Position numbers and translations under genes: made by a program | In this document: positions 1-64,000 of the stretch, in pieces | Numbering within the stretch: the stretch's first letter is position 1 | How the letters are laid out: every line of letters starts with the position of its first letter | Notes under the pieces: model-generated | What the model was told of the DNA's origin: nothing | The model's database searches: none | What the model saw: only the letters and a program-made list of their open reading frames with translations | Assembly (NCBI RefSeq): GCF_002201895.1 | Contig: NZ_CP019436.1 | Coordinates: 744,001 to 808,000 of the forward strand | Reading direction: 5' to 3' | From: Methanopyrus sp. SNP6 | GTDB lineage: Archaea > JAADCQ01 > Methanopyri > Methanopyrales > Methanopyraceae | Length of the DNA: 64,000 nucleotides

Positions 1-1
1 T

Positions 2-1072
2 TGGCTCCTTAAGAACCAGCAACCGGACGGCGGTTGGTTGTACGAGGGGACCCAGAAATCCTCCGCAATGGACACCGGGGTGGTCCTACTGGGATTGTGC
101 GAAGTATATGATAAGCTCCCTAAGGGTCAACAAAGTAAAGTACGAGAGGCCGTGGACCACGGCGTCGAGTTCCTGAAGAAGTGTTGGGACGACAACAGAA
201 AGATGTTCTGGGATTACCCTAACAGAGGAGGAAGGGAAGAGTACATGCCGATGTACACCGTTCACGCGCTGATGGGTCTCATCGCTGTCGAGAAGAAGTT
301 CCCGGATATCGCTGAAAAATACGGTGTGAGTAAATTCATCGATGAAGCCCTAAGAAAGCTGCTGAGTATGCAAAACGACGACGGATCATGGAGCAACTTC
401 GGCCCGGGTTCGTGGCAGAACCCGGGGCGGTGTACAGGACTCGTCGTATGGTTGGCGGAGTGGTCCGGGAGGTACGGACCCAGTGACAAGCGCATCGAAA
501 GTGGCCTTAAGTACATCGAAAGTCATCTAGGGAAGTCGCCTTTAGGTGGGATGATCTCCAGCAACGGGCCGAAGATCGACTTCACGGCTTGGGACATGCT
601 GGCGTTCTACTTCTCGGGTAACAAGTATTACCGTGGTTTCGTGCCGAAGCTGCAGGAGGGAGTGCTAGGGTTCCAGCGTAAGGATGGTGCGTTCGCTGCT
701 CACACGTCGGTGTACGACAGTGAGTACGGTCCGGAAGGAACCGCAGCTCCGTGTCCACACAAGACGGCGCGAGTGTTGTTCGCGTTGATGCTGACGGGAG
801 CCGACCCGAACGACGACCGAGTGAAAAAAGCCGTGGAGTTCCTACTGAACACGAGGAGCCAATCAGAGGGAGCGTGGTTCTGGCCTACGATGAACGACCC
901 ATCGAAGCCGCAGGAAAACCCGATGAGGGCGTACTGTACGGGTTGGTGTCTAGCCGCACTGGGTGCGTGGCTGCAGAAGGCCAAGAGAGGCGGAGTACCG
1001 GTATCACCGTTGGCAGTGCTGGCGCTGGCGTTCATTCCAGCTCGTCGAGCTTGGCGGGCAGGTATTCCTTGA
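2..1072 (+). CDS. Terpene-cyclase/prenyltransferase-like repeat protein (5' end outside window)
   Basis: The frame is open from the first bases, so the gene starts upstream of the window. The visible part has alpha-toroid repeats with the Gln-x-Asp/Asn-Gly-x-Trp signature (for example QQPDGGW at the very start, QNDDGSWSNF near residue 120), as in squalene-hopene cyclases and related prenyltransferase/terpene-cyclase folds. The C-terminus ends in a short hydrophobic stretch followed by Arg-rich residues, which could anchor it to the membrane. No clear catalytic DxDD motif is visible in this part, so substrate and reaction are not assigned. It converges on the Top6A gene and overlaps its 3' end by about 40 bases. 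Confidence 0.65.
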   Translation, partial: WLLKNQQPDGGWLYEGTQKSSAMDTGVVLLGLCEVYDKLPKGQQSKVREAVDHGVEFLKKCWDDNRKMFWDYPNRGGREEYMPMYTVHALMGLIAVEKKFPDIAEKYGVSKFIDEALRKLLSMQNDDGSWSNFGPGSWQNPGRCTGLVVWLAEWSGRYGPSDKRIESGLKYIESHLGKSPLGGMISSNGPKIDFTAWDMLAFYFSGNKYYRGFVPKLQEGVLGFQRKDGAFAAHTSVYDSEYGPEGTAAPCPHKTARVLFALMLTGADPNDDRVKKAVEFLLNTRSQSEGAWFWPTMNDPSKPQENPMRAYCTGWCLAALGAWLQKAKRGGVPVSPLAVLALAFIPARRAWRAGIP

Positions 1073-2072
1073 CGACGTAGTCCAAGGAATACTTCGCGAA
1101 CGCCTGCTGCTCGGCCTTCTTTCCGAGTTTTTCCAACAAATCAAGTTCTTTCTTCCAGAACGGGTCGTCGTACCGCGGATCTCGTCGTAACTCCTCTATC
1201 CTCTTGTAATCGGTCTTTTTCAGGGGTTCCGTGGGGAGGTTGTACTCGACGATGTCAGTGGCTGTGACGCCGATGAATTTAGCGTCGGGGCACGCGAGCT
1301 CCTCGTTGAGGTGAGCTGCCTTGGCGCTCCCACTCCTTATTACCATGTAAATGTGCCAGCCGTAGGGATCCCCGTCCGTGAACACGTACACTGGTAATCC
1401 CAATTCCTCGTTCAGACGTCGGAGCAATCGTCTGGTCGCCCGGGCGGCTTGACCTTTCAGCCCCACGATCAGCGCGTCCAGCTTCTCGTGAGCGCGCTCC
1501 TGGACGAGCCTACGGTACATACCCATGGTCTCGACGGCGATCACGCGTTCGGCGCCACAATCCAGTATCTCGACGTCGTCGACGTTAGGCGGAATGTTAT
1601 AGCCGCTGATCCCGGCTCGCTCGGCGTGAATTTCGACACGGTTCTCCCGAACTAGTAAGTCACCGTATACGGCAGCACCGTCCTCCTCGGGCCATACACC
1701 AAACTCTTCACGCTTGAGGCCTAGCGTTGCCTCTAAGTCCTCCACGATCGCATCGCTTTCGCGCTGATCCTTGAAGTCGACTTCCCATCCTTCACTAGTG
1801 TAGTAGATTTCCCTGAGAGTAGCGGAGCGTCCCTTCTCCACGAGTTCCTTGGCGAAAGCGGCGACGCTCAGCATCTGGGCTAACTTCTTGGAGCCTTTCA
1901 GGGTGCGTGGACGGCGCTCGAGCTTATCAGGACCGAGTGTGAAGATTCCACGCTTGGGATCGTAACGGATGTTGGAAGTTGTACGCTTCGGTATTCGAAC
2001 TGGTTCGTCCTTCTCCACGCACTTCATGACTTGCTTCGCGAACTCGCGGAGGCGTTGTAGCGCTTCGGACAT
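1032..2072 (-). CDS. top6A: DNA topoisomerase VI subunit A (Top6A/Spo11 family)
   Basis: Catalytic subunit of the type IIB topoisomerase that cuts both DNA strands and becomes linked to DNA through a tyrosine. The 346-residue length is normal. The N-terminal winged-helix part has the REIYY motif (tandem Tyr near residues 90-91, one the nucleophile). The C-terminal Toprim domain has the acidic motifs IAVETMG and FTDGDPYG for metal binding. It is the last gene of the minus-strand operon, after the KH protein, RIO1 kinase and eIF1A, an order common in archaea. The ATPase subunit Top6B is not in this window. Confidence 0.92.
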   Translation of the reverse strand: MSEALQRLREFAKQVMKCVEKDEPVRIPKRTTSNIRYDPKRGIFTLGPDKLERRPRTLKGSKKLAQMLSVAAFAKELVEKGRSATLREIYYTSEGWEVDFKDQRESDAIVEDLEATLGLKREEFGVWPEEDGAAVYGDLLVRENRVEIHAERAGISGYNIPPNVDDVEILDCGAERVIAVETMGMYRRLVQERAHEKLDALIVGLKGQAARATRRLLRRLNEELGLPVYVFTDGDPYGWHIYMVIRSGSAKAAHLNEELACPDAKFIGVTATDIVEYNLPTEPLKKTDYKRIEELRRDPRYDDPFWKKELDLLEKLGKKAEQQAFAKYSLDYVVKEYLPAKLDELE

Positions 2073-2108
2073 CCTGAGGTTCCCTAGGGTGCCGTGAGGG
2101 GCGAGATG

Positions 2109-2717
2109 TTAGAGGATGTCGGGGGGCTCCGAGTCTTTCCATAGGCGCAGCTTCTCGCGCTTCATCTTGCGACGCTGGTCCTCGAGGAACCGGTACACGC
2201 GCCCGTGCGGAGCACCCGAGGCGAGCATTTCGATCGCCTTCCTCGCGATCTGAAGTTGTCTGGGTGTTCCGATAAGGGCCACCGTCTTGCCGCGGATGGA
2301 CACGTCGGCACCGCTGAGCTCCTCGATAAGTTGTCGAGTGCGCCCCTCTCGACCTATGATCCTAGCCCTCTGCCGCTCCAACGCTTTCGGGTTGCGGCCG
2401 ACAAGCTCGTACAGATCGATTACTTCGAGACTTGCGTCCTCCTCCCTCAGGAGTCGGAACGCACGCTCAGGGGAGAACCCCCGACCTATGGCCAACACAC
2501 ATTCTTTGGCTTTGATGAGATCGAGCGGATCCTTAACACGCTCGGTGGGACGGATCTCGACATCGCCCGTCTTGCTGTCTATGCGCAGTTCAACTCCCGT
2601 CTTTTCTTCGATGTAGCGCTTGGTCTCGCCGTCCTTACCTATCAGCACTCCGACGCGATCTTTAGGGATCTTCACGCGCTCGGCGCTTTCGTAGAACTCG
2701 TCGGCCAGCTCCGCCAA
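2109..2717 (-). CDS. KH-domain RNA-binding protein, Dim2/Pno1-like
   Basis: A 202-residue protein with two KH domains; each has a GxxG loop (IGKDGETK near residue 26 and IGREGRTR near residue 122). This is the archaeal relative of eukaryotic Pno1/Dim2, which works in small-subunit rRNA maturation. Its neighbours fit: RIO1 kinase lies immediately upstream (5-base gap) and eIF1A before that. It starts at TTG with a good Shine-Dalgarno sequence (GGGGGTGAG). Family membership is clear; the exact role here is inferred from orthologues. Confidence 0.85.
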   Translation of the reverse strand: MAELADEFYESAERVKIPKDRVGVLIGKDGETKRYIEEKTGVELRIDSKTGDVEIRPTERVKDPLDLIKAKECVLAIGRGFSPERAFRLLREEDASLEVIDLYELVGRNPKALERQRARIIGREGRTRQLIEELSGADVSIRGKTVALIGTPRQLQIARKAIEMLASGAPHGRVYRFLEDQRRKMKREKLRLWKDSEPPDIL

Positions 2718-2721
2718 GTTC

Positions 2722-3507
2722 TCACCCCCGGACGTACTCGAGGACCTCTTCTAACGTGGGAGTGTCAACTCTCAGGCGCTCGAAGAACCGAATGAGGTTC
2801 CGCAAATCACGTATCAACAGCTCTTCGGCGATAGGATGATCCAGCACGACCCCTTGGGAGAAATCTATGATCACGTAGTCGCCCTCGCCCCGGTAGAGGA
2901 CGTTGTACTCGCTGAGGTCGCCGTGGACTATCTCGGCTTTACGATACATCCTGCGGTAGTCATCGAGGATATTCGAGAAAACGTCTTCCGCGTATTCTTC
3001 CTCCGGAGGATTGTCCTTCATCAACGGGTACGGGTTCCCTTCGTCATCTCCTATGAACTCCATAATCAGTACATTGTTCAAGTGAGCGATCGGCTCAGGA
3101 CACCTTACACCGGCCCCGTAAGCTCGGGTTAAGTTCTTGAATTCCTTCTCGGCCCAGGCATAGACGATACGGTGTCGTTTTCGCCCGATGTTCTCGAATC
3201 TGGGATCGCCCCGGATATACCTCCACATCCGGCGGAAGTCGCTGGTAGCGACGCGGTAAATCTTGACGGCGACTAGCTCGTCGCCACGGACTCCCCTGGC
3301 GACGTTGGCTTCCTTCCCAGTCTTCACGAACCCCATGAGCCCGTCGATATACCCACGCCTGGACAGCTCGTACAGGGTCATTAGGGTGTACTGGTCGAAG
3401 ACTTCCTCTTCTACCTTCAGGTCTTCCAGGGTTTTCTCCAGTCTTTTGACCTTTCCTGGTTTCGGCTCCAGTTCCTCGATCGCGGAGAAATACTTATCCT
3501 CGGTCAA
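2722..3507 (-). CDS. rio1: RIO1-type serine/threonine protein kinase
   Basis: Atypical protein kinase of the RIO family, involved in late small ribosomal subunit maturation in eukaryotes and archaea. Visible elements are the nucleotide-binding segment with GKEANVARG and VAVKIY (ATP-binding Lys), the hinge motif LIMEFIG, the catalytic loop VHGDLSEYNVL and the metal-binding IIDFSQGV. The length of 261 residues is typical for archaeal RIO1. It sits between eIF1A and the KH protein, with very short gaps on both sides. Confidence 0.9.
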   Translation of the reverse strand: MTEDKYFSAIEELEPKPGKVKRLEKTLEDLKVEEEVFDQYTLMTLYELSRRGYIDGLMGFVKTGKEANVARGVRGDELVAVKIYRVATSDFRRMWRYIRGDPRFENIGRKRHRIVYAWAEKEFKNLTRAYGAGVRCPEPIAHLNNVLIMEFIGDDEGNPYPLMKDNPPEEEYAEDVFSNILDDYRRMYRKAEIVHGDLSEYNVLYRGEGDYVIIDFSQGVVLDHPIAEELLIRDLRNLIRFFERLRVDTPTLEEVLEYVRG

Positions 3508-3509
3508 AG

Positions 3510-3845
3510 TCAGGCGCCCGGTATAATCTCCTCGAGGAGCTCGGTCACTCGTTCGTCCAATTTACCCTTGCGCTTCAGCCAGTCGACCTGTACCCTAGTA
3601 TACCTCCACGTAACGTCGGCGCGTTCAGGTTGGAATTCCCATGGTTTCACAAGAACAACGTCTCCCTCCCTGATCCAGACACGCTTCCGCATCTTTCCGG
3701 GTATCCTCGCCACTCTAGTCTTTCCGTCGACACACCTCACCTGCACTCGGTCGTTACCCAACATTTTCTCCACGACTCCAAATATTTCACCTTCCTTTGG
3801 GAGTCTGATCTTCTTCAGAGTCTCGTCGTCGATACGCTTACCCAT
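3510..3845 (-). CDS. eif1A: Translation initiation factor aIF1A
   Basis: OB-fold initiation factor that binds the A site of the small subunit and helps scanning and start selection. The conserved core includes [19 protein letters not shown] and the basic segment [17 protein letters not shown]. The open frame extends three codons further upstream, but the ATG at 3845 has a GGGGGTG Shine-Dalgarno sequence six bases ahead, so I chose it (111 residues). It is cotranscribed with Pcc1 upstream (8-base overlap) and RIO1 downstream. Confidence 0.92.
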
Positions 3846-4119
3846 CTGCGTCACCCCCGTCTTTAGCCGGTCTCACGAGCTTAAGTACTTCCTCGGAAAC
3901 TCGGACGCACGCCAGTAGCGCGTCGATACCGGACAGCACCTTCACAGGGCTCCGAGCCTCGAACGTCACTCTGACGCGATTCCCTCGCATACCGATCTCG
4001 TGGTGGAAACCTTTGGGTCCACCCTCCCACAGAACGCCGGAAGCTACTTCGGCGGGCAGTTCGAGGACGAGCTCTCCTTCGAGTCGCGAGTCGCCATCAA
4101 CCCCTTTATGATGGTGCAC
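3838..4119 (-). CDS. pcc1: KEOPS complex Pcc1-like subunit
   Basis: A 93-residue protein resembling the archaeal Pcc1 family, the small dimerising subunit of KEOPS, which makes t6A at position 37 of ANN-decoding tRNAs. The fit is by size and fold-like pattern: an N-terminal acidic beta strand, the central [20 protein letters not shown] segment (20 residues, with the Arg-x-x-hydrophobic pattern of the family) and a C-terminal helix. The GTG start overlaps the end of TyrRS by 14 bases. The call is reasonable but based on eye only. Confidence 0.6.
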
Positions 4120-5080
4120 TCATAGCTTTCCTTACTGGTCTCAGGATCTCAGAGAGGTACCTCGCGGCGTTTTCCTTCAAGTCGAGCGGGTGGAGCTCAC
4201 CGTCGATGAAGTCCCGCTCCAGCTCTTCGTAGCTGGTGTAAGTGACGTCTCCACCGTATTTCTTCGGACGTTCGATCGTAACCTCATCGTACTCCCGGAA
4301 TATGAAGTACCGGTAGATCTCGAGAACAGGGTTGCCTTCGGCTTCACGGGCCGGACAATACGCCTTACGAAGCTTCTCTCGGATGACCTCCGGCTCGTCA
4401 TCGACGGCGATGAAATTGTTCCTGCTTGAGGACATCTTTTCGTCTCCGTCGAGCCCGTGGATGATCGGGGTGTGTAAGCACGTCGGCGAGTCGTAACCTA
4501 TCTTGGGAAGCACGTCCCGGGCTAACATGTGGATTTTGCGCTGTTCGAGCCCACCGATAGCCAGATCGACGTTCAGGTGCACGATATCCAGTGCCTGCAT
4601 AAGGGGGTAAACGACCTGGGATACCGGAGGATTTTCCTCACTCCTGGCGATCATATCCATGCTGCGTCGGGCTCGGCGCATGGTAGTATGGCGAGCCATC
4701 CGGTACACGTCCAGCGCGTAGTCTTCGTCCAGCTGAAACTCCGACCCGAGGACGAACTCGGTCTTGTTCGGGTCCAAACCCATCGCCAGGAAGCATCGGC
4801 GGTTGTAATCCGCCAGTTCACGCACCTCCTCTAACGTGCCTTTCTCGTTGAGATATGCGTGGAGATCTGCTAGGAGTATGATCACATGGAAACCGGCCTC
4901 TTGGAGATCGATCATCTTGTCGATGACTAGCTTGTGGCCGAGGTGAACTTTACCCGAGGGCTCGAACCCGACGTACGCTACGGGTTCTTCTTTTTCCTCT
5001 AGAAGTTGTCGAAGCTCCTCTTCAGTTACGACCTCGACGGCGTTTCGGGTTACGAGTTTCAACCTCTCCTCGACGTCCAC
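4106..5080 (-). CDS. tyrS: Tyrosyl-tRNA synthetase
   Basis: Archaeal-type class I tyrosyl-tRNA synthetase of 324 residues. The HIGH-like motif is PSGKVHLGH near residue 41 and the KMSKS-like motif is EKMSSSRNN near residue 215. The archaeal/eukaryotic type lacks the bacterial S4-like C-terminal domain, and the length agrees. It starts with GTG and lies between NMD3 (upstream) and Pcc1 (downstream, overlapping) in a tight minus-strand operon. Confidence 0.93.
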   Translation of the reverse strand: MDVEERLKLVTRNAVEVVTEEELRQLLEEKEEPVAYVGFEPSGKVHLGHKLVIDKMIDLQEAGFHVIILLADLHAYLNEKGTLEEVRELADYNRRCFLAMGLDPNKTEFVLGSEFQLDEDYALDVYRMARHTTMRRARRSMDMIARSEENPPVSQVVYPLMQALDIVHLNVDLAIGGLEQRKIHMLARDVLPKIGYDSPTCLHTPIIHGLDGDEKMSSSRNNFIAVDDEPEVIREKLRKAYCPAREAEGNPVLEIYRYFIFREYDEVTIERPKKYGGDVTYTSYEELERDFIDGELHPLDLKENAARYLSEILRPVRKAMSAPS

Positions 5081-5112
5081 GGACGAGACCCCCTGGCGGC
5101 GTCCCGCGTCCG

Positions 5113-6177
5113 TTAAAGGTATTCTTCAGGAACTATCACGGCGACGCCTCTCAGCAGAATCACGTATACGCGCTGTCCGACGTGAAGGTCGATATCACTT
5201 TCATAACACTCGACCGTTTCACCCGTACGCTCTAACACGACACGGGGCGGGGTGTCTTCGATCACCACGGCGGGTTCGGGCTTCAGAACTTCGACGCCCT
5301 TCATCTCCTCCCACTCACGTTTGACCACCTCCCCGTTGATGAGATGACGAAGGGAACACCTCTCACCCAGGCCTGTGACTAGGTAAGGCTGGCCATCCAC
5401 CAGTAGGATATCTCCTTTCCGGAAATGAGGTATCCTCACGGAGATGGTGGCTTTGTACTTGCTCTTACCGCGCTCGCGGTCGAACCCGACGAGCTTGTGC
5501 GACTCCCTTACGATCCCGCCGTACGCATCGACGAGGCGGCGGGCGAGCTTGCGTGCGGCATTAAGCGAACCGATGTAGAAGTCGATACCCTCATCCGGAT
5601 ACTCCACATCAGAGATGTAGGCCATAGGATCACGCTCGAGCAGTGAGGCGGCCACTTCCGTCACGAAGTTTTCGACTTCCTCCCGCTCACGCTCGGTCAG
5701 CTTACCTCGAAGCGACCGCACTTGGAGTATGGCCTCGTAGTATCCAGACCGGAATTTCATGCACCGATCACACAGCGCGAAGACTACCGGGACCCTGAGG
5801 TGGTACTTCCGGGTGAAGACTTCCTCTCCTACCTCCCATTCACTATCGGCGAGTAACTCGACAAGGACGCGGGTTCCGGGACCACCAGGTTCACCCTTAA
5901 CCTCTAGAGGTTCTATCCGGACGTCCACATCGGGGAGCGTTCGGAGGTTTTCTTCTAACTCCCTAAGCACGTACTCCACGAGCAGCTCTTCGGTACTCCC
6001 GACACTTTCAGGAGGGTCTTCCCAGCGCAGCCCGGTGTAACGTGCTAAACACTGCGCACAGACTCGGACCTCCAGTCCCTCGGGTACTTCGATAATCGGG
6101 TGTTCTTCCAGGTAACATTCAGGGCACAGGCCGTCTATTGTCGTATCGACCTCACGTCCGCACCGATGACATATCAG
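5113..6177 (-). CDS. nmd3: NMD3-related ribosome-associated protein, full length with non-standard start
   Basis: Archaeal NMD3 family protein linked to large-subunit biogenesis and export in eukaryotes. Using only ATG/GTG/TTG starts the gene would begin at 5979 and lose about 66 N-terminal residues. The frame stays open upstream to 6177 and encodes exactly the zinc-binding part typical of NMD3: CHRC, CPEC and CAQC pairs, joined later by CDRC. The frame is closed by a stop just before a CTG at 6177-6175, followed by ATA then TGT. A GGGGGTGA Shine-Dalgarno sequence (6193-6186) overlaps the stop of the upstream gene at the right distance for CTG. The family call is strong; the exact start codon (CTG or ATA) is inference. 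Confidence 0.85.
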   Translation of the reverse strand: MICHRCGREVDTTIDGLCPECYLEEHPIIEVPEGLEVRVCAQCLARYTGLRWEDPPESVGSTEELLVEYVLRELEENLRTLPDVDVRIEPLEVKGEPGGPGTRVLVELLADSEWEVGEEVFTRKYHLRVPVVFALCDRCMKFRSGYYEAILQVRSLRGKLTEREREEVENFVTEVAASLLERDPMAYISDVEYPDEGIDFYIGSLNAARKLARRLVDAYGGIVRESHKLVGFDRERGKSKYKATISVRIPHFRKGDILLVDGQPYLVTGLGERCSLRHLINGEVVKREWEEMKGVEVLKPEPAVVIEDTPPRVVLERTGETVECYESDIDLHVGQRVYVILLRGVAVIVPEEYL

Positions 6178-6184
6178 CTACCCT

Positions 6185-7288
6185 TCACCCCCGTTCTGGG
6201 ACGTATAGACGGTTGTCGGGAATGCCCACGGTGTTGCCGACTCCTACGATGATCACGGTGCTGTCCTCAGGGGCCTCTTTGGCAAGTTCGAGAGCACGTT
6301 CGGCGGCTTCTTCCACGGCGTCGACGACGGGCTTAGGCATGGGCATGACAGCTTCCGTCGCACTCATCTTGATAGCCACCGCATCAAGATCGATGCCTTC
6401 CTCGGCCGCGATCTGCTCGATTTTGTAGCTCTCATGGCCGGGATCACCCATGGCTACTCCCACGCCCTCGCTGACTTTGCCTGTTTTCTCTCCTTCGAGT
6501 TTGAGTGCGGCGTCGATAGTTATAATCTTAGAAACATCACCGTATTCTCTTACGAGTTTCTTTACGGCACGTCCAAGTTTGCCTAAGTTACCACCGGGCC
6601 CATGCGCCTTGACTATCACCAATCTGCGTCCCTCTAGCTCCTTCTCGGCGGCCACAGTACCTTTCTCCACCTCTCGAACTGGTGAGTCTCCGATGAGCCT
6701 AGCCGCGACCATGGGGCCGACGCTGTCGCCGATAGGCACACACTTGAGGAATGCTTTCGCACCCTCGTAGTTACTCTTCACGAACTGTTTAAATGTCGGC
6801 AATAGCATGGTTATTAGAAGTAAGAGCTGTATGTTGTTGGTTTTCTTGGCTGACAACAGCAGGTGTCGGAGATATTGAGCGATAACATGGATGGAGAATA
6901 CGCACGTAAGTGCCATACTCATGTTATCTACTTCGACACCATCGCGTTTTCCTGTGAGTACTCTTGCGTACGAGCGGAACTTATCTTCACTCCGCTCGAT
7001 CAAGTTTTCAAGGCGTTCAATAATACCGTGAGGATCCAATTGCACAGGCTGAACCACGAATAGGTTTGCAGCCCGTTGTACGAGTGTTTCAGCCTCTTCC
7101 CTATCGCATCTGGCCTGCCTCACTACCATCTGCTGGACTTTCTCGTCTATTTTCCGTATACGTTCTACTTCTCCCTCTATCCTCCTGAAGAGCACCACCT
7201 GATAGTAGACCCGAATGAAGAGCCAAAAGAGGACGATGGAGACAATAAAATACACCAGGTTCTCGACTAATGACGTGTCCACGTTCAA
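6185..7288 (-). CDS. Conserved archaeal membrane protein, probably DUF1512
   Basis: About 367 residues with an N-terminal membrane segment (roughly residues 12-30), a coiled middle part, another hydrophobic stretch around residues 175-190, and a soluble C-terminal part with glycine-rich motifs (AHGPGGNLGKLG, VAMGDPGHESYK, VIIVGVGNTVG). This looks like the archaeal DUF1512 family of unknown function. The open frame reaches 7297 (GTG); the TTG at 7288 has a better-spaced GGGGTG Shine-Dalgarno sequence. It is the first gene of the operon that continues into NMD3 and TyrRS, two bases being all that separates its stop from the NMD3 leader. Confidence 0.6.
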   Translation of the reverse strand: MNVDTSLVENLVYFIVSIVLFWLFIRVYYQVVLFRRIEGEVERIRKIDEKVQQMVVRQARCDREEAETLVQRAANLFVVQPVQLDPHGIIERLENLIERSEDKFRSYARVLTGKRDGVEVDNMSMALTCVFSIHVIAQYLRHLLLSAKKTNNIQLLLLITMLLPTFKQFVKSNYEGAKAFLKCVPIGDSVGPMVAARLIGDSPVREVEKGTVAAEKELEGRRLVIVKAHGPGGNLGKLGRAVKKLVREYGDVSKIITIDAALKLEGEKTGKVSEGVGVAMGDPGHESYKIEQIAAEEGIDLDAVAIKMSATEAVMPMPKPVVDAVEEAAERALELAKEAPEDSTVIIVGVGNTVGIPDNRLYVPERG

Positions 7289-7373
7289 CGCCAGCACCCC
7301 ATGGAAGGTCGCTGGACTCCGTCACCCTTATACGTGATGGAATCTGTGTTGCCGGTTGGCGGGGGGACCCGAG

Positions 7374-7811
7374 TTGGCGCTAAAGAACCCGGCGGTTCAC
7401 TTACTCTCGGCGTTGTCCCTATGGGGGGTCGCCGGGCTCATACTCGCTGGTGCGCAGTCAGGACTAATCTCGTTCGCCTCCGTACTGTCCTCCGATCCCG
7501 GTATGGTTTTAAACGCTTTCGTCCTCTTCCTAGCGCTCGTTAGCGCAAACTCTCCCGCAACTTTCGCAGAGGTCTACATGGGAGAACCTCAACCGTATGC
7601 GATAGCATCGATACTGTTCGGATTCACTCCTATAATACCATATCTAATGATTTCACCCTTTCGATGTAATGTGCTTGTGTTAACGGCGTGGTGGAAGCCC
7701 ATAATCATAGCCTTACTAGCGATATGGTGTATAGAGTTTGTAATATATTATCGCAAGGTGAAAGTCTTCGGGTACAGATACGTGAACGTTCACAGATTCG
7801 TATTCCGCTAG
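7374..7811 (+). CDS. Small hypothetical membrane protein
   Basis: A 145-residue protein with four or five hydrophobic segments and a short basic C-terminus (YYRKVKVFGYRY). I do not recognise the family. The TTG start at 7374 follows a GGGGGGAC Shine-Dalgarno sequence, and a TATA-like CTTATACG lies near 7328. The 3' third is clearly AT-richer than the surrounding genes. It converges on the SpoU-family gene and overlaps its stop by four bases. Confidence 0.6.
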   Translation: MALKNPAVHLLSALSLWGVAGLILAGAQSGLISFASVLSSDPGMVLNAFVLFLALVSANSPATFAEVYMGEPQPYAIASILFGFTPIIPYLMISPFRCNVLVLTAWWKPIIIALLAIWCIEFVIYYRKVKVFGYRYVNVHRFVFR

Positions 7812-8512
7812 TCCTGTCTCTTGACTCCTAGAATACGCCGTTTAGCTTTCTCGAATATCCACAGTAGTGCCTTGATTTCTTTATCTGTACATCTTGCTCT
7901 GGCGAGAAACCTCCGGAAAGTCGTGCATACGTTCTCGCGACGGGTGCTGTCGAAGTTCAAAGTCTTCATGAGGTCGTCCAAGGACTTCACTAGCACCTCC
8001 TTCTCTCGCTTGGTGGCAGTACGGCCGTACCGTTCAGGCACATACTCTACCTTCTTAAGCTCATAAAGTACTACGGCCACGGAATGCGAGAGGTTCATGG
8101 AACGGTACTCCTCGCTTGTCGGGATATGAAGGGTGGCGTCGCAAATCTCGACCTCCCAAGTCCTCAGACCTCTGTCTTCGGGCCCGAATACCACGGCGAT
8201 CTTCTCGTAGTCAGAAAACGTCTCTCTAACCTCCCAAGGCATCATTGGATTCCTAGCGGGTGTTGAGGCGAGGACAGCGGTCGTCGCTATGGCCGCCTCC
8301 ACGTCCTCGATAGCCTCCTCCAACGTGTCCACTATCACCGCGTTCTCCAACAGGTCGAGCGCGTGCATCGCCCGAGCTATCGCCACTTCGCCGAGCTCTG
8401 ACCTAGGCCTTACTAAAAAGAGCTCCTTTACCCCGAAGTTTTTCATGACACGGGCTACGTGACCGACGTTCCCGTCGTACTTCGGCTCTACCAGTACCAC
8501 CCGCACGTCCAA
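7808..8512 (-). CDS. SpoU/TrmH-family (SPOUT) RNA 2'-O-methyltransferase, TrmJ-like
   Basis: SPOUT-fold RNA methyltransferase, most similar in pattern to archaeal TrmJ, which methylates the ribose of position 32 in tRNA. The three SpoU motifs are visible: EPKYDGNVGHVARVMKNFG (motif 1, Asn-x-Gly-x-x-x-Arg), VFGPEDRGL (motif 2), and RSMNLSHSVAVVLYEL (motif 3). The start TTG at 8512 has a GGAGGA sequence six bases upstream; the open frame goes further but would run into the divergent gene. Only 16 bases separate this start from the GTG of the GNAT-ABC gene. Substrate RNA is inferred from family. Confidence 0.82.
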   Translation of the reverse strand: MDVRVVLVEPKYDGNVGHVARVMKNFGVKELFLVRPRSELGEVAIARAMHALDLLENAVIVDTLEEAIEDVEAAIATTAVLASTPARNPMMPWEVRETFSDYEKIAVVFGPEDRGLRTWEVEICDATLHIPTSEEYRSMNLSHSVAVVLYELKKVEYVPERYGRTATKREKEVLVKSLDDLMKTLNFDSTRRENVCTTFRRFLARARCTDKEIKALLWIFEKAKRRILGVKRQD

Positions 8513-8528
8513 GCTTGATTCCTCCGGG

Positions 8529-10460
8529 GTGCAGTCTTTGCTCGAAGGTGTGGTCGTGAACAAGTTTCGGGAGCGAAGGACCAACTACTGGGACGGGGAA
8601 GTCGAGATCGAAACGGAGGACGGGAAACTCAAGCTCCGGATGCCCGGAACTATCGCAGGTTGGCTCACGAAGGGCACCAGGGTCAGGGTGCACGGCGTCG
8701 ACCGTGTACGGTCCGTCGACGTATTTAAAGATGATGTGGAGGTGGAGCGGAAGTACGATGACGAGTGGGTGCCGGTGTGGCCACCGTTCGAGATGGAGAC
8801 CAAAGTAGAGAAGCGGGATACACTCGGTCGTGGTGTCTACGAGTATAGATTGCGGGCCAGGGAGGCCATCTATCGTGAAGACTTCGAAGCCATTGTGAGC
8901 CTCGAACAGTACCATTACGCCTCCGATAAAGACGTGGTGGCAGTGTGGAAATGTAAGGAGTGTGGACGTTTAATAAGGGCCAACCTCAAGCCGGAAGAGT
9001 GCCCTGGGTGTGGCTCGTCGCGGATCGAACTTAGAACGATCAGAGGCTCGTTACCCGCTTCCAGGTTCATGGTAGTGGAGTTAATGAACGGCGAGGAGTA
9101 CGAGCCTGATATCTTGGCATACGTCCGCGTGGATCCTCCTATCCCCAAACTCAACCGACGTCTCGACGGTAAAGTGGAGCGAAACATCAGGGAAAAAGTC
9201 TTCAGCAAGAACTGGTTCCACCCCACCTTCGAGCCTAAGCGAGGTAAGACCATCGAGGATATCCTACGTGCCTGCGACACCAAGGCGGCTCGCATAGCAC
9301 GGGTCGTGGTTCATCCGGAGTACCGAGCCGACGGTATTGGGAGAACCTCGGTGCAAGCCGCTGTAAGATGGGTGAAAGAGCGTCGAATCCCGGAAATGAA
9401 GTCGGAAAAACACTTGATCGAAGTTATCGCCCAAATGGCCAGATACCATCCGGTCTTCGAGAGCGTCGGATTCGTATACTTGTGGGATACCGGCTCAGGC
9501 CGACCTTACCTCGTGCGTCCGTTGTCGGAAAATGCCAAGCGGAAGGTTTCGAGGTTCATCAAAACTGACAAAATAGCGAGACAGCACGGCGGCCGACTAT
9601 ACAAATCCAGGTTGCGAAAACTCGAGGTAGACCCCTTAGACGGACCGATCGAAGTGAAGCGACTCCATAAGATGTTCTCCACGGAGCTCGACGTGAAAGG
9701 GTTGCCCAAGGACGTCGTTAAGCTCCTCGAGGCGTTCGGGGTTCTTCATCGGAGGATCCAACAATACGCGCTTCAGGACGTGAATCTACGGATCGAGCCC
9801 GGCGAACTGGTCGTAGTGGTAGGCCCTAGCGGAGCAGGAAAGACGACATTAGTCCGTATGATCATGGGAGCACATGAAGAGTTCATCGAGAACGTCCGTC
9901 AGCGCATTATCCGCGAGCTTTCGACGCCGGTAGTGTCCCGAGCACTATATTCCATGGGTACTAACCCTAGAGAGGTAGCGGATAAGTTGGTCAAGGAGAT
10001 GTACCAACCCGACAAGGGAGAGGTTTCCCTACCTGAAAACACCGAACTGTCCGCGATGATCCCGGGGGAAGTGGAACCCGAGATCGACCCAGGTGTGACC
10101 ATCATCGAAGACCTGTGGTCGGTGACCGGGGACGTGAACGTCGCTGTGGAGATACTTAACCGGTCCGGTATCTCAGACGCCGTGCTGTACCGAAGCCCGT
10201 ACGAGCGGTTGTCTCCGGGTCAGAAGGAGCGGGTTCGTCTGGCCAGGATGATAGCGGAGGGGGCTAATCTGATAGTAGTCGACGAGTTTTGCTCGCACCT
10301 TGATCCGAAGACCGCCATGCGCGTAGCACGGAGCTTCTCGGAAATGTGCAGGGAGTTAGAGATTACCGCACTAATTATCACTCACAGGTCCGAGGTCATC
10401 GATGCGCTAGCGCCGGATAAACTTGTGTACGTCGGGTATGGGTTGGTTGGGGTGGAGTAG
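8529..10460 (+). CDS. GNAT acetyltransferase-ABC ATPase fusion protein
   Basis: A 643-residue multidomain protein of the archaeal family described as an ABC-type ATPase fused to a predicted acetyltransferase (COG2401-like). In order: an N-terminal beta-rich part, a zinc ribbon near residues 139-158 (CKEC, CPGC), a GNAT domain around residues 250-330 (VVVHPEYRADGIGR acetyl-CoA loop), and a C-terminal ABC ATPase with Walker A GPSGAGKTTL near residue 435, signature LSPGQKERVRLARM and Walker B LIVVDEF. There are no membrane segments, so it is not a transporter; a role in RNA or protein modification is possible but unknown. Confidence 0.85.
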   Translation: MQSLLEGVVVNKFRERRTNYWDGEVEIETEDGKLKLRMPGTIAGWLTKGTRVRVHGVDRVRSVDVFKDDVEVERKYDDEWVPVWPPFEMETKVEKRDTLGRGVYEYRLRAREAIYREDFEAIVSLEQYHYASDKDVVAVWKCKECGRLIRANLKPEECPGCGSSRIELRTIRGSLPASRFMVVELMNGEEYEPDILAYVRVDPPIPKLNRRLDGKVERNIREKVFSKNWFHPTFEPKRGKTIEDILRACDTKAARIARVVVHPEYRADGIGRTSVQAAVRWVKERRIPEMKSEKHLIEVIAQMARYHPVFESVGFVYLWDTGSGRPYLVRPLSENAKRKVSRFIKTDKIARQHGGRLYKSRLRKLEVDPLDGPIEVKRLHKMFSTELDVKGLPKDVVKLLEAFGVLHRRIQQYALQDVNLRIEPGELVVVVGPSGAGKTTLVRMIMGAHEEFIENVRQRIIRELSTPVVSRALYSMGTNPREVADKLVKEMYQPDKGEVSLPENTELSAMIPGEVEPEIDPGVTIIEDLWSVTGDVNVAVEILNRSGISDAVLYRSPYERLSPGQKERVRLARMIAEGANLIVVDEFCSHLDPKTAMRVARSFSEMCRELEITALIITHRSEVIDALAPDKLVYVGYGLVGVE

Positions 10461-10465
10461 AAGAG

Positions 10466-10918
10466 TTAGCCTTCTTCATGCTCCCCCTCACCTTCGAGCG
10501 GTATCGCCAGTACCGGGCAGGGTGACCTTGATAATACACCCTTAGTCGTACTGCCCAAGATGAGACCCTTAACTCCGGAGAGGCCTCGTGTACCCATCAC
10601 GATCAGGTCGACGTCCCTCTCCTTAGCCTCCTCAACGATCCCTTGAACCACAGAAGGTGACTCCACTACGAGGGTTTCGACATTATCAATGCCTTCCTCC
10701 TTAGCCATCTCGGCGATCTCGTTGACGATCTTCTCGGCTTCTTTCACGATCTCCTCGGGCAGCGTAAACGATGGTTTCGTACCCAATGGACTCCATAGCG
10801 GAATCACGTGAATCACAATCAGTGTCGCATCTTCTTTCTTGGCGATTTCGATGGCCACTTTGGCGGCCTGCTTAGCGTTTTCCGACCCGTCGGTCGGTAC
10901 CATAATCCTATCAAACAC
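10466..10918 (-). CDS. Universal stress protein (UspA family)
   Basis: A single-domain UspA-like protein of 150 residues. The N-terminal MVPTDGSENAKQA and the ATP-binding motif near the end, VMGTRGLSGVKGLILGST (pattern G-2x-G-9x-G-S/T), indicate the ATP-binding subgroup. It starts with GTG after a GGGGGTG Shine-Dalgarno sequence. It is convergent with the GNAT-ABC gene and divergent from the Cys-rich protein; a shared AT-rich element (CGTATAATACC near 10950) lies between the divergent starts. Confidence 0.88.
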   Translation of the reverse strand: MFDRIMVPTDGSENAKQAAKVAIEIAKKEDATLIVIHVIPLWSPLGTKPSFTLPEEIVKEAEKIVNEIAEMAKEEGIDNVETLVVESPSVVQGIVEEAKERDVDLIVMGTRGLSGVKGLILGSTTKGVLSRSPCPVLAIPLEGEGEHEEG

Positions 10919-10950
10919 TGGAGGACACCCCCATTACCGTAGCTTCACCG

Positions 10951-10961
10951 CGTATAATACC
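10951..10961. promoter_or_regulatory. TATA-like element between divergent genes
   Basis: The GTATAATACC stretch lies between the UspA-family gene (minus) and the Cys-rich protein gene (plus). It is about 30 bases from each start, so it could serve as a TATA box for either or both. Assignment is by composition and position only. Confidence 0.4.
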
Positions 10962-10988
10962 GTAACGCTTCATCTCGGGGGGTAAACC

Positions 10989-11384
10989 TTGCACCCCATG
11001 GCCCGTAAGCACTTTGAGAAACTGGACGAGAGGAACGTACGTGAGCCCGTCGGTCCCAATAAGGAATGTGAGTACTACCCGTGCCACTTTGATAGTCAAG
11101 ACTGTACATGGTGTTTTTGCCCTTTATACCCGTGTCTAGACGAAGAGCTTGGGGGATGGATTAAGACCAGGAACGGCTCAGAAGTTTGGAGCTGTAAGGA
11201 CTGTCATCTCATCCACAGACCGGAACCCTCTAAGGTGCTACTTCGAGAACTGTTAAGTGTGGGAAACGGGAGCATATTACGGGGTGCAGAACAACTAGAA
11301 GAAAATCCAGAACTCAAGGAGAAAGTGCTTGAAAGTATCAAAGAGGCCTATCGGAAACACCGACAGCACTCCTCACGACGTTGA
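10989..11384 (+). CDS. Cysteine-rich zinc-binding-like protein
   Basis: A 131-residue protein with a compact set of cysteines in its first half (YPCHF, CTWCFCPLYPC, SCKDCHLIH), resembling the archaeal cysteine-rich small domain family of unknown function, probably metal-binding. The second half is helical and charged. It starts at TTG behind a strong GGGGGGT sequence. Its 3' end overlaps the convergent ASCH gene by 47 bases. Confidence 0.7.
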   Translation: MHPMARKHFEKLDERNVREPVGPNKECEYYPCHFDSQDCTWCFCPLYPCLDEELGGWIKTRNGSEVWSCKDCHLIHRPEPSKVLLRELLSVGNGSILRGAEQLEENPELKEKVLESIKEAYRKHRQHSSRR

Positions 11385-11796
11385 GGACTTCCTGGTCAAT
11401 TCGGAACAGCGGGTTAGGATGGAAATCCATGTTCAAGCGCTCCTTGATGAGATGCCTCAAGTCCTCCAGGTGAAGAGGGTTAGGATACCTAACGGGACCG
11501 TCCAGTGCAATCAGGTACGCGTGATCACAGCCCTCAAGGTACCTCATCAGCTCGTCCTCGGACGCTTTGGCTAACTCCGCGATCTCAGCGAGATCTTCCT
11601 CGGACTGTATCGCCACCTTCTTGATTTCCTCTATGGTAACCTCGCCGAGCACGGTGCACAGTGGACTCGACGCGTACACGATGCAGGTACGTTCTCGGAG
11701 GATCGTTCCCGGTAGCCACTTTCTAACTTCGACGTTCTTGACTCCGTCTAGGATCATATCCGCGAATTTCGGCTTTACCGACATCCACACGGGCAA
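11338..11796 (-). CDS. ASCH-domain (PUA-like) protein
   Basis: A 152-residue protein whose N-terminus, SVKPKFADMILDGVKNVEVR, is the classic ASCH pattern (motif ending Gly-x-Lys-x-x-Glu-x-Arg). ASCH domains have a PUA-like fold and are thought to bind RNA or modified nucleotides. Possible starts are TTG at 11796 or ATG at 11784; the ATG directly precedes the conserved core. It is convergent with the Cys-rich protein. Confidence 0.75.
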   Translation of the reverse strand: MPVWMSVKPKFADMILDGVKNVEVRKWLPGTILRERTCIVYASSPLCTVLGEVTIEEIKKVAIQSEEDLAEIAELAKASEDELMRYLEGCDHAYLIALDGPVRYPNPLHLEDLRHLIKERLNMDFHPNPLFRIDQEVLNVVRSAVGVSDRPL

Positions 11797-11919
11797 ACCG
11801 AGAACCCGTAGTGGTGGAGTGCGTTCCTGGTTTTTGTAATCTTTGAGAAGAGCTATTGTAGGGCAAGAAATGGTATGAGGGCGATCGGGATAGTGAGGGT
11901 AGTGGGATGCAGAAGGAGG

Positions 11920-12969
11920 TTACTCCTTGAAGTGCGGAATGACTTCCTGTCCTACGAGCTCGATTGCCTTCTCCTTGTCCGGACCGATCGGTGAACCAAC
12001 GACGACCTGGGTGACACCTGACTTCAGTAGTTCTTCGACCTTGTCGACTACGGTGTCCGGGTCTCCGGCGATAGAGAAGGCTTCGATCATGTCCTCGTCT
12101 ACGAGCCCGATCGCGGTGCCGAAGTCTCCCTTACCGATCGCCTCGGCGATCTGCTCGGCCTTCTCCGTGTCGATACCATGACGCTCAAGCACCACGTCCG
12201 GAGAACCCATCACGATGAACGCGACCACGATCTTCGTAGCCTCGATGGCCTTATCCTCGTCCTTGTCGATTGAGAAGCACGTGTACGCCGCGACATCAAT
12301 CTCGTCGAGGCTTCGGCCGGCCTCCTTCGCTCCTTCCTCGATTTTCGGCACGGCCTCTTCGAAGTCCTTCGGGTGCGAAGCGTTGACGAGGACTCCGTCC
12401 GCAATCTCACCGGCCGTCTTCAACATGATCGGGCCCTGAGCTCCCATGTAGAACGGAATTTCTGAACCCTGGATCGAGCGCGCGTTCACGTCGGCTGTTC
12501 CCGTCTTGACGTACTTGCCCTCATACTCCACCGGTCCGCCTTCCAAGTACTGATAGATCACCTCCTTGACCTCACGGATAGCGGTCGCGGGACCGACCTC
12601 ATCCTCGGCTTCGGGGTTCCAGATCGGGATCTTACACGGGAACGGTAGTCCCATCTTGTCGAACGTGGCTTTGTCTCCGGGACCAATTCCGATAACCGCA
12701 CGACCGCCGGAGATCCAGTCCAGCGTGGCGATATTACTCGCAGTGACCAAGGGATGCCGGGTGTACGGGTTGGTGATACCCGGGCCGAGCTTGATCTTGC
12801 TAGTGATCACTGCGGCTAGGGTTAAGACTCCCATGTAGGAGTAGTTATTGTAGTGATCACAGATCCATGCGTACTCGAACCCGTTGTCTTCGGCGACCTT
12901 GATCAGGTGGGCGATCTTCGTGGGCTTGTCGTCCGGTAGTAACTCGATTCCGAACGATACCTCTGTCAT
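11920..12969 (-). CDS. mer: F420-dependent methylenetetrahydromethanopterin reductase (Mer)
   Basis: Reduces methylene-H4MPT to methyl-H4MPT with F420H2, a core step of CO2-reducing methanogenesis. The 349-residue protein has the bacterial luciferase-like TIM-barrel pattern: N-terminal FGIELLPDD, CDHYNNYSYMGV, LGPGITNPYTRHP, GRAVIGIGPGDKATF and a C-terminal VGSPIGPDKEKA. The M. kandleri enzyme is a structurally studied member of the family. It is monocistronic here, with a good TATA box about 35 bases ahead of the ATG, as expected of a highly expressed gene. Confidence 0.95.
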   Translation of the reverse strand: MTEVSFGIELLPDDKPTKIAHLIKVAEDNGFEYAWICDHYNNYSYMGVLTLAAVITSKIKLGPGITNPYTRHPLVTASNIATLDWISGGRAVIGIGPGDKATFDKMGLPFPCKIPIWNPEAEDEVGPATAIREVKEVIYQYLEGGPVEYEGKYVKTGTADVNARSIQGSEIPFYMGAQGPIMLKTAGEIADGVLVNASHPKDFEEAVPKIEEGAKEAGRSLDEIDVAAYTCFSIDKDEDKAIEATKIVVAFIVMGSPDVVLERHGIDTEKAEQIAEAIGKGDFGTAIGLVDEDMIEAFSIAGDPDTVVDKVEELLKSGVTQVVVGSPIGPDKEKAIELVGQEVIPHFKE

Positions 12970-13001
12970 TATCTAAACCCCTACCGAGCATTTGATCTCA
13001 C

Positions 13002-13010
13002 TTTTAAATA
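13002..13010 (-). promoter_or_regulatory. TATA box for mer
   Basis: On the minus strand this reads TATTTAAAA, preceded by a purine-containing BRE-like CTTCAG stretch. It lies 33-41 bases upstream of the mer ATG, placing a likely transcription start a few bases ahead of the start codon region. Confidence 0.6.
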
Positions 13011-13155
13011 CTGAAGGTCTCGGTGCGGGGCGAACTGAAGTTAGTAACTTCGTTCACCGGCGAGAGTTGAGGTAAACTCTACAGTGGTCGCAAGCGTAAC
13101 CGGTGGAGTTATTACAACGGCAGAAGACGCGCGTCCTCCGCGGGGGTGTCACTCA

Positions 13156-13749
13156 TTGGTGCGCAGCGTGTCGGTAGGCGAGGTAGCCAGACGTGACGTG
13201 ATCACGGGTAGTCCCACGGAAACCGCAGTAGAGATCGCCTACAAGATGCGGGAACATGGCATCGGCAGCGTGGTCATAGTGAACGAGAAAGACGAGCCTA
13301 TCGGTATCGTCACAGAGCGCGATCTCGTGATAAAGGTGGTATCACAGGGTAAGAATCCCGACGAGGTGATAGCCAGGGATATCATGTCTCAACCGGTGAT
13401 TACCGTCGAGGAGGACATGGAAGTCAACGAAGCCGTGAAACTGATGGTGGACAAGGGGATTCGAAGGCTTCCGATCGTAGATGATGATGGTAAACTGATA
13501 GGTATCGTAACGATGCAGGATATCCTTCAGGTCGAGCCCTACTTGGTGGCGACCATAGAGGAGGAAATGAAGAAGTTCCAGAAAGAGCTAGAGGAACTAG
13601 AGGAGGTGTCAGAGATTATTGAAGGAGTCTGCGATCTCTGTGAAACTTACTCGGAAGAGCTCCGATTCGTCGACGGAGTGTGGGTTTGTCCCGAGTGTTA
13701 TGAGGACGTCTTAGGCAGGGAAATCGAAGACAGGGAACTCGAGGAGTGA
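13156..13749 (+). CDS. CBS-domain pair protein with C-terminal zinc ribbon
   Basis: About 197 residues. Two CBS motifs (a Bateman module) are visible, with the typical GIVTERDLV and GIVTMQDIL ends, followed by a helical linker and a treble-clef/zinc-ribbon-like tail with CDLC and CPEC pairs. CBS pairs usually bind adenosine nucleotides or S-adenosyl compounds. The open frame reaches 13084, but TTG at 13156 has a GGGGGTG sequence at proper distance and directly precedes the conserved domain. The next CBS gene begins seven bases after its stop. Confidence 0.8.
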   Translation: MVRSVSVGEVARRDVITGSPTETAVEIAYKMREHGIGSVVIVNEKDEPIGIVTERDLVIKVVSQGKNPDEVIARDIMSQPVITVEEDMEVNEAVKLMVDKGIRRLPIVDDDGKLIGIVTMQDILQVEPYLVATIEEEMKKFQKELEELEEVSEIIEGVCDLCETYSEELRFVDGVWVCPECYEDVLGREIEDRELEE

Positions 13750-13755
13750 TCACCC

Positions 13756-14613
13756 GTGCTGACGCGTCGTTCCGGTTTACCAGACACCTCCGTCATGAGG
13801 TTAGCCACCACGAACGTCGTATCGATGCCGCCTACCGCCACAGTGAAAAGCGCTGTCGACACGATGATACGGTACGGGTTCCGCCGGATTCCAGTGACGG
13901 AACCGGGCGATCTGGAACTGGTAGGCATTCTGACGGGTAAGGATGTGCTAGACTACTTGGTCGGAGAACGTCGGAAGATAATAGAGCGCCGATATGAGGG
14001 CACGCTTCTTCCGGCACTCCACGAGCCTGTGAGATCACTAATGAGAACTGAAGTTTACGTCATCACCCCATACGATACCGTCCGTAAGGCCGTTCGAACG
14101 ATGTTTGAGTTCGAAGTTGGGGCTTTACCTGTAGTGAAAGACAAGAAGCTCGTAGGCATAATCACTGAACGTGACGTTATGGCCGATCTTTACGATGTGC
14201 TGGAGGACACGAAAGTTGAAGAGATAATGACCGAAGACCCCGAAACAGTCCCATCGGACATTACGATACTCGAAGCCGCGGAGATAATGGTTGACAGAGA
14301 GTTTCGGAGGCTCCCAGTAGTTGAAAACGGGAGGTTATGCGGCCTCGTGACCGCTACTGATGTGCTCCATCACGTCTCCAGCATAGCTACCGAAACATCA
14401 CCTGATGCGTCCGTTGAAGAAGTTATGGATGTACCGGTAGAAGAAACCATGACGGAAGATGTCATCACAATCGAGCCCGACGTTAATATCGAAGAAGCAG
14501 CATTAACGATGAAGGGGGCTAACGTCGGAAGTTTAGTGGTGACGGATGGTGACGATGTAATAGGGGTCATAACCGAACGAGATATTATGTACGCCATCGC
14601 CGAGAGAATGTGA
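13756..14613 (+). CDS. Four-CBS-domain protein
   Basis: A 285-residue protein made almost entirely of four CBS motifs (ends such as GILTGKDVL, GIITERDVM, GLVTATDVL, GVITERDIM). It is a tandem Bateman protein, likely a nucleotide- or ligand-sensing regulator. It forms an operon with the preceding CBS-zinc ribbon gene and starts at GTG after GAGTGATCAC, which resembles the Shine-Dalgarno consensus. The 3' end overlaps the convergent membrane-protein gene by 29 bases. Confidence 0.82.
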   Translation: MLTRRSGLPDTSVMRLATTNVVSMPPTATVKSAVDTMIRYGFRRIPVTEPGDLELVGILTGKDVLDYLVGERRKIIERRYEGTLLPALHEPVRSLMRTEVYVITPYDTVRKAVRTMFEFEVGALPVVKDKKLVGIITERDVMADLYDVLEDTKVEEIMTEDPETVPSDITILEAAEIMVDREFRRLPVVENGRLCGLVTATDVLHHVSSIATETSPDASVEEVMDVPVEETMTEDVITIEPDVNIEEAALTMKGANVGSLVVTDGDDVIGVITERDIMYAIAERM

Positions 14614-16768
14614 GGTACAATGAAACACAGAGGCTGAAAGCCGAAAGAGCAATCCAAAGTGGGTGAGTGTTCCAAACGAATTTGACGGTGGTGGGACTCG
14701 GAACGCGAAGCAAGATCATATTGTCAATGCCACCCAACCTCACGCCTCGATCCGGGATCCAGCAGGGGAAGTAAGGTACCTTCACCCATACCCACCCACG
14801 CCCATAGACTTTGAACCAAGCGTGTCCCAAGTCCACACGTATCGGTTTTAGGTTCCTCTTAGGTAGCATCTTCGCAATATGAAGCGGTCTGTCATGAACT
14901 ATATTGATCCCGAACATCTTAGTTTTGGACTTACGATATCTATCCAGCACTAGGATTTCCTTAACTCCAAATTCCTTAAGTGCCCTTACTTCTTCAGGTG
15001 ATGGGTGTTTATCCATCACCACAACTTGTGGATGAGCATAACGTACCAAGTCACAATTAGGAATTCGTGTGAAGGCGTACGCTGGTGCGTATTTAGGATC
15101 ATATCGCAACAGTTTACAAAGTCTCATATACCTGTATTTATTACCTAAAAATACCGATTTAACACCATCCATCTCGTACCCTATTATCGGATTAAACTCG
15201 TAAACTCTTACCCATCGATAATCACGAATAGGTCGCACACCGACGCGTTCCAGTTCCTTGATCATACGCTTAGCATATGGTTTTCGTGAACTTAATATCA
15301 AGAACCGAACTCCTAATACATCCCCTATTTTCAACGCTTTATTGGGCTCTATACGCTTGAATGAACGCTGGTACTGTACGACAATGTCCCGAATTGGAGT
15401 ACCTTCACGATACCATCCGAAAACTGATGGAGCACCAGTAATGTAAGGCTCCATCCCCCAAAGTGCCCGATATCCTACCGTTGCTACCCTATCCCACGGC
15501 CCAGTATGCTCCTTCACCCACAGTAAAGCCGACAGTTCGGAAACTGTGTAGTGAATTGGACGATAAGCGTATTTTAAACCGATTGCTGCATCGATCATCA
15601 TTATTGAACATATCATTATTAGTACAGCGTGTCGCCTTAGGGACCGGAAATTATCAATAACAAATGCCACAAATGTGCAGAGAATCACTGCTGAAAACAT
15701 CAAAAACCATTTCGGTTCGAAACCGATCCGTTCCATGGGCTTCTGAAGCACAAGCCCGAAGGACAGGAGCAGTGCCACGCCTGTCATGATCGCAAAGGGG
15801 AAGAAAGTTCTCGGACGGCGTCGTGCCGCGAGGATTAGCCCCGACCAACCAAGGAAGAACTGGACCGCACCCACGTATTTAGCATACCTTGTTTTCCAGT
15901 AACCCGGTACGAAGAACTCCCACGGATCGTGTACCGAAGACATGCTGATCCACCACTTCGGCTTGGTAGTGTAGGAGTACGTTCGGTACTCAAGGGCGGG
16001 TACCAACCACCACGAAACCGCGAGTACTGAGAGCAAGATCGCGGAAAGCACCCACGCGTGTCCCGGTACTTCCGGGAGTATCGAAGGAAGCTCTTCTTTC
16101 CCCACCGCCCACAACGTCCAGGATCGAAAGACGCGGAGCGCTACGTAGGCCAGGCACACCGTTATAGCTGCCAGACCTGAACTATGGTGTGTGAGAACGG
16201 TCAGTGAGAGCACGAGCGCCAAATAACCGGCCCAGCGACTGCGCTCCCAGACTCTCCGATATACGGCCACGAGCAGCCCGGGAACTAGTGCGTAGAAGAC
16301 GATGGCAGCAACAGTCGGGATCCGACCTTCAGTGAATGTAATTTCAATGTGATTGTAGGACGTCTGGTACGCGACGGCGGCGATCAGAGACCCTAACGGT
16401 GAGGCACCCATCAGACGGGCGGATGCGTACACCGACGGTCCCGCAAGCGAGTAAGCCAGCCAAGTCCACCATTTCCACGCCGTTAGAACGTCCGTCTTTA
16501 CGAAGTGCGTAATCAAGGCAGGGATGAAGTATGACAGAGGCGGATAGAACCACAGAAAGGGATACCCACAGTACCAGTATTCTGACCATTTCGGGTACGG
16601 CACGTCGCCCATCGACCAGAGCTTTTCGAGCATCCAAACCTTAGTCATGTGTCCGCGCGCGTCTGCACCGCTAGGAAACCAGTTCCAACCGTAGTTAAGA
16701 GAGGGAGAAGACACCACCGTACCAACCACGAAAGCGACCAGTGCACACAGTACATCTTTACGGTCCAA
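14585..16768 (-). CDS. Large polytopic membrane protein (PTPS-related/glycosyltransferase-like)
   Basis: About 727 residues with a dozen or so membrane segments, a large C-terminal extramembrane part and a final membrane segment. The N-terminal part, with SGADARGHMTKVWMLEKL and a Tyr/Trp-rich YWYCGYPFLWFYPPLSYF loop, resembles archaeal 6-pyruvoyl-tetrahydropterin-synthase-related membrane proteins, which look like oligosaccharyl- or lipid-linked-sugar transferases. TTG at 16768 has a GAGGAC sequence and avoids overlap with the divergent RNA ligase gene; the frame itself extends to 16882. The 3' half is much more AT-rich than the 5' half, hinting at a mosaic origin. Enzymatic activity is not assigned. 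Confidence 0.7.
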   Translation of the reverse strand: MDRKDVLCALVAFVVGTVVSSPSLNYGWNWFPSGADARGHMTKVWMLEKLWSMGDVPYPKWSEYWYCGYPFLWFYPPLSYFIPALITHFVKTDVLTAWKWWTWLAYSLAGPSVYASARLMGASPLGSLIAAVAYQTSYNHIEITFTEGRIPTVAAIVFYALVPGLLVAVYRRVWERSRWAGYLALVLSLTVLTHHSSGLAAITVCLAYVALRVFRSWTLWAVGKEELPSILPEVPGHAWVLSAILLSVLAVSWWLVPALEYRTYSYTTKPKWWISMSSVHDPWEFFVPGYWKTRYAKYVGAVQFFLGWSGLILAARRRPRTFFPFAIMTGVALLLSFGLVLQKPMERIGFEPKWFLMFSAVILCTFVAFVIDNFRSLRRHAVLIMICSIMMIDAAIGLKYAYRPIHYTVSELSALLWVKEHTGPWDRVATVGYRALWGMEPYITGAPSVFGWYREGTPIRDIVVQYQRSFKRIEPNKALKIGDVLGVRFLILSSRKPYAKRMIKELERVGVRPIRDYRWVRVYEFNPIIGYEMDGVKSVFLGNKYRYMRLCKLLRYDPKYAPAYAFTRIPNCDLVRYAHPQVVVMDKHPSPEEVRALKEFGVKEILVLDRYRKSKTKMFGINIVHDRPLHIAKMLPKRNLKPIRVDLGHAWFKVYGRGWVWVKVPYFPCWIPDRGVRLGGIDNMILLRVPSPTTVKFVWNTHPLWIALSAFSLCVSLYLTFSRRWRT

Positions 16769-16805
16769 CGTCCTCTTCCTTCCCCCTCGTCCGCGGGGTG
16801 AGAGC

Positions 16806-17966
16806 GTGGCTGACCCTTCTAAGGACGTTAAGAAGCTGTCGATGATGCTCGAATCGGAGGAATGGCGCGTAGAAAAGGCCATAGAGCGTGGTACGATCCG
16901 ACGTGTGAGGACGTCTTTCCCGGACTTCGCCTACTACAGAACCGTACGGGAATTCGCTGGGTTCGAGCGGGGAACTTTGATCGTCCCGAGCCACGGGTTG
17001 TTGTTGCGCGGGTTTCCCAAGATTGAGCGCGCGTTGTTGCTTGAGCCGGCTCTCAGGTCGAGGTTCGGGAAAGCAGGTAAAGTGATCGTAGAAGAAAAAA
17101 TGAACGGCCACAACGTACGCGTGTTCGAGCTGGACGGAGATGTGTACGCAGCCACGCGCGGAGGTTTGATCTGCCCGTACACTACTCACAAGCTCCGGAC
17201 TATGTTCGGGGATGAGTTGAAGCAGTTCTTCGAGGATTACCCCAGAACGGTAGTCTGTGGTGAGTTCGTGGGGAAGGAGAATCCGTACGTGTCCCGCGAG
17301 TACCCAGAAGCCCGTGACGTGGGGTTCTTCGTGTTCGATGTCCGAGACCCGAGTGGGCGGTTCTGGTCGTACGAGGAGAAGCTGAGAGTTGACGAGTATG
17401 GGCTCGAACGCGTCCGGTGCTTCGGTGAGTTCGAGGTGGGCGAGGTCGAGGAGATCCACCGGATCGTCCGAGAGCTCGATCGTGAGGGCCGAGAAGGTAT
17501 CGTCATCAAGGATCCGGATCGAAGGTTACCCCCACTGAAGTACACGACACACTCGGCGCACGTTGAGGAGATCGAGTGGGCGTTCAGGTTCGCGTTCGAC
17601 TTAGGTCGTGATTTCGTGCTGACTCGTACGATCCGAGAGGGATTCCAATCGTTTGAATGGTGTGAGGGGAATGAAGAGCTGAAGCGTCGAGGCGCGGAGA
17701 TAGGGAGGGCGATAGTGGAAGGGTTGAGGAGAGCCGTAGAGCAAGTGGTGGAGGAAGGCGAAGCCTACGAAGAAATCCCACTAACCTTCGAATCACAAGA
17801 GTGGTTCGACCGGTACAAAGACTTCGTGAACCAGGTTACCGGAGGAACTCATTCACTTGAGATCATTGAGAAGAGGGAGGACGGAACCGTCCGTGCGGTA
17901 CTACGAAAGCGTTACTTCGGGACCGGTGATAAGGTGTCACGAATCCTCGAGGAGGGGGTCCTGTAG
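16806..17966 (+). CDS. ATP-dependent RNA ligase (archaeal Rnl3 family)
   Basis: A 386-residue nucleotidyltransferase of the archaeal homodimeric RNA ligase family. The adenylated lysine is in motif I, EEKMNGHNVR (Lys98). Other nucleotidyltransferase motifs are visible: CGEFVG (motif III), FFVFDVRD (IIIa), EGIVIKDP (IV) and LKYT (V). Related enzymes have been linked to RNA circularisation, relevant because this window also holds probable C/D guide RNAs. It is the first gene of a plus-strand run continuing into a HAD protein, PyrC and IlvB. Confidence 0.88.
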   Translation: MADPSKDVKKLSMMLESEEWRVEKAIERGTIRRVRTSFPDFAYYRTVREFAGFERGTLIVPSHGLLLRGFPKIERALLLEPALRSRFGKAGKVIVEEKMNGHNVRVFELDGDVYAATRGGLICPYTTHKLRTMFGDELKQFFEDYPRTVVCGEFVGKENPYVSREYPEARDVGFFVFDVRDPSGRFWSYEEKLRVDEYGLERVRCFGEFEVGEVEEIHRIVRELDREGREGIVIKDPDRRLPPLKYTTHSAHVEEIEWAFRFAFDLGRDFVLTRTIREGFQSFEWCEGNEELKRRGAEIGRAIVEGLRRAVEQVVEEGEAYEEIPLTFESQEWFDRYKDFVNQVTGGTHSLEIIEKREDGTVRAVLRKRYFGTGDKVSRILEEGVL

Positions 17967-17970
17967 GGGT

Positions 17971-18447
17971 TTGATAGAAGTAGAGATCCCAGGTCGAGGC
18001 GAACTGCGGCTAGAACACCTAGTCCTCGATTACAACGGTACGATAGCTTCGGGAGGAAAGTTGCTCGAAAGCGTCGTCGAGCCACTGCAAGAGCTTACCG
18101 AAATCGTGCACGTTGTCGTCGCATCTGCGGATACTTACGGTACGGTTGAAAACGAACTGAACGGTGCCGAACTGGACATCGAGATTTACAGGGTAAGCGC
18201 CGGGAACGAGCGGGAGGATAAAGCCGAACTGATCGAGGAACTGGGACCGGAAGTCTGCGCTGCCGTTGGGAACGGTGCGAACGACGAGTTGATGCTTAAA
18301 AGGGCCGCATTGAGCATCTGCGTGATAGGTCCGGAGGGAGCGTGTTCGAAAACCCTGCTGAGTGCAGACGTGGTCGTGCGAGAGCCACGTGAAGCCCTGG
18401 AGCTACTCTTAGATCCGAAAGCGCTCAGGGCGACGTTGAGGTGTTAA
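17971..18447 (+). CDS. HAD-superfamily phosphatase-like protein
   Basis: A soluble 158-residue HAD-fold protein. Motif I is LVLDYNGTIA (with Asn-Gly-Thr, as in P-type-ATPase-like HADs), motif II is VVASAD, and the metal-binding C-terminal motif is VGNGANDELML. It resembles archaeal stand-alone relatives of the P-type ATPase phosphatase domain. TTG at 17971 has a good Shine-Dalgarno sequence and lies five bases after the RNA ligase stop. Its substrate is unknown. Confidence 0.75.
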   Translation: MIEVEIPGRGELRLEHLVLDYNGTIASGGKLLESVVEPLQELTEIVHVVVASADTYGTVENELNGAELDIEIYRVSAGNEREDKAELIEELGPEVCAAVGNGANDELMLKRAALSICVIGPEGACSKTLLSADVVVREPREALELLLDPKALRATLRC

Positions 18448-18449
18448 CG

Positions 18450-19721
18450 TTGCGGGCGCTGCTCAATGGTAAGATCTTGATCGGAGGACGGGTACGAGAG
18501 CGCGAGGTGCTGATCGAAAATGGTTGGATAGTTAAGATCGGCAAGAGATTGAACGAAGAGGCCGACCTCACGTTGGAACTAGGAAGAAGGGAGCTAGCTG
18601 TTCCAGCACCGATCGACCTGCACGTGCATTGCCGGGACCCGCACCCGGACTATCCGTTTGGGTTCAAAACCGAAACAAGAAGGTTTCTTTTAGGGGGAGT
18701 CGCCACCGTAGTAGACATGCCGAACACGCGTCCGGCACCCACTACACCTGAAGCGTACTACGAAAAGGAGAAACTGGCGCGGGAGAACGCCGAGATCGAG
18801 GTCATCGTAGCCGGGGGCGTGAAGGACCCACATTGTACCAAGAAACTCATCGAAGCCGGGACGTACGTGCTCGGAGAAGTGTTCCTAGCGACGTCCACTG
18901 ACGCGCCTGCGATACCGTGGAGCACGCTCCCGGAGATCTTCAAGGAATTACCACCTGATGGCCCTCTAATAATATTCCATCCCGAGCTCGACGAGCTGGT
19001 GGCCGAGAAGCCGGCTCGAAACCTCTACGAGCACTTGAAAAATAGGCCACCGGAGGCTGAAACAGCCGCCGTAGGGCTCCTGGCCGGTCTCAAGGCGAGA
19101 TACCCGTGCCGTATCCACCTGTCTCACGTCACGCTGCCAGAGTCGGTAAAGATCGCAAAAGGAGCGGACATCACCGTAGACGTGACTCCCCATCATCTCT
19201 TTTTCGACGTACTGCGAGTGGACCCGGAAGACCCGGTGTTTAAAGTGAACCCTCCACTGAGAGGTAGTCATCACAGACTCAGACTCCTGCGCGCTGTGAG
19301 AAGAGGGGACGTGGACGTACTCGCCTCCGATCACGCCCCACACACCTTCGAGGACGAGTTCGAGGGCATCCCATCAGGAGTCACTGGAGGAGAGGTTATC
19401 CTGCCAGCGGCTCTCACGTTACATAAACGATTAGGTTTACCACTGAGGGACGCTATAGCCATGATCACGCGCCGACCGGCGGAGCTCCTAGGCCGCGACG
19501 ACCTGGGTGAGATAGCGGTGGGGAAACGTGCCAGAATAACGGTTGTCCGAATGCGGGAGTTTGTCGTCCGGGCCGAAGAGTTCGGAGAGGAAGATCGGAA
19601 ATTCCCCTACGACGGTATGCGGATGTTCGGAGAACCCATCAAGTTGATCGACGGAACCAAGGTGTACGACCTCAAGGAATCTCGGCGGGAAGGGAAGCCG
19701 GTCATATTGGAGGGTGAGTGA
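18450..19721 (+). CDS. pyrC: Dihydroorotase
   Basis: Zinc amidohydrolase of pyrimidine synthesis that cyclises carbamoyl aspartate. Metal-binding HVHCRDPH is near residue 59, followed by the DMPNTRP substrate loop, the HLSHVT segment and ASDHAPH near the C-terminal third. GTG at 18441 is possible, but TTG at 18450 lies six bases after GAGGTG, the best Shine-Dalgarno match. It overlaps the upstream HAD gene tightly. PyrD and PyrK, for the next step, lie 30 kb away in this window. Confidence 0.92.
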   Translation: MRALLNGKILIGGRVREREVLIENGWIVKIGKRLNEEADLTLELGRRELAVPAPIDLHVHCRDPHPDYPFGFKTETRRFLLGGVATVVDMPNTRPAPTTPEAYYEKEKLARENAEIEVIVAGGVKDPHCTKKLIEAGTYVLGEVFLATSTDAPAIPWSTLPEIFKELPPDGPLIIFHPELDELVAEKPARNLYEHLKNRPPEAETAAVGLLAGLKARYPCRIHLSHVTLPESVKIAKGADITVDVTPHHLFFDVLRVDPEDPVFKVNPPLRGSHHRLRLLRAVRRGDVDVLASDHAPHTFEDEFEGIPSGVTGGEVILPAALTLHKRLGLPLRDAIAMITRRPAELLGRDDLGEIAVGKRARITVVRMREFVVRAEEFGEEDRKFPYDGMRMFGEPIKLIDGTKVYDLKESRREGKPVILEGE

Positions 19722-19722
19722 G

Positions 19723-21411
19723 TTGCCCACGGGTGCCAGGGTACTCGTCGAGTGCTTGAAAGAAGAGGGTGTCGAGCACATTTTCGGGTACCCGGGAGGC
19801 GCCGTCCTACCGATTTATGACGAGATCTACGACGAGGTTTCGATCGAACATATCCTAGTACGACACGAGCAGGGAGCGGCTCACGCCGCCGATGGGTACG
19901 CGAGAGTGAAAGGGAAACCCGGAGTATGCATGGCGACATCGGGACCAGGGGCGACGAACCTAGTCACAGGTATTGCCACAGCTTACATGGACTCGTCCCC
20001 GGTAATAGCCATCACCGGACAGGTTCCCACTACCATGATCGGAAAGGACGCATTCCAGGAGGTCGACGCCGTCGGCGTGTTCATGCCCATCACTAAACAC
20101 AACTACCAAATAGGGAAACCTGAGGAGATACCGGAAGTCGTGAAGGAAGCGTTCAAGATAGCTATCACCGGTCGGCCGGGACCTGTTCATATCGACGTAC
20201 CTAAGGACGTGCAGGAAGCGGAAGCGGATATCGAGATACCCAAAACTGTCGAGGTCGAGGGATTGAACGTGGTCAAGCGCGGCCATCCGGTTCAAGTCAA
20301 ACGGGCAGCGGAGTTACTCGCCGAGGCAGAGCGACCCGTCATCTTGGCAGGTGGTGGGTGTGTAATATCCAACGCCACTCGGGAGCTGATCGAGCTCGCG
20401 GAACTGCTCGGTGCCCCGGTGGCTACGACCCTCATGGGGAAGGGAGCGTTTCCAGAGGATCATCCACTAGCACTGGGTATGGCCGGTATGCACGGCACTA
20501 AGGCTGCGAACTACGCGCTAACGGAGTGCGACGTACTACTCGCTGTAGGGTGCAGGTTCTCGGATAGGACTACGGGAGATCCTTCCGGATTCGCTCCCGG
20601 AGCGAAAATCATCCATATCGACATAGACCCCGCCGAGATCGGCAAGAACATTCCAGTCGACGTGCCCATAGTCGGTGATGCGAAGCTAGTCCTCAGGGAC
20701 CTGATCAAGGAGTTGAAGCGGCGTAAGTACTTGAGGGAACGTAAGCGCTGGGGGAAGAGAATCGAGGAACTTAAGGCCGAAGTGGAGATGCCTCCGGAAC
20801 ACACGGAGTCCGACCAACGGATCAGCCCACGTGAGCTCGTACGCGCGTTACACGAAGCCCTGAGAGATCGGGATTACATTCTCACGACGGACGTAGGTCA
20901 GAACCAGATGTGGATGGCACGATACTTCCCGGTGGAAGAACCGCGCAGGTTCATCTCCTCCGGCGGTTTAGGGACCATGGGATTCGGTCTCCCGGCCGCG
21001 CTCGGTGCCAAGGTGGCCGCACCGGAGAAAACCGTGGTCGCCGTGGTAGGAGACGGCGGATTCTTGATGACAGCGCAGGAGTTAGCCACGGCCGTGGACA
21101 ACGACATCGAGGTGAAAGTCTTCGTAATGGATAACAGACTACTGGGGATGGTAGCACAGTGGCAGAGACTGTTTTATGACGAAAGGTTGTCGGAGTCGAA
21201 ACTCGATGAGAAAACCGACATAGTGAAACTGACGGGGTCGTACGGAGCGACCGGGATCACCGTGGAGGAGCCGAGCGAGCTGGAGTCCGCAGTGGAGGAA
21301 GCTTTCGAGACTCCGGGCACGGTAGTGGTGGATGTGTTTGTGGACCCGAAAGAAATCATCCCTATGGTACCGCCGGGAGGCGAGTTGCGCGACATCTTGG
21401 GTGAAAAATAA
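19723..21411 (+). CDS. ilvB: Acetolactate synthase large (catalytic) subunit
   Basis: Thiamine-diphosphate enzyme of branched-chain amino acid synthesis. The N-terminal HIFGYPGGAVLPIYDEI and the glutamate-containing HEQGAAHAADGYAR are the ThDP activation region; GDGGFLMTAQELATA followed by the DNRLLG segment is the ThDP/Mg motif. Length is about 562 residues. Both GTG 19714 and TTG 19723 are possible; the TTG has the better-spaced GGAGGGTGA. It directly follows pyrC, and its regulatory subunit IlvN is coded separately at 33.5-34.0 kb. Confidence 0.93.
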   Translation: MPTGARVLVECLKEEGVEHIFGYPGGAVLPIYDEIYDEVSIEHILVRHEQGAAHAADGYARVKGKPGVCMATSGPGATNLVTGIATAYMDSSPVIAITGQVPTTMIGKDAFQEVDAVGVFMPITKHNYQIGKPEEIPEVVKEAFKIAITGRPGPVHIDVPKDVQEAEADIEIPKTVEVEGLNVVKRGHPVQVKRAAELLAEAERPVILAGGGCVISNATRELIELAELLGAPVATTLMGKGAFPEDHPLALGMAGMHGTKAANYALTECDVLLAVGCRFSDRTTGDPSGFAPGAKIIHIDIDPAEIGKNIPVDVPIVGDAKLVLRDLIKELKRRKYLRERKRWGKRIEELKAEVEMPPEHTESDQRISPRELVRALHEALRDRDYILTTDVGQNQMWMARYFPVEEPRRFISSGGLGTMGFGLPAALGAKVAAPEKTVVAVVGDGGFLMTAQELATAVDNDIEVKVFVMDNRLLGMVAQWQRLFYDERLSESKLDEKTDIVKLTGSYGATGITVEEPSELESAVEEAFETPGTVVVDVFVDPKEIIPMVPPGGELRDILGEK

Positions 21412-21441
21412 GGAGGAAGCGTAAAAAAGGATGGAAGGGAT

Positions 21442-21585
21442 CTACTCCTCGACCTCTATCACACGGGGCACCAACATCGCTGTGCACATTTCAGGCATTT
21501 CGAGAGTGGTCTGGTCGTCCTCCCAGCGTTCCAACTCCACCCGATCACTTCCGGATAGAGTGTGGAGGACGCGTCCGAAATTCAT
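21442..21585 (-). CDS. Small hypothetical protein
   Basis: A 47-residue acidic reading frame on the minus strand (begins MNFGRVLHTLSG, ends LVPRVIEVEE). The ATG is preceded by GGGAGGAC at suitable spacing, and codon use looks like the neighbouring genes. The frame stays open about 50 bases further upstream but without a better start. I do not recognise a family. It lies in the gap between ilvB and rubrerythrin. Confidence 0.4.
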   Translation of the reverse strand: MNFGRVLHTLSGSDRVELERWEDDQTTLEMPEMCTAMLVPRVIEVEE

Positions 21586-21724
21586 CGGGTCCTCCCCCAC
21601 TCGTTTTACCCACGAATGTACGAGGTCGTTAAAATAGAAGGCGTGTCATGACGAGGGTGTGGAGTTCCTAAAGCGCGATCCGTGTTCACGAGATGGGCAC
21701 AGCGTTGTTCGATCTACTTCGAAA

Positions 21725-21733
21725 AAGTTAAAA
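21725..21733 (+). promoter_or_regulatory. TATA-like box for rubrerythrin-like gene
   Basis: AAGTTAAAA lies about 40 bases upstream of the ATG at 21769, a suitable distance for a short-leader archaeal promoter. Confidence 0.4.
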
Positions 21734-21768
21734 GGCGCGTAGCGGACGAGGATCGAGGGGGTCCGAAT

Positions 21769-22155
21769 ATGGACTTCGAGGAGTACCTCGAGAAGTGGTT
21801 CAAGGGAGAAACTACCGAAGTGGGTATCTATATGGCGATGGCTATCGTCGCTAGAGAACAGGGTTATCCCGAAGTAGGTGACTTGCTGGAGCAAATCGCC
21901 ATGGACGAAGCCAGACATGCGGCCGCAGCGGCACTGATAGCAGGTAAAGTAGAGAACAGTCTAAAGGGACTGATCGAGAAGATGGAGGAGATGATTGAAG
22001 GTGAGAAAAACGCCTACGAGACCAGGATGGACGAGGCCGACCACCACTCCGATGAGCTGGACGACGAGGTTATCACCCTGCTGAAGGCCACAGCATACGA
22101 CGAGAGGCACCACAGGAAGATGCTCAAAGCGGCCCTAGAAAAGCTGAATGAGTAA
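21769..22155 (+). CDS. Rubrerythrin-like diiron protein
   Basis: A 128-residue four-helix-bundle protein with the ferritin-like metal pattern: Glu in the TTEVGIYMAMAIVAREQG helix, DEARHAA (Glu-x-x-His), and YDERHHRKML near the C-terminus. It lacks a rubredoxin domain, as in short rubrerythrins. The likely role is peroxide reduction or oxidative-stress protection. The frame is open to 21682, but ATG at 21769 follows GAGGGGGT and begins the conserved domain. Confidence 0.85.
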   Translation: MDFEEYLEKWFKGETTEVGIYMAMAIVAREQGYPEVGDLLEQIAMDEARHAAAAALIAGKVENSLKGLIEKMEEMIEGEKNAYETRMDEADHHSDELDDEVITLLKATAYDERHHRKMLKAALEKLNE

Positions 22156-22221
22156 TCCCAAGCACCTTTCTTCGTCGCCCTCGCTCAATCGTTATGACAT
22201 CCGAAACGAGGGAGTGGACCT

Positions 22222-22991
22222 TTGAGGTACGTCGACGCGCACGTACACCTCGACGTTAGGAGTTACGAAAACATCGAGAAGATGGCTTTATCTGGAGTCC
22301 GAACTGTCATCACGTGCTCTCACGATCCCTACCCTGACATGACGGCCGAAGTGTACTCCGCCCTCTTTCGGAGGCTACTCAAAGTGGAAACGTGGAGAGG
22401 CAGAAAGGCAGGGCTAACGGTCAGAGTGGCAGTGGGAGTACATCCGGGAGGAGTACCGGATAACGTGAGTGACGTGCTACGGGAAATCGAAGATCTCCTA
22501 AGTTATGATGACGTCGTAGCGATCGGAGAGACAGGTCTCAACGAAAATCCGGACGATAGAGATCCGAGCCTTAAAGGTCCAGCTGGAGTTAGCCCGAGAA
22601 TACGAGGTACCCATCATTGTCCACACGCCGAGCAAGAACAAGGTTGGAATCACCGAGAAGGTGTTGGATATCTTGAATTCCTCGGGTATAGATCCATCAC
22701 TGGTGTTAGTGGACCACGCCTCGGCGGAGGACCGTCCAGCTAATCGGTGAGGAAGGGTACGCGGTTGGGCTGACACTCCGACCGGGAGAGCTCGACGTGT
22801 GGGAAGCGTGTGATATCGTAGAGGAGTACGCCGACGAGGTGACGCTCATCGCGAGCAGTGACCTGGGATCACTAGCCGCCGATCCACTCGCTCTCCCCAA
22901 GCTAGCCCTCGAACTGGAACGCCGGAACGTCGAGAAAGGCGTTATCCGGGACGTTACAGCCCGGAACGCCAAGAGGTTTTACGGGCTCTAA
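22222..22991 (+). pseudogene. TatD-like metal-dependent hydrolase, broken by two frameshifts
   Basis: The gene starts at TTG with the metal-binding DAHVHLDVRS and reads to GETGLNENPDDR in one frame. The homology continues one frame over as LELAREYEVPIIVHTPSKNK and VLVDHASAE, and then a further frame over as LIGEEGYAVGLTLRPGELD to the end (NAKRFYGL). Each switch is equivalent to one extra base; the second lies in GCGGAGGACC near 22725. All TatD-family motifs are present if the frames are joined, so this is either a recently broken gene or sequence error at two places. An intact TatD paralogue lies at 34.1 kb. Confidence 0.8.
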
Positions 22992-23211
22992 CCCCTAGCC
23001 CTAGAGCACGAGGTTTCAGGCAGCTCCGGTTCCTTCCTTTATCGATCACGCGGGCGGGTGATCAAGCCTGTCAGAGCAACCCCACATTGAAGACGAATCC
23101 TACAGCGATTCCTAAGGATCACTTCCTCATCACGAGACCGATTAAGACCTGAGGACGAACCCTCGTTCTAGTCGTCCTTGATGACGTTTCACGAGGGGCC
23201 GTGAGGACCGA

Positions 23212-23967
23212 TTGCGCTTCGCCGCGCTCTACTCACATCCGTTCGGTAAGAGGATGATAGCCAATCTACTGAACGAACCCGGTCACTGCAGAGCTTGCGG
23301 GCCTGCATGCGACGGATGCAAGTACGACATGTACTCCCTCGTCGACTCCCTTGTCACCGTTGAGAGGATACCTAAACCGGAGGAGTTACCATCGTTCATC
23401 GACGAGCCAAAGAACTACCTCCCAGAAATACCACCAGTAGATGTTCTTGTGGTGATCGGATTGCACCCAGACCTCCTTGTAGCGTTACCCAGAGTGTACA
23501 AAATCAAGGCACTGATAGTACCCGTCGAGGAACCCGATTGGATCGACCCGTGGATCGAGGAGAAACTACGAGAGGTGTGCGAAGGAGACGGCGTGGAGCT
23601 CACCGTGGCGAGGCCAGGGTGCGACCTGGAACCGTCGGGTCCCGTAACCGAGGCGTTCTGCGACGCGGGCATGATCGGGAAGCCTAAGCTGTTTATGAAG
23701 GTCGAGGACGGCGTCGTGACCGACGTCAACGTAGTACGATCGGCGCCATGCGGTTGCACGTGGTTCGTGGCCAAACGACTGGTCGGTGTGGACGCTGATC
23801 CCGAAGAGGTGAAGGCTACAGTTTCCGAGACGCACCACTCGTACCCCTGCACGGCTTCGATGGAGGTCGACAAGCACGTCGGGGACACCCTGCTCCACGT
23901 AGCGGGACGGTTGCACATCAAGGCGGCTCTCCGAGCGCTCGAAGAAGCGATAGATACCGACACCTGA
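23212..23967 (+). CDS. DUF166 family protein
   Basis: A 251-residue methanogen protein of the DUF166 family, sometimes loosely labelled thymidylate-synthase-like. Conserved cysteines cluster at the N-terminus (CRACGPACDGCKYD) and near the C-terminus (APCGCTWFVAKRL, HHSYPCTASMEVDKH). The cysteine pattern suggests an iron-sulfur or metal site. It starts at TTG with GAGGACC upstream. The preceding 220 bases hold no convincing gene. Biochemical function is not known to me. Confidence 0.7.
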   Translation: MRFAALYSHPFGKRMIANLLNEPGHCRACGPACDGCKYDMYSLVDSLVTVERIPKPEELPSFIDEPKNYLPEIPPVDVLVVIGLHPDLLVALPRVYKIKALIVPVEEPDWIDPWIEEKLREVCEGDGVELTVARPGCDLEPSGPVTEAFCDAGMIGKPKLFMKVEDGVVTDVNVVRSAPCGCTWFVAKRLVGVDADPEEVKATVSETHHSYPCTASMEVDKHVGDTLLHVAGRLHIKAALRALEEAIDTDT

Positions 23968-23975
23968 TAGGCATC

Positions 23976-24404
23976 TCACTCCTCTCCTGGTACTCTCTCC
24001 AAAACTTCCCGGAACAGTCTCCACTTATCCTCGTATAGATTGTACTCCCTGCGTACGTCGTCCTCGACGTCTTCGACTCTGTAACCCACGGGATAGTACG
24101 TCGAAACAAGCTCTCCGTTTCGGCGCTTTGGTCTCAGTTCTATTTCACCCAGACGGAGCAGATCGAAGACAGCTTCCTTCACATCGACGGAGAAGTAGGG
24201 TGCCTTGAGCAGTATGCAGTGACCGTATTCAGTTCCCGTCAGTGGTCTTCCGGTCTCACGCTCGAAAGCTTTGTCCAGTAAATACACCGCACGGAACAGG
24301 GAGCGCTTGTCTAGACCGGGCCGGAACGCGACGATGTACTTCACCAGAGGCCGCAGGTTAGCGTCCGTCGGTTTGACCTTGTGACACCTGCATCGGGCAT
24401 GCAA
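23976..24404 (-). CDS. Hypothetical protein
   Basis: About 142 residues. The open frame runs through the start of cooS, but TTG at 24404 has a GGGGGAG sequence seven bases upstream, and the part before it looks non-coding. The centre (FRAVYLLDKAFERETGRPL followed by a short conserved-looking helical segment) is faintly reminiscent of the Panacea/SocA-like (DUF4065) fold, but this is not certain. It is divergent from cooS and shares its upstream region. Confidence 0.5.
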   Translation of the reverse strand: MHARCRCHKVKPTDANLRPLVKYIVAFRPGLDKRSLFRAVYLLDKAFERETGRPLTGTEYGHCILLKAPYFSVDVKEAVFDLLRLGEIELRPKRRNGELVSTYYPVGYRVEDVEDDVRREYNLYEDKWRLFREVLERVPGEE

Positions 24405-24442
24405 TCGAGGCTCCCCCTCGTATCGGTGTGTTCGGAAGTACT

Positions 24443-24452
24443 CAAACGTTTG
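24443..24452. promoter_or_regulatory. Palindrome CAAACGTTTG in cooS upstream region
   Basis: A perfect 10-base palindrome lies between the divergent hypothetical gene and cooS, about 17 bases upstream of the cooS TATA-like box. Its position would suit a regulator operator. Only symmetry and location support this. Confidence 0.3.
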
Positions 24453-24467
24453 ATGAAAATCGAAACT

Positions 24468-24476
24468 AATATAAGT
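24468..24476 (+). promoter_or_regulatory. TATA box for the cooS operon
   Basis: TAATATAAG preceded by CGAAAC, resembling BRE plus TATA. Transcription would begin near 24500, giving a leader of about 45 bases before the GTG start of cooS. Confidence 0.5.
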
Positions 24477-24542
24477 CGAGCTACCCTCATAACGGTCGAA
24501 TAATGTCGAACATTCCAACAGTACCGAACAGGGGAGATCCCC

Positions 24543-26459
24543 GTGGAAGAGAAGAAACCTTCGTGTCCGTACACTGATGAAGTCGTATGCGAACTGGTCG
24601 AGCACGCGAAGGAGCTGAATGAGGAGATACCGAGTGTAGAGACCCCACATATCCGATGGCCAGTTCAGTTCCCGAAATGCCCGTATGGCAAGCAGGGCGT
24701 TTGGTGTAACATCTGCTCGAACGGCCCGTGCCGGATCACGGAGAAGACGCCACGAGGTGTCTGCGGAGCGACGGCGGACGTGATCGTAGCACGGAACTTC
24801 TTGCGTCACGTCGCCGCCGGAGCCGCCTGCTACTTACACTGCCTGGAAAACGCCGCCAGGGCCTTAAAGTCCGTAGCGGACGAGGAATCCCCTTACGAGA
24901 TCGCGGACGAGAAGGCGCTGAGGCACGCTGCCGAAGTTTACGGTCTAGATGCATCAGGTAAACCGGAAGACGTGGCCGAAGAGATCGCGGAGTTCATCCT
25001 CGAGGACATTTACAGGCCGAGATACGAGGAATCGGAAGTGTTCAAGGCGGTTGTGCCGGATTGGCGTATCGAGATGTATGAAGAAATGGGTCTAATTCCG
25101 GGCGGAGCTAAGTCGGAGGTACACGACGCACTCGTCAAGACAAGTACGAACCTCAACTCAGATCCCTTAGACATGCTCCTCCACGTGCTGCGGCTGGGAC
25201 TGATCACCGGACCTGTTTCGCTCTTCGGAGTGGAGACGATCAACGATATCCTCTTCGGTAGCCCGAGGATCACGCAAACGGAGGGTGGTCCCGGAATATT
25301 GGATCCGGACTATGTCAACATCATGACCACCGGTCACCAGATGTCTCTCATGAAATACCTAACGGACGCCGCCGAGAGGCTGGAAGAAGAGGCCAAGGCG
25401 GCAGGCGCTAAAGGCATCAGGATCATCGGTGCGACGTGCGTCGGTGACGATTTCGAGGCACGTGCCGACCACCTACCGGACACGTACGCGGGTTTCGCGG
25501 GCAACAATTTCGCTACGGAGGCACTCGCAGCGACGGGTCTCGTGGACGCGATCGTGAGCGAGTTTAACTGCACGTTCCCAGGTCTGAAGTTCTACGGTGA
25601 AAAGCTGGACGTTGAGCTGATCGCAGTCGACGACGTGGCTAAGGTGTGGGGAGCAAAGCTGATCTTATGGGACCCGGAGCGTGCCGAAGAGGTCGCGGAG
25701 GAGGCCGTCCGGAGAGCTATAGAGGCGTTCAAGGAGCGGAGGTCGAAGCACGAAGATAAGATCCTAGAGCCGGAGCATAAGCACGAGAACGTGGTCGGGT
25801 TCGGATACTTCTCGATCGAGGAGGCGGTAGGTTGGGAGAACGTTCTCAAGCTGATCGAAGAGGGCACCATCCGCGGAGTGTGCGCCATCGTGGGTTGTAC
25901 GAACCTCTCCAGCGGCGGCCACAACGTGCCGGCGGTCGAACTCGCAAAGGAGATGATCAAGCGCGACGTGCTCGTGCTCGGTGCAGGTTGTGTGAACGGA
26001 GCGTTCGCCAATGCTGGAATGTTCAACCCTAAGGCAGCCGAGCTGGCCGGTGATAACCTCAGGAAGGTGTGCGAGGAGTTGAATATTCCACCGGTACTGC
26101 ATTACGGCCCGTGTTTAGCGATCGGTAAAGTCGAGCATCTCGTTTTCGAGATCGCAGAGATACTTCGAGAGAAAACAGGTGAGGAAATCGACATACCGGA
26201 CGTACCCGCCGTTGCGAGTGCGCCGCAGTGGCTCGAGGAGCAAGCCCTAGCGGACGCGTCCTCGGCCCTAGCTCTAGGTATCACGCTGCACGTGAGCCCA
26301 GTGCCGCCAGTGACCGGTAGCGAACTGGTTACGAAGACGTTGCTGGAAGACCTACCGGACCTCACCGGCGGCGAGCTGATTGTAGAGACGGACATGAGAC
26401 GGGCCGGAAAGACCCTAGCCGATAAGATCGAAGAAAAGCGGAAACGGCTCGGTATCTAG
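24543..26459 (+). CDS. cooS: Carbon monoxide dehydrogenase catalytic subunit, CooS type
   Basis: Monofunctional-type Ni-Fe CO dehydrogenase of 638 residues that interconverts CO and CO2. B-cluster cysteines are Cys55, Cys58, Cys63 and Cys74. C-cluster ligand positions are recognisable as the His of MTTGHQMSL and cysteines in GATCVGDD, EFNCTFPG, AIVGCTNLSSGGHN, GAGCVNGAFANAG and YGPCLAIGK. The D-cluster position equal to the second bridging cysteine is Trp54 rather than Cys, with Cys46 as the remaining one. It is followed by homologues of the F420-reducing hydrogenase large, small and beta subunits, suggesting an electron-transfer partner complex. Confidence 0.92.
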   Translation: MEEKKPSCPYTDEVVCELVEHAKELNEEIPSVETPHIRWPVQFPKCPYGKQGVWCNICSNGPCRITEKTPRGVCGATADVIVARNFLRHVAAGAACYLHCLENAARALKSVADEESPYEIADEKALRHAAEVYGLDASGKPEDVAEEIAEFILEDIYRPRYEESEVFKAVVPDWRIEMYEEMGLIPGGAKSEVHDALVKTSTNLNSDPLDMLLHVLRLGLITGPVSLFGVETINDILFGSPRITQTEGGPGILDPDYVNIMTTGHQMSLMKYLTDAAERLEEEAKAAGAKGIRIIGATCVGDDFEARADHLPDTYAGFAGNNFATEALAATGLVDAIVSEFNCTFPGLKFYGEKLDVELIAVDDVAKVWGAKLILWDPERAEEVAEEAVRRAIEAFKERRSKHEDKILEPEHKHENVVGFGYFSIEEAVGWENVLKLIEEGTIRGVCAIVGCTNLSSGGHNVPAVELAKEMIKRDVLVLGAGCVNGAFANAGMFNPKAAELAGDNLRKVCEELNIPPVLHYGPCLAIGKVEHLVFEIAEILREKTGEEIDIPDVPAVASAPQWLEEQALADASSALALGITLHVSPVPPVTGSELVTKTLLEDLPDLTGGELIVETDMRRAGKTLADKIEEKRKRLGI

Positions 26460-26491
26460 TTCCAACCCACACTTCCGGGATGGTGATGGTC

Positions 26492-27592
26492 ATGGAGATC
26501 GAGGCGATCCGTATCGCAACGGGAGCTCCTGGCGATCTGTATATGGTGGCAGAAATCGCGGAGGGCGAGGTTGTAAACGCCGAAGTGTGCTCTAGTACGA
26601 CACCAGTCTCCTGGGAGACGCTCGTCCTCGAGAAGCCCGTGGAGTTCGCCGTGGTAGCAGCCGAACGAGTATGCGCCAGCTGTGACGCGAGTCTAGGGCT
26701 CGCCGTAGCCGAGGCGGCCGAGGCGGCTCTTGACGTCGAGATCCAGGACGAAGCAGAGCGAGCGCGTGAGATTCTGAACATGGCTAACATCGTCAGGGCA
26801 CACGCCACCGTGCTGGCGAGGACCGACTTCATCAACGTGAAGAAGCCAGCATACGACCTGGTAAAGGCAGCGAAAGACATCATGCATGCCGTCGGAGGAA
26901 AGCCAGATCACCCACCGGCCGTGACCGTAGGAGGTATGAACATCGAAAGGCTACCCGTAAACAGGATTGAATCCGTAGCCAAAGATGCCGCCGATGTAGC
27001 AGACAGGCTCGAAGACGAGGTCGGATTCGAGGTAGATCGGGCGGAGGAAGGTATCAATGTGGAGACTGAAGAGGTACCGACGGGACTGAAGGTTTCGGAT
27101 ACATACAAGGGCGACATAGATCCAGACAAGGTCGAGGTTCTAATGCCGGACGAGTTCTACCGGATGAGAACCACCCTGAAGATAGCGAACAACGTCGTCG
27201 CCAGGTATGACGGGGAACCCGTCCTCGTCGGTCCTTACGCCCGAGTAAGGAGAGTGGAGAACCCGCTAGACCTCTACACCGTCAGGGCCGAGGAAATAGC
27301 GAGGATGCTCGACGGTATCGCAAACGCCACATCCGGGCTAGACCCGACCGGGAACTTCCGAACGGACGTCGAGCTCGGCTCGGGAGTGGGTACGGCGGCC
27401 GTGGAGGCACCAGAAGGTACTCTGATCGTCTCGCTGGAACTACGGGCGGGGCGCGTGGATAAAGCCCTGATGCTAACACCATGCAACTTCAAGGTTGCGG
27501 CGGTCGTGGAGATGGTACGCGGCCTGACGGTTGACGGGGCTGAAACCGTTCTGCGCGCGGTCGGCCTCTCCGGTAGATGTCTTACTCACTAG
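26492..27592 (+). CDS. F420-hydrogenase large-subunit homologue with degenerate Ni-Fe site
   Basis: A 366-residue homologue of FrhA-type [NiFe]-hydrogenase large subunits. The N-terminal ligand motif is CASCDASL (Cys61, Cys64); the His usually four residues after the second Cys is Leu68. The C-terminal motif reads SGRCLTH at the end of the protein, with Ser360 where the first terminal Cys (or Sec) is expected and Cys363 and His366 kept. There is no C-terminal extension for proteolytic maturation. The protein therefore may not carry a working Ni-Fe centre. ATG at 26492 follows GGTGATGG. It lies 32 bases after cooS. Confidence 0.8.
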   Translation: MEIEAIRIATGAPGDLYMVAEIAEGEVVNAEVCSSTTPVSWETLVLEKPVEFAVVAAERVCASCDASLGLAVAEAAEAALDVEIQDEAERAREILNMANIVRAHATVLARTDFINVKKPAYDLVKAAKDIMHAVGGKPDHPPAVTVGGMNIERLPVNRIESVAKDAADVADRLEDEVGFEVDRAEEGINVETEEVPTGLKVSDTYKGDIDPDKVEVLMPDEFYRMRTTLKIANNVVARYDGEPVLVGPYARVRRVENPLDLYTVRAEEIARMLDGIANATSGLDPTGNFRTDVELGSGVGTAAVEAPEGTLIVSLELRAGRVDKALMLTPCNFKVAAVVEMVRGLTVDGAETVLRAVGLSGRCLTH

Positions 27593-27604
27593 GGGGAGCT
27601 CGAA

Positions 27605-28330
27605 GTGAAGGTGGCTGTTCTGTCCCTTATGGCTTGTGGTGCATGCGCCAGGAACCTGGAGGAGTGTTGCTACGAAGATGGTCATGAGATAGTCTGGTCG
27701 AGCCTAGATGGCGACGAAGGAGAACCGGACGCCGACGTTCTGTTCGTAGAAGGCTCGGTGGACTTTGCCGACGCCGAGACCCTGGAGAAGTTAGAGGAGG
27801 CGGCTTCAGCCGCCAGCACTGTGGTATCACTGGGCTCCTGTGCTGCCACCGGAGGTTTCGAGCGACACGTTATAGGCATGCGCGATCCCGACAGACACCA
27901 CTTTACGGTCTTCCCAGCCGCCAAATTCATCGACACGGACTATGCTATCAACGGCTGCCCACCCACTACTGACGTGATCGCATCCTTCCTCAGAGCGCTA
28001 GAGGAGGGGAACGAGGATGAACTCCGGCCGTACGAAGTCCTGTCCGGGGATTTCCACGAGCTTACACCGGAGTCATCCCAAGTAACCGGTCCGACGATAC
28101 CGGTCGAGGACGTGCTCCTGACGTCGAACAAGGACTTGTGCTTAGGCTGTGACTTAGACGTGATTGAGAGAGATCTCTTCTGCGTTGGCTGCGGAACGTG
28201 CGCCGCCTCCTGTCCGGCGTGGGCCATCGAGATGGACGAGAAACCAGTGATCCAACAAGAGAGATGCATTCGGTGCGGAACTTGCTTCGTGAGTTGTCCT
28301 AGATCGTTCGAGATCCCCAATGGGAGGTGA
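27605..28330 (+). CDS. F420-hydrogenase small-subunit (FrhG) homologue with ferredoxin domain
   Basis: A 241-residue protein combining the hydrogenase small-subunit fold with a C-terminal two-cluster ferredoxin domain. The proximal-cluster cysteines are visible as CGAC (Cys11, Cys14), GSCAATGG and NGCPPT. The ferredoxin part has CLGC, CVGCGTCAASCP and CIRCGTCFVSCP. All the iron-sulfur ligands look intact, unlike the large-subunit homologue upstream. It probably passes electrons between CooS and the FrhB-type flavoprotein encoded next. Confidence 0.85.
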   Translation: MKVAVLSLMACGACARNLEECCYEDGHEIVWSSLDGDEGEPDADVLFVEGSVDFADAETLEKLEEAASAASTVVSLGSCAATGGFERHVIGMRDPDRHHFTVFPAAKFIDTDYAINGCPPTTDVIASFLRALEEGNEDELRPYEVLSGDFHELTPESSQVTGPTIPVEDVLLTSNKDLCLGCDLDVIERDLFCVGCGTCAASCPAWAIEMDEKPVIQQERCIRCGTCFVSCPRSFEIPNGR

Positions 28331-28333
28331 TCT

Positions 28334-29245
28334 ATGTTGCGCAAACTGATCCGAAAAATGGTGAATAAAAACAAAGATGAACCCACAAAGAACGACCCCC
28401 TGGACTCCGAGATCGTAGGTAAGTACCGTGAAATCTACTTAACCAGAGCAACGGACGAACTCATTCGCGAGCGCGGACAGGACGGAGGTACCACTACTGC
28501 GCTGCTAGCCCACGCGTTGGAGAAGGGTACGGTGGAAGCCGTAGTCACTTCGACTACCACAACAGAAGCTTGGAAGCCCGAGCCCGTGATCGTCACCGAT
28601 CCAGACGAACTAATCGAGACAGCCGGATCGAAGTACTCAATCTCTCCAAACGTTAGCGTCCTCGACAGGGCCATAGCTTCGTATGACTCAGTAGCCCTCG
28701 TAGGGACGCCGTGTCAAATTACCGCAGTGAAGAAGTCGGAGGTGTACCCTTACGGAATGACCAGCGTGATGGATAGGGTGGAACTGACAGTCGGTATCTT
28801 CTGCACCGAGAACTTCCAGTACGAGAACCTACTGAAGTTACTTGAAGATATAGAAGTAAGCATCGAGAACGTCGAGCGTATGGACATCAGTCGTGGTAAA
28901 TTCGTAGTAAAAACCGAGGACGGTGATGAACGGTCGGTACCGGTTTCCGAGCTAGGCGATTACGCCAATGAAGCGTGTAACTACTGCACGGATTTAACGG
29001 CTGAGGACGCAGACGTCAGCGTGGGATCCGTAGGCGCGCCAGACGGGTGGAATATCGTCCTGATTCGAACGAAGAGAGGCGAGAAGGTGTTCCGATCCGC
29101 CGTAGACGACAACGTCCTAGAAGTCAAGGGTATCGGAGAAGGGGATCCGAACCTGCTCGAGAGACTGGCCAGGGACAAGAAGAGGCGCATTCATACCTCA
29201 GTGTGTGCCACTTGGAGGCCCTACCACCCAAACATTCCATTATAA
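28334..29245 (+). CDS. FrhB-type coenzyme F420-reducing flavoprotein subunit
   Basis: A 303-residue member of the FrhB/FdhB family, which carries FAD and an iron-sulfur cluster and exchanges electrons with coenzyme F420. Typical segments are QDGGTTTALLAHALEKG, the GSKYSISPN loop, VGTPCQITAVKK, GIFCTENF and EACNYCTDLTAEDADV. The start ATG follows a perfect GGAGGTGATC Shine-Dalgarno sequence three bases after the previous gene. It is last in the cooS-frh-like operon, arguing that the operon couples CO oxidation to F420. Confidence 0.87.
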   Translation: MLRKLIRKMVNKNKDEPTKNDPLDSEIVGKYREIYLTRATDELIRERGQDGGTTTALLAHALEKGTVEAVVTSTTTTEAWKPEPVIVTDPDELIETAGSKYSISPNVSVLDRAIASYDSVALVGTPCQITAVKKSEVYPYGMTSVMDRVELTVGIFCTENFQYENLLKLLEDIEVSIENVERMDISRGKFVVKTEDGDERSVPVSELGDYANEACNYCTDLTAEDADVSVGSVGAPDGWNIVLIRTKRGEKVFRSAVDDNVLEVKGIGEGDPNLLERLARDKKRRIHTSVCATWRPYHPNIPL

Positions 29246-29247
29246 TT
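29239..29247 (+). promoter_or_regulatory. TATA-like box for V4R-like gene
   Basis: ATTATAATT at the very end of the FrhB-like gene, 22-30 bases upstream of the GTG at 29269. It would allow separate expression of the following V4R-like gene with a very short leader. Confidence 0.4.
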
Positions 29248-29268
29248 CTTTACTCAGGGGTCAGAGCT

Positions 29269-29733
29269 GTGATAGGACCGCGGGACTTCCTGAGGTACTT
29301 CCTCTTCTCTTACATAGTCACCTCTGCACAGCTGCTTGGAGATAAAGCTCCAACTCTGCGGCGAATGGTATGCAAAAACGCGGTAAAGGCGTTACTGCGC
29401 GAGCATCCGGAGCTGAAAGACGTTGAGCCTGTAGAGCTTGTCAAAACTGTGGCAGAGAGCCTTCTAGGGGCAGACGTCAGGGTAGATGAGAAGTCGGAAG
29501 AAGCAGTCGTACATGTGAGAGGGTGTGAGATCTGCCCTCGCGATCTGATCGAAGAGTTCGTAGGCGAAAACCCCAGCTTAGAAGGTCACATCTTCAGCTA
29601 CAACGTGTGCGCGTTTGCGACTATGGCTGAGGAGGTTCTGCACGCTCTGGATTATGATTTCATCATCGAACACGAACCGATCAAACGCGGGCACTGCCGC
29701 GTAATCGTCAAGTCTAGGGATACTGAGAATTGA
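29269..29733 (+). CDS. V4R-like (4-vinyl-reductase-fold) small-molecule-binding protein
   Basis: A 154-residue protein whose C-terminal part (VRGCEICPRDLIEEF, then NVCAFATMAEEVLHAL and ending GHCRVIVKSRD) resembles V4R domains, with conserved cysteines. It lacks a DNA-binding domain. GTG at 29269 has CAGGGGTC upstream; the longer open frame overlaps the FrhB-like gene and is not used. The next gene (30297) also has a V4R domain, fused to a helix-turn-helix, so the two may work together in redox or ligand sensing. Confidence 0.55.
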   Translation: MIGPRDFLRYFLFSYIVTSAQLLGDKAPTLRRMVCKNAVKALLREHPELKDVEPVELVKTVAESLLGADVRVDEKSEEAVVHVRGCEICPRDLIEEFVGENPSLEGHIFSYNVCAFATMAEEVLHALDYDFIIEHEPIKRGHCRVIVKSRDTEN

Positions 29734-29736
29734 TCT

Positions 29737-30296
29737 CCAGTTGACGTCCCTACGTCTCCTCAAAGTGACCTGGGAGGTAGGTGTTATCGGCACGTGAACA
29801 CGTCAGATACGGGTTACTGAGGCATCGGCCCGCGCGCTACCCTCGATCGACTCCTAGGGAAACGGTACGATTTTTTCCGTCCGTCTAAAGAACGTTCGAA
29901 GTTCCTTCCCCGCTCGATGGGGAAGTCTTGAGCTCGTCGTCAGACCTCCGCCGTCTTCGTCGTGCTAAAGACTTCTCAGGACTCGGGAGTCATCCTGGCG
30001 GGGCTAGGGACAGTAACTACTGTGACATGGTTTCGGTTACATTGAAAATCGAAGTCGAACGGATCACTCGGAAAACCACGGGCGATGATCCGACTTGTAC
30101 TGGGAGCTTGAATCCTGCTAGGCAGTACCGATCGGTGGGCGGTTGTTTAACCTTGGATAAAGAAGATTAGGATAACGACGCGTTGAGGACGGGTATCTGT
30201 TAACCTGATGAGACGAGTCTGGGACCCGGTTTGGGCAGGGGGCACCCGAGCTGACGGCGCGGCTCGACGGTCGGAACCTTCAAGGGGGTCCGAGCT
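29737..30296. other. 560-base gap without a convincing gene
   Basis: It contains a T6 run at 29871-29876 that could terminate the preceding gene, a 7-bp hairpin (CTTCCCC, 7-base loop, GGGGAAG) near 29905-29926, and a GGATCA/TGATCC inverted repeat near 30060-30092. An 80-codon plus-strand frame (29928-30170) has no recognisable features and is probably chance. A CTGATGA...CTGA pair (30207-30260 region) has C/D-box-like spacing but no internal boxes. No tRNA is visible. Confidence 0.5.
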
Positions 30297-31034
30297 ATGA
30301 AGTTGATGATTAACGTGCCGAAGGAGATCGCAAAGGCTTTGGACAGCAAAACGCGGCGTGAGATTCTGAAACTGCTGGAAGAACGCGGATCGATGACTAT
30401 ATCGGATATCGCCAAAGAACTGAACATGTCCAAATCGACTGTTCATCACCATTTGCAGGAACTCCGAAAGGTCGGTCTCGTGGACGTCATTAAGGAGGAC
30501 CGCGAAACTCCACTCCCGAAGCGTTACTACGGGCTAGTGAGGAGACCCGTCCGAGTGTCGGAACCGAAGCTCGAAGACGCGTCCAAATACGTCATGAAAG
30601 TCCTAGAACGTGGGGAAGATCTGGGAACGTCGATGGCACTAGTGATCGCGGCCGCATATCGCGCGGTGTTGGAATCGCTGGGTATTGACGCTTCGGAGGT
30701 CCTGTACGAGCTCGGAAAGGAGGTCGGTAAGCGACTAGCGGAACTGGAACCTGGGGAGGACGTGCTACGGAAGGGCTTAGAGATCATAGCAGAGTCAGTG
30801 GAATTCCGTCAGGAGGACGACCGTGTGGTGGTCGAGATTGAAGGATGTCGAGAGTGTTCCGACCTACCCTACGGCCCCGCATGTCATCTGGAAGCGGGAA
30901 TAATAGCTGGTGTTCTGTCGAGTTTGAGGGAACTAACTTACGAAGTCCGAGAGATAGAGTGCTGCGGAGAGGGCGCTCATAAATGCGTGTTCGTGGCGGA
31001 GCCAGCTACTGGCGAAGAACACCCCAGGTCCTAG
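30297..31034 (+). CDS. HTH-V4R transcriptional regulator, MsvR-like
   Basis: A 245-residue protein with an N-terminal ArsR-type winged helix (SKTRREILKLLEERGSMTIS, with the recognition helix MSKSTVHHHLQEL) and a C-terminal V4R domain with cysteines in GCRECSDLPYGPACHLE and IECCGEGAHKCVF. This layout matches MsvR, a methanogen redox-responsive regulator. ATG follows AGGGGGTCC. It lies near the CO dehydrogenase operon, but no MsvR-type site (TTCGTA-N4-TACGAA) was seen. It overlaps the convergent gene by 29 bases. Confidence 0.75.
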   Translation: MKLMINVPKEIAKALDSKTRREILKLLEERGSMTISDIAKELNMSKSTVHHHLQELRKVGLVDVIKEDRETPLPKRYYGLVRRPVRVSEPKLEDASKYVMKVLERGEDLGTSMALVIAAAYRAVLESLGIDASEVLYELGKEVGKRLAELEPGEDVLRKGLEIIAESVEFRQEDDRVVVEIEGCRECSDLPYGPACHLEAGIIAGVLSSLRELTYEVREIECCGEGAHKCVFVAEPATGEEHPRS

Positions 31035-31368
31035 TGACTTTGGACACTCCCTCTACCCAGGCGACCAAGGCTAGTGTTGCAGCTATCTCCTCGTTGGTGA
31101 CTTCAGCTACGTTCTTCGCTGTCTCGGCAATGAGGTTTACTCTACGCTCGTCTCCGGCAGCCGCCGCCAAAGCTAGTGCGATAAGGTGTTTCGTCTTGTT
31201 GTCCAACGGAGATTCATTCCACACTATTCTATGAAGCTCCTCAACGACCTCCGCGTACTCGTCTCCTAGCATCTCTTCGGCGTACTTCACGGCTATCAAA
31301 CCTTTTTCCTCCTCCCTCTCGGCCGGTTCGCCGGGCTTCCTAGACAACGGCAGCCCCCCGCACGCCAT
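31006..31368 (-). CDS. Carboxymuconolactone-decarboxylase/AhpD-like protein without active-site cysteines
   Basis: A 120-residue all-helical protein with the family pattern LDNKTKHLIALALAAAAGDE followed by a helix that usually carries CxxCxxxH. Here the corresponding stretch is GDERRVNLIAE, with neither cysteine nor the histidine. It cannot therefore act as an AhpD-type peroxidase and may have another or no enzymatic role. It is convergent with the MsvR-like gene. Confidence 0.7.
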   Translation of the reverse strand: MACGGLPLSRKPGEPAEREEEKGLIAVKYAEEMLGDEYAEVVEELHRIVWNESPLDNKTKHLIALALAAAAGDERRVNLIAETAKNVAEVTNEEIAATLALVAWVEGVSKVTRTWGVLRQ

Positions 31369-31597
31369 AGTTGGGGAGAAGTTAAACGGGGAGCGTGTTC
31401 TATCAAAGTCGAAAATCTTTAATTTCTCCAGATGCCCAAAGCCCGCGCACCGAATCCTGTAATGCCCTAGCTATTGGACGGTATGGCAACTCGACATGGG
31501 GTGTTGAACGTTTCCGGGAAGTGAGTGGACGTCCCCCCTCATGTGGGGTCCGATGATGCTATCAGACTGTTCCTGAGGTCCGACCGGGGTAGGCTAG

Positions 31598-33472
31598 GTG
31601 AGACTGCTGTTCATTCACGCGGACGAGATGTCGTTCGAGGCGAGGCAGAAGACTAAGATCGCCGAAGAAGAGCCGCCTATCAAGGAGGCGGAAGTTGAGG
31701 ACTGTATGGTTGTTTTCGCAGCGGTCCAGGAGGCTGATGAAGAGAATCCAGAGGCTATCGCCGAAGCGGCCGTAGAGGAGATCGAAGACGTCGCTGGTAA
31801 ATTGAAGGTCGATAGGATAGTCTTGTACCCGTACGCTCATTTAGCCGACGATCTCGCTTCTCCGGACGTTGCCGTCGAGGTTCTGAAGAGGATGGAGGGC
31901 CTCCTGAAGGAGCGCGGATATGAAGTCGTGAGAGCCCCATTCGGATGGTACAAGGCGTTCCGGTTGGCGTGCAAGGGACACCCACTTTCTGAGCTCTCCA
32001 GGACGGTAACACCAGAGGTCGCAGAGGAAGTCGAGGAGGGGAAGATCGAGTCCGAGTTCTTGATGTATATGGACGGGGAACTGATACCGGTAGAAGAAGT
32101 GGATCTCTCGGAACTTCCCGAGGACTTCAGGCACCTGGTGGTGAACGAGCTAGGCGAAGAGCGTGAAGTGAGCGACAGGGAACCCGCACACGTGAAGCTG
32201 ATACGGGAGAAGGGAATCTGCGACCACGAGCCGGCAGCGGACGTTGGACACGTGCGTTGGTACCCGAAGGGTCATGTGGTCAGGAGATGCCTGGCGGAGT
32301 ACGTGGAGAACCTCATCGCCGATCTAGGAGCGGCAGTCGTCGAGACACCCGTGATGTACGATCTGAGCGAGGACGCTATCCGAGAGCACGCCGACAAATT
32401 CGGGGAACGACAGTATCGGATGAGGGTCGGAAACCGGGCATTGATGCTGAGGTACGCGGCCTGCTTCGGAGCCTTCAGGCTACTGGCGGACACCACGCTC
32501 AGCCGGCGTCATCTACCCCTGAAGATCTACGAGCTATCACAAAGCTTCAGGTTGGAGCAGAGTGGCGAGGTGGTCGGGCTGAAGCGGTTACGGGCGTTCA
32601 CTATGCCCGATCTCCATACTGTTTGCGCTGACATGGATGAGGCCGTAGAAGAGTTCCTCGAACAAGCGGAATTATGCTTGGAGGTAGGACTGGATCTCGG
32701 GCTGGAGTACGAAGTGGTGTTCAGGACCACGGAGAAGTTCCTGGAGGAGAGGAAGGAAGTCTTGGAGAAACTGTCCGAGGCCGTGGAAAAGGCGTACGGT
32801 GACGCGAAGCCCATACTAGTGGAGGTACTGCCAGAACGTAAACACTACTGGGAATGTAAGGTGGATTTCGCGTTCATTGATAGCCTCGGCAGACCCATCG
32901 AGAACCCGACTGTACAAATCGACGTCGAGAGTGGGAGGCGCTTCGGAGTCACGTACGCGGATGAGTCGGGTGATGAACGTCATCCAGTGATATTACACTG
33001 CTCACCGACTGGGAGCCTTGAACGCGTAATATGCGCGATCCTCGAGAACCAGTACAAGCGGTTCAAGCAGGAGGGTAAGCTGCCGACTCTACCGACGTGG
33101 CTGTCACCGATACAGGTGCGTGTGATCCCAGTCTCGAAGAAAGTGCTAGAGGAAGCGGAAAAAGTCTTCGAAGCGCTGAAAAATGAGGGGTTCCGGGTCG
33201 ACCTAGATGATCGCGATGAGCCGGTGGGACGTAAGATCCGGGACGCGGGTGAAGAGTGGATACCGTACGTCGTCGTTATCGGTGAGGAGGAAGTGAAGAA
33301 AGGCACGCTCTCGGTGACGATACGAGAGGAATCCACGCTGAAAGAACAGCGGCGTGAGGAGATGACGTTAGATGAGCTCGTGGAGCGGTTGAAGCGCGAA
33401 ACGGCCGGTAAACCGAGGGTCCCACTGGCGATGCCGGACCGCCTCAGCCGGCGTCCGCGGTTCGGCAGGTAA
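31598..33472 (+). CDS. thrS: Threonyl-tRNA synthetase (archaeal type)
   Basis: A 624-residue class II synthetase. The first 140 or so residues form the archaeal N-terminal editing domain (starts RLLFIHADEMSFEA), related to D-aminoacyl-tRNA deacylases, instead of the bacterial editing domain. The catalytic core has RYAACFGAFRLL (zinc Cys), motif 2 FRLEQSGEVVGLKRLRAF, PDLHTVC (zinc His) and motif 3 GSLERVICAILE. A C-terminal anticodon-binding domain starts around residue 510. GTG start. Transcribed alone, convergent with ilvN. Confidence 0.93.
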   Translation: MRLLFIHADEMSFEARQKTKIAEEEPPIKEAEVEDCMVVFAAVQEADEENPEAIAEAAVEEIEDVAGKLKVDRIVLYPYAHLADDLASPDVAVEVLKRMEGLLKERGYEVVRAPFGWYKAFRLACKGHPLSELSRTVTPEVAEEVEEGKIESEFLMYMDGELIPVEEVDLSELPEDFRHLVVNELGEEREVSDREPAHVKLIREKGICDHEPAADVGHVRWYPKGHVVRRCLAEYVENLIADLGAAVVETPVMYDLSEDAIREHADKFGERQYRMRVGNRALMLRYAACFGAFRLLADTTLSRRHLPLKIYELSQSFRLEQSGEVVGLKRLRAFTMPDLHTVCADMDEAVEEFLEQAELCLEVGLDLGLEYEVVFRTTEKFLEERKEVLEKLSEAVEKAYGDAKPILVEVLPERKHYWECKVDFAFIDSLGRPIENPTVQIDVESGRRFGVTYADESGDERHPVILHCSPTGSLERVICAILENQYKRFKQEGKLPTLPTWLSPIQVRVIPVSKKVLEEAEKVFEALKNEGFRVDLDDRDEPVGRKIRDAGEEWIPYVVVIGEEEVKKGTLSVTIREESTLKEQRREEMTLDELVERLKRETAGKPRVPLAMPDRLSRRPRFGR

Positions 33473-33473
33473 C

Positions 33474-33953
33474 TCACGTCTCCCTCTCCATCGCCACAAC
33501 ACCCGTCCTGGCGATTTCGACGATGTTGCCGATATCCTTCATAAGCTCGAGGAGAGACTCAACACTCCGCGGCTCCCCCACGATCTCTACTGTGATGGTC
33601 TCACGACCCACATCGACTACTTCGGCGCCCGCGGCTCGAGCCAACTCGGCGGCCCTCGCACGGTCCTTCGTTCTGATCTTGACCAATGCTAACTGCCGCT
33701 CCACAGTGCGTTCTGGGTCCAACTCCGAGACCTTGATAACGTCGACGAGCTTGTTGAGCTGCTTCACTACTTGTTCGATCGTTTGGTCGTCCCCTTTCAC
33801 CGTGAGCGTCATTCTGGCCAACCCTTCCCGCTCTGATGGGCCCTCGGCGATAGAGTCGATGTTGAACCCGCGTCTCCTGAAAAGTCCAGACACACGTTGC
33901 ATGACACCGGGCCGGTCCTTCACGAGCACCGAGAGTACGCGACGCTTGGACAA
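33474..33953 (-). CDS. ilvN: Acetolactate synthase small (regulatory) subunit
   Basis: About 159 residues with an N-terminal ACT domain (VLSVLVKDRPGVMQRVSGLF, RRGFNIDSIAEGPSE) and the typical C-terminal small-subunit domain. It controls IlvB and gives feedback sensitivity to valine. TTG at 33953 has GGGGGAC seven bases upstream; the open frame extends to 33968. Unlike many genomes, it is not next to ilvB, which lies 12 kb away on the other strand. Confidence 0.9.
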   Translation of the reverse strand: MSKRRVLSVLVKDRPGVMQRVSGLFRRRGFNIDSIAEGPSEREGLARMTLTVKGDDQTIEQVVKQLNKLVDVIKVSELDPERTVERQLALVKIRTKDRARAAELARAAGAEVVDVGRETITVEIVGEPRSVESLLELMKDIGNIVEIARTGVVAMERET

Positions 33954-34020
33954 CCTCAAGTCCCCCAATTAATTAGCAGGTGTGTGCTTATTTCTCGGAC
34001 AGTTCCCATCCAAGGATAGG

Positions 34021-34075
34021 GATGATGGAGGCCCTCCCTAGCCGAGGAACCGATGAGGATCCAGCCCTTTCGCCG
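34021..34075 (+). ncRNA. Possible box C/D guide RNA (weak)
   Basis: The order ATGATGG (box C-like), CCGA (D'-like), CCGATGA (C'-like), CCGA (D-like) occurs with 13-16 base guide-sized gaps between ilvN and the TatD gene. Both D-type boxes differ from CTGA, so the case is weak. No target is proposed. Confidence 0.25.
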
Positions 34076-34118
34076 ACCCCGACAGTGAAATGTTATCCGG
34101 AGGAGCGGGGGGACTCGA

Positions 34119-34892
34119 TTGAAGAAACCCGTCGACGCTCATTGTCATCTTTGCTTCGAACACTTCAAAGGCGAGGAAGACGAAGTGGTGGAACGGTCAC
34201 GGAAGAAGGTGTTACGTGTGTACGATTGCGGGGCTACTCCTGGAACCGCACGGCGGACCCTAGAGTTAGCGGAAAGATTCGAGGGGTTCGTGTTCCCCAC
34301 GATCGGACTCCATCCTCCACGAGCGCCGAGGATGCAGCAAAGCGTCATCGATGACGTGGTCCGAATTATCCGTGAGCATACCGATAGGATTGCGGCAATC
34401 GGAGAGATAGGTCTTGACTATTACTACGTGAAGGAACCAGGAGAGCGCAGGAAGATGCGAGAGATCTTCGAGAGGTTTCTGAAGCTCGCGGAAGAGCTCG
34501 ACAAGCCGGTAGTGATCCACGCCAGGGATGCGGAGGAGCACGCCCTCGAGGTCCTGGAGGGCTACGACGTAGTTGCCATGTTCCACTGCTACGACGGGTC
34601 GGCCGAGCTCGCTCGGCGTATCGCGGACGCCGGCCACTACGTTTCACTGTCGACGATTCACGTCATTCGTGGATCGAAGGATGAGAGAACGCGGGAATTG
34701 CTGGAGACGGTACCGTTAGGAGCGGCGCTTACGGAGACGGACAGTCCGTACCTGTCACCGGTGCGGGGAGAACGCAACGAGCCTCGAAACGTGTGGAGGA
34801 TAATAGAGCTGCTTGCGCGAGTGAAAGGAGTTCCCGTCGACGAGGTAGTTGAGACCACAACTCGTAACGCGTTGGAGTTCTACGACCTATGA
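34119..34892 (+). CDS. TatD-like metal-dependent hydrolase
   Basis: An intact 257-residue TIM-barrel hydrolase. Metal ligands are in DAHCHLCF at the N-terminus, IGEIGLDYYY, VVIHARDAEEHALEVL, MFHCYDG and LTETDSPYLSPV. TTG at 34119 follows GGGGGACT. Members are usually DNases or related phosphohydrolases. A second TatD-type gene at 22.2 kb is broken by frameshifts, so this one may be the only functional copy in the window. Confidence 0.85.
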   Translation: MKKPVDAHCHLCFEHFKGEEDEVVERSRKKVLRVYDCGATPGTARRTLELAERFEGFVFPTIGLHPPRAPRMQQSVIDDVVRIIREHTDRIAAIGEIGLDYYYVKEPGERRKMREIFERFLKLAEELDKPVVIHARDAEEHALEVLEGYDVVAMFHCYDGSAELARRIADAGHYVSLSTIHVIRGSKDERTRELLETVPLGAALTETDSPYLSPVRGERNEPRNVWRIIELLARVKGVPVDEVVETTTRNALEFYDL

Positions 34893-34900
34893 GGAGAAAA

Positions 34901-34909
34901 TTTTAAATA
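34901..34909 (+). promoter_or_regulatory. TATA box for 5S rRNA
   Basis: TTTTAAATA preceded by GAGAAAA lies about 25 bases upstream of the proposed 5S rRNA 5' end, the normal archaeal TATA-to-start distance. It shows the 5S gene has its own promoter. Confidence 0.7.
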
Positions 34910-34930
34910 CAACTCACCCAGTGCGTAGCC

Positions 34931-35058
34931 GTGGCGGCGGCCACAGCGGCCGGGGCCACACCCGGGCCACATCTCGAACCCGGAAGTTAAGCCCGGCCGC
35001 GTCCCGGGTGGTACTGCGCTCCGAGAGGGCGCGGGAAGCCCGGGATGCCGCCGCCGCT
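34931..35058 (+). rRNA. rrf: 5S ribosomal RNA, solitary
   Basis: GC-rich 5S rRNA recognised by the conserved core CACATCTCGAACCCGGAAG and AGCCCG, the loop GTGGTACTGC, and complementary ends (GTGGCGGCGGC pairing with GCCGCCGCCGC) forming helix I. Ends are approximate to a few bases. It lies alone between a TatD gene and a small membrane protein, about 6 kb from the 16S gene and in the opposite orientation. Confidence 0.93.
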
Positions 35059-35099
35059 GCCCAAATTGTTATGAATCTTAAAACGATGGGGGCGAGCCG

Positions 35100-35327
35100 T
35101 TGAAGAAGACGAATCTGGCCGCGCTAGTCTCTGCCGTAGCGCTCCTCGGCGCGTTGGTGTTAGCCTTCGCCGGCGGTCCTAGGTGGCCCGTCGGGGTGTT
35201 AGCCCTGATAGTAGGTGGGTTAGACGTAGTAATCTCGTTCAGACGAGGTGGAGACAGAGTTCTCGGTCTGATGGGGTTCTTACTACTGATGATAGGCATG
35301 GCCGTACTAACGGGCAGGGTGAAATAG
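35100..35327 (+). CDS. Small two-helix membrane protein
   Basis: A 75-residue hydrophobic protein with two or three membrane segments (VSAVALLGALVLAFAGG, VGVLALIVGGLDVVI, GLMGFLLLMIGMAVL). TTG follows GGGGGCGAG. No family recognised. It sits two bases ahead of the archaemetzincin gene and is probably cotranscribed with it. Confidence 0.6.
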   Translation: MKKTNLAALVSAVALLGALVLAFAGGPRWPVGVLALIVGGLDVVISFRRGGDRVLGLMGFLLLMIGMAVLTGRVK

Positions 35328-35328
35328 C

Positions 35329-35856
35329 TTGAAGTTATGCCTGGTGGCGTTTGACGGAAAGATCCCATTACTCAGCAGTATCGTCGGCAGGTTCGAGGAA
35401 CACGTATCGGAATACCTGGACGAGGTAGAGGTGGAAAGGAAACGAGAGAAACTACCCGAACATGCGTACTCAGAAGTGAGGGACCAGTACCTAGCAAGTG
35501 CTCTCCTCGATATCTTACGCAACGTGAAAGGGGAGTACGACCGTGTCCTAGGATTGACCTCGGAGGATCTCTACGCTCCGGGGCTCAACTTCGTCTTCGG
35601 TCAGGCCCGATGCCCAGGTAGAGAGGCAGTAGTCTCAGTGGCCCGACTGCTGGATCCGAATCCGGACTTATACCTGGAACGTGTCGTAAAGGAGCTTACA
35701 CACGAGCTCGGACATACCTTCGGGTTAGGCCACTGCTCGGACCGTAACTGCGTGATGAGCTTCTCTAGTTCATTACTAGAGGTAGACCGCAAATCACCGA
35801 ACTTCTGTCGAAAATGTGCCGGGTTGCTTCGAGGAAACTTGAAGCGTGGAGGTTGA
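35329..35856 (+). CDS. amzA: Archaemetzincin zinc metalloprotease
   Basis: A 175-residue archaemetzincin. The extended zinc motif HELGHTFGLGHC is followed by the CxxC-containing segment (CSDRNCVM and FCRKC), with Met in the NCVMSFS Met-turn. Archaemetzincins bind a second structural zinc through these cysteines; a member from this species has been structurally studied. Natural substrate unknown. TTG start right after the small membrane protein. Confidence 0.92.
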   Translation: MKLCLVAFDGKIPLLSSIVGRFEEHVSEYLDEVEVERKREKLPEHAYSEVRDQYLASALLDILRNVKGEYDRVLGLTSEDLYAPGLNFVFGQARCPGREAVVSVARLLDPNPDLYLERVVKELTHELGHTFGLGHCSDRNCVMSFSSSLLEVDRKSPNFCRKCAGLLRGNLKRGG

Positions 35857-35871
35857 GCGGGGCACGTAATA

Positions 35872-36372
35872 GTGACCACCGAGTACGTAGACAAAGTGGG
35901 ACGTAAGGTAGTAGTTCGGAGGGCTAAGAGGTCTGACATCCCGGAAGTGGTGGAGATAGAAGAGCGTGCGTTCCCGAAATCACCGTATCCGACGTACGTC
36001 TTCCTTTATAACTTGAGTAACAATCCGGAAGGATTCTTGGTGGCTGAGGTTGAGGGTAAGGTGGTGGGGTACGTCATCTTCGAGCTCCGACCGTGGCTCG
36101 GTGAGGGCCACATAGTCTCGATCGCCGTGCATCCTAACTACCGGCGTACCGGGATCGGTACTATTCTCATGAGAGAGGCAGAGTACAAGATAGTAGAAGC
36201 CGGGTACAAAACCGTCCGGCTGGAAGTCAGAGAGTCAAACTTCCCGGCCAGACGTTTCTACGAACGACTGGGTTACAGGGAGGAACGTAGGGAACGCGGT
36301 TACTACTCCGACGGAGAGACTGCCGTTATCATGGTAAAGAAGCTGAACACCGTCCGGTATCATCGGCGATGA
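35872..36372 (+). CDS. GNAT N-acetyltransferase, RimI-like
   Basis: A 166-residue GNAT-fold protein with the acetyl-CoA loop IAVHPNYRRTGIGTILM and the C-terminal LEVRESNFPARRFYERLGY, typical of RimI/archaeal Naa10-type N-terminal acetyltransferases. GTG start. It follows archaemetzincin with a 15-base gap, so the two probably form one transcript. Confidence 0.85.
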   Translation: MTTEYVDKVGRKVVVRRAKRSDIPEVVEIEERAFPKSPYPTYVFLYNLSNNPEGFLVAEVEGKVVGYVIFELRPWLGEGHIVSIAVHPNYRRTGIGTILMREAEYKIVEAGYKTVRLEVRESNFPARRFYERLGYREERRERGYYSDGETAVIMVKKLNTVRYHRR

Positions 36373-36423
36373 CGTCATAACGGCTCTCGTGGGAGCGGGA
36401 ATTGTGTGGAGTTTTCGGCGAGG

Positions 36424-36437
36424 TTAAAACGTTTTAA
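36424..36437. terminator. AT-rich palindrome between rimI-like gene and tRNA-Arg
   Basis: TTAAAACGTTTTAA is a perfect 14-base palindrome. It lies downstream of both the rimI-like gene (plus) and the tRNA gene (minus), with T-runs on both strands, so it may serve as a two-way terminator. Confidence 0.4.
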
Positions 36438-36457
36438 ACATTGTAACGATAGCCGTG

Positions 36458-36531
36458 TGGCCCCGCCGGGATTTGAACCCGGGCTACGGGCTCCGCAGGC
36501 CCGCGTCCTATCCAGGCTAGACTGCGGGGCC
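36458..36531 (-). tRNA. tRNA-Arg (anticodon GCG), with C at position 8
   Basis: A 74-base cloverleaf. The acceptor is GGCCCCG pairing with CGGGGCC; the T arm is CCGGG-TTCAAAT-CCCGG; the anticodon stem-loop is CGGGC-CTGCGGA-GCCCG, giving anticodon GCG (Arg, codon CGC). No intron and no encoded CCA. The normally invariant T8 is C (plus-strand G at 36524). In Methanopyrus such C8 residues are edited to U by a dedicated deaminase, so this is expected, not an error. Confidence 0.95.
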
Positions 36532-36559
36532 CGCCTCCAAGGCGGGGGATCCCGTCCAG

Positions 36560-36568
36560 TTTAAAAAA
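36560..36568. promoter_or_regulatory. Shared TATA-like box for tRNA-Arg and possibly the GltB-like gene
   Basis: Reads TTTTTTAAA on the minus strand, 29-37 bases ahead of the tRNA 5' end, and TTTAAAAAA on the plus strand, 28-36 bases before the GTG of the GltB-like gene. Use by the tRNA is well supported by distance; use by the other gene would leave almost no leader. Confidence 0.5.
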
Positions 36569-36595
36569 CCTTATGGTGCGGAGCGATCCCGACCG

Positions 36596-37885
36596 GTGAA
36601 CGCTAAAGTCCCCCCATACGGTCGATACCTTCACCGGCTTGTGGGGGGAATTTCTCGGTTGTGGTGGCGCGAACACGTGAAAGAAATACAGAGAAAAGCC
36701 GAAACGGGCGAGTATGCTGTCCGTGGGTTCGGGACGAGCCGTAAAGTGCCACACTTCGACGATTTAGTCATCCTCCCAGCACAAGTTTCGCGACCTCCGA
36801 TCGACAAGTATCGTGAGCCATGCAATACCAAAACGGTTCTCGGCGACCGGTTCGCGGAGAAACCATTGAAGTTGGATATCCCGGTGCTGGTTGGTGCCAT
36901 GTCTTTCGGGGCTCTCAGCAAAGAGGCAAAAGTCGCGATCGCTCGTGGAACGGCTATGGTCGGAACTGCCACGAACACTGGTGAAGGAGGTATGTTACCA
37001 GAGGAGCGAGAAGAAGCGAAGTGGCTCATCGCCCAATACGCTTCAGGGCGATTCGGAGTCTCAGCGGAGTACTTGAACGCTGCCGACGCTATCGAGATCA
37101 AGATCGGACAGGGCGCCAAGCCCGGCATGGGAGGTCATCTCATGGGAGAGAAGGTGACGAAGGAAATCGCGGAGATAAGGGGCATCCCAGAGGGTTCGGA
37201 CGCGCTGTCACCGGCCCGTCATATGGACATAGTCGGACCCGAAGACCTGAAGATGAAGATCGAGCAGCTTCGAGAGATTACGGATTGGGAGATCCCTATC
37301 ATCGTTAAGTACAGCCCGGGCCGAGTCAAAGAGGACGTGAAGATCGCGGCCAAGGCCGGGGCTGATATCATAGCGATCGACGGAATGCAAGGAGGTACCG
37401 GCGCGTCACCGGAGATCGCGACCGAAAACGCTGGAATACCCACCATCGCCGCGCTAGTCCAGGCTGTGGAGGCCCTGAACGAGATCGGGATGCGGGACGA
37501 AGTCGACATAATCATCTCTGGCGGCATCCGCGACGGTGCGGACGTCGCCAAGGCGTTGGCTTTGGGCGCCGACGCCGTCTACGTCTGTACTTCGGTCCTG
37601 ATCGCCATGGGATGTACGGCGTGCGCTCAGTGCCACTCTGGAAGGTGCCCAGTGGGTATCTGCACTCAGGATCCGGAACTCCGCAAGAAGCTCGATGTCG
37701 ACGAAGTGGCGGAACGTGTGGCCAACTACCTTAAGGTGGTGACCGAGGAGTGCAAGATACTGGCACAGTTAGCCGGTAAGACGGACGTACACAACCTCGA
37801 AAAAGAGGATCTTAGAGCACTCTCGGAGGACGTAGCCCGTATTACCGGCGTGAAGATGGCGGGCTCCGACGTCGAGCTAGCATAG
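36596..37885 (+). CDS. Glutamate synthase FMN-domain protein (archaeal GltB-like)
   Basis: A 429-residue stand-alone version of the glutamate synthase central FMN/iron-sulfur domain. Visible are VGAMSFGALSKEAKVAIARG, TGEGGM, the IKIGQGAKPGMGGHL loop, IIAIDGMQGGTGASP (FMN site) and the cluster cysteines in GCTACAQCHSGRCPVGIC. Archaeal glutamate synthases often split these domains among separate genes; the amidotransferase and reductase parts are not in this window. Followed 14 bases later by guaA subunit A, a glutamine-using enzyme. Confidence 0.88.
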   Translation: MNAKVPPYGRYLHRLVGGISRLWWREHVKEIQRKAETGEYAVRGFGTSRKVPHFDDLVILPAQVSRPPIDKYREPCNTKTVLGDRFAEKPLKLDIPVLVGAMSFGALSKEAKVAIARGTAMVGTATNTGEGGMLPEEREEAKWLIAQYASGRFGVSAEYLNAADAIEIKIGQGAKPGMGGHLMGEKVTKEIAEIRGIPEGSDALSPARHMDIVGPEDLKMKIEQLREITDWEIPIIVKYSPGRVKEDVKIAAKAGADIIAIDGMQGGTGASPEIATENAGIPTIAALVQAVEALNEIGMRDEVDIIISGGIRDGADVAKALALGADAVYVCTSVLIAMGCTACAQCHSGRCPVGICTQDPELRKKLDVDEVAERVANYLKVVTEECKILAQLAGKTDVHNLEKEDLRALSEDVARITGVKMAGSDVELA

Positions 37886-37899
37886 GGGCCTCTCCCCGT

Positions 37900-38463
37900 T
37901 TGATCCTTATAGTCGACAACCACGGCCAATACGTGCACCTGATCCGCAAGAACTTCGACTACATGGGTGTTCCCGCCGAGATCATCCCTAATACCACTGA
38001 CCCAGAAGACGTCCGCGAACGTGCCAGCGGTGTGGTGATCAGCGGAGGACCATCCCGTGAGCTGGCGGGTAACTCCCAAGAGATTATCGAGGAACTGGCA
38101 GGAGAAGTACCTATACTGGGAATCTGCTTGGGGCACCAGCTCATGGCCGAGGTTTTCGGAGGGAAGGTGGATTGGGCTGCGGGTCGTGAGGAATACGCCA
38201 GAACGGAAGTAGAGATACTGGACCACGAAGGCATCTTCGAAGGCTTACCGGATAAAATCGTGGCTTGGGCTTCGCACCGAGACGAGGTGAAGGAGGTCCC
38301 CGACGAGTTCGTCGTGACAGCCCGTTCCGACAGATGCGACGTAGAGGCGATGCGCCACGAGGAGGTACCTTTATATGGCGTCCAGTTCCACCCAGAGCTG
38401 AAGTTCACCGAGTACGGAATGGATATACTGAAGAACTTCGCGGAAATCTGTTCACGAGGATGA
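37900..38463 (+). CDS. guaAA: GMP synthase glutamine amidotransferase subunit (subunit A)
   Basis: A 187-residue class I glutamine amidotransferase that feeds ammonia to the separate ATP-pyrophosphatase subunit of archaeal GMP synthase. The catalytic Cys is in LGICLGHQLMAE and the His-Glu pair in VQFHPELKFTE. TTG start. It follows the GltB-like gene and is probably in the same transcript. The synthetase subunit is not in this window. Confidence 0.9.
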   Translation: MILIVDNHGQYVHLIRKNFDYMGVPAEIIPNTTDPEDVRERASGVVISGGPSRELAGNSQEIIEELAGEVPILGICLGHQLMAEVFGGKVDWAAGREEYARTEVEILDHEGIFEGLPDKIVAWASHRDEVKEVPDEFVVTARSDRCDVEAMRHEEVPLYGVQFHPELKFTEYGMDILKNFAEICSRG

Positions 38464-38497
38464 CAAGGGGGAGCGCAACACGCTCCAAGAATTAGTA

Positions 38498-39502
38498 TTG
38501 TGGTCGTCCGTGCTCGCGTTCGCTACCGCACTCTGTTGGATAGGTTCGGAATTGTTGGTTTCGAGCCTTATAACGATCGGAGAAACCAGCGGTATCCCAG
38601 AAAGTGTACTAGGAGTACTGGTCTCGGCTCCTGGCACCTCGCTCCCGGAATTCGGATCCTCACTTGTAGCTACTCTCGCAGAACACAAACCTGACGTAGG
38701 CGTCGGATGTGTTGTGGGTTCAAACGTATATAACTTATGTGGGATTTTAGGGATAGCGACTTTAGTAACGGTCATGAAGACTAAGACTCCGATTGAAGTT
38801 TCTAGATATCCAGTAATCGACGCGGTAGTATCAGCAGGAGTTATAGCGATGCTCATTGCAATGACTATTGACGGCATGATAACTAAATGGGATGGCGTAT
38901 TGTTCTTCGTTATTTATTGCATATACGCATATGCTCTTATAAAGCATGGCAAAACGCACGGGGAGGAGAATAAGGAAGCAGAAAGGAAAGAAAGGTACGA
39001 ACAGCACACAAAAGACGCAGGCGTATCTGTAGTAATGAGCCTGGACTCTCGTAGTAAGTTTAAAGTGGTGACAAAACTTGTAGTGGGAATAGGGTTGTTC
39101 GCAATCTCTGTGAGATTGCTTGTAAAAGCAACTATAAAGCTTTCCATAATTCTTGGATACCCATCGGCTCTCTTAGGTTACACCATATTGGCTATCGCTA
39201 CCTCACTTCCGGAAACATTTACCACGATTAGCGCCGCTGTTAAGGGTCACGGCGACCTAGCTGTAACCAACATATTGGGGAGCAATAACTTCAATATACT
39301 CATGGGAATCGGTATTCCGTCCCTATTCGGTGGTGTTGCCACCACCCTGGCTGATAGACGTCTAACAGTCATCCTTCTGACCGCCACTTTAGCAGCACTC
39401 CCCTTCATCTACCGAAGACGAATCGGTATACTTTTCTCACTAACTATGTTCGCCTTTTATAGTCTGTTCATCTACTACACTGTTGCATTGATTACTCATT
39501 AA
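38498..39502 (+). CDS. Sodium/calcium exchanger family membrane protein
   Basis: A 334-residue CaCA-family exchanger with about ten membrane segments and two alpha repeats: VSAPGTSLPEFGSSLVATLA with VVGSNVYNLCGILG in the first half, and AIATSLPETFTTISAAVKG with ILGSNNFNILMGIG in the second. The central loop is charged. Base composition is clearly more AT-rich than flanking genes, suggesting a different history. Direction of transport and ion are inferred from the family. Confidence 0.85.
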   Translation: MWSSVLAFATALCWIGSELLVSSLITIGETSGIPESVLGVLVSAPGTSLPEFGSSLVATLAEHKPDVGVGCVVGSNVYNLCGILGIATLVTVMKTKTPIEVSRYPVIDAVVSAGVIAMLIAMTIDGMITKWDGVLFFVIYCIYAYALIKHGKTHGEENKEAERKERYEQHTKDAGVSVVMSLDSRSKFKVVTKLVVGIGLFAISVRLLVKATIKLSIILGYPSALLGYTILAIATSLPETFTTISAAVKGHGDLAVTNILGSNNFNILMGIGIPSLFGGVATTLADRRLTVILLTATLAALPFIYRRRIGILFSLTMFAFYSLFIYYTVALITH

Positions 39503-39524
39503 TGTCAGTTAAAAGGGTGATAAA

Positions 39525-40076
39525 TTGGAAATGGTAGGTGATAACTTGACTGAGCCTACGTATCATGACCATAAGAAACATTCACCTGAAACCCTCCGTC
39601 TCGCTATTATGACGGTTAGTAACAGTAAGTTCGACCAAGCTGCTCGCAATAGACATCCAGATGACCCTTCAGGAGACATCCTGCAACAAAAGCTTGAGGA
39701 GACTGATTGTAAAGTCGTCTACCGTACCTTACTTCCGGATCAATCGGACGTGATCGTCGGTATGGTGAAGTGGTTTGTTGATCGCGTTCATGCTATTGTC
39801 ATAGTGGGAGGCACTGGCATAACGCCAACTGACACTACTATTGAAGCTTTAAAGCGTATCGCTGATAAGCAAGTTCCGGGATTCGGTGAGCTATTTCGTC
39901 GTCGATCCGAGAAGGAAATAGGAGTCCACGCCGCCCTAACTCGTGCCACGATGTACATAGTCGACAAGACTCCAGTCGCTTGTCTGCCAGGGTCACCGCA
40001 TGCCGCAGAGCTCGGTGCCGAGATACTCGTTGAACTCTTACCACATGCTGTCGTTCATAGCCGCGGCGACGCCTAG
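39525..40076 (+). CDS. moaB: Molybdenum cofactor biosynthesis protein MoaB/MogA family
   Basis: A 183-residue molybdopterin adenylyltransferase family protein. Typical segments are LAIMTVSNSKF, AIVIVGGTGITPTDTTIEAL, PGFGELFRRRSEKEIG and VACLPGSPHAAELGAEIL. It activates molybdopterin for metal insertion, needed in methanogens for the Mo/W formylmethanofuran dehydrogenase. TTG at 39525 follows GGGTGATAAA; another TTG at 39546 is also possible. AT-rich like the preceding gene. Convergent with moaC. Confidence 0.88.
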   Translation: MEMVGDNLTEPTYHDHKKHSPETLRLAIMTVSNSKFDQAARNRHPDDPSGDILQQKLEETDCKVVYRTLLPDQSDVIVGMVKWFVDRVHAIVIVGGTGITPTDTTIEALKRIADKQVPGFGELFRRRSEKEIGVHAALTRATMYIVDKTPVACLPGSPHAAELGAEILVELLPHAVVHSRGDA

Positions 40077-40087
40077 GAGAACTCCTT

Positions 40088-40528
40088 CTATTTGATGATC
40101 TTCTCCACTACCCTAACGTTCTCGATGCGAGTGTGTGGGTATTGCCCCTCCCTATCCTTCTCAGCGTATTTAACCATGTCCCAGAGCGTGACTAATCCGA
40201 CCACTAACCCTGTTAGGGCGTCCATCTCGACACCTGTCTTCCCTTCGGACTTGACCCGTACCGACATCTTCACGCCGTCTTCAAGGACCTCGACGTCGAC
40301 ATCGACTCCAGTGATCTTGACGGGATGGCAGTGGGGGACCAGCTCCGGCGTCTTCTTCACGGCGAGTATGGCAGCTATCTTGGCAACCTCGATGGGGTCA
40401 CCCTTACCCTGTGGATGAGATTCGCCCGACTTCACCGCGTTCACGCCATCCTCGGTTAGTCTGAGGAACCCACTGGCCTCGGCAATGCGGATCTCTTCCT
40501 TCTTCCCGGTGACGTCCACCATCGACAT
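40088..40528 (-). CDS. moaC: Cyclic pyranopterin monophosphate synthase
   Basis: MoaC, which makes cyclic pyranopterin monophosphate in the first stage of molybdenum cofactor synthesis. Seen are MVDVTGKKEEIRIA at the N-terminus, the KGDPIEVAKIAAILAVKKT segment, the catalytic ELVPHCHPVKI, and ALTGLVVGLVTLWDMVK. ATG at 40528 follows GGGGGT at seven bases; the frame is open to 40549. It lies just downstream of the 16S rRNA on the same strand. Confidence 0.92.
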   Translation of the reverse strand: MSMVDVTGKKEEIRIAEASGFLRLTEDGVNAVKSGESHPQGKGDPIEVAKIAAILAVKKTPELVPHCHPVKITGVDVDVEVLEDGVKMSVRVKSEGKTGVEMDALTGLVVGLVTLWDMVKYAEKDREGQYPHTRIENVRVVEKIIK

Positions 40529-40609
40529 CAGTTTACCCCCAGCGGTCACTCCTAAAGGGGCTCATCACCCAAAGGGATCGGTACTGCGGGACCCGTTCAT
40601 CCCACCACA

Positions 40610-40638
40610 CATATTGTTACGAAATCCATAACAATATG
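40610..40638 (-). terminator. AT-rich hairpin downstream of 16S rRNA
   Basis: CATATTGTTA and TAACAATATG form a perfect 10-bp stem with a 9-base loop. It lies just past the 16S processing stem and before moaC. A similar ATTGTTATG(G/A)AT sequence follows the 5S gene, so this may mark rRNA transcript ends. Function is inferred from position. Confidence 0.45.
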
Positions 40639-40665
40639 AGGAAGGGCGGGAGATCATCGCCCCCT

Positions 40666-40686
40666 CGCAAGCCCGCCCTCCGGGGC
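40666..40686 (-). other. 16S rRNA processing stem, 3' strand
   Basis: On the minus strand this reads GCCCCGGAGGGCGGGCTTGCG and is perfectly complementary over 21 bases to the leader segment at 42277-42297. Together they bracket the 16S gene. See the leader entry for the adjoining internal loop. Confidence 0.85.
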
Positions 40687-40717
40687 TTTCGTTACCCCAC
40701 CGCATCATCCCCGCCGC

Positions 40718-42230
<1,513 letters not shown>

Positions 42231-42276
42231 TAGGTGACGGCCGCAAGGATTTCGGGTCCGCGGTGGGGCTCTCACG

Positions 42277-42297
42277 GCCCCGGAGGGCGGGCTTGCG
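42277..42297 (-). other. 16S rRNA processing stem, 5' strand
   Basis: The leader strand reads CGCAAGCCCGCCCTCCGGGGC and pairs perfectly with the trailer at 40666-40686. Toward the 16S, leader CGTGAGAG faces trailer TAACGAAA, and pairing then resumes (CCCCACCGC with GCGGTGGGG). Such a loop flanked by helices resembles the bulge-helix-bulge site cut by archaeal splicing endonuclease. Confidence 0.85.
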
Positions 42298-42392
42298 TCG
42301 ACCCCGGGGCCCCTGGGGTGTGTTCCCCCAGGGGTTGCCCGGGGTCCCATCGGGGGGCTCTTCTCCCGCGGCCAACCTCCTTTGGAACACGG

Positions 42393-42406
42393 TTATATAT
42401 TAAATT
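42393..42406 (-). promoter_or_regulatory. 16S rRNA promoter (TATA box)
   Basis: The minus strand reads AATTTAATATATAACC after CCCGAAA, a strong BRE-TATA arrangement. Transcription should start near 42370, giving a leader of about 140 bases that includes the processing stem. Confidence 0.75.
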
Positions 42407-42524
42407 TTCGGGCTTCTCGGATCGCAAGCACGGACCTCATTCTGCTAATGGGAGGCGTCGCCGAGACCATGGGGACGCGCTTGGCATCGCTCGATTACAT
42501 TAACCTCAGACCGGTGAGGGACCC

Positions 42525-42786
42525 GTGGTGGGGTTCGCGAGAGGCGACCGGTACCGGCTGGAGTGCAGGGTTTCCACCAAGGTGCTTCGTCCAGAAGGGC
42601 GACGGTGTTGGAGTTCCTGGAAGGGATGTTCGATGGTCACGGGAGGCTGGAACGGATTCGTGAGATCTGAGATGGGGGTAGGTGGGGTCGGTCAAGGGTG
42701 GGTTGGCCATCGGAGAGTCCTCCCCTTCGCGGGCACTCGTCATCCCGTACCACCGAGTGGCCTTCTTCTTGGGAGAGTTTAGCGCT
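42525..42786 (+). pseudogene. Probable remnant of a protein gene in three frames
   Basis: Protein-like stretches occur in consecutive frames: GFARGDRYRLECRVSTKVL (frame of 42525), then VLEFLEGMFDGHGRLERIRE ending in TGA at 42668-42670, then GESSPSRALVIPYHRVAFF to LGEFSARKRET ending at TAA near 42784. Each looks like genuine archaeal protein sequence while the other frames do not. I cannot name the family. It lies upstream of the 16S promoter. Confidence 0.35.
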
Positions 42787-43200
42787 CGGAAGCGGGAGAC
42801 TTAAGTGGGCCCTCGGACCGGGTTACCCACGAGTTCATGCTGGTGTCCCGGCTCATTATCCTCCGACCGATGATGATGTCGTTGCTCTCCCCAGTGATGT
42901 CTTCGTGGTGAGTGTCCCGCACCCGATCGGCTGACTTTTCACTACTCGAGGGCCGCCGAATGTTCGGTCGCGCCCCATTCCCGTCGGAGGTCTGGGTGTA
43001 GGGAGCGGCGTTCTAGGTATCGTTACTATTTCCGCAACGATCTCTGAGGGCCGGGGGCGACCGGTCGGTACCCTCGGGATGTATCATCGCTACTAGCTCA
43101 ACATGGAGCTAATCCCCATCGTCCCGGACCCTATTCGTATGTGGTGGTCGGGTGGGCGGATTCCGATCATCCCGCGGCGGTCGCTCCCGTGGCCGTGTCC
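42787..43200. other. Gene-poor stretch upstream of the 16S gene
   Basis: No reading frame here looks like a real protein and no tRNA is visible. An ATGATGA (42870-42876) followed by an AGTGATGT and a CTGA (42931-42934) has C/D-box-like spacing of about 65 bases, but lacks a D' box. The rest shows nothing I can support. Confidence 0.4.
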
Positions 43201-44067
43201 TCATCCTTCCATTTCTTCGAGCTCTTCGAGTAACCTTTCGATGTCGTCACGCTCCTCTAGCTCCTCCAGCACCTCGGAGTCTTCGGCGACTTCACGGGCC
43301 ATGTGTTCGGGCATGTTTAGGATGTCGTTAAGGTACTCGTCGACGTCATGGATCTCACCGGCTTTCACGTCGAGGACCTTATCGCAATGTACCACGACGG
43401 TCCCGTCCTCGAGGATACTCATCGGCGCCCGATATTTGGGAAGGTGTGGTGGCAGAGTACGGATCGGGAGGAGACTGTACACAAGGGCACCACGGAACTC
43501 GTGTACTGCGGTCTCCAGCAGGACGTCGGCTACCTCGGCGTTCGGGGATCGTAAGGCGGACTCAGGTAGGGCGCATCCGGCGAGGACGGCTATGTCGTTT
43601 TTCACCGCGGCCGCTTTCAAGACGGAGACCACTTGCAGGAATTTCTCGTGCTCGCCGCGGTGCATCGGGTATATCGAGTCAATCACGACCACGTCGGGGT
43701 CGTACTCAGGCACGATTTCTCTGATCCTGTAGGGTTCGATGTCCTGAATAATCTCGCCTATGGCCCGATGGTATATACCGGCGCGGACGCAGAAAGCGTT
43801 GAGGACGACCAGATCACCTTTCTCGTAAGCTCCTCGGGCGTCCTTGCCGTACTCCTCGGAACGTCGCAGGAACTCGTAAGGTGAGGTGCTAGTAGCGAGG
43901 AGGAGTACGCGAAGGCCGTCTTCCAGGATGTTCCAGATAGCGTTATCGAGCAGGGGCTGTCGAGGGGATCCGGGAAGGCCTGCGAGTATCGTCACGCCAC
44001 GTCGTGGGAGTCCGCCACCGATCATTTCGTCGAAACCGAGTATGCTAGTCTCGATACGGTCGGTCAA
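43201..44067 (-). CDS. KaiC/RadA-like ATPase-fold protein lacking the P-loop lysine
   Basis: About 288 residues of the RecA/KaiC superfamily. The N-terminus has the KaiC-type TSILGFDEMIGGGLPRRGVT, but Walker A reads GLPGSPRQPLL instead of GxxGxGKT/S, so normal ATP binding is unlikely. Walker B is kept as DVVVIDSIYP. The C-terminal 60 residues are very acidic and probably coiled coil. TTG at 44067 follows GAGGGTG. It is nine to eighteen bases after a DUF483 gene and probably cotranscribed. Confidence 0.75.
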   Translation of the reverse strand: MTDRIETSILGFDEMIGGGLPRRGVTILAGLPGSPRQPLLDNAIWNILEDGLRVLLLATSTSPYEFLRRSEEYGKDARGAYEKGDLVVLNAFCVRAGIYHRAIGEIIQDIEPYRIREIVPEYDPDVVVIDSIYPMHRGEHEKFLQVVSVLKAAAVKNDIAVLAGCALPESALRSPNAEVADVLLETAVHEFRGALVYSLLPIRTLPPHLPKYRAPMSILEDGTVVVHCDKVLDVKAGEIHDVDEYLNDILNMPEHMAREVAEDSEVLEELEERDDIERLLEELEEMEG

Positions 44068-44084
44068 GTTGGACACCCTCAGAC

Positions 44085-44621
44085 CTAGGGGGCGTGGACT
44101 TCGTAAAACCCTCGATATGCGGAGTGATACGTGAGGACTCCTAGCTTTTCGATGTGTGTTCGGAGCTCCTTCTCGAGCTGTAGGTACGGTCCGGGGTCCG
44201 CGGCAACCTCCAGCAGGTGGGCCCGACGCGCTCGTCGACAGGCCGAGGAGCAGGGGACGAACCCCTCGGTTACGATAACTACGTCCTCCGGGTCGTGGTC
44301 GAACTTGACATGGCCCTCCATGAAGTACTCGACGCAGCAGCCGGGATAATCAAGGAACTTCCCGATTTCCTCGTCATCGAGCGTGTACACTCCGATTCTC
44401 TCCGAGACATAGGGATGTAGGGCGGGGCGAACGTGTAAGCCGCTCTCCTCCCACATGGTCAGCTCCGTTTCGACAACACTTATGCATAGGTCGAGATCCA
44501 CGGGTGTGAGCCGTTGGAGGGCGAACTCCGCGAGGGTTCGCGGTTCGGGTAAGTCACCGGTACCGTCCATATAGGAGCGGAGATCTTGGAGGAACGTGAG
44601 GATACGCTCGAGCGTGTTCAA
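44085..44621 (-). CDS. DUF483 family protein
   Basis: About 178 residues resembling the archaeal DUF483 family, with cysteines in FLDYPGCCVEYFMEG and GFVPCSSACRRARR that could bind a metal. The open frame reaches 44675, but TTG at 44621 follows CGGGGGATCC and precedes the conserved part. Function unknown. It directly precedes the KaiC-like gene, which suggests a shared role. Confidence 0.65.
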   Translation of the reverse strand: MNTLERILTFLQDLRSYMDGTGDLPEPRTLAEFALQRLTPVDLDLCISVVETELTMWEESGLHVRPALHPYVSERIGVYTLDDEEIGKFLDYPGCCVEYFMEGHVKFDHDPEDVVIVTEGFVPCSSACRRARRAHLLEVAADPGPYLQLEKELRTHIEKLGVLTYHSAYRGFYEVHAP

Positions 44622-44873
44622 CTCGGATCCCCCGTGGAGAGCCGTGTCGGAGGTGTTAATCCGATGATCGGACATGGGCCGGAAGGATGGGGAGCTAGTC
44701 CGGGGGTGAGGGGCTATCCCGATGATCGTCCTCCACGGCCCCCGACCGGTCTTCTGAGAACGTTCCGACTATCGTGACGGAACGGACCGCGCCCACGAAC
44801 CGTCGTGATGACTGCGATGTCTCGACGTGATCGTTATACTGCCGGGCGACGGTCTGGCGACCGGGGATCGTTC

Positions 44874-45860
44874 TTGGTCCGGGTACGGTCCGTCTCCAGG
44901 ATCCATGTGACGCTTATCGACTTACATGGTGGGTTGGGTCGTGTAGACGGTAGCGTGGGAGTGACGCTAGAAGGACCCAGGATAGAGCTCGAAGTGGAAC
45001 CTAATGAGGAAGGAGTAGAGGTCAGTGGAGAAGGCGAGATCGCGGAGAAAGTGGAGCGGGCGGCGCGGAGGACACTCGAACTGTACGGGATCGAGGATGG
45101 CGTCCGGATCGAGGTGGTAAGGCGGTATCCCGAGCACGTGGGCCTCGGTTCCGGTACACAGGCGACGCTATCGGCGGCAGTCGGAACGTTAGAAGCGCAC
45201 GGTGTCGAGAGCTACGACGTGCGGGAACTAGCGGATGCGCTGGGTAGAGGTGGTACATCTGGGATCGGTGTGGCGGCGTTCGAACGGGGAGGGTTCATAG
45301 TAGATGGTGGCCACGTCTTCGGTTCGGGTGGGAAGGAGGAGTTCAAACCGTCGGCGGCGTCTGGCGAGGTCCCGCCGGCACCGGTGATCTCGCGGCTGGA
45401 AGTGCCGGAGGATTGGCGGTTCGTGCTCGCGATCCCCGAGGTGGAGCGGGGTGCGCACGGGGATAGGGAGGTTGACATCTTCAAGCGGTACTGTCCGGTA
45501 CCGGCGCGGGAGGTGGGGGAGATCTGCAGGTGGATACTAATGGTAATGCTGCCCGCGGTGGTGGAGGATGATCCTGAAGACTTCGGTAGAGCCGTAGACG
45601 CTATCCAGGAGTTGGGGTTCAAGCGTGTGGAGGTGGGCCTGCAGCACCCCGTGGTCGTGGAGATAATGGAGGTGGCTCGGAACGCGGGAGCTTACGGGGC
45701 TGGGCTGAGCTCGTTCGGTCCTACCGTGTACGCGGTGTGCGATCCGTCCTCGGCGAACAGCGTCGCGCAGGAGCTTGAAATGTATATGAGAGAGAAAGGT
45801 ATCGGCGGGAAGGTAAGCGTTTCCGGACCGAGGAACGAGGGTTTCGAAGTGACGGGGTAG
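44874..45860 (+). CDS. Beta-ribofuranosylaminobenzene 5'-phosphate synthase (GHMP family)
   Basis: First committed enzyme of methanopterin synthesis, joining p-aminobenzoate and PRPP. The 328-residue protein has SRIHVTLIDLHGGLGRVDGS at the N-terminus and the GHMP motif EHVGLGSGTQATLSAAVG. These agree with archaeal RFAP synthases. TTG at 44874 follows CCGGGGATC and opens the conserved region; the frame itself runs to 44805. A TATA-like GTTATACTG lies near 44834. Nop5 starts 12 bases after its stop. Confidence 0.85.
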   Translation: MVRVRSVSRIHVTLIDLHGGLGRVDGSVGVTLEGPRIELEVEPNEEGVEVSGEGEIAEKVERAARRTLELYGIEDGVRIEVVRRYPEHVGLGSGTQATLSAAVGTLEAHGVESYDVRELADALGRGGTSGIGVAAFERGGFIVDGGHVFGSGGKEEFKPSAASGEVPPAPVISRLEVPEDWRFVLAIPEVERGAHGDREVDIFKRYCPVPAREVGEICRWILMVMLPAVVEDDPEDFGRAVDAIQELGFKRVEVGLQHPVVVEIMEVARNAGAYGAGLSSFGPTVYAVCDPSSANSVAQELEMYMREKGIGGKVSVSGPRNEGFEVTG

Positions 45861-45871
45861 GGGGACCACCT

Positions 45872-47134
45872 TTGGGAGTCTACGTGGCCGAGAACTTCAC
45901 TGGAGTTTACGCGTTCGATGAGGAGGGGAACCTGGTAGACCACGAGCCGTTCCCGAAGGATCCGAACGAGATATTGGAGCGTCTGTTGAAGCGGGAACGT
46001 GGTGAGGTGTTGGAAGAGGAAGAGGCGCTGCTGTCGAGGCTAGATGCGGACGTGATCAACTTCGAGGGTACGAAGGCGGACCGGGAGAGGTTAGAAGGGG
46101 TGTTCGACGGGGAGCTAGTCGTCGAGTTCCCGAACGTGGCCGGGGAGATCCTTCGAGAGCGGGCGCGGGAGCTCGCCATCGAGGTCGGTGTGGTCGACTC
46201 CGAGGAGGAGTATTCGGAGCTAGTGTACGAGGTCGGTATGAAGCTGTCGAAGGAGAAGGTCCGGGCGACGGTAGAGGAACGGGACCAGATGATCATCCAG
46301 GCCATCAACACCATCGACGACATCGACAGGATATTGAACATACTAACGGATCGCGTGCGAGAGTGGTATGGAATACACTTCCCAGAGATTAACAAAATCG
46401 TAAAGAAGCACGATGATTTCGTGACGTTGGTAGCCGAGCTAGGACACCGGGAGAACTTCACGTATGATAACATCAAGGAGGTGTTACCGGAGTTCCCGGA
46501 TCACCTAGCCGAGAAGCTCGAGGAGGCCGCTAAGGACTCGATGGGCGCGGAGATGGACGAGAAGGACTTAGCGGCGGTACAGCGGATCGCGGAGGTCGCG
46601 CGGGAGCTCTACGAGATCAGGCGAAAGACCGCGGACTACATCGACGAGTCGATGGACGACGTGGCGCCGAACGTGAAGGCCCTAGTGGGTCCACTAATCG
46701 GTGCGAGGTTGATCGCGCTAGCCGGTGGATTGAAGGAGATGGCGAAGTTACCCGCGAGCACTATCCAGCTGTTGGGAGCGGAGAAGGCGCTGTTCAGGCA
46801 CCTTACCAAGGGGACGAAGCCGCCGAAGCACGGTGTGATCTTCCAGCACCCGCTCATCCACCGAAGCCCGTGGTGGCAGCGCGGTAAGATCGCGAGGGCA
46901 CTGGCCGGCAAGCTGGCTATCGCGGCGCGTATCGACGCTTACTCTGGCGAATACCGGGGCGACGAGTTGAAACGACAACTAGAGCAGCGGGTGAAAGAGA
47001 TCAAGGAGAAGTACCCGAAGCCCCCGAAGCGCAAGCGTGGTGGTCGGCCGCCTCGCGGTCGTCGACCGCGTCGGAGGCGCTCACCCCGGAGATCTCGTAG
47101 GGATCGCCGACGCCGCTCACGCCGAAGGCGGTGA
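45872..47134 (+). CDS. nop5: Nop5 (Nop56/58-like) core protein of C/D RNP
   Basis: A 420-residue core protein of archaeal box C/D ribonucleoproteins, bridging L7Ae-bound guide RNA and fibrillarin. Order: N-terminal fibrillarin-binding domain, a coiled coil around residues 130-240, and the Nop domain (KALVGPLIGARLIALAGGL, then LLGAEKALFRHL and HGVIFQHPLIH). The last 35 or so residues are almost all Arg, Gly and Pro (about two dozen Arg), a longer basic tail than I expect in archaea. TTG start. Fibrillarin follows 33 bases later. Confidence 0.93.
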   Translation: MGVYVAENFTGVYAFDEEGNLVDHEPFPKDPNEILERLLKRERGEVLEEEEALLSRLDADVINFEGTKADRERLEGVFDGELVVEFPNVAGEILRERARELAIEVGVVDSEEEYSELVYEVGMKLSKEKVRATVEERDQMIIQAINTIDDIDRILNILTDRVREWYGIHFPEINKIVKKHDDFVTLVAELGHRENFTYDNIKEVLPEFPDHLAEKLEEAAKDSMGAEMDEKDLAAVQRIAEVARELYEIRRKTADYIDESMDDVAPNVKALVGPLIGARLIALAGGLKEMAKLPASTIQLLGAEKALFRHLTKGTKPPKHGVIFQHPLIHRSPWWQRGKIARALAGKLAIAARIDAYSGEYRGDELKRQLEQRVKEIKEKYPKPPKRKRGGRPPRGRRPRRRRSPRRSRRDRRRRSRRRR

Positions 47135-47167
47135 CTTCATTTCCTCGAGCACAACCGTTTTTCGAGG

Positions 47168-47878
47168 GTGAGTGAGGAAATGGTGGAAATCGAGATCGAA
47201 CCGCATGAGGAGTTCGAGGGTGTGTACTGGGCGATCTTTGAAGACGGTCGGAAGAAGCCCGCGACCGAGAACCTCGTTCCCGGGCATCAGGTTTACGGTG
47301 AGAGGTTAGTAGAGTACGACGGGAAGGAGTACCGAGTATGGGAGCCGCGAAGGAGCAAGCTTGCCGCCATGATCATGAACGGCATGGAGTACTTCCCGCT
47401 CGAGGAGGGTTCGAAGGTACTTTATCTGGGTGCGGCGGCCGGAACGACGCCGTCGCACGTGTCGGACATCATAAAGGAGTCGGGCGTGGAGTACTGCGTC
47501 GAATTCGCCTCGAGGATGATGCAGGAGCTGATCCCGGTGTGTGAGAAGCGCCCGAACATGATACCCATTCTAGGCGACGCTACGAAGCCTCATGGATACG
47601 CACCGCTTGTCGAGCAAGTAGACGTAATTTACCAGGACATCGCTCAGCCGAAACAGGCGGAGGTCGTCGCGGACAACGCCGAGGCGTTCCTGCGTCCCGG
47701 AGGATACGTGATCGTCGCTATCAAGGCGCGCTCCATCGACGTAACTAAGGAGCCGGAAGAGGTCTTCGAGGACGAGGAGCGTAAGCTCGAGGAGCGCGGC
47801 TTCGAAGTGCTAGAAGTCATCGATTTGGAGCCGTACGAGCGCGATCACGTGGGGCTCGTCGCGGAGTACCACGGGTAA
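47168..47878 (+). CDS. flpA: Fibrillarin-like rRNA/tRNA 2'-O-methyltransferase
   Basis: Methyltransferase of the C/D RNP, 236 residues. The AdoMet-binding motif is VLYLGAAAGTTPSHVSDI, followed by VEYCVEFASRMM, the IPILGDATKPHGYAPLV segment and VDVIYQDIAQPKQAEV with the catalytic Lys in IVAIKARSIDV. It pairs with Nop5 just upstream. GTG start at 47168; ATG 12 bases later is also possible. Candidate C/D guide RNAs lie immediately downstream. Confidence 0.95.
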   Translation: MSEEMVEIEIEPHEEFEGVYWAIFEDGRKKPATENLVPGHQVYGERLVEYDGKEYRVWEPRRSKLAAMIMNGMEYFPLEEGSKVLYLGAAAGTTPSHVSDIIKESGVEYCVEFASRMMQELIPVCEKRPNMIPILGDATKPHGYAPLVEQVDVIYQDIAQPKQAEVVADNAEAFLRPGGYVIVAIKARSIDVTKEPEEVFEDEERKLEERGFEVLEVIDLEPYERDHVGLVAEYHG

Positions 47879-47880
47879 CC

Positions 47881-47933
47881 GTGATGAGCGTTTCGCTAGC
47901 CGACGCGCGGATGACGAGTTACTCCCGCTCTGA
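47881..47933 (+). ncRNA. Box C/D guide RNA candidate, predicted 23S rRNA target
   Basis: Box C GTGATGA (47881-47887), D'-like CCGA (47900-47903), C'-like CGGATGA (47908-47914), D CTGA (47930-47933). The guide before box D, GAGTTACTCCCGCT, is complementary to GCGGGAGTAACT-type sequence found in 23S rRNA domain IV around helix 69. The guide before D', GCGTTTCGCTAG, complements TAGCGAAA-type sequence about 20 bases further on in the same region. Two guides to neighbouring sites is normal for such RNAs. Boxes are seen directly; the target match uses remembered 23S consensus because the 23S gene is outside the window. Confidence 0.65.
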
Positions 47934-47975
47934 GCTCCTCTCCCCGATGACTGCATTCACCCCTCCTGAGAACAA

Positions 47976-48030
47976 GTGATGAAGCGGTCCCCGGAGAGGA
48001 GGGCCCGATGACGAAGCAGCCCCAGCCTGA
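47976..48030 (+). ncRNA. Second box C/D guide RNA candidate downstream of fibrillarin
   Basis: Box C GTGATGA (47976-47982) and box D CTGA (48027-48030) are perfect and 55 bases apart end to end. A C'-like CCGATGA (48005-48011) and a weak D'-like CGGA (47992-47995) lie between. The D guide would be CGAAGCAGCCCCAGC; I cannot name a target. A further CCGATGA...CTGA half-unit at 47944-47969 lies between the two candidates. Confidence 0.45.
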
Positions 48031-48132
48031 GGGATGACGACGGAGAGCCGAGCCGAGGGCGAGAGACTTTAACCCGCGAACGTCGATTCATCGGGCGGTG
48101 ACGGTCGGTAAGGTGAGTGATGGGGTGCGAGC

Positions 48133-49104
48133 GTGAACGTTCTGGAAGTTCTGGCCGTCGTCGTACCTTCACTCTACATGGGATGGACCATAGGAGCTGA
48201 CGATGCCGGTGCGGCCATGGGATCCGCCGTCGGAGCAGGTATCCGCACGATGCGGCAGGCGGTTACGCTGATCGCCGTTTTCACAACCATGGGTGCGGTG
48301 CTGGAAGGGCACAAAGTAGTCAAGACGCTGGGGAAGGGAGTCGTACAGGCGCACCTCGATCCTATCGCGGCCGGCGCGACCGTACTCGTGGCGGCCGCCT
48401 GGTGCCATCTGGCCGTCATGCTCGGAGTGCCGATCTCCACGACGCAGGCTACCGTAGGATCCATCGCCGGAGTAGGATGTGCGCTGGGCCTCCCGGTTAA
48501 CTGGAGCAAGTTCGGCCAGATAGCCGCCGGATGGGTCTTATCACCGATACTTGCGATGATCCCAGCCTACTTCGTTTCTCGACGCTTGCGAGCCGTATTG
48601 GAGAGAGGTAAGTGGCCGCTCGCCAAGATAGAGTGGAAGATCGGATGGTTACTCACCATCTCAGGGTGCTATGTCGCCTACACTATAGGTGCGAACAACG
48701 CCGCCAACGCCGTGGCGCCGATAGTAGTGGCCGGTCTTCTGGACGTCAGATCGGCCGCCATTGTAGGTGGTATCATGATCGCAGTAGGGGCTCTAACGGC
48801 GGGTTCCAAGGTCATCGAGACCGTGGGGAGGAGGATCACCAGGTTGGACCCTGTAACAGCGTTCTCTGCGGAACTTTCGGCCGCGATAGTCACGCACGGG
48901 GCGTCGGAGCTCGGAATCCCCATTTCCATCAACGAGACGACGGCGGGAGCTGTCATCGGCGTTGGGCTATCCCGAGGTGAACTCAACACCCACACCTTGA
49001 AGAAGATATTTACAACGTGGATCGCGAGCCCGGTGGGCTCGTTCGTAATGTCGTACGCACTAATGCGTCTCTACTTGTCGGTGCGAGGGGCGGCGATGCC
49101 TTGA
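48133..49104 (+). CDS. PiT-family phosphate permease
   Basis: A 323-residue inorganic phosphate transporter with about ten membrane segments and the two PiT repeats: GADDAGAAMGSAVGAGI near the N-terminus and GANNAANAVAPIVVAG in the middle. The second motif is the usual GANN form; the first has Asp-Asp. GTG start after GATGGGGTG. Its stop overlaps the start of the PhoU-like gene (TTGA), so the two are translationally coupled. Confidence 0.9.
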   Translation: MNVLEVLAVVVPSLYMGWTIGADDAGAAMGSAVGAGIRTMRQAVTLIAVFTTMGAVLEGHKVVKTLGKGVVQAHLDPIAAGATVLVAAAWCHLAVMLGVPISTTQATVGSIAGVGCALGLPVNWSKFGQIAAGWVLSPILAMIPAYFVSRRLRAVLERGKWPLAKIEWKIGWLLTISGCYVAYTIGANNAANAVAPIVVAGLLDVRSAAIVGGIMIAVGALTAGSKVIETVGRRITRLDPVTAFSAELSAAIVTHGASELGIPISINETTAGAVIGVGLSRGELNTHTLKKIFTTWIASPVGSFVMSYALMRLYLSVRGAAMP

Positions 49105-49712
49105 TCTTACGCCCGAGCACGCGACCCGCGGAGCGCGCACTAGACGCGCTCCTTAAGGAACTAGACACCATGATTGAAGCCTGTGATCTGCTTTCCGACG
49201 TAACGGAGATGGATGGTCCGAAGGAAATCGAGGAGCGGCAAGAATCCCTGAGCGAAGAAGTGGCCGAACTCAGGGACCGTATAGATGAGGCTATGGAAAG
49301 CAGCTCCATGATCCCGGTCGTCAAGGAAGAGTTAGGCTACATAGCCGAGAATGTGAGGAGAGCCGCCGAGACGTTGCTGAGTTTGGCCTCCCTACTAGTG
49401 AGCTTCTACGAAGATTTAGAGGAGGAAGATCGAGAGAAGCTAGACGAAGTGATCGATGGTATCGCCAAAATCGCCTCAGGAGTACGTGAGTCGGTCGAGT
49501 TGTTGAACGAGGACGTACGGAAGGCGGCGGAGCACGTCGAAAAGATTCGGAGCCGGGAGGAAGACGTTCGGTCCCGACTACGCGCGTTGATGCTCGAAGC
49601 CGAGAGGAACGGGCGTCTAGCACCGATCGCACTGGAAATCGAACGGGCGCTTGAAGATATGGACCGAGCTCTTGACGGGGTGAACAGGATCAAAGTGAGG
49701 TTCCTCGGGTGA
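49101..49712 (+). CDS. PhoU-like (DUF47 family) phosphate transport regulator
   Basis: A 203-residue all-helical protein of the PhoU-like DUF47 family, which usually accompanies PiT permeases. Glu/Asp-rich helices (LLKELDTMIEACDLLSDV and following) fit the metal-binding helical bundles. The open frame goes further upstream, inside the permease, but TTG at 49101 overlaps the permease stop and is the sensible start. Its own stop overlaps the GTG of pyrD. Confidence 0.8.
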   Translation: MILRPSTRPAERALDALLKELDTMIEACDLLSDVTEMDGPKEIEERQESLSEEVAELRDRIDEAMESSSMIPVVKEELGYIAENVRRAAETLLSLASLLVSFYEDLEEEDREKLDEVIDGIAKIASGVRESVELLNEDVRKAAEHVEKIRSREEDVRSRLRALMLEAERNGRLAPIALEIERALEDMDRALDGVNRIKVRFLG

Positions 49713-50665
49713 TACCGGTGGAGGTCCTAGGGAAGCGCTGGGACCATCCGATCGCCTGCGCTTCCGGGGCTCTCGCCGCACATCTGCCGGGTATGGAGGA
49801 TGCAGTCCTACGCGGTGCTGCGGCTATTTTCACGAAGACGATCACGGAATCACCGCGCGAAGGTCATCCAGGACCGGTATTCGTGGACTACCCAGACGAG
49901 GGATACGCGCTCAACGCCATGGGCTTACCGAACCCAGGTCCGGACAGGATGGTGGTGGAAATAGAAGAGTTCCGGGACGAATTCGACGTGCCGGTGTACG
50001 CGAGCGTGGCGGCCGACGGTCCGGAGGGTTTCAGGAAGTTGGCACGCGCGTTCTCCGACGTAGCGGACGGGTTGGAACTGAACGTCTCGTGCCCTCACGC
50101 GGGCAAAGGGTACGGGGCGGAACTAGGCTCCGATCCGGAAGCCGTAGCCGAAATCACCGAGGCCGCTGTCCGGGCGTTCGACGGACCGATGTCCGTGAAA
50201 TTGACTCCCAACGTGGACCGCGAAACCTTGCTCGAGGTAGCTGCAGCGGCCATCGATGCGGGAGCGGAAGCACTCACCGCCGTGAACACGCTGGGACCTG
50301 GCCTTAGGATCGACCTGAGAACAGCTAGCCCCGTTCTAGGAGCCGGGGTGGGTGGACTGTCGGGCCCAGCGCTCAAACCCATCGCGCTCCGCGTCGTGGC
50401 GGATTTAGCACTGGAATTCGGGGAGGAGGTGGAGATCATAGGAGTCGGTGGGATCCGGAGCGGGGAAGACGTCGTCGAGTTCCTGCTCGCCGGTGCTAAA
50501 GCGGTGCAGGTTGCCACGGCGGCTCGAGAGAAGGACTTCGGAGATATCGCGATGGAAACCTACCGTATTCTCAAGGAACTCGGATACGAGGAACCCGAAG
50601 AGGCGATCGGAGCCGCCCTCCCTGAGTACCGGAAAAGATTGCGCCGATTAGGGTGGTGTCAGTGA
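49709..50665 (+). CDS. pyrD: Dihydroorotate dehydrogenase catalytic subunit
   Basis: A 318-residue class 1B-type flavoenzyme of pyrimidine synthesis. Seen are ACASGALAAHLPGM, the NAMGLPNPG loop, GLELNVSCPHAGKGYG with the catalytic Cys, VKLTPNV, TAVNTLGPGLRID and GVGGIRSGEDVVEFL (FMN phosphate site). The GTG start overlaps the preceding stop. The overlapping downstream pyrK supports the two-subunit, NAD- or other-acceptor-linked form. Confidence 0.93.
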   Translation: MIPVEVLGKRWDHPIACASGALAAHLPGMEDAVLRGAAAIFTKTITESPREGHPGPVFVDYPDEGYALNAMGLPNPGPDRMVVEIEEFRDEFDVPVYASVAADGPEGFRKLARAFSDVADGLELNVSCPHAGKGYGAELGSDPEAVAEITEAAVRAFDGPMSVKLTPNVDRETLLEVAAAAIDAGAEALTAVNTLGPGLRIDLRTASPVLGAGVGGLSGPALKPIALRVVADLALEFGEEVEIIGVGGIRSGEDVVEFLLAGAKAVQVATAAREKDFGDIAMETYRILKELGYEEPEEAIGAALPEYRKRLRRLGWCQ

Positions 50666-51441
50666 AGCCAACACCGGCGGAGGTCGTGGAGAACAGGGAA
50701 GAATGTGAGCGGACGCTCGTACTTAGGCTACAACCGGAGAGGCCGATACGTTGGGAACCCGGTCAATTCCTGATGCTCGGAATTCCCGGAGTCGACGAAA
50801 AGCCGATGGCGTTCTCAGGTGGAGACGACCGAGAGCTCGAACTCACTATCGAGATCGTAGGCCCGTTCACAGAGCGTTGCGCAGACCTCAAGCCTGGGGA
50901 CGTGGTCTGGGTACGGGGGCCGTACGGGAAACCGTTCGAGGTGAGAGGTCCGAAGGCGGTGGTAGTTGCCGGAGGGACCGGGGTAGCACCGTTGGTTCCG
51001 CTCGTTGAAAGGCTACGTCGAGCACGGGTTCACGTTACCTCGGTGCTAGGAGGTCCACACGCGGACCGCCTCCCGAGGAGGAACGATCTGGAAGAGCTGT
51101 CCGATGAGCTGTACATCACCACGGAGGACGGGAGTGAGGGGCGTAAAGGATTCCCTACGGACGTCCTTGAAGAACTCGTGGAAAAGGAATGTCCGGATGT
51201 AGTGTACGCGTGCGGTCCCGAAGGGATGCTGGCCCGGGTTGCCGAGATAACACGAGAGTACGGTGTCCCTTGCCAAGTCAGCGTCGTCCGGTACGTGAAA
51301 TGTGGCGAAGGGATCTGCGGCTCATGCGCCTTAGGCAAGGGACTGCTAGTGTGCCGCAACGGTCCGGTGTTTTGGACGGAGGAGCTCGAAGGTACGGAGT
51401 TTGGGAGGGTCAGACGTGACGTCACGGGAAAGCCTGAGTGA
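50662..51441 (+). CDS. pyrK: Dihydroorotate dehydrogenase electron-transfer subunit
   Basis: A 259-residue PyrK-type iron-sulfur flavoprotein. FAD-binding motifs are near the N-terminus, the NAD-binding VVAGGTGVAPLVPLVE is in the middle, and the [2Fe-2S] cysteines are in KCGEGICGSCALGKGLLVC. GTG at 50662 overlaps the pyrD stop as GTGA and follows GGGTGG. Its 3' end overlaps the start of the glycosyltransferase by 26 bases. Confidence 0.9.
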   Translation: MKPTPAEVVENREECERTLVLRLQPERPIRWEPGQFLMLGIPGVDEKPMAFSGGDDRELELTIEIVGPFTERCADLKPGDVVWVRGPYGKPFEVRGPKAVVVAGGTGVAPLVPLVERLRRARVHVTSVLGGPHADRLPRRNDLEELSDELYITTEDGSEGRKGFPTDVLEELVEKECPDVVYACGPEGMLARVAEITREYGVPCQVSVVRYVKCGEGICGSCALGKGLLVCRNGPVFWTEELEGTEFGRVRRDVTGKPE

Positions 51442-52159
51442 CGTCGCATTCGTGATACCGGCACATAACGAGGAGAGTGCGGTGGGAAGAGTCGTACGCG
51501 AGATCCGGGAGATGTATCCCGACGCTCTGATAATAGTAGTGGATAACGCGTCCTCGGATCGCACTGCCGAAGAGGCGGAAAGGGCCGGGGCCCTGGTCGT
51601 TAAAGAACCGGTCAAAGGGCTTGGAAGGGCTGTCAAAGTGGGGATTCAATGTGCACTCGAACACGGCGCTCACGTTATCTTCCGAACGGATTCCGACGGA
51701 GAGTTCGATCCGAATTGTTTCGACGAATTGATCGAAGCCTCGGACGATTACGATCTGGTGATAGGGAACAGGTTCTCAGAGGGTAGACCGGAGAACGTGC
51801 CGTTTTCCCATTACCTTTTCAATTTGACACTGATGGCGCTCTTCTGGCTGTTTTATGGGAAGATCCTTGACGTCACGTGCGGGTGCCGCGTGTTTTCCAG
51901 GGAATTCGCGGAAGAAATCCTAAAACGGTGCGTAGACGACGGTCCCGCGTTCGACGCCGACACCACTTCCCTTGCGGTATCTTTAGGGTACTCTGTCAAG
52001 TCCGTCGATGTGAGGCTGCGTGGGAGGATATCCGGACATAGGAGAGTAGCCCCTACGATGATAGACAAGATCCTCGTCGGACTCAGGATACTGTTCAGGG
52101 TAGCTGCGAATAGGATTAGATGGCGGTGCGAAACGCCGTCGACCCCGAATGAGGGATGA
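51416..52159 (+). CDS. Family 2 glycosyltransferase, dolichyl-phosphate-mannose-synthase-like
   Basis: A 247-residue GT-A fold enzyme with VIPAHNEESAVGRVVREI at the N-terminus, the IVVDNASSDRT nucleotide-sugar part, and FRTDSDGEFDP as the DxD metal motif. It resembles polyprenyl-phosphate sugar transferases. GTG at 51416 follows GGGAGGGTC. It probably works in lipid-linked sugar or cell-surface glycan synthesis. Last gene of the pyrDK transcript. Confidence 0.82.
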   Translation: MTSRESLSDVAFVIPAHNEESAVGRVVREIREMYPDALIIVVDNASSDRTAEEAERAGALVVKEPVKGLGRAVKVGIQCALEHGAHVIFRTDSDGEFDPNCFDELIEASDDYDLVIGNRFSEGRPENVPFSHYLFNLTLMALFWLFYGKILDVTCGCRVFSREFAEEILKRCVDDGPAFDADTTSLAVSLGYSVKSVDVRLRGRISGHRRVAPTMIDKILVGLRILFRVAANRIRWRCETPSTPNEG

Positions 52160-52175
52160 TAGCGACAGCCCGGGT

Positions 52176-52185
52176 AGTTATAAGT
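52176..52185 (+). promoter_or_regulatory. TATA-like box for fen1
   Basis: AGTTATAAGT lies about 35 bases upstream of the TTG start of the FEN-1 gene. Confidence 0.4.
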
Positions 52186-52216
52186 TAGATCCACAGGGGT
52201 TCCTGGAGGGGACAAT

Positions 52217-53263
52217 TTGGGGCTAGCCGAACTCAGAGAACTGATCGAACCCGAAGAGACGGACCTGAAAGCCCTCGCCGGTCGGGAGATCGCTATCGAT
52301 GCGTTCAACGCCATGTACCAATTCCTGACCACGATCATGAAGGACGGACGACCTCTCATGGACTCGAGAGGCAGGATTACCAGCCACTTAAACGGTCTCC
52401 TGTATAGGACCGTGAACTTGGTCGAAGAGGGTATTAAGCCTGTGTACGTGTTCGATGGTGAGCCCCCGAACCTGAAACGTGAAACACTGGAGCGTCGACG
52501 GGAACGGAAGGAGGAGGCGATGGAGAAACTGAAGCGGGCAAGAACGAAGGAGGAGAGGGAGAAGTACGCCCGACAAGTCGCCAGACTCGACGAGTCGCTG
52601 GTGGAAGACGCGAAGAGGTTGTTGGATCTAATGGGCATTCCGTGGGTACAGGCCCCATCGGAGGGAGAGGCACAGTGCGCGTATATGGCGAGGTGTGGAG
52701 ACGTGTGGGCGGCAGGCAGTCAAGACTACGACTCGATGCTGTTCGGCAGCCCCAGGTTGGTTCGCAACATCACGATAGTCGGAAAGCGGAGGCATCCACA
52801 CACCGGAGAAATCGTGGAGGTCAAGCCAGAGATCATAAGGTTGGAGGACGTACTCAAACAGTTGGGATTGGAATCGAGGGAGCAGCTGGTGGACCTGGCG
52901 ATCCTATTGGGCACGGACTACAACCCGGATGGAGTACCCGGTATCGGTCCGAAGCGAGCGCTGCAGTTGATCAGGAAGTACGGGTCACTGGACGAGCTTA
53001 AGGACACTGACATCTGGCCTAAGATCGAACGGCATCTACCGGTAGAACCGGAGGAGCTCAGAAGACTCTTCCTCGAGCCGGAAGTCATTGATGACTACGA
53101 ACTAAATTGGGACGAACCAGACGAAGAGAGGCTGGTCAAGTTCCTGGTTGAGGAGCGTGATTTCTCTGAGGATCGAGTCCGCCGCGCCGTCGAGCGTCTG
53201 AAGGAGGCGCTTCAGGAGTTGCGAAAAGGAGGTCGTCAAGAGACCCTGGACACGTTCTTATGA
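52217..53263 (+). CDS. fen1: Flap endonuclease 1
   Basis: Structure-specific nuclease that removes 5' flaps in Okazaki fragment maturation and repair; 348 residues. The N and I domains hold the acidic metal ligands (IAIDAFNAMYQF, VYVFDGEPP, QAPSEGEAQCAYMA, GSQDYDSML, LLGTDYNPDGVPGIGPKRAL). The C-terminus ends in RQETLDTFL, a PIP-box-like motif for binding PCNA. TTG start after GGAGGGG. Confidence 0.95.
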   Translation: MGLAELRELIEPEETDLKALAGREIAIDAFNAMYQFLTTIMKDGRPLMDSRGRITSHLNGLLYRTVNLVEEGIKPVYVFDGEPPNLKRETLERRRERKEEAMEKLKRARTKEEREKYARQVARLDESLVEDAKRLLDLMGIPWVQAPSEGEAQCAYMARCGDVWAAGSQDYDSMLFGSPRLVRNITIVGKRRHPHTGEIVEVKPEIIRLEDVLKQLGLESREQLVDLAILLGTDYNPDGVPGIGPKRALQLIRKYGSLDELKDTDIWPKIERHLPVEPEELRRLFLEPEVIDDYELNWDEPDEERLVKFLVEERDFSEDRVRRAVERLKEALQELRKGGRQETLDTFL

Positions 53264-53347
53264 CCCGAGATCCCGGCGGCTCCGCCTATGTAGCCGGTAC
53301 TCTTCAGGAGTGGATCTCCGAACGCTCAGCTCGAGGTTGTAGGACGG

Positions 53348-54172
53348 TCAGAAACTCCCGAGCACACCGAGTGGGGGTACCCCAGAGGGTCCGAAGGTCA
53401 GGTATCCGATCACCACCCCGTAAACTAGCAGCAGCCCGATGTCCGCGAGTAAGTTGACGGTAGAGAGCAGCGACCCGGAACGAAGCCCGGTGATTGCGAC
53501 CGTCACGGGTCCGCAACTCCTCAGCAGTCTTCCTACGTACGATAAGGCCGCTCCAGTTACGGCGAGGGAGTAAGCGTGTGCGTAGTCGAGGACCCCAGAT
53601 CGAAGCATCGTCCCGACCGCCGCGCACCCGGCCACCGGGTTAGCCAGAAACGTCATGGGCACGGCGTACCCGCCCAATCCGCGAAGAAGGTGAGATGATA
53701 GAACAACCCCAAGCAGAGTCCCGGGCACTAGATAAGCGGCGATACGGCCGACGGTGCGAGTCGCTTCGTTGAGAGCGTCCCGAAGGCTCCCGTGTGTGGG
53801 AAGTTGCGCATGCACCCGACGGAGGAGGAGCCCGCCGACGATGGTCTCGGTGACATCCACTAGTGCTAGCGTTAGAGCGTACGGCTCACCCACCGTCGAC
53901 CCCAGCAACGTTAACGCATTCACGCACGCTGTAGCGGTGTAGATGGCGGAGTTGAACGAAACCTTGGCGATAAGGAGCTCACATCCCTTGAGGCCCATCT
54001 CTCGTGCCGTCGTCAGCGCCGCGTGGGGGTGGACCAAACCAACGGCGACGAGCGGTACGGCACGACATCGGATTCTTTCGGATACGAGCGCCCCGAGCAA
54101 GTGTAGCCCGAACACACTGACACCGATAACTAGCAGTGCCTCGAGCACGAATTTCACCACTTCAGCGATCAA
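53348..54172 (-). CDS. Polytopic membrane protein, nucleoside-recognition/gate-domain-like
   Basis: A 274-residue protein with about eight hydrophobic segments. The pattern, with short polar turns and a repeated Gly-rich segment (VPGTLLGVVLSSHLLRG), resembles archaeal proteins with nucleoside-recognition-type gate domains, but no ligand can be assigned. TTG start following AGGGGGAAG. Divergent from the epimerase-like gene. Confidence 0.55.
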   Translation of the reverse strand: MIAEVVKFVLEALLVIGVSVFGLHLLGALVSERIRCRAVPLVAVGLVHPHAALTTAREMGLKGCELLIAKVSFNSAIYTATACVNALTLLGSTVGEPYALTLALVDVTETIVGGLLLRRVHAQLPTHGSLRDALNEATRTVGRIAAYLVPGTLLGVVLSSHLLRGLGGYAVPMTFLANPVAGCAAVGTMLRSGVLDYAHAYSLAVTGAALSYVGRLLRSCGPVTVAITGLRSGSLLSTVNLLADIGLLLVYGVVIGYLTFGPSGVPPLGVLGSF

Positions 54173-54229
54173 CCGACTTCCCCCTAGGACTTTAACGACG
54201 GAGACGGTGCGTGTTGCCGGGGCGTCGCG

Positions 54230-55125
54230 TTGGGCTCGCTGGAGACAGAGCCCGTATCGTTATCCCTCAAACGGCCGTTCCGGATATCGGGCCGGGAAGT
54301 TAGACGAGTGCGGGGCTACTGGTGTACGTGCGTCGCGACACCGGGAGAGGGTTCGGACTCTGTCGTGGTATTGCCGAGGAGATGGCGATACTGGACGCCG
54401 CGGCTAGAAGGTACGACGAGCCACTGTGCACAGTCTTGGGGGGAGAACCGACCTCGATCGAGTCGTTCGCCACTGTGGATCTGGTAGGCGCGGAGCGGGC
54501 TGAGAAACTCGCACGGCGTTACTACCTTAGAGGGTATCGGAGGCTAAAGGTGAAGGTAGGAGGTGACTTGAAGCGGGATCTGGAGCGTCTCGAGGCGTGC
54601 GTGGAGTCCGCCGAGTTTGACGCCCTCATATTGGACGGAAACGAGGGACTGACGGTTGAAGGAGTGTTCCGGTTACTAGATCTCTTGGACTTCGACGGTG
54701 ACGTGTACCTCGAACACCCGACGCCGCCCGATAGCCTGGAGGAAGTGTGCGAATCTTGCGAGGTGCCCGTGATCGTGGATGTAATGGATTTGGGAGCCCG
54801 GTCTATCGACGACGTTCTCGACGTCGCGGAACCCTGCGACATCGTGAACATTAAGGCACAGGAGGTCGGATTCGTCGGTGGTTTGAGGTTAGCTCGAGAC
54901 GCGCAGGAAGAGGGTTTCAAGGTGATGATAGGGTGTGCCGTCGAGAGCTTCTCCTCCGTATCCGCCGCCGCTCACTTAGCCACCGCCGTGGAGGCCGACT
55001 TATGTGACCTCGATGGACATCTGTTTCTGAACGAGGATGTCGTGAGCAACCCCAGATACGCACCCGTGATGGTCACCGAAGGACCCGGATGGGAGGTCCG
55101 CGTGGAGCGACCTAAGCCCCGGTAA
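54230..55125 (+). pseudogene. Enolase-superfamily dipeptide-epimerase-like gene with a frameshift near the 5' end
   Basis: The upstream frame reads LKRPFRISGREVRRVR, the usual N-terminus of Ala-Glu epimerases and relatives. Homology continues one frame over as LLVYVRRDTGRGFG and then through the barrel: LKVKVGG (KxK), LDGNEGL, YLEHPTPPD, VDVMDLG and MIGCAVESFSS. The switch falls in the GGGG run at 54312-54315, where one more G would restore the frame. About 40 residues of the usual N-terminal cap also seem missing. If translation starts at GTG 54322 a 267-residue product could form. The DUF1611 gene follows. Confidence 0.65.
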
Positions 55126-55265
55126 TATGAGTAATCAGCGATGCCACGTAGGACACGAGTTGACGGCTGGAGGTTGTTGTGCTCTTGACGACTCACTCTC
55201 CGATATTTTCAACCCGATGACCGCTAAGTGTGATAATGGAAAAACTCATGACAGGAGGTGGTTCG

Positions 55266-56303
55266 TTGGGGTTACCGCACGAGCCCGGAACACCCGCGAT
55301 CATACTGTGTCACGGGGCGTTCGACAAGCCTCATGGGAAGACAGCACACGGACTGCTCCGGTTCGGACGTGTTTATGACATCGTTGCCGTGATAGATCGC
55401 GAGCTGTCTGGGAAAACCGCACGAGATGTGGATCCGAATTTCCCGCCGGTGCCTATACTGCGGTCGGTGAGTGAAGCCATAGAGGAACTGGATCCTGAAG
55501 TGTTGCTGATCGGAGCGGCGCCGCCCGGTGGGAAATTAACCCCGGAGTGGAAAGAAGAAGTCATCGAAGCTGTCCATGCGGGCCTGGATGTAGTGAGCGG
55601 GCTCCACGAGTTCCTTTCGGAGGACCCGGACATCAGCGAGGTGGCCGAAGAATCAGGTTCACGGCTGATAGACGTGAGGAAACCTCGGAAAGAGTTGTTC
55701 CGAGTTGCGGACGGGTCGGCCAGGGACGTGGATGCCACGGTAGTTCTCACGGCGGGGACGGACTGCGCCGTTGGTAAGATGTCGGCGGCCATCGAGCTCG
55801 CGGAACGCCTGAGGGAAGAAGGGGTAGAGGCCGCGTTCTTGGCGACGGGACAGACCGGTATCATGATCGGGGCTGAAGATGGCGTCGTGGTGGATCGCAT
55901 GCCCGGGGACTTCATGACGGGGGCCGTTGAGGAACTGGTCGTCCGCTTGGCCGAGGATCATGAGATCGTCGTAGTAGAGGGACAGGGGGCGTTAAGCCAC
56001 CCGGCGTATTCCGGGGTTACACTAGCTATCCTGCATGGCGCCTGGCCTGACGCTGTGGTGTTGGTGCACGACCCGGTTAGGGAGGTGCGGGATGGTTTCC
56101 CGAGGTTCCGAGTCCCCGACCCACGCACCGAGGCGACGCTGATCGAGTCGCTTAGTGCGGCGGAAATAGTCTCGGTAGCTTTACGCACGTGGGACGAGAG
56201 ACTCGCGGAGGAGTTATCGTCCGAAGGATACCTGGTAGAACGTTTAGGCGACCTCAGGAAAACTGTAGACAGGGTGTTAGAGGTTCACCGGACGGGGCGC
56301 TGA
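55266..56303 (+). CDS. DUF1611 family P-loop protein
   Basis: A 345-residue protein with an N-terminal Rossmann-like part and a C-terminal nucleotide-binding domain with VVLTAGTDCAVGKMSAAIEL (P-loop-like), TGQTGIMIGAEDGVVVDR and VEGQGALSHPAYSGVTL. DUF1611 proteins often sit next to dipeptide epimerases, exactly as here. Upstream starts are possible, but TTG at 55266 follows GGAGGTGG, the best Shine-Dalgarno match. Probable role in amide or dipeptide metabolism; no reaction assigned. Confidence 0.8.
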   Translation: MGLPHEPGTPAIILCHGAFDKPHGKTAHGLLRFGRVYDIVAVIDRELSGKTARDVDPNFPPVPILRSVSEAIEELDPEVLLIGAAPPGGKLTPEWKEEVIEAVHAGLDVVSGLHEFLSEDPDISEVAEESGSRLIDVRKPRKELFRVADGSARDVDATVVLTAGTDCAVGKMSAAIELAERLREEGVEAAFLATGQTGIMIGAEDGVVVDRMPGDFMTGAVEELVVRLAEDHEIVVVEGQGALSHPAYSGVTLAILHGAWPDAVVLVHDPVREVRDGFPRFRVPDPRTEATLIESLSAAEIVSVALRTWDERLAEELSSEGYLVERLGDLRKTVDRVLEVHRTGR

Positions 56304-56635
56304 GTCACCTTCCTGAGCGAGGAGTAGATACCGTAAGTGAGGTCGACGACACCGAGTGCGGCGATAGTCTCGCTCTTATCCTTGATAGGAACCACTACAA
56401 CCGGTGTTCCTTCGTAGGGTCCCGATTCCGGCACCTTTCTGATCACCTCACCTTTCTCGAGCACCTCCTCCAGGATCGGGCCCGTGTACTCGTCGTCGAT
56501 CACCTCGCCATCCTCTATTCTTACCCCGGGATTGTCCCGGGTTCGCATTGTCACGGGCAGACGATTGACCAACTCATGGACCGCCATTGCGAGCGGTAAT
56601 ATATCTTCGGCTGTCGAGTCGGGTCTGATTCTCAT
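56285..56635 (-). CDS. DUF2111 family protein
   Basis: A 116-residue methanogen protein. The central and C-terminal part (VVVVPIKDKSETIAALGVVD) fits the DUF2111 family of unknown function. Convergent with the DUF1611 gene, overlapping by 19 bases. Confidence 0.65.
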   Translation of the reverse strand: MRIRPDSTAEDILPLAMAVHELVNRLPVTMRTRDNPGVRIEDGEVIDDEYTGPILEEVLEKGEVIRKVPESGPYEGTPVVVVPIKDKSETIAALGVVDLTYGIYSSLRKVTQRPVR

Positions 56636-56712
56636 AGCGACCTCCCCGTTTCTTCAAATGGAGAGGATACTTTAACGGGGTTCTCATCTGGACGTTCGGT
56701 GGGGATCACTTG

Positions 56713-57155
56713 ATGCTGAAGTACCCTCATTCACCCGGAGATGTGATCGCTGCGAGTTCGCCGACGAAGATCGGGTAGAGCGGACTGTGGAGTCGTACCA
56801 CGGGATGAACCGTTGGATACATGGAATGGACGGGTCGAGGAGACGGGACTATACGAGCGGATGGGTTGGAAGAGCGTCGGAGTGGCGTTCTGCGTGGGAT
56901 TAGCCGAAGAGGTCGAGGTCACATTATGCGAGTTCCTGAGGGCTTGGAGGTGTAGCCCCATCTATGGTTCGGAGGGGGGTATCGAAGTCGAAACTGTACC
57001 TGCCGGAGCTGAAACCGAGACAGGACCTCATCGGGTTATTCGTGGGTCACGACATCATCTTCATCGAGGGGTCTGAGGCTCCCGTGACCGTCGCGGGTGA
57101 AGGATCGAAGACTGGCCTACTGCCCGGCCTTAGCCCCGACAAACCGGTGTTGTAG
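56713..57155 (+). pseudogene. Decayed DUF1847 gene
   Basis: Pieces of the DUF1847 metal-binding family are present in changing frames: CDRCEFADEDRVERTVESYH, then RVEETGLYERMGWKSVGVAF and CVGLAEEVEVTLCEFLRAW, then LKPRQDLIGLFVGHDIIFIE and GSEAPVTV to the stop. At least two frame changes are needed, probably three counting the 5' end, and the usual cysteine motifs of the middle part (CKVG, CNP) are missing. This is a degraded gene rather than a single error. Confidence 0.75.
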
Positions 57156-57182
57156 GAGAAAACTCGGATTGGAGTGAAAAAA

Positions 57183-58100
57183 TCAGGCGAGGCCGAGCTT
57201 CTCTAGTATGGGTGTGCAGTCGATCTCGTGCGTTTCGAGGGCGAGCTCCTCAGGGTCCATTCCGAACGCCAGACCGGCCAACTGGCAGTAGTGGAACACC
57301 GGCAGCTTCTTCGGCGGAAGTTTCTCAAAGTGTTCTTTCATCTCGATCTGTCCACGGTCGAACTGCAGGTGGCAGAACGGACACACGTTGGTAGTGCAGT
57401 CGGCACCGGCCTCGAGCATGTTGAAAATCTTCTCGCGGGTGAAATGCAGTGACATCTTGAGTTCCCTGGACCTGACACCACCTCCCGCACCGCAGCACAT
57501 GATCTTGTCCTTGTAGTCTACGGACTCCGCACCTAGGGCCTCGACGAGCTCATCGAGTGTCCTCGGATCCTCGACCGAACCCGGGAACTCGGTCACCTCA
57601 GACGGCTTCAGCAGGTGGCAACCGTAGTGAACGGCTACCTTCAGCGGCTCACCGTCGGTCTTTTTGAGCGGCCTCTCGACTTTCTTCTCGATCTTCTTGA
57701 CACCCACCTCCTCGTAAAGGAAGGTGTTCACGTGGTAGATCTTGATTTTACCCTTGTACTCCCTGTCGATCTCGGCGAGCTTTTCGTTCACGAACTCGCG
57801 CAGCTCCGGATTCTCCTGCAACAGGTGGTTGGCCTCGTTCAGAGATCCGAAGCAACCGTTGCAGACTGTCAGAATGTCGTATCCTTTCTCCTCGGCTATC
57901 GACAGGTTGCGAGCTGCTATCGTGACCCATGTCTTAAGATCGAAGGACCCGAACACTCCGGGCGCCGGGCAACAGGAGGCTCCGTCCATGTCGACGAGTT
58001 CGTATCCCAGTTCCTCGAGGACTAGACGCGTGGCCTTCTCGACGCCCGGATACCTGTTCGGCATGATACAACCCAGGAAGAAGCAGAGCTTTTTGGCCAA
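57183..58100 (-). CDS. hdrB: Heterodisulfide reductase subunit B
   Basis: A 305-residue HdrB with two CCG domains, which hold the catalytic iron-sulfur clusters that reduce CoM-S-S-CoB. The first has FFLGCIMPNRYPG, GASCCPAPG and VCNGCFGS; the second YGCHLLKPS, IMCCGAGGGVRS and CPFCHLQFD. Codes with hdrC upstream. No hdrA is seen in this window. Confidence 0.93.
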   Translation of the reverse strand: MAKKLCFFLGCIMPNRYPGVEKATRLVLEELGYELVDMDGASCCPAPGVFGSFDLKTWVTIAARNLSIAEEKGYDILTVCNGCFGSLNEANHLLQENPELREFVNEKLAEIDREYKGKIKIYHVNTFLYEEVGVKKIEKKVERPLKKTDGEPLKVAVHYGCHLLKPSEVTEFPGSVEDPRTLDELVEALGAESVDYKDKIMCCGAGGGVRSRELKMSLHFTREKIFNMLEAGADCTTNVCPFCHLQFDRGQIEMKEHFEKLPPKKLPVFHYCQLAGLAFGMDPEELALETHEIDCTPILEKLGLA

Positions 58101-58112
58101 TGGTCAACCCCC

Positions 58113-58691
58113 TTAGTCGACCAGGTCACCCTCTTCCCAATCGTACCCGATCAGTTTGTCGAATTCATTGATCTTGACCAGCTTCTGGACCTCTTCTAGG
58201 GCTTCCTCATACCGATGTGTTGTCGGCGGTACCTCGTCCAAGCCGATGTTCTTCCTTACCTCGCGGATCTCATCGTTGATCGGCACGGCGTGTCCGGTCT
58301 TTATCACGAACATAGCCACCATCCTGTGAGCCTTAGCCATATGCCCCTCCTTGGCCGCGAGGTTCCGGGCGGCCTTGACGGCGTCTACGATCTTCACGCC
58401 ACGTGGGCACCGTTCGTAGCACGTGTAGCACGTGGTGCACATCCACAGCTCGTCGCTCTTGATTACTTCATCGACTAGTCCTAACTGGAGTTTCCGCATG
58501 ATCAGTCGGGTGCGGTAGGAGGTTCGTCGCCCGCTGGGGCACGAGCCGGTGCACGTACCGCACTGGTAGCACGCCTGGACCGACAGTACCTCTTCCTCCT
58601 CGAACACCGGCTCGACGAGCTCGCTCAGTTCTTCCAGGAAGTCCGGGTTGAGGTCTTCCTCCCGGATGACGGTGTCCCGTGGCTCGACCAA
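58113..58691 (-). CDS. hdrC: Heterodisulfide reductase subunit C
   Basis: A 192-residue iron-sulfur protein with two [4Fe-4S] motifs: CYQCGTCTGSCPSG near residue 41 and CTTCYTCYERCP near residue 84. It passes electrons to HdrB, which follows 12 bases later. TTG start with a weak Shine-Dalgarno sequence; the upstream TCGTAAAAAGG (58724-58740 region) may be the promoter. Divergent from a helix-turn-helix regulator. Confidence 0.93.
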   Translation of the reverse strand: MVEPRDTVIREEDLNPDFLEELSELVEPVFEEEEVLSVQACYQCGTCTGSCPSGRRTSYRTRLIMRKLQLGLVDEVIKSDELWMCTTCYTCYERCPRGVKIVDAVKAARNLAAKEGHMAKAHRMVAMFVIKTGHAVPINDEIREVRKNIGLDEVPPTTHRYEEALEEVQKLVKINEFDKLIGYDWEEGDLVD

Positions 58692-58791
58692 CGTGCGGCC
58701 CTAGACGATTCCACCCAGAAGAACCTTTTTACGATACCCACCAGGCACCGCGTGTAGGTACGCTCAACGTCAACCTGCGGGGAACGGCTCC

Positions 58792-59550
58792 GTGAGGTTA
58801 AACGTCGACGTGGCGATCAGGGTGAACGGGATACTCTTAACCCCCGAAGAGCTCGAGTTGCTGCTCAAGTTGTCGGAACACGGATCAATGTCCAAAGTGG
58901 CGGAAGAGAAGGGTGTGACACGGTCCGCGGTACATAAAAGGATTAGGAATCTCGAGGAACGTCTCGGGTGCCGACTGGTTGAATCGAGCCCTCTCGGATC
59001 TTATCTCACGGAGCACGGACGCAGGATAGTGATCAAGTACGTGAACGCCAAGGCTAGACTCTCGAGGACGGAAACTACAGTGGCATGTTCTGAGACCGTG
59101 ATAGAAGACGTCCTAGCCGCTCTAGGTAGGGAACACGATGTCGACGTTATCGTGCCGCCCCACGAGAAAATGAGTCGTGTGGAGGCGGACGTGGTGGTCC
59201 CAGACGATCCGGTGATAGTCTTTGACCGCTCTGATGAGGCCGTCGGCGAACCGGTCGTCGTCAGACGAACGCGGCTGGTACGGGTCGGTGACGGAAGTGG
59301 GTTCGTCGAGGTACCTGGGAGCGCACAGCGGATATACCTTACAGATCTCCGCAACAGGGAGGAGGTAAGACCGAAAATGCGCGTAGGCTATTACGCTTCG
59401 GCCCTCGAGGCTGTTCGAAACGGAGGAATGTGGACCGTGGTACCCGAAGAGCTGGCGCCTGAAGGAGACGATCCCGGTCCTCACTACACCGTGATGGCGT
59501 TACCACTCACCCGAGAAGGGGAGGACCTCCTCGATGCTTTGGAAAGCTAG
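58792..59550 (+). CDS. LysR/ModE-like winged-helix regulator
   Basis: A 252-residue protein with an N-terminal winged helix like those of LysR and ModE (LLLKLSEHGSMSKVAEEKGV, then SAVHKRIRNLEERLGCRLVE) and a C-terminal ligand-binding-like part. It is divergent from hdrCB, which it may control, though no site is identified. GTG start. Overlaps the following small gene by 17 bases. Confidence 0.75.
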   Translation: MRLNVDVAIRVNGILLTPEELELLLKLSEHGSMSKVAEEKGVTRSAVHKRIRNLEERLGCRLVESSPLGSYLTEHGRRIVIKYVNAKARLSRTETTVACSETVIEDVLAALGREHDVDVIVPPHEKMSRVEADVVVPDDPVIVFDRSDEAVGEPVVVRRTRLVRVGDGSGFVEVPGSAQRIYLTDLRNREEVRPKMRVGYYASALEAVRNGGMWTVVPEELAPEGDDPGPHYTVMALPLTREGEDLLDALES

Positions 59551-59872
59551 CCTAGTAGGTTTAGTGGCAGTGTATGCGATTTTGGCAACCGCAGGATGTC
59601 AGGAAATGAAAGCACCGCCGATCGACCAGCCGCAAGGGCCGCAGAAGGTACCTGAAGTAGGAGGTCAACCGGGACCGGGGCCATCCGGTCCCGGTCCAGG
59701 TGCTCCCGGAACAACACGAACTCAACAGTCCTACTGGCAGACGTTCACGAACCCTATGTACTCCGTACAGTGGGCCACATCGGAGATACCGTGGTTCCCC
59801 ATAGGACTGATAGCAGCGATCGTGGTGGGGTATTACGTGGGGTACCGGAAGGGGCCGTCGCCGTGGGAATAG
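59534..59872 (+). CDS. Small membrane-anchored protein with Pro-rich linker
   Basis: A 112-residue protein: an N-terminal hydrophobic signal ending in a lipobox-like LATAGC (Cys22), a Pro/Gly-rich linker of about 30 residues, and a C-terminal membrane segment (FPIGLIAAIVVGYYVGY). ATG start inside the preceding regulator gene, behind GGACCTCC. No family recognised. Confidence 0.6.
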   Translation: MLWKASLVGLVAVYAILATAGCQEMKAPPIDQPQGPQKVPEVGGQPGPGPSGPGPGAPGTTRTQQSYWQTFTNPMYSVQWATSEIPWFPIGLIAAIVVGYYVGYRKGPSPWE

Positions 59873-59879
59873 CCGGAAG

Positions 59880-60587
59880 TTACGGTATTTCGGTGATTGA
59901 ATTACCTACTACGAGAAACGCCATCGGAGACATTGCCGCCACTAGGCACTCATCAGGGACTTCCGCGTAAGTGCGCGAACCGTTGCACCCGAGTGTGAAG
60001 TTAACTCCACCTTCCTTCACGATCTTGCCCACCGCGTCGCCGCACAGGGACTGGATACCGGAGAAGTTGGAGTGTACTCTCCCACCTTCTGGGTACAAGT
60101 ACGCCTGAGTTATTTTCATGGCCTCCTTAGGCCTACACACGACCAAGATGACGTCCGGAACTACTTCGACATCGATAGCCTTCTCGTACGTGATAGCATC
60201 GAACACTCCCTCCCCGTCGAAGACCTTCGGTACCCGATCGACCGTACGTTTGGAGGCCGAGAGTGTAGAGTGCTGCCCGAGTTTCTCGTGGTAGAACTTA
60301 CCCGTCCTCACCGGGTCCGGGATGTCGTCGAGTCCTATAGCCGCAGATCCGCCCTTACAGGCCTGCTCCTCCGAAGTTGCGTAGATCTTGTCCATCTCAC
60401 CGCGAGCTACCTCCATCACGAACTCGCAGTGACGGCGGGCTTCATCTACCCGCTCGTAGCCGTTCGGGACATCCTCTTCACTGAGGTACAGCTTCATCAC
60501 CACAGGATGCAGGTCTAAGTCCAGGGTCTTCATGAGTGACTCGGCAGCTTCGCGGATCCTCTCAGGTTCCTCGACGCACATGGACAT
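59880..60587 (-). CDS. DUF169 family protein
   Basis: A 235-residue protein of the DUF169 family, common in methanogens. Conserved segments include ACKGGSAAIGLDDIP, SNFSGIQSLCGDAVG and LGCNGSRTYAEV, with conserved cysteines. ATG at 60587 follows GGGGACA; the frame extends to 60602. Function unknown. Confidence 0.75.
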   Translation of the reverse strand: MSMCVEEPERIREAAESLMKTLDLDLHPVVMKLYLSEEDVPNGYERVDEARRHCEFVMEVARGEMDKIYATSEEQACKGGSAAIGLDDIPDPVRTGKFYHEKLGQHSTLSASKRTVDRVPKVFDGEGVFDAITYEKAIDVEVVPDVILVVCRPKEAMKITQAYLYPEGGRVHSNFSGIQSLCGDAVGKIVKEGGVNFTLGCNGSRTYAEVPDECLVAAMSPMAFLVVGNSITEIP

Positions 60588-60689
60588 AAATTGTGTCCCC
60601 AATCGTTTGTTCTCGATCGCTCAGCTACCGGTCACTTACATGTATTAAAAGTTGCTGATATCGACACACTGGTGAATGGGGGTGGACTA

Positions 60690-61091
60690 TTGAGGCCTTT
60701 CTTGAGGCCCATCGTAGTAGAGCTAGTCCAGGGAACGGCAGAGCTCAAACCGGAACGCGTACTCTCGTGTGTTTTTGGAGTCAAGGAAGACGAAGCAGAG
60801 CTGTACTTAAAACTGCTCGAAAACTCGGAGGAAGCACCATTTACCGTCGAGGACGTAGCCGAGATCATCAACAGGAGCAGGAGCACGGCTCAGAAGATGT
60901 TACAAAGCCTCGTTCGGGTTGGGATGGTAGAGCGGGAGCGCGAGACGTTGCCCGGAGGCGGTAGACGTTATCTGTACCGTCCCGCACCATGGGAGAAAGT
61001 AAAAGAACTCGGACTCGGAAACCTCAGGATAGTCCATGAGGAGGTAGAGAAGTGGTTCCGGGAATTCACACCGCACCGAGGGGGAAGATGA
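60690..61091 (+). CDS. Winged-helix transcriptional regulator
   Basis: A 133-residue protein with a central winged helix ([20 protein letters not shown], then [10 protein letters not shown] and PGGGRRYLY as wing), resembling TrmB/MarR-like archaeal regulators. TTG at 60690 follows GGGGGTGG. Coupled to the zinc-finger gene two bases later. Confidence 0.7.
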
Positions 61092-61092
61092 G

Positions 61093-61302
61093 ATGTCCGA
61101 GGAGAGGAGACCGTTCAAAGCCGAGAAAGTCGAGACTAGGGACGGAGAGATACTCCTCAGATGCCCACGCTGCGGTGCGTTGTTCCGCGACCAGAAGTCG
61201 TACTCTAGGCACGTGAATAAGTCCCACCTGTACAAGAAGAACCGTCCGAAGCGGATACTCAAGAAAATGAAGCGTCGCGGGGACGCGTTAGTTCAGGACT
61301 GA
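61093..61302 (+). CDS. Small C2H2 zinc-finger protein
   Basis: A 69-residue basic protein with one classical C2H2 finger: Cys24, Cys27, His40, His45 (C-x2-C-x12-H-x4-H), followed by a Lys/Arg-rich tail. Likely a nucleic-acid-binding protein. It follows the winged-helix regulator by one base and is probably cotranscribed. Confidence 0.75.
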
Positions 61303-61379
61303 TGCTAACCTGTGATGGGGAACAGGCTGAGCGCCGAGGCCTCAGGCCCGTGACGAGAGAACCCGGAGCCGACTACACG

Positions 61380-61832
61380 CTACACACGTAACTCACCGCG
61401 CTTCCACAGCTCGATCACGCGCTTCACGATCTTTATGGTGCTGTCCAACGGACACCGTTCGTACTTCTCGATCCGACGAACCTCACAATCGACACCGACG
61501 CGTTCGGCCCAACGTTCGACTTCCTTCTCATCGATGTCCTGATCGGGTCCTAGGACGACGACATCCGGTTTCACCGCCTTCAGGGTGATGGAGAAGTCCC
61601 GTGGATGGCCTAAGATCGCTCGATCAACGGGTTTCAGCGCCGAAACCATCCGTACACGCTGTTCCTCCGGCACGATCGGGGTTCTCTTCAGGCGTTGCAC
61701 GGTTTCGTCTCGGGCGACCACGACTACGAGTTCGCCGTCCTTTCCGGCTATTTTCCGGGCTTCCTCAAGGAACGCGGCGTGTCCTGGATGGAGGATATCG
61801 AACACACCTCCCGCAAGCACACGCTTACCCAC
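61380..61832 (-). CDS. ribL: Archaeal FAD synthase RibL
   Basis: A 150-residue cytidylyltransferase-family protein that makes FAD from FMN and ATP. The HxGH motif is GGVFDILHPGH at the N-terminus and the C-terminal motif is CPLDSTIKIVKRV; cysteines near the end match RibL. It is convergent with the zinc-finger gene. Confidence 0.85.
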   Translation of the reverse strand: MGKRVLAGGVFDILHPGHAAFLEEARKIAGKDGELVVVVARDETVQRLKRTPIVPEEQRVRMVSALKPVDRAILGHPRDFSITLKAVKPDVVVLGPDQDIDEKEVERWAERVGVDCEVRRIEKYERCPLDSTIKIVKRVIELWKRGELRV

Positions 61833-61910
61833 GTGAATGCTCCCCCGGGTGCGACCGAAGTTTGATTAACTCCGAACTGCCGGGTGTCCTGACGGCGCGG
61901 GGTGTTAGTA

Positions 61911-62348
61911 TTGGCCAGGGTGTTCATCCACCCTCCTAACAGTCTGATTCTCCACGATCTAGTCGAGAGGTTCGGGCACGAGCCGCTCTCACTACCGAAA
62001 GAGATAGGCAAGCGGGTACGGGACCCAGAGATCGACTCACCTCCGATGAACGTGACCCCGCAGGACGCGAAACGTGGTCTAAAGTACGCGGCCGTGGAGG
62101 TACCTTCGGGTGTCAGAGGCAGGATGGCTCTGATCGGTCCACTTATAGAGAAGGCCGACGCCGCCATCGTAGTCACGGGCATCGAAGACATCTCCTTCGG
62201 CTGCTTAGGCTGCGATAGAACGAACGAGTTCGTGACGTACCTAGTTCGACGTCAGGGTATACCGGTGCTGGAGCTGGAGTACCCGAGATCGGAAGAGGAA
62301 GCGAAAGTGTTCGTCCGTGAGATTCGAGACTTCTTGGAGTCGTTATAG
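61911..62348 (+). CDS. Methanogenesis marker protein 5
   Basis: A 145-residue protein of the methanogen-specific marker 5 family. It begins with [20 protein letters not shown] and has the Cys-containing [17 protein letters not shown] at 61911 follows GGGGTGTT. It leads directly into markers 15 and 17. Role in methyl-CoM reductase function is suggested by co-occurrence, not shown here. Confidence 0.8.
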
Positions 62349-62361
62349 GGGTGACCCCCGT

Positions 62362-63585
62362 TTGGCAGTCCATATCGCTCAACTCTCGTGCGGCACGGAG
62401 TACAGTGGTGTTCAACCCGAGATAGAGCGCGCTGCCGAACGGGTCGGAGCCGAGATCGTACTCCCCGAGGTAGACATCGATATCGTAGAGGAAGCTTGCG
62501 AGGAGGTAGGGTACACCCCGAAGAGCGCGAACTTGAGGGTACTCCTTGCCCGTGCTTACGCGCTCGCGAACGGGTACGCGGAAGCCGACGCAGCCATTAT
62601 CCTTACATGCTTCAGGTGTGCCGAAGGTGCCCTCGTGCGTAACGAGGCCCGACGGTACCTTCAGGAGAACACCGATCTCCCCGTCGTCACCTACTCGTTC
62701 ACTGAAGACCTCGACGCTAGCGAGTTACTCACGCGTATGGAGGCACTAGTCACGATAGTGGAGCGGAAGGGGCTGCTAGCCCGGAAGAGGCAGGAGGGGC
62801 TCACCCTCGGTATCGACTCTGGTTCCACCACCACCAAAGCCGTGGTGATGGAAGACGACGAGGTGATCGGAACCGGATGGGTGCGGACAACGAAAGTGGT
62901 CGAATCCGCGGAAAAGGCCGTGGAAAGAGCGTTAGAAGAGGCAGGATACGAGCTCAATGACATCGAGGCGATAGGCGTGACCGGATACGGCAGGTACACC
63001 CTCGGCCGCCACTTCGACGCCGACCTGGTGCAGGAGGAGCTCACTGTCAACTCTAAGGGAACGGTATACCTGGGTGATAAGCAGGAAGGTGGAGCGACCG
63101 TAATCGACGTTGGCGGGATGGATAACAAGGCGATCACCGTTTGGGACGGAATTCCGGATAACTTCACGATGGGCGGAGTGTGCGCGGGAGCGTCAGGCCG
63201 CTTCCTCGAAGTAGCCGCGGACCGTATCGGCGTGGACCTGGACGAGTTCGGTAAGATCGCTCTGGATGGAAATCCAGAAGCCGTGCGACTGGACAGTTAC
63301 TGCATCGTATTCGGGATCCAGGACTTGGTGACCGCGCTGGCCGAGGGTGCGGATCCCGAGGATGCCGCCGCTGCCGCATGTCGGAGTGTCGCAGAGCAGA
63401 TCTACGAGCAGCAACTCCAAGAGATCGACATCCGAGAGCCGGTGTTCTTCGTAGGAGGAGCCTCGCTAGTCGAAGGCATGGTGAAGGCGTTAGAGGACGT
63501 GATCGGCGTCGAAGTAGTTGTGCCCGAGTATCCCCAGTACATCGGGGCCGTCGGTGCCGCTCTCCTGGCCTCCAACTACGTGTGA
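62362..63585 (+). CDS. Methanogenesis marker protein 15 (BadF/BcrA ATPase-like)
   Basis: A 407-residue protein. The first 130 residues are marker-specific, with conserved cysteines ([20 protein letters not shown]). The rest is an ASKHA-type ATPase of the BadF/BadG/BcrA/BcrD group: [14 protein letters not shown] (phosphate 1), [14 protein letters not shown] (phosphate 2), and [13 protein letters not shown] with the cluster-binding Cys. TTG at 62362 follows GGGGTGAC. Family members are thought to assist activation of methyl-CoM reductase. Confidence 0.88.
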
Positions 63586-63597
63586 GGGGATCTGGTT

Positions 63598-64000
63598 GTG
63601 TACGAACACATGGGAAAGAGGATCCTCGTAAGGGCGTCCGAAAAGGAAGCGGCCGAGCTGTATTACGATATCGCTAGGCACGCGGCCACCGATCTGGGAC
63701 TGGCGAGGACGATCACCGCAGCCGTGTTCCACCTAGACATCGAAGCCCCGCTCTACGCCGCCGCAGTGCGAACGCGTCCCATGCTCAGGCCGGTGACGCT
63801 GGGAAAGGTCTCGCACCTTGAACTCGACGATGAAGAGGGCACTCTCAAGGTATCTGTCGCGGTGGAGCGCTACTTCCCCGATGTGATCCGAACGTTGCAG
63901 GATGTATTCGGAGAGGATCGGGTCCGGCACGAAGAGCGCCTCAAAATCACGGTCGAGCCACCCGAGGGGATGAGTTCAGAACATCTCGAAAAACTCGAAG
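63598..64000 (+). CDS. Methanogenesis marker protein 17 (3' end outside window)
   Basis: The open frame from GTG 63598 (GAGGGGA upstream) runs off the window end after about 134 codons. The product begins VYEHMGKRILVRASEKEAAE and matches the marker 17 family, usually found next to marker 15. It is not a complete frame here, so ordinary ORF listing misses it. Confidence 0.8.
   Translation, partial: MYEHMGKRILVRASEKEAAELYYDIARHAATDLGLARTITAAVFHLDIEAPLYAAAVRTRPMLRPVTLGKVSHLELDDEEGTLKVSVAVERYFPDVIRTLQDVFGEDRVRHEERLKITVEPPEGMSSEHLEKLE

Follow-up and report, generated by a model that had tools for sequence, protein, structure and literature searches.

A conserved cooS operon of Methanopyrus and thermophilic Methanococci encodes an F420-hydrogenase-like module whose large subunit appears to have lost its Ni-Fe site

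The neighbourhood of cooS and F420-hydrogenase genes in M. kandleri and M. vulcanius was described in 2011 (PMC3082573), and a 2026 survey of archaeal clade C covers the same loci or the same kind of locus (PMC13240472). Both papers take the neighbour for an F420-reducing hydrogenase, and in the sections cited here the loss of its active site goes unmentioned; in the 2011 paper, the CooS of M. kandleri and M. vulcanius is an outgroup to its own clade C. The literature lists such loci as pairing a CODH with an F420-reducing hydrogenase and, in the case of M. jannaschii, reads this as a hint of hydrogenogenic growth on CO, which the residues described below contradict. CO-dependent F420 reduction in methanogen extracts has been reviewed (PMC4652020). 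In the CODH group table of PMC6344411, group C-3 has the acid-base His changed to Tyr and the Lys to Gln. The same paper names C-3 for Methanocaldococcus and Methanotorris only, and finds a [NiFe] hydrogenase catalytic subunit coexisting only with groups E-1, F-1 and F-2. Clades C and D have been argued to have likely low or no CO activity (PMC13056359, which also places the T. kivui CooS in clade C), and the T. kivui enzyme, which the organism cannot do without when it grows on CO, has a low CO:ferredoxin activity (PMC8683389). The neighbourhood is thus already published. Our literature search found no report of this hydrogenase being dead, and searches with MJ locus tags returned nothing.

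The window that we analyzed is a stretch of 64,000 nucleotides from Methanopyrus sp. SNP6, and all features given here are on its + strand. As a sequence-only reading of the window had claimed, cooS (24543..26459; a monofunctional Ni-CODH-like protein of 638 aa, 722.7 bits with TIGR01702, cut-off 478) is followed within a few bases by homologues of all three F420-hydrogenase subunits. These are a frhA-like large subunit with a degenerate Ni-Fe site (FrhA', 26492..27592, 366 aa from Met5), a frhG-like Fe-S subunit (FrhG', 27605..28330, 142.4 bits with the FrhG model, below the cut-off of 245.5), and a frhB-like F420-oxidoreductase subunit with FAD/[4Fe-4S] (FrhB', 28334..29245, PF04422 and PF04432, 345.7 bits with NF006807, above its cut-off of 269 but below the stricter cut-off of TIGR03289). 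The FrhA' ORF has an alternative start at 26480, giving 370 aa; Met5 is conserved and is likelier than this longest-ORF start. Gaps between the four ORFs of the 24543-29245 unit are 32 (or 20, from the start at 26480), 12, and 3 bases. A promoter-like element of putative BRE/TATA type, CGTTTGATGAAAATCGAAACTAATATAAG (24447..24475), lies 5' of cooS and is partially conserved in an alignment of the upstream regions of five Methanopyrus.

A search of other genomes for the order cooS-frhA'-frhG'-frhB' found it in 5/5 Methanopyrus genomes examined and in 12/12 Methanococci genomes with this CooS type (two of them clipped at contig ends), the latter carriers being thermophilic Methanocaldococcus relatives. 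A wider scan of genome contigs turned up only three Methanopyri MAGs, all already in the sample. Across the four genes dN/dS is 0.06-0.21, indicating purifying selection. The four-gene unit is a conserved, selected module. We also considered a chance operon or a decaying gene; recurrence of the order in 17 genomes excludes chance and, together with dN/dS, rules out both.

FrhA' scores 121.4 bits with the frhA model, far under the cut-off of 392.5, and 30.6 with PF00374. Alignment with true FrhA, which has a C-terminal tail, confirmed losses of ligand Cys, His, Arg, and Glu. In Methanopyrus, the L1 motif is RVCASCDASL versus the canonical RICGICxxxH, and the C-terminus is GLSGRCLTH-stop versus the canonical D[PI][C/U]xxCxxH plus an extension. 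Because FrhA' stops right after GLSGRCLTH, its end coincides with that of mature FrhA. Leu68 in place of the His, Ser360 in place of the first C-terminal ligand, and the lack of a maturation tail had all been proposed from the letters, and each was found: the codons are CTA and TCC, counted from Met5 (Leu72 and Ser364 in longest-ORF numbering), the 5/5 Methanopyrus copies end at the L2 His, and the Methanococci copies end at CYYL. Methanopyrus FrhA' is without one Ni-ligand Cys, the L1 His (Leu or Ala among the copies), and the C-terminal extension, and it has neither the proton-relay Glu nor the catalytic Arg. The EAPRG arginine is Glu in all copies of both lineages, and the N-terminal EGH glutamate motif is absent. 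The Methanococci copies have lost a different Cys (L1/L2 ligands CxxN or CxxT/CxxC, versus CxxC/SxxC in Methanopyrus), and about 70 residues are gone. Selenocysteine at the missing ligand was also considered and is ruled out, as the codon is TCC and not TGA; a separate true Frh with Sec is encoded in the same Methanopyrus genome.

These residues support well the view that FrhA' cannot be a normal [NiFe] hydrogenase, and the earlier suggestion that the module no longer works with H2 agrees with the loss of Ni-site residues in every copy. A working CODH-hydrogenase with an unconventional site, going from CO to H2 or from H2 to F420, was suggested for M. jannaschii from the operon with a hydrogenase (PMC4652020) and would fit the annotation as F420-reducing hydrogenase in PMC3082573 and PMC13240472. 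In each lineage, however, one metal-ligand Cys is gone, as are the His of L1 or L2, the Glu relay, the catalytic Arg, and the C-terminal extension, and we regard this already strongly disfavoured reading as hardly conceivable. The FrhA' residues were our ground for rejecting an active hydrogenase.

FrhA' changes more quickly than the proteins encoded around it (53-87% identity versus 88-95% for CooS), and in L147, where the genome does not have this cooS, it forms a fusion with a shortened FrhG', as might be expected if it were non-functional debris retained only through its position inside the operon. Set against this are an open reading frame in 17/17 copies, dN/dS of 0.08-0.22, two invariant former ligand Cys, and a compact, confident predicted fold, and we consider debris very improbable. 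The AlphaFold2 model has a pLDDT of 88.5 and FrhA 9r51_A as its best PDB match (TM 0.90), a fold partly steered by input alignments that included true FrhA rows. Of the former active-site ligands, Cys65 and Cys367 are present without exception in 17/17 copies, whereas the losses among the remaining ligands differ between the two lineages; FrhA' may therefore carry a new metal centre or a thiol switch. That the vacated site is re-used in this way, gating electrons between clade C CooS and F420, is a speculative idea to which we give little likelihood; if true, it would define a new class, a soluble oxidoreductase of CO:F420 or F420H2-dependent type derived from a dead hydrogenase. The sequence-only reading had called the large subunit a structural remnant, but given the invariance of these cysteines the term is perhaps too strong.

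The expectation that FrhG' and FrhB' keep their Fe-S motifs was borne out in both lineages. FrhG' has the proximal-cluster cysteines C11, C14, C79, and C118, and two ferredoxin-type clusters plus C179/C182; its proximal, medial, and distal cluster Cys are kept in every full-length copy. In FrhB', C127, C157, C215, and C218 are conserved in all aligned rows. Canonical invariant columns are kept at 63%/63% in FrhG', 58%/51% in FrhB', and 34%/32% in FrhA' (Methanopyrus/Methanococci). Trees place the FrhA, FrhG, and FrhB of the module each apart from true Frh (support 95/90, 99/95, and 94/90), with the FrhA' and FrhB' trees joining long branches. An intact electron path through FrhG' and FrhB' is supported by the conserved residues, and FrhB' is predicted to be the F420-binding/reducing subunit.

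The CooS is atypical. All C-cluster ligands (H265, C299, C343, C452, C483, and C524) are invariant in the 17 CooS sequences, as are Tyr97 for the acid-base His and Gln567 for the Lys. In the D-cluster, C46 is kept and the second Cys is Trp54 (Methanopyrus) or Tyr (Methanococci). CooS appears to match the signature of clade C group C-3, a label that comes from the residue pattern together with an identity of about 55% to Methanocaldococcus-type CooS. Its second-best PDB match is 7b7q, which we take to be CODH-V. The Arg to Glu change in EAPRG, the loss of EGH, and the unusual CooS, with its acid-base His/Lys and one D-cluster Cys missing, had escaped the sequence-only reading.

Given that the electron wiring is kept and the nickel-iron site is lost, the module is probably an electron route linking F420 with CO, or with some other small molecule, and does not work with hydrogen. 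The operon would encode a soluble CooS-FrhA'-FrhG'-FrhB' complex, in which CooS, of clade C-3 and with its C-cluster complete, would exchange electrons with coenzyme F420 via the FrhG' Fe-S chain and the FAD/[4Fe-4S] of FrhB'. FrhA' would serve as a scaffold that keeps the [NiFe]-hydrogenase fold with no functional Ni-Fe site, holds FrhG', and docks CooS, a role that may be likened to Nqo4 in complex I. As the surface D-cluster of CooS is lost, B-cluster electrons would pass straight into FrhG'. The likeliest net reaction would be an oxidation of CO, slow or protective, that delivers electrons to F420. We infer the physical complex, the electron route, F420 as the partner, and CO as the substrate. 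An F420-linked CooS complex without hydrogenase activity strikes us as quite probable; CO to F420 specifically, although our leading hypothesis, is about evenly balanced. CO as substrate is in doubt because the C-3 acid-base residues are replaced and clade C CO activity is low or disputed. The absence from CooS of the acid-base His/Lys of well-studied CODHs speaks against CO:F420, and the stress-gene setting of the Methanococci operon fits a reductase better.

Upstream of cooS is a gene for a DUF166 protein (23212..23967; PF02593, 246 bits), putatively part of the unit, which is upstream in 5/5 Methanopyrus and, in L090, adjoins another, clade-C-like cooS. Downstream is a candidate regulator with ArsR-type HTH and V4R domains (30297..31034; PF01022, PF02830), full length in four Methanopyrus and a partial hit elsewhere in the fifth; a relative adjoins cooS in L090. 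With conserved regulators close to the operon, and redox or regulatory roles proposed for clades C and D (PMC13056359), the complex could be a CO or redox sensor controlling the HTH-V4R regulator or other genes and not a bulk catalyst. We find this improbable, since a sensor would not need an electron chain to F420 that is complete and strictly conserved, and no regulator is fused to, or common to, the Methanococci loci.

A rubrerythrin gene lies a few genes 5' of the operon in 5/5 Methanopyrus. In several Methanocaldococcus-type genomes, one flank carries ferritin, peroxiredoxin, rubredoxin, rubrerythrin, an FprA-type flavo-diiron protein, and an iron-sulfur flavoprotein, and five of these genomes have HCP on the other flank. 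In L090, the clade-C-like cooS is followed by genes reading as cydAB. Because the Methanococci operon is often among oxidative/nitrosative-stress genes, a stress reductase is a serious rival: electrons would flow in reverse, from F420H2 through FrhB'-FrhG' to the CooS cluster, where a toxic small molecule (hydroxylamine, NO, peroxide, or O2) would be reduced in the manner of hybrid cluster protein or CODH-V. The replaced CooS His/Lys, the stress genes near the operon in both lineages, the cydAB-like genes, and the match to 7b7q, presumably CODH-V, all favour it. The O2-induced clade C-1 genes cited in PMC6344411 do so too. All six C-cluster ligands are kept, however, unlike in CODH-V (group D-1), which argues for Ni in CooS; HCP was not found in Methanopyrus, and the stress neighbours are common mainly to close relatives. 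We hold the F420H2-driven reductase to be unlikely but far from negligible, with CO to F420 still the leading hypothesis.

If the F420-linked CooS complex is real, it would show how a hydrogenase core can come to do nothing but pass on electrons in a setting other than complex I. It would also supply clade C-3, the CODH group about which least is understood, with a specific redox partner, and would tie CO or stress chemistry directly to the F420 pool of hyperthermophilic methanogens. The sequence-only reading considered a CO:F420 oxidoreductase of this kind unusual. That is fair for the degenerate hydrogenase, for which we found no earlier report, and less so for the neighbourhood, known from PMC3082573 and PMC13240472, though as a real hydrogenase.

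Among known systems, FrhABG (F420-reducing [NiFe] hydrogenase, group 3a; PDB 3zfs, 9r51) shares with the module the three subunit families, the large-subunit fold, and the FrhG/FrhB Fe-S Cys, but the module is without a usable Ni-Fe site, C-terminal extension, and catalytic Arg, and its gene order begins with cooS and leaves no room for frhD. In the core of complex I/Fpo (Nqo4/FpoD with Nqo6/FpoB), a former hydrogenase large subunit has lost its Ni-Fe site and still carries the Fe-S subunit. That core is tied to the membrane, and its emptied site serves for quinone, whereas the module is proposed to be soluble, is nearer to FrhA, and is paired with CooS. CooS-CooF1 of T. kivui (PMC8683389; clade C per PMC13056359) likewise combines a clade C CooS with an Fe-S electron-transfer partner, and it has measurable CO oxidation; its acceptor, however, is ferredoxin via CooF1, with no F420 or hydrogenase-derived subunits. 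CODH-V and hybrid cluster protein belong to the same superfamily as CooS, and CODH-V (group D-1, PMC6344411) also has Tyr for the acid-base His; one of its C-cluster Cys is Glu, whereas the module CooS keeps all ligands. Group C-3 as defined in PMC6344411 shares with this CooS a full set of C-cluster ligands, Tyr for His, Gln for Lys, and a single D-cluster Cys; here it is linked to a degenerate [NiFe] catalytic subunit, and Methanopyrus is added to the carriers of C-3.

In the Methanopyrus genome that contains the window (1,421,521 bases), a four-gene unit at 24543-29245 on the forward strand encodes CooS (638 aa) and FrhA-like, FrhG-like (241 aa) and FrhB-like (303 aa) proteins, here FrhA', FrhG' and FrhB', with successive intergenic gaps of 20-32, 12 and 3 bases. 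FrhA' is 370 aa long from the first ATG or 366 aa from the conserved Met5; the sequence-only reading had its residues (Leu68, Ser360) right, with a numbering offset of four. That reading proposed looking for the same gene order elsewhere, and we find it in all five Methanopyrus genomes (this one and four more) and in 12/12 Methanococci genomes that have this cooS, ten from one genus and two from another, with two loci interrupted by contig ends. A small ORF after frhB' (29275-29733, +) is present in 5/5 Methanopyrus genomes at 46-73% identity and had no match in a Pfam search. Upstream, a TatD-like gene (22222-23000, +) carries frameshifts that could be real or sequencing errors; it is intact at two other loci (L022 and L025).

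In [NiFe] hydrogenases, each metal-binding Cys pair supplies a terminal Ni ligand (first Cys) and a Ni-Fe bridging ligand (second Cys), and H2 chemistry requires the Arg of EAPRG. We aligned 17 module large subunits with 13 true FrhA copies, which have RICG(I/V/L)C...H, EAPR and D(P/I)(C/U)xxCxxH plus a tail. Methanopyrus FrhA' has ERVC(A/R)(S/G)CDAS(L/A)G and EAPEG and stops at GLSGRCLTH, lacking the maturation tail as claimed, and Ser replaces the terminal ligand of the C-terminal motif. Methanococci FrhA' (298 aa, no N-terminal hairpin) has RLC(Y/C)LNEISH (single exception RLCCNTEVSN) and EGGEG (single exception ESPEG) and ends in CERCYYL, with Asn or Thr replacing the bridging ligand of the N-terminal motif. 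The Arg is Glu in both groups. Every copy retains Cys65 and Cys367 (window numbering). Given the missing ligand Cys and the Arg to Glu change, the module is not a hydrogenase, which bears out the suggestion that it no longer makes or uses H2. The host's true FrhA (G000:C1:1149121-1150269, -; loci L016 and L026) has a normal C-terminal tail and, at the ligand position, an in-frame TGA that we read as selenocysteine.

FrhA' scores 121.4 bits against the frhA model, far under the 392.5 cut-off; the PDB entries closest to it in sequence are alpha subunits of F420-reducing hydrogenases, and AlphaFold2 models of both forms adopt a hydrogenase fold with high confidence (pLDDT 88.5 and 91.8; TM 0.90 and 0.89 to FrhA 9r51). 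When the window is compared with a near relative, pairwise dN/dS comes to 0.06 for cooS, 0.21 for frhA', 0.10 for frhG' and 0.17 for frhB'; compared with 0.07 for true frhA, FrhA' is relaxed about threefold, but it is clearly under selection. In IQ-TREE analyses, module FrhA, FrhG and FrhB each separate from true Frh (support 95/90, 99/95 and 94/90), which fits a single origin, although this is support rather than proof because both the FrhA and the FrhB tree bring long branches together. One genome (G144) with no module-type cooS encodes a 395-aa fusion (L147:7309-8496, +) of an FrhA'-like part, 44% identical to Methanococci FrhA', and a shortened FrhG'-like part without the ferredoxin domain.

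Every full-length module copy keeps all FrhG' cluster Cys and the four FrhB' Cys, so the iron-sulfur retention noted earlier holds and, judged by these residues, the FrhG'/FrhB' electron chain is intact. Of the columns that do not vary among 12 true Frh sequences, Methanopyrus modules retain 34% in FrhA', 63% in FrhG' and 58% in FrhB'; for Methanococci modules the figures are 32%, 63% and 51%. A module-specific stretch of FrhG' around VLLTSNKDLCLGCD (residues 170-183) is a candidate docking site.

CooS matches the CooS model at 722.7 bits, and all 17 sequences compared share its C-cluster ligands (H265, C299, C343, C452, C483, C524) and B-cluster Cys. Tyr97 stands in for the acid-base His and Gln567 for the Lys, and Trp54 or Tyr takes the place of the second D-cluster Cys in all 16 module copies. 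By its residues, this CooS exactly matches the signature of clade C group C-3, reported only from Methanocaldococcus and Methanotorris (PMC6344411). Clade C CO activity has been judged likely low or absent (PMC13056359); T. kivui CooS, assigned to clade C (PMC13056359), shows slow CO oxidation and is required for growth on CO (PMC8683389). Another cooS (L090:3599-9771, genome G011) combines the Tyr/Gln signature with a full D-cluster motif; it is flanked on one side by DUF166 and ArsR-V4R genes and on the other by genes reading as cydAB. A second cooS at L119 (G177:C1:284000-297000; about 3500-8000, -) has the canonical His and Lys and is accompanied by genes for a CooF-like ferredoxin and a 544-aa FrhB-like/ferredoxin-domain fusion protein; this set is a better candidate for a plain CO:F420 oxidoreductase.

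We propose that the C-cluster would exchange two electrons and relay them to the B-cluster, from which, because the D-cluster is gone, they would enter FrhG' directly and pass to FrhB' and F420, with FrhA' serving as a platform. With CO as donor, electrons would go from about -520 mV to about -360 or -380 mV (potentials from PMC4652020 and PMC10210160), and the reaction would therefore be downhill. The main rival is the reverse, with F420H2 donating to a reducing CooS cluster, and it is favored by operon neighbors in several Methanocaldococcus-type genomes (ferritin, peroxiredoxin, rubredoxin, rubrerythrin, an FprA-type protein and an iron-sulfur flavoprotein), by HCP on the opposite side of the operon in five such genomes, and by a rubrerythrin a few genes upstream in Methanopyrus, where, however, HCP was not found.

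A 2011 paper (PMC3082573) reports the cooS/F420-hydrogenase neighborhood for M. kandleri and M. vulcanius, and a 2026 paper (PMC13240472) extends it to archaeal clade C, calling the role unclear. Possible hydrogenogenic CO metabolism was inferred from the M. jannaschii CODH-hydrogenase operon (PMC4652020). Our search, which covered literature outside subscription, found no published statement that the module's hydrogenase subunit lacks the active site. The module is real, conserved and functional, and is probably an F420-linked CooS complex that may act on CO or on another small molecule.
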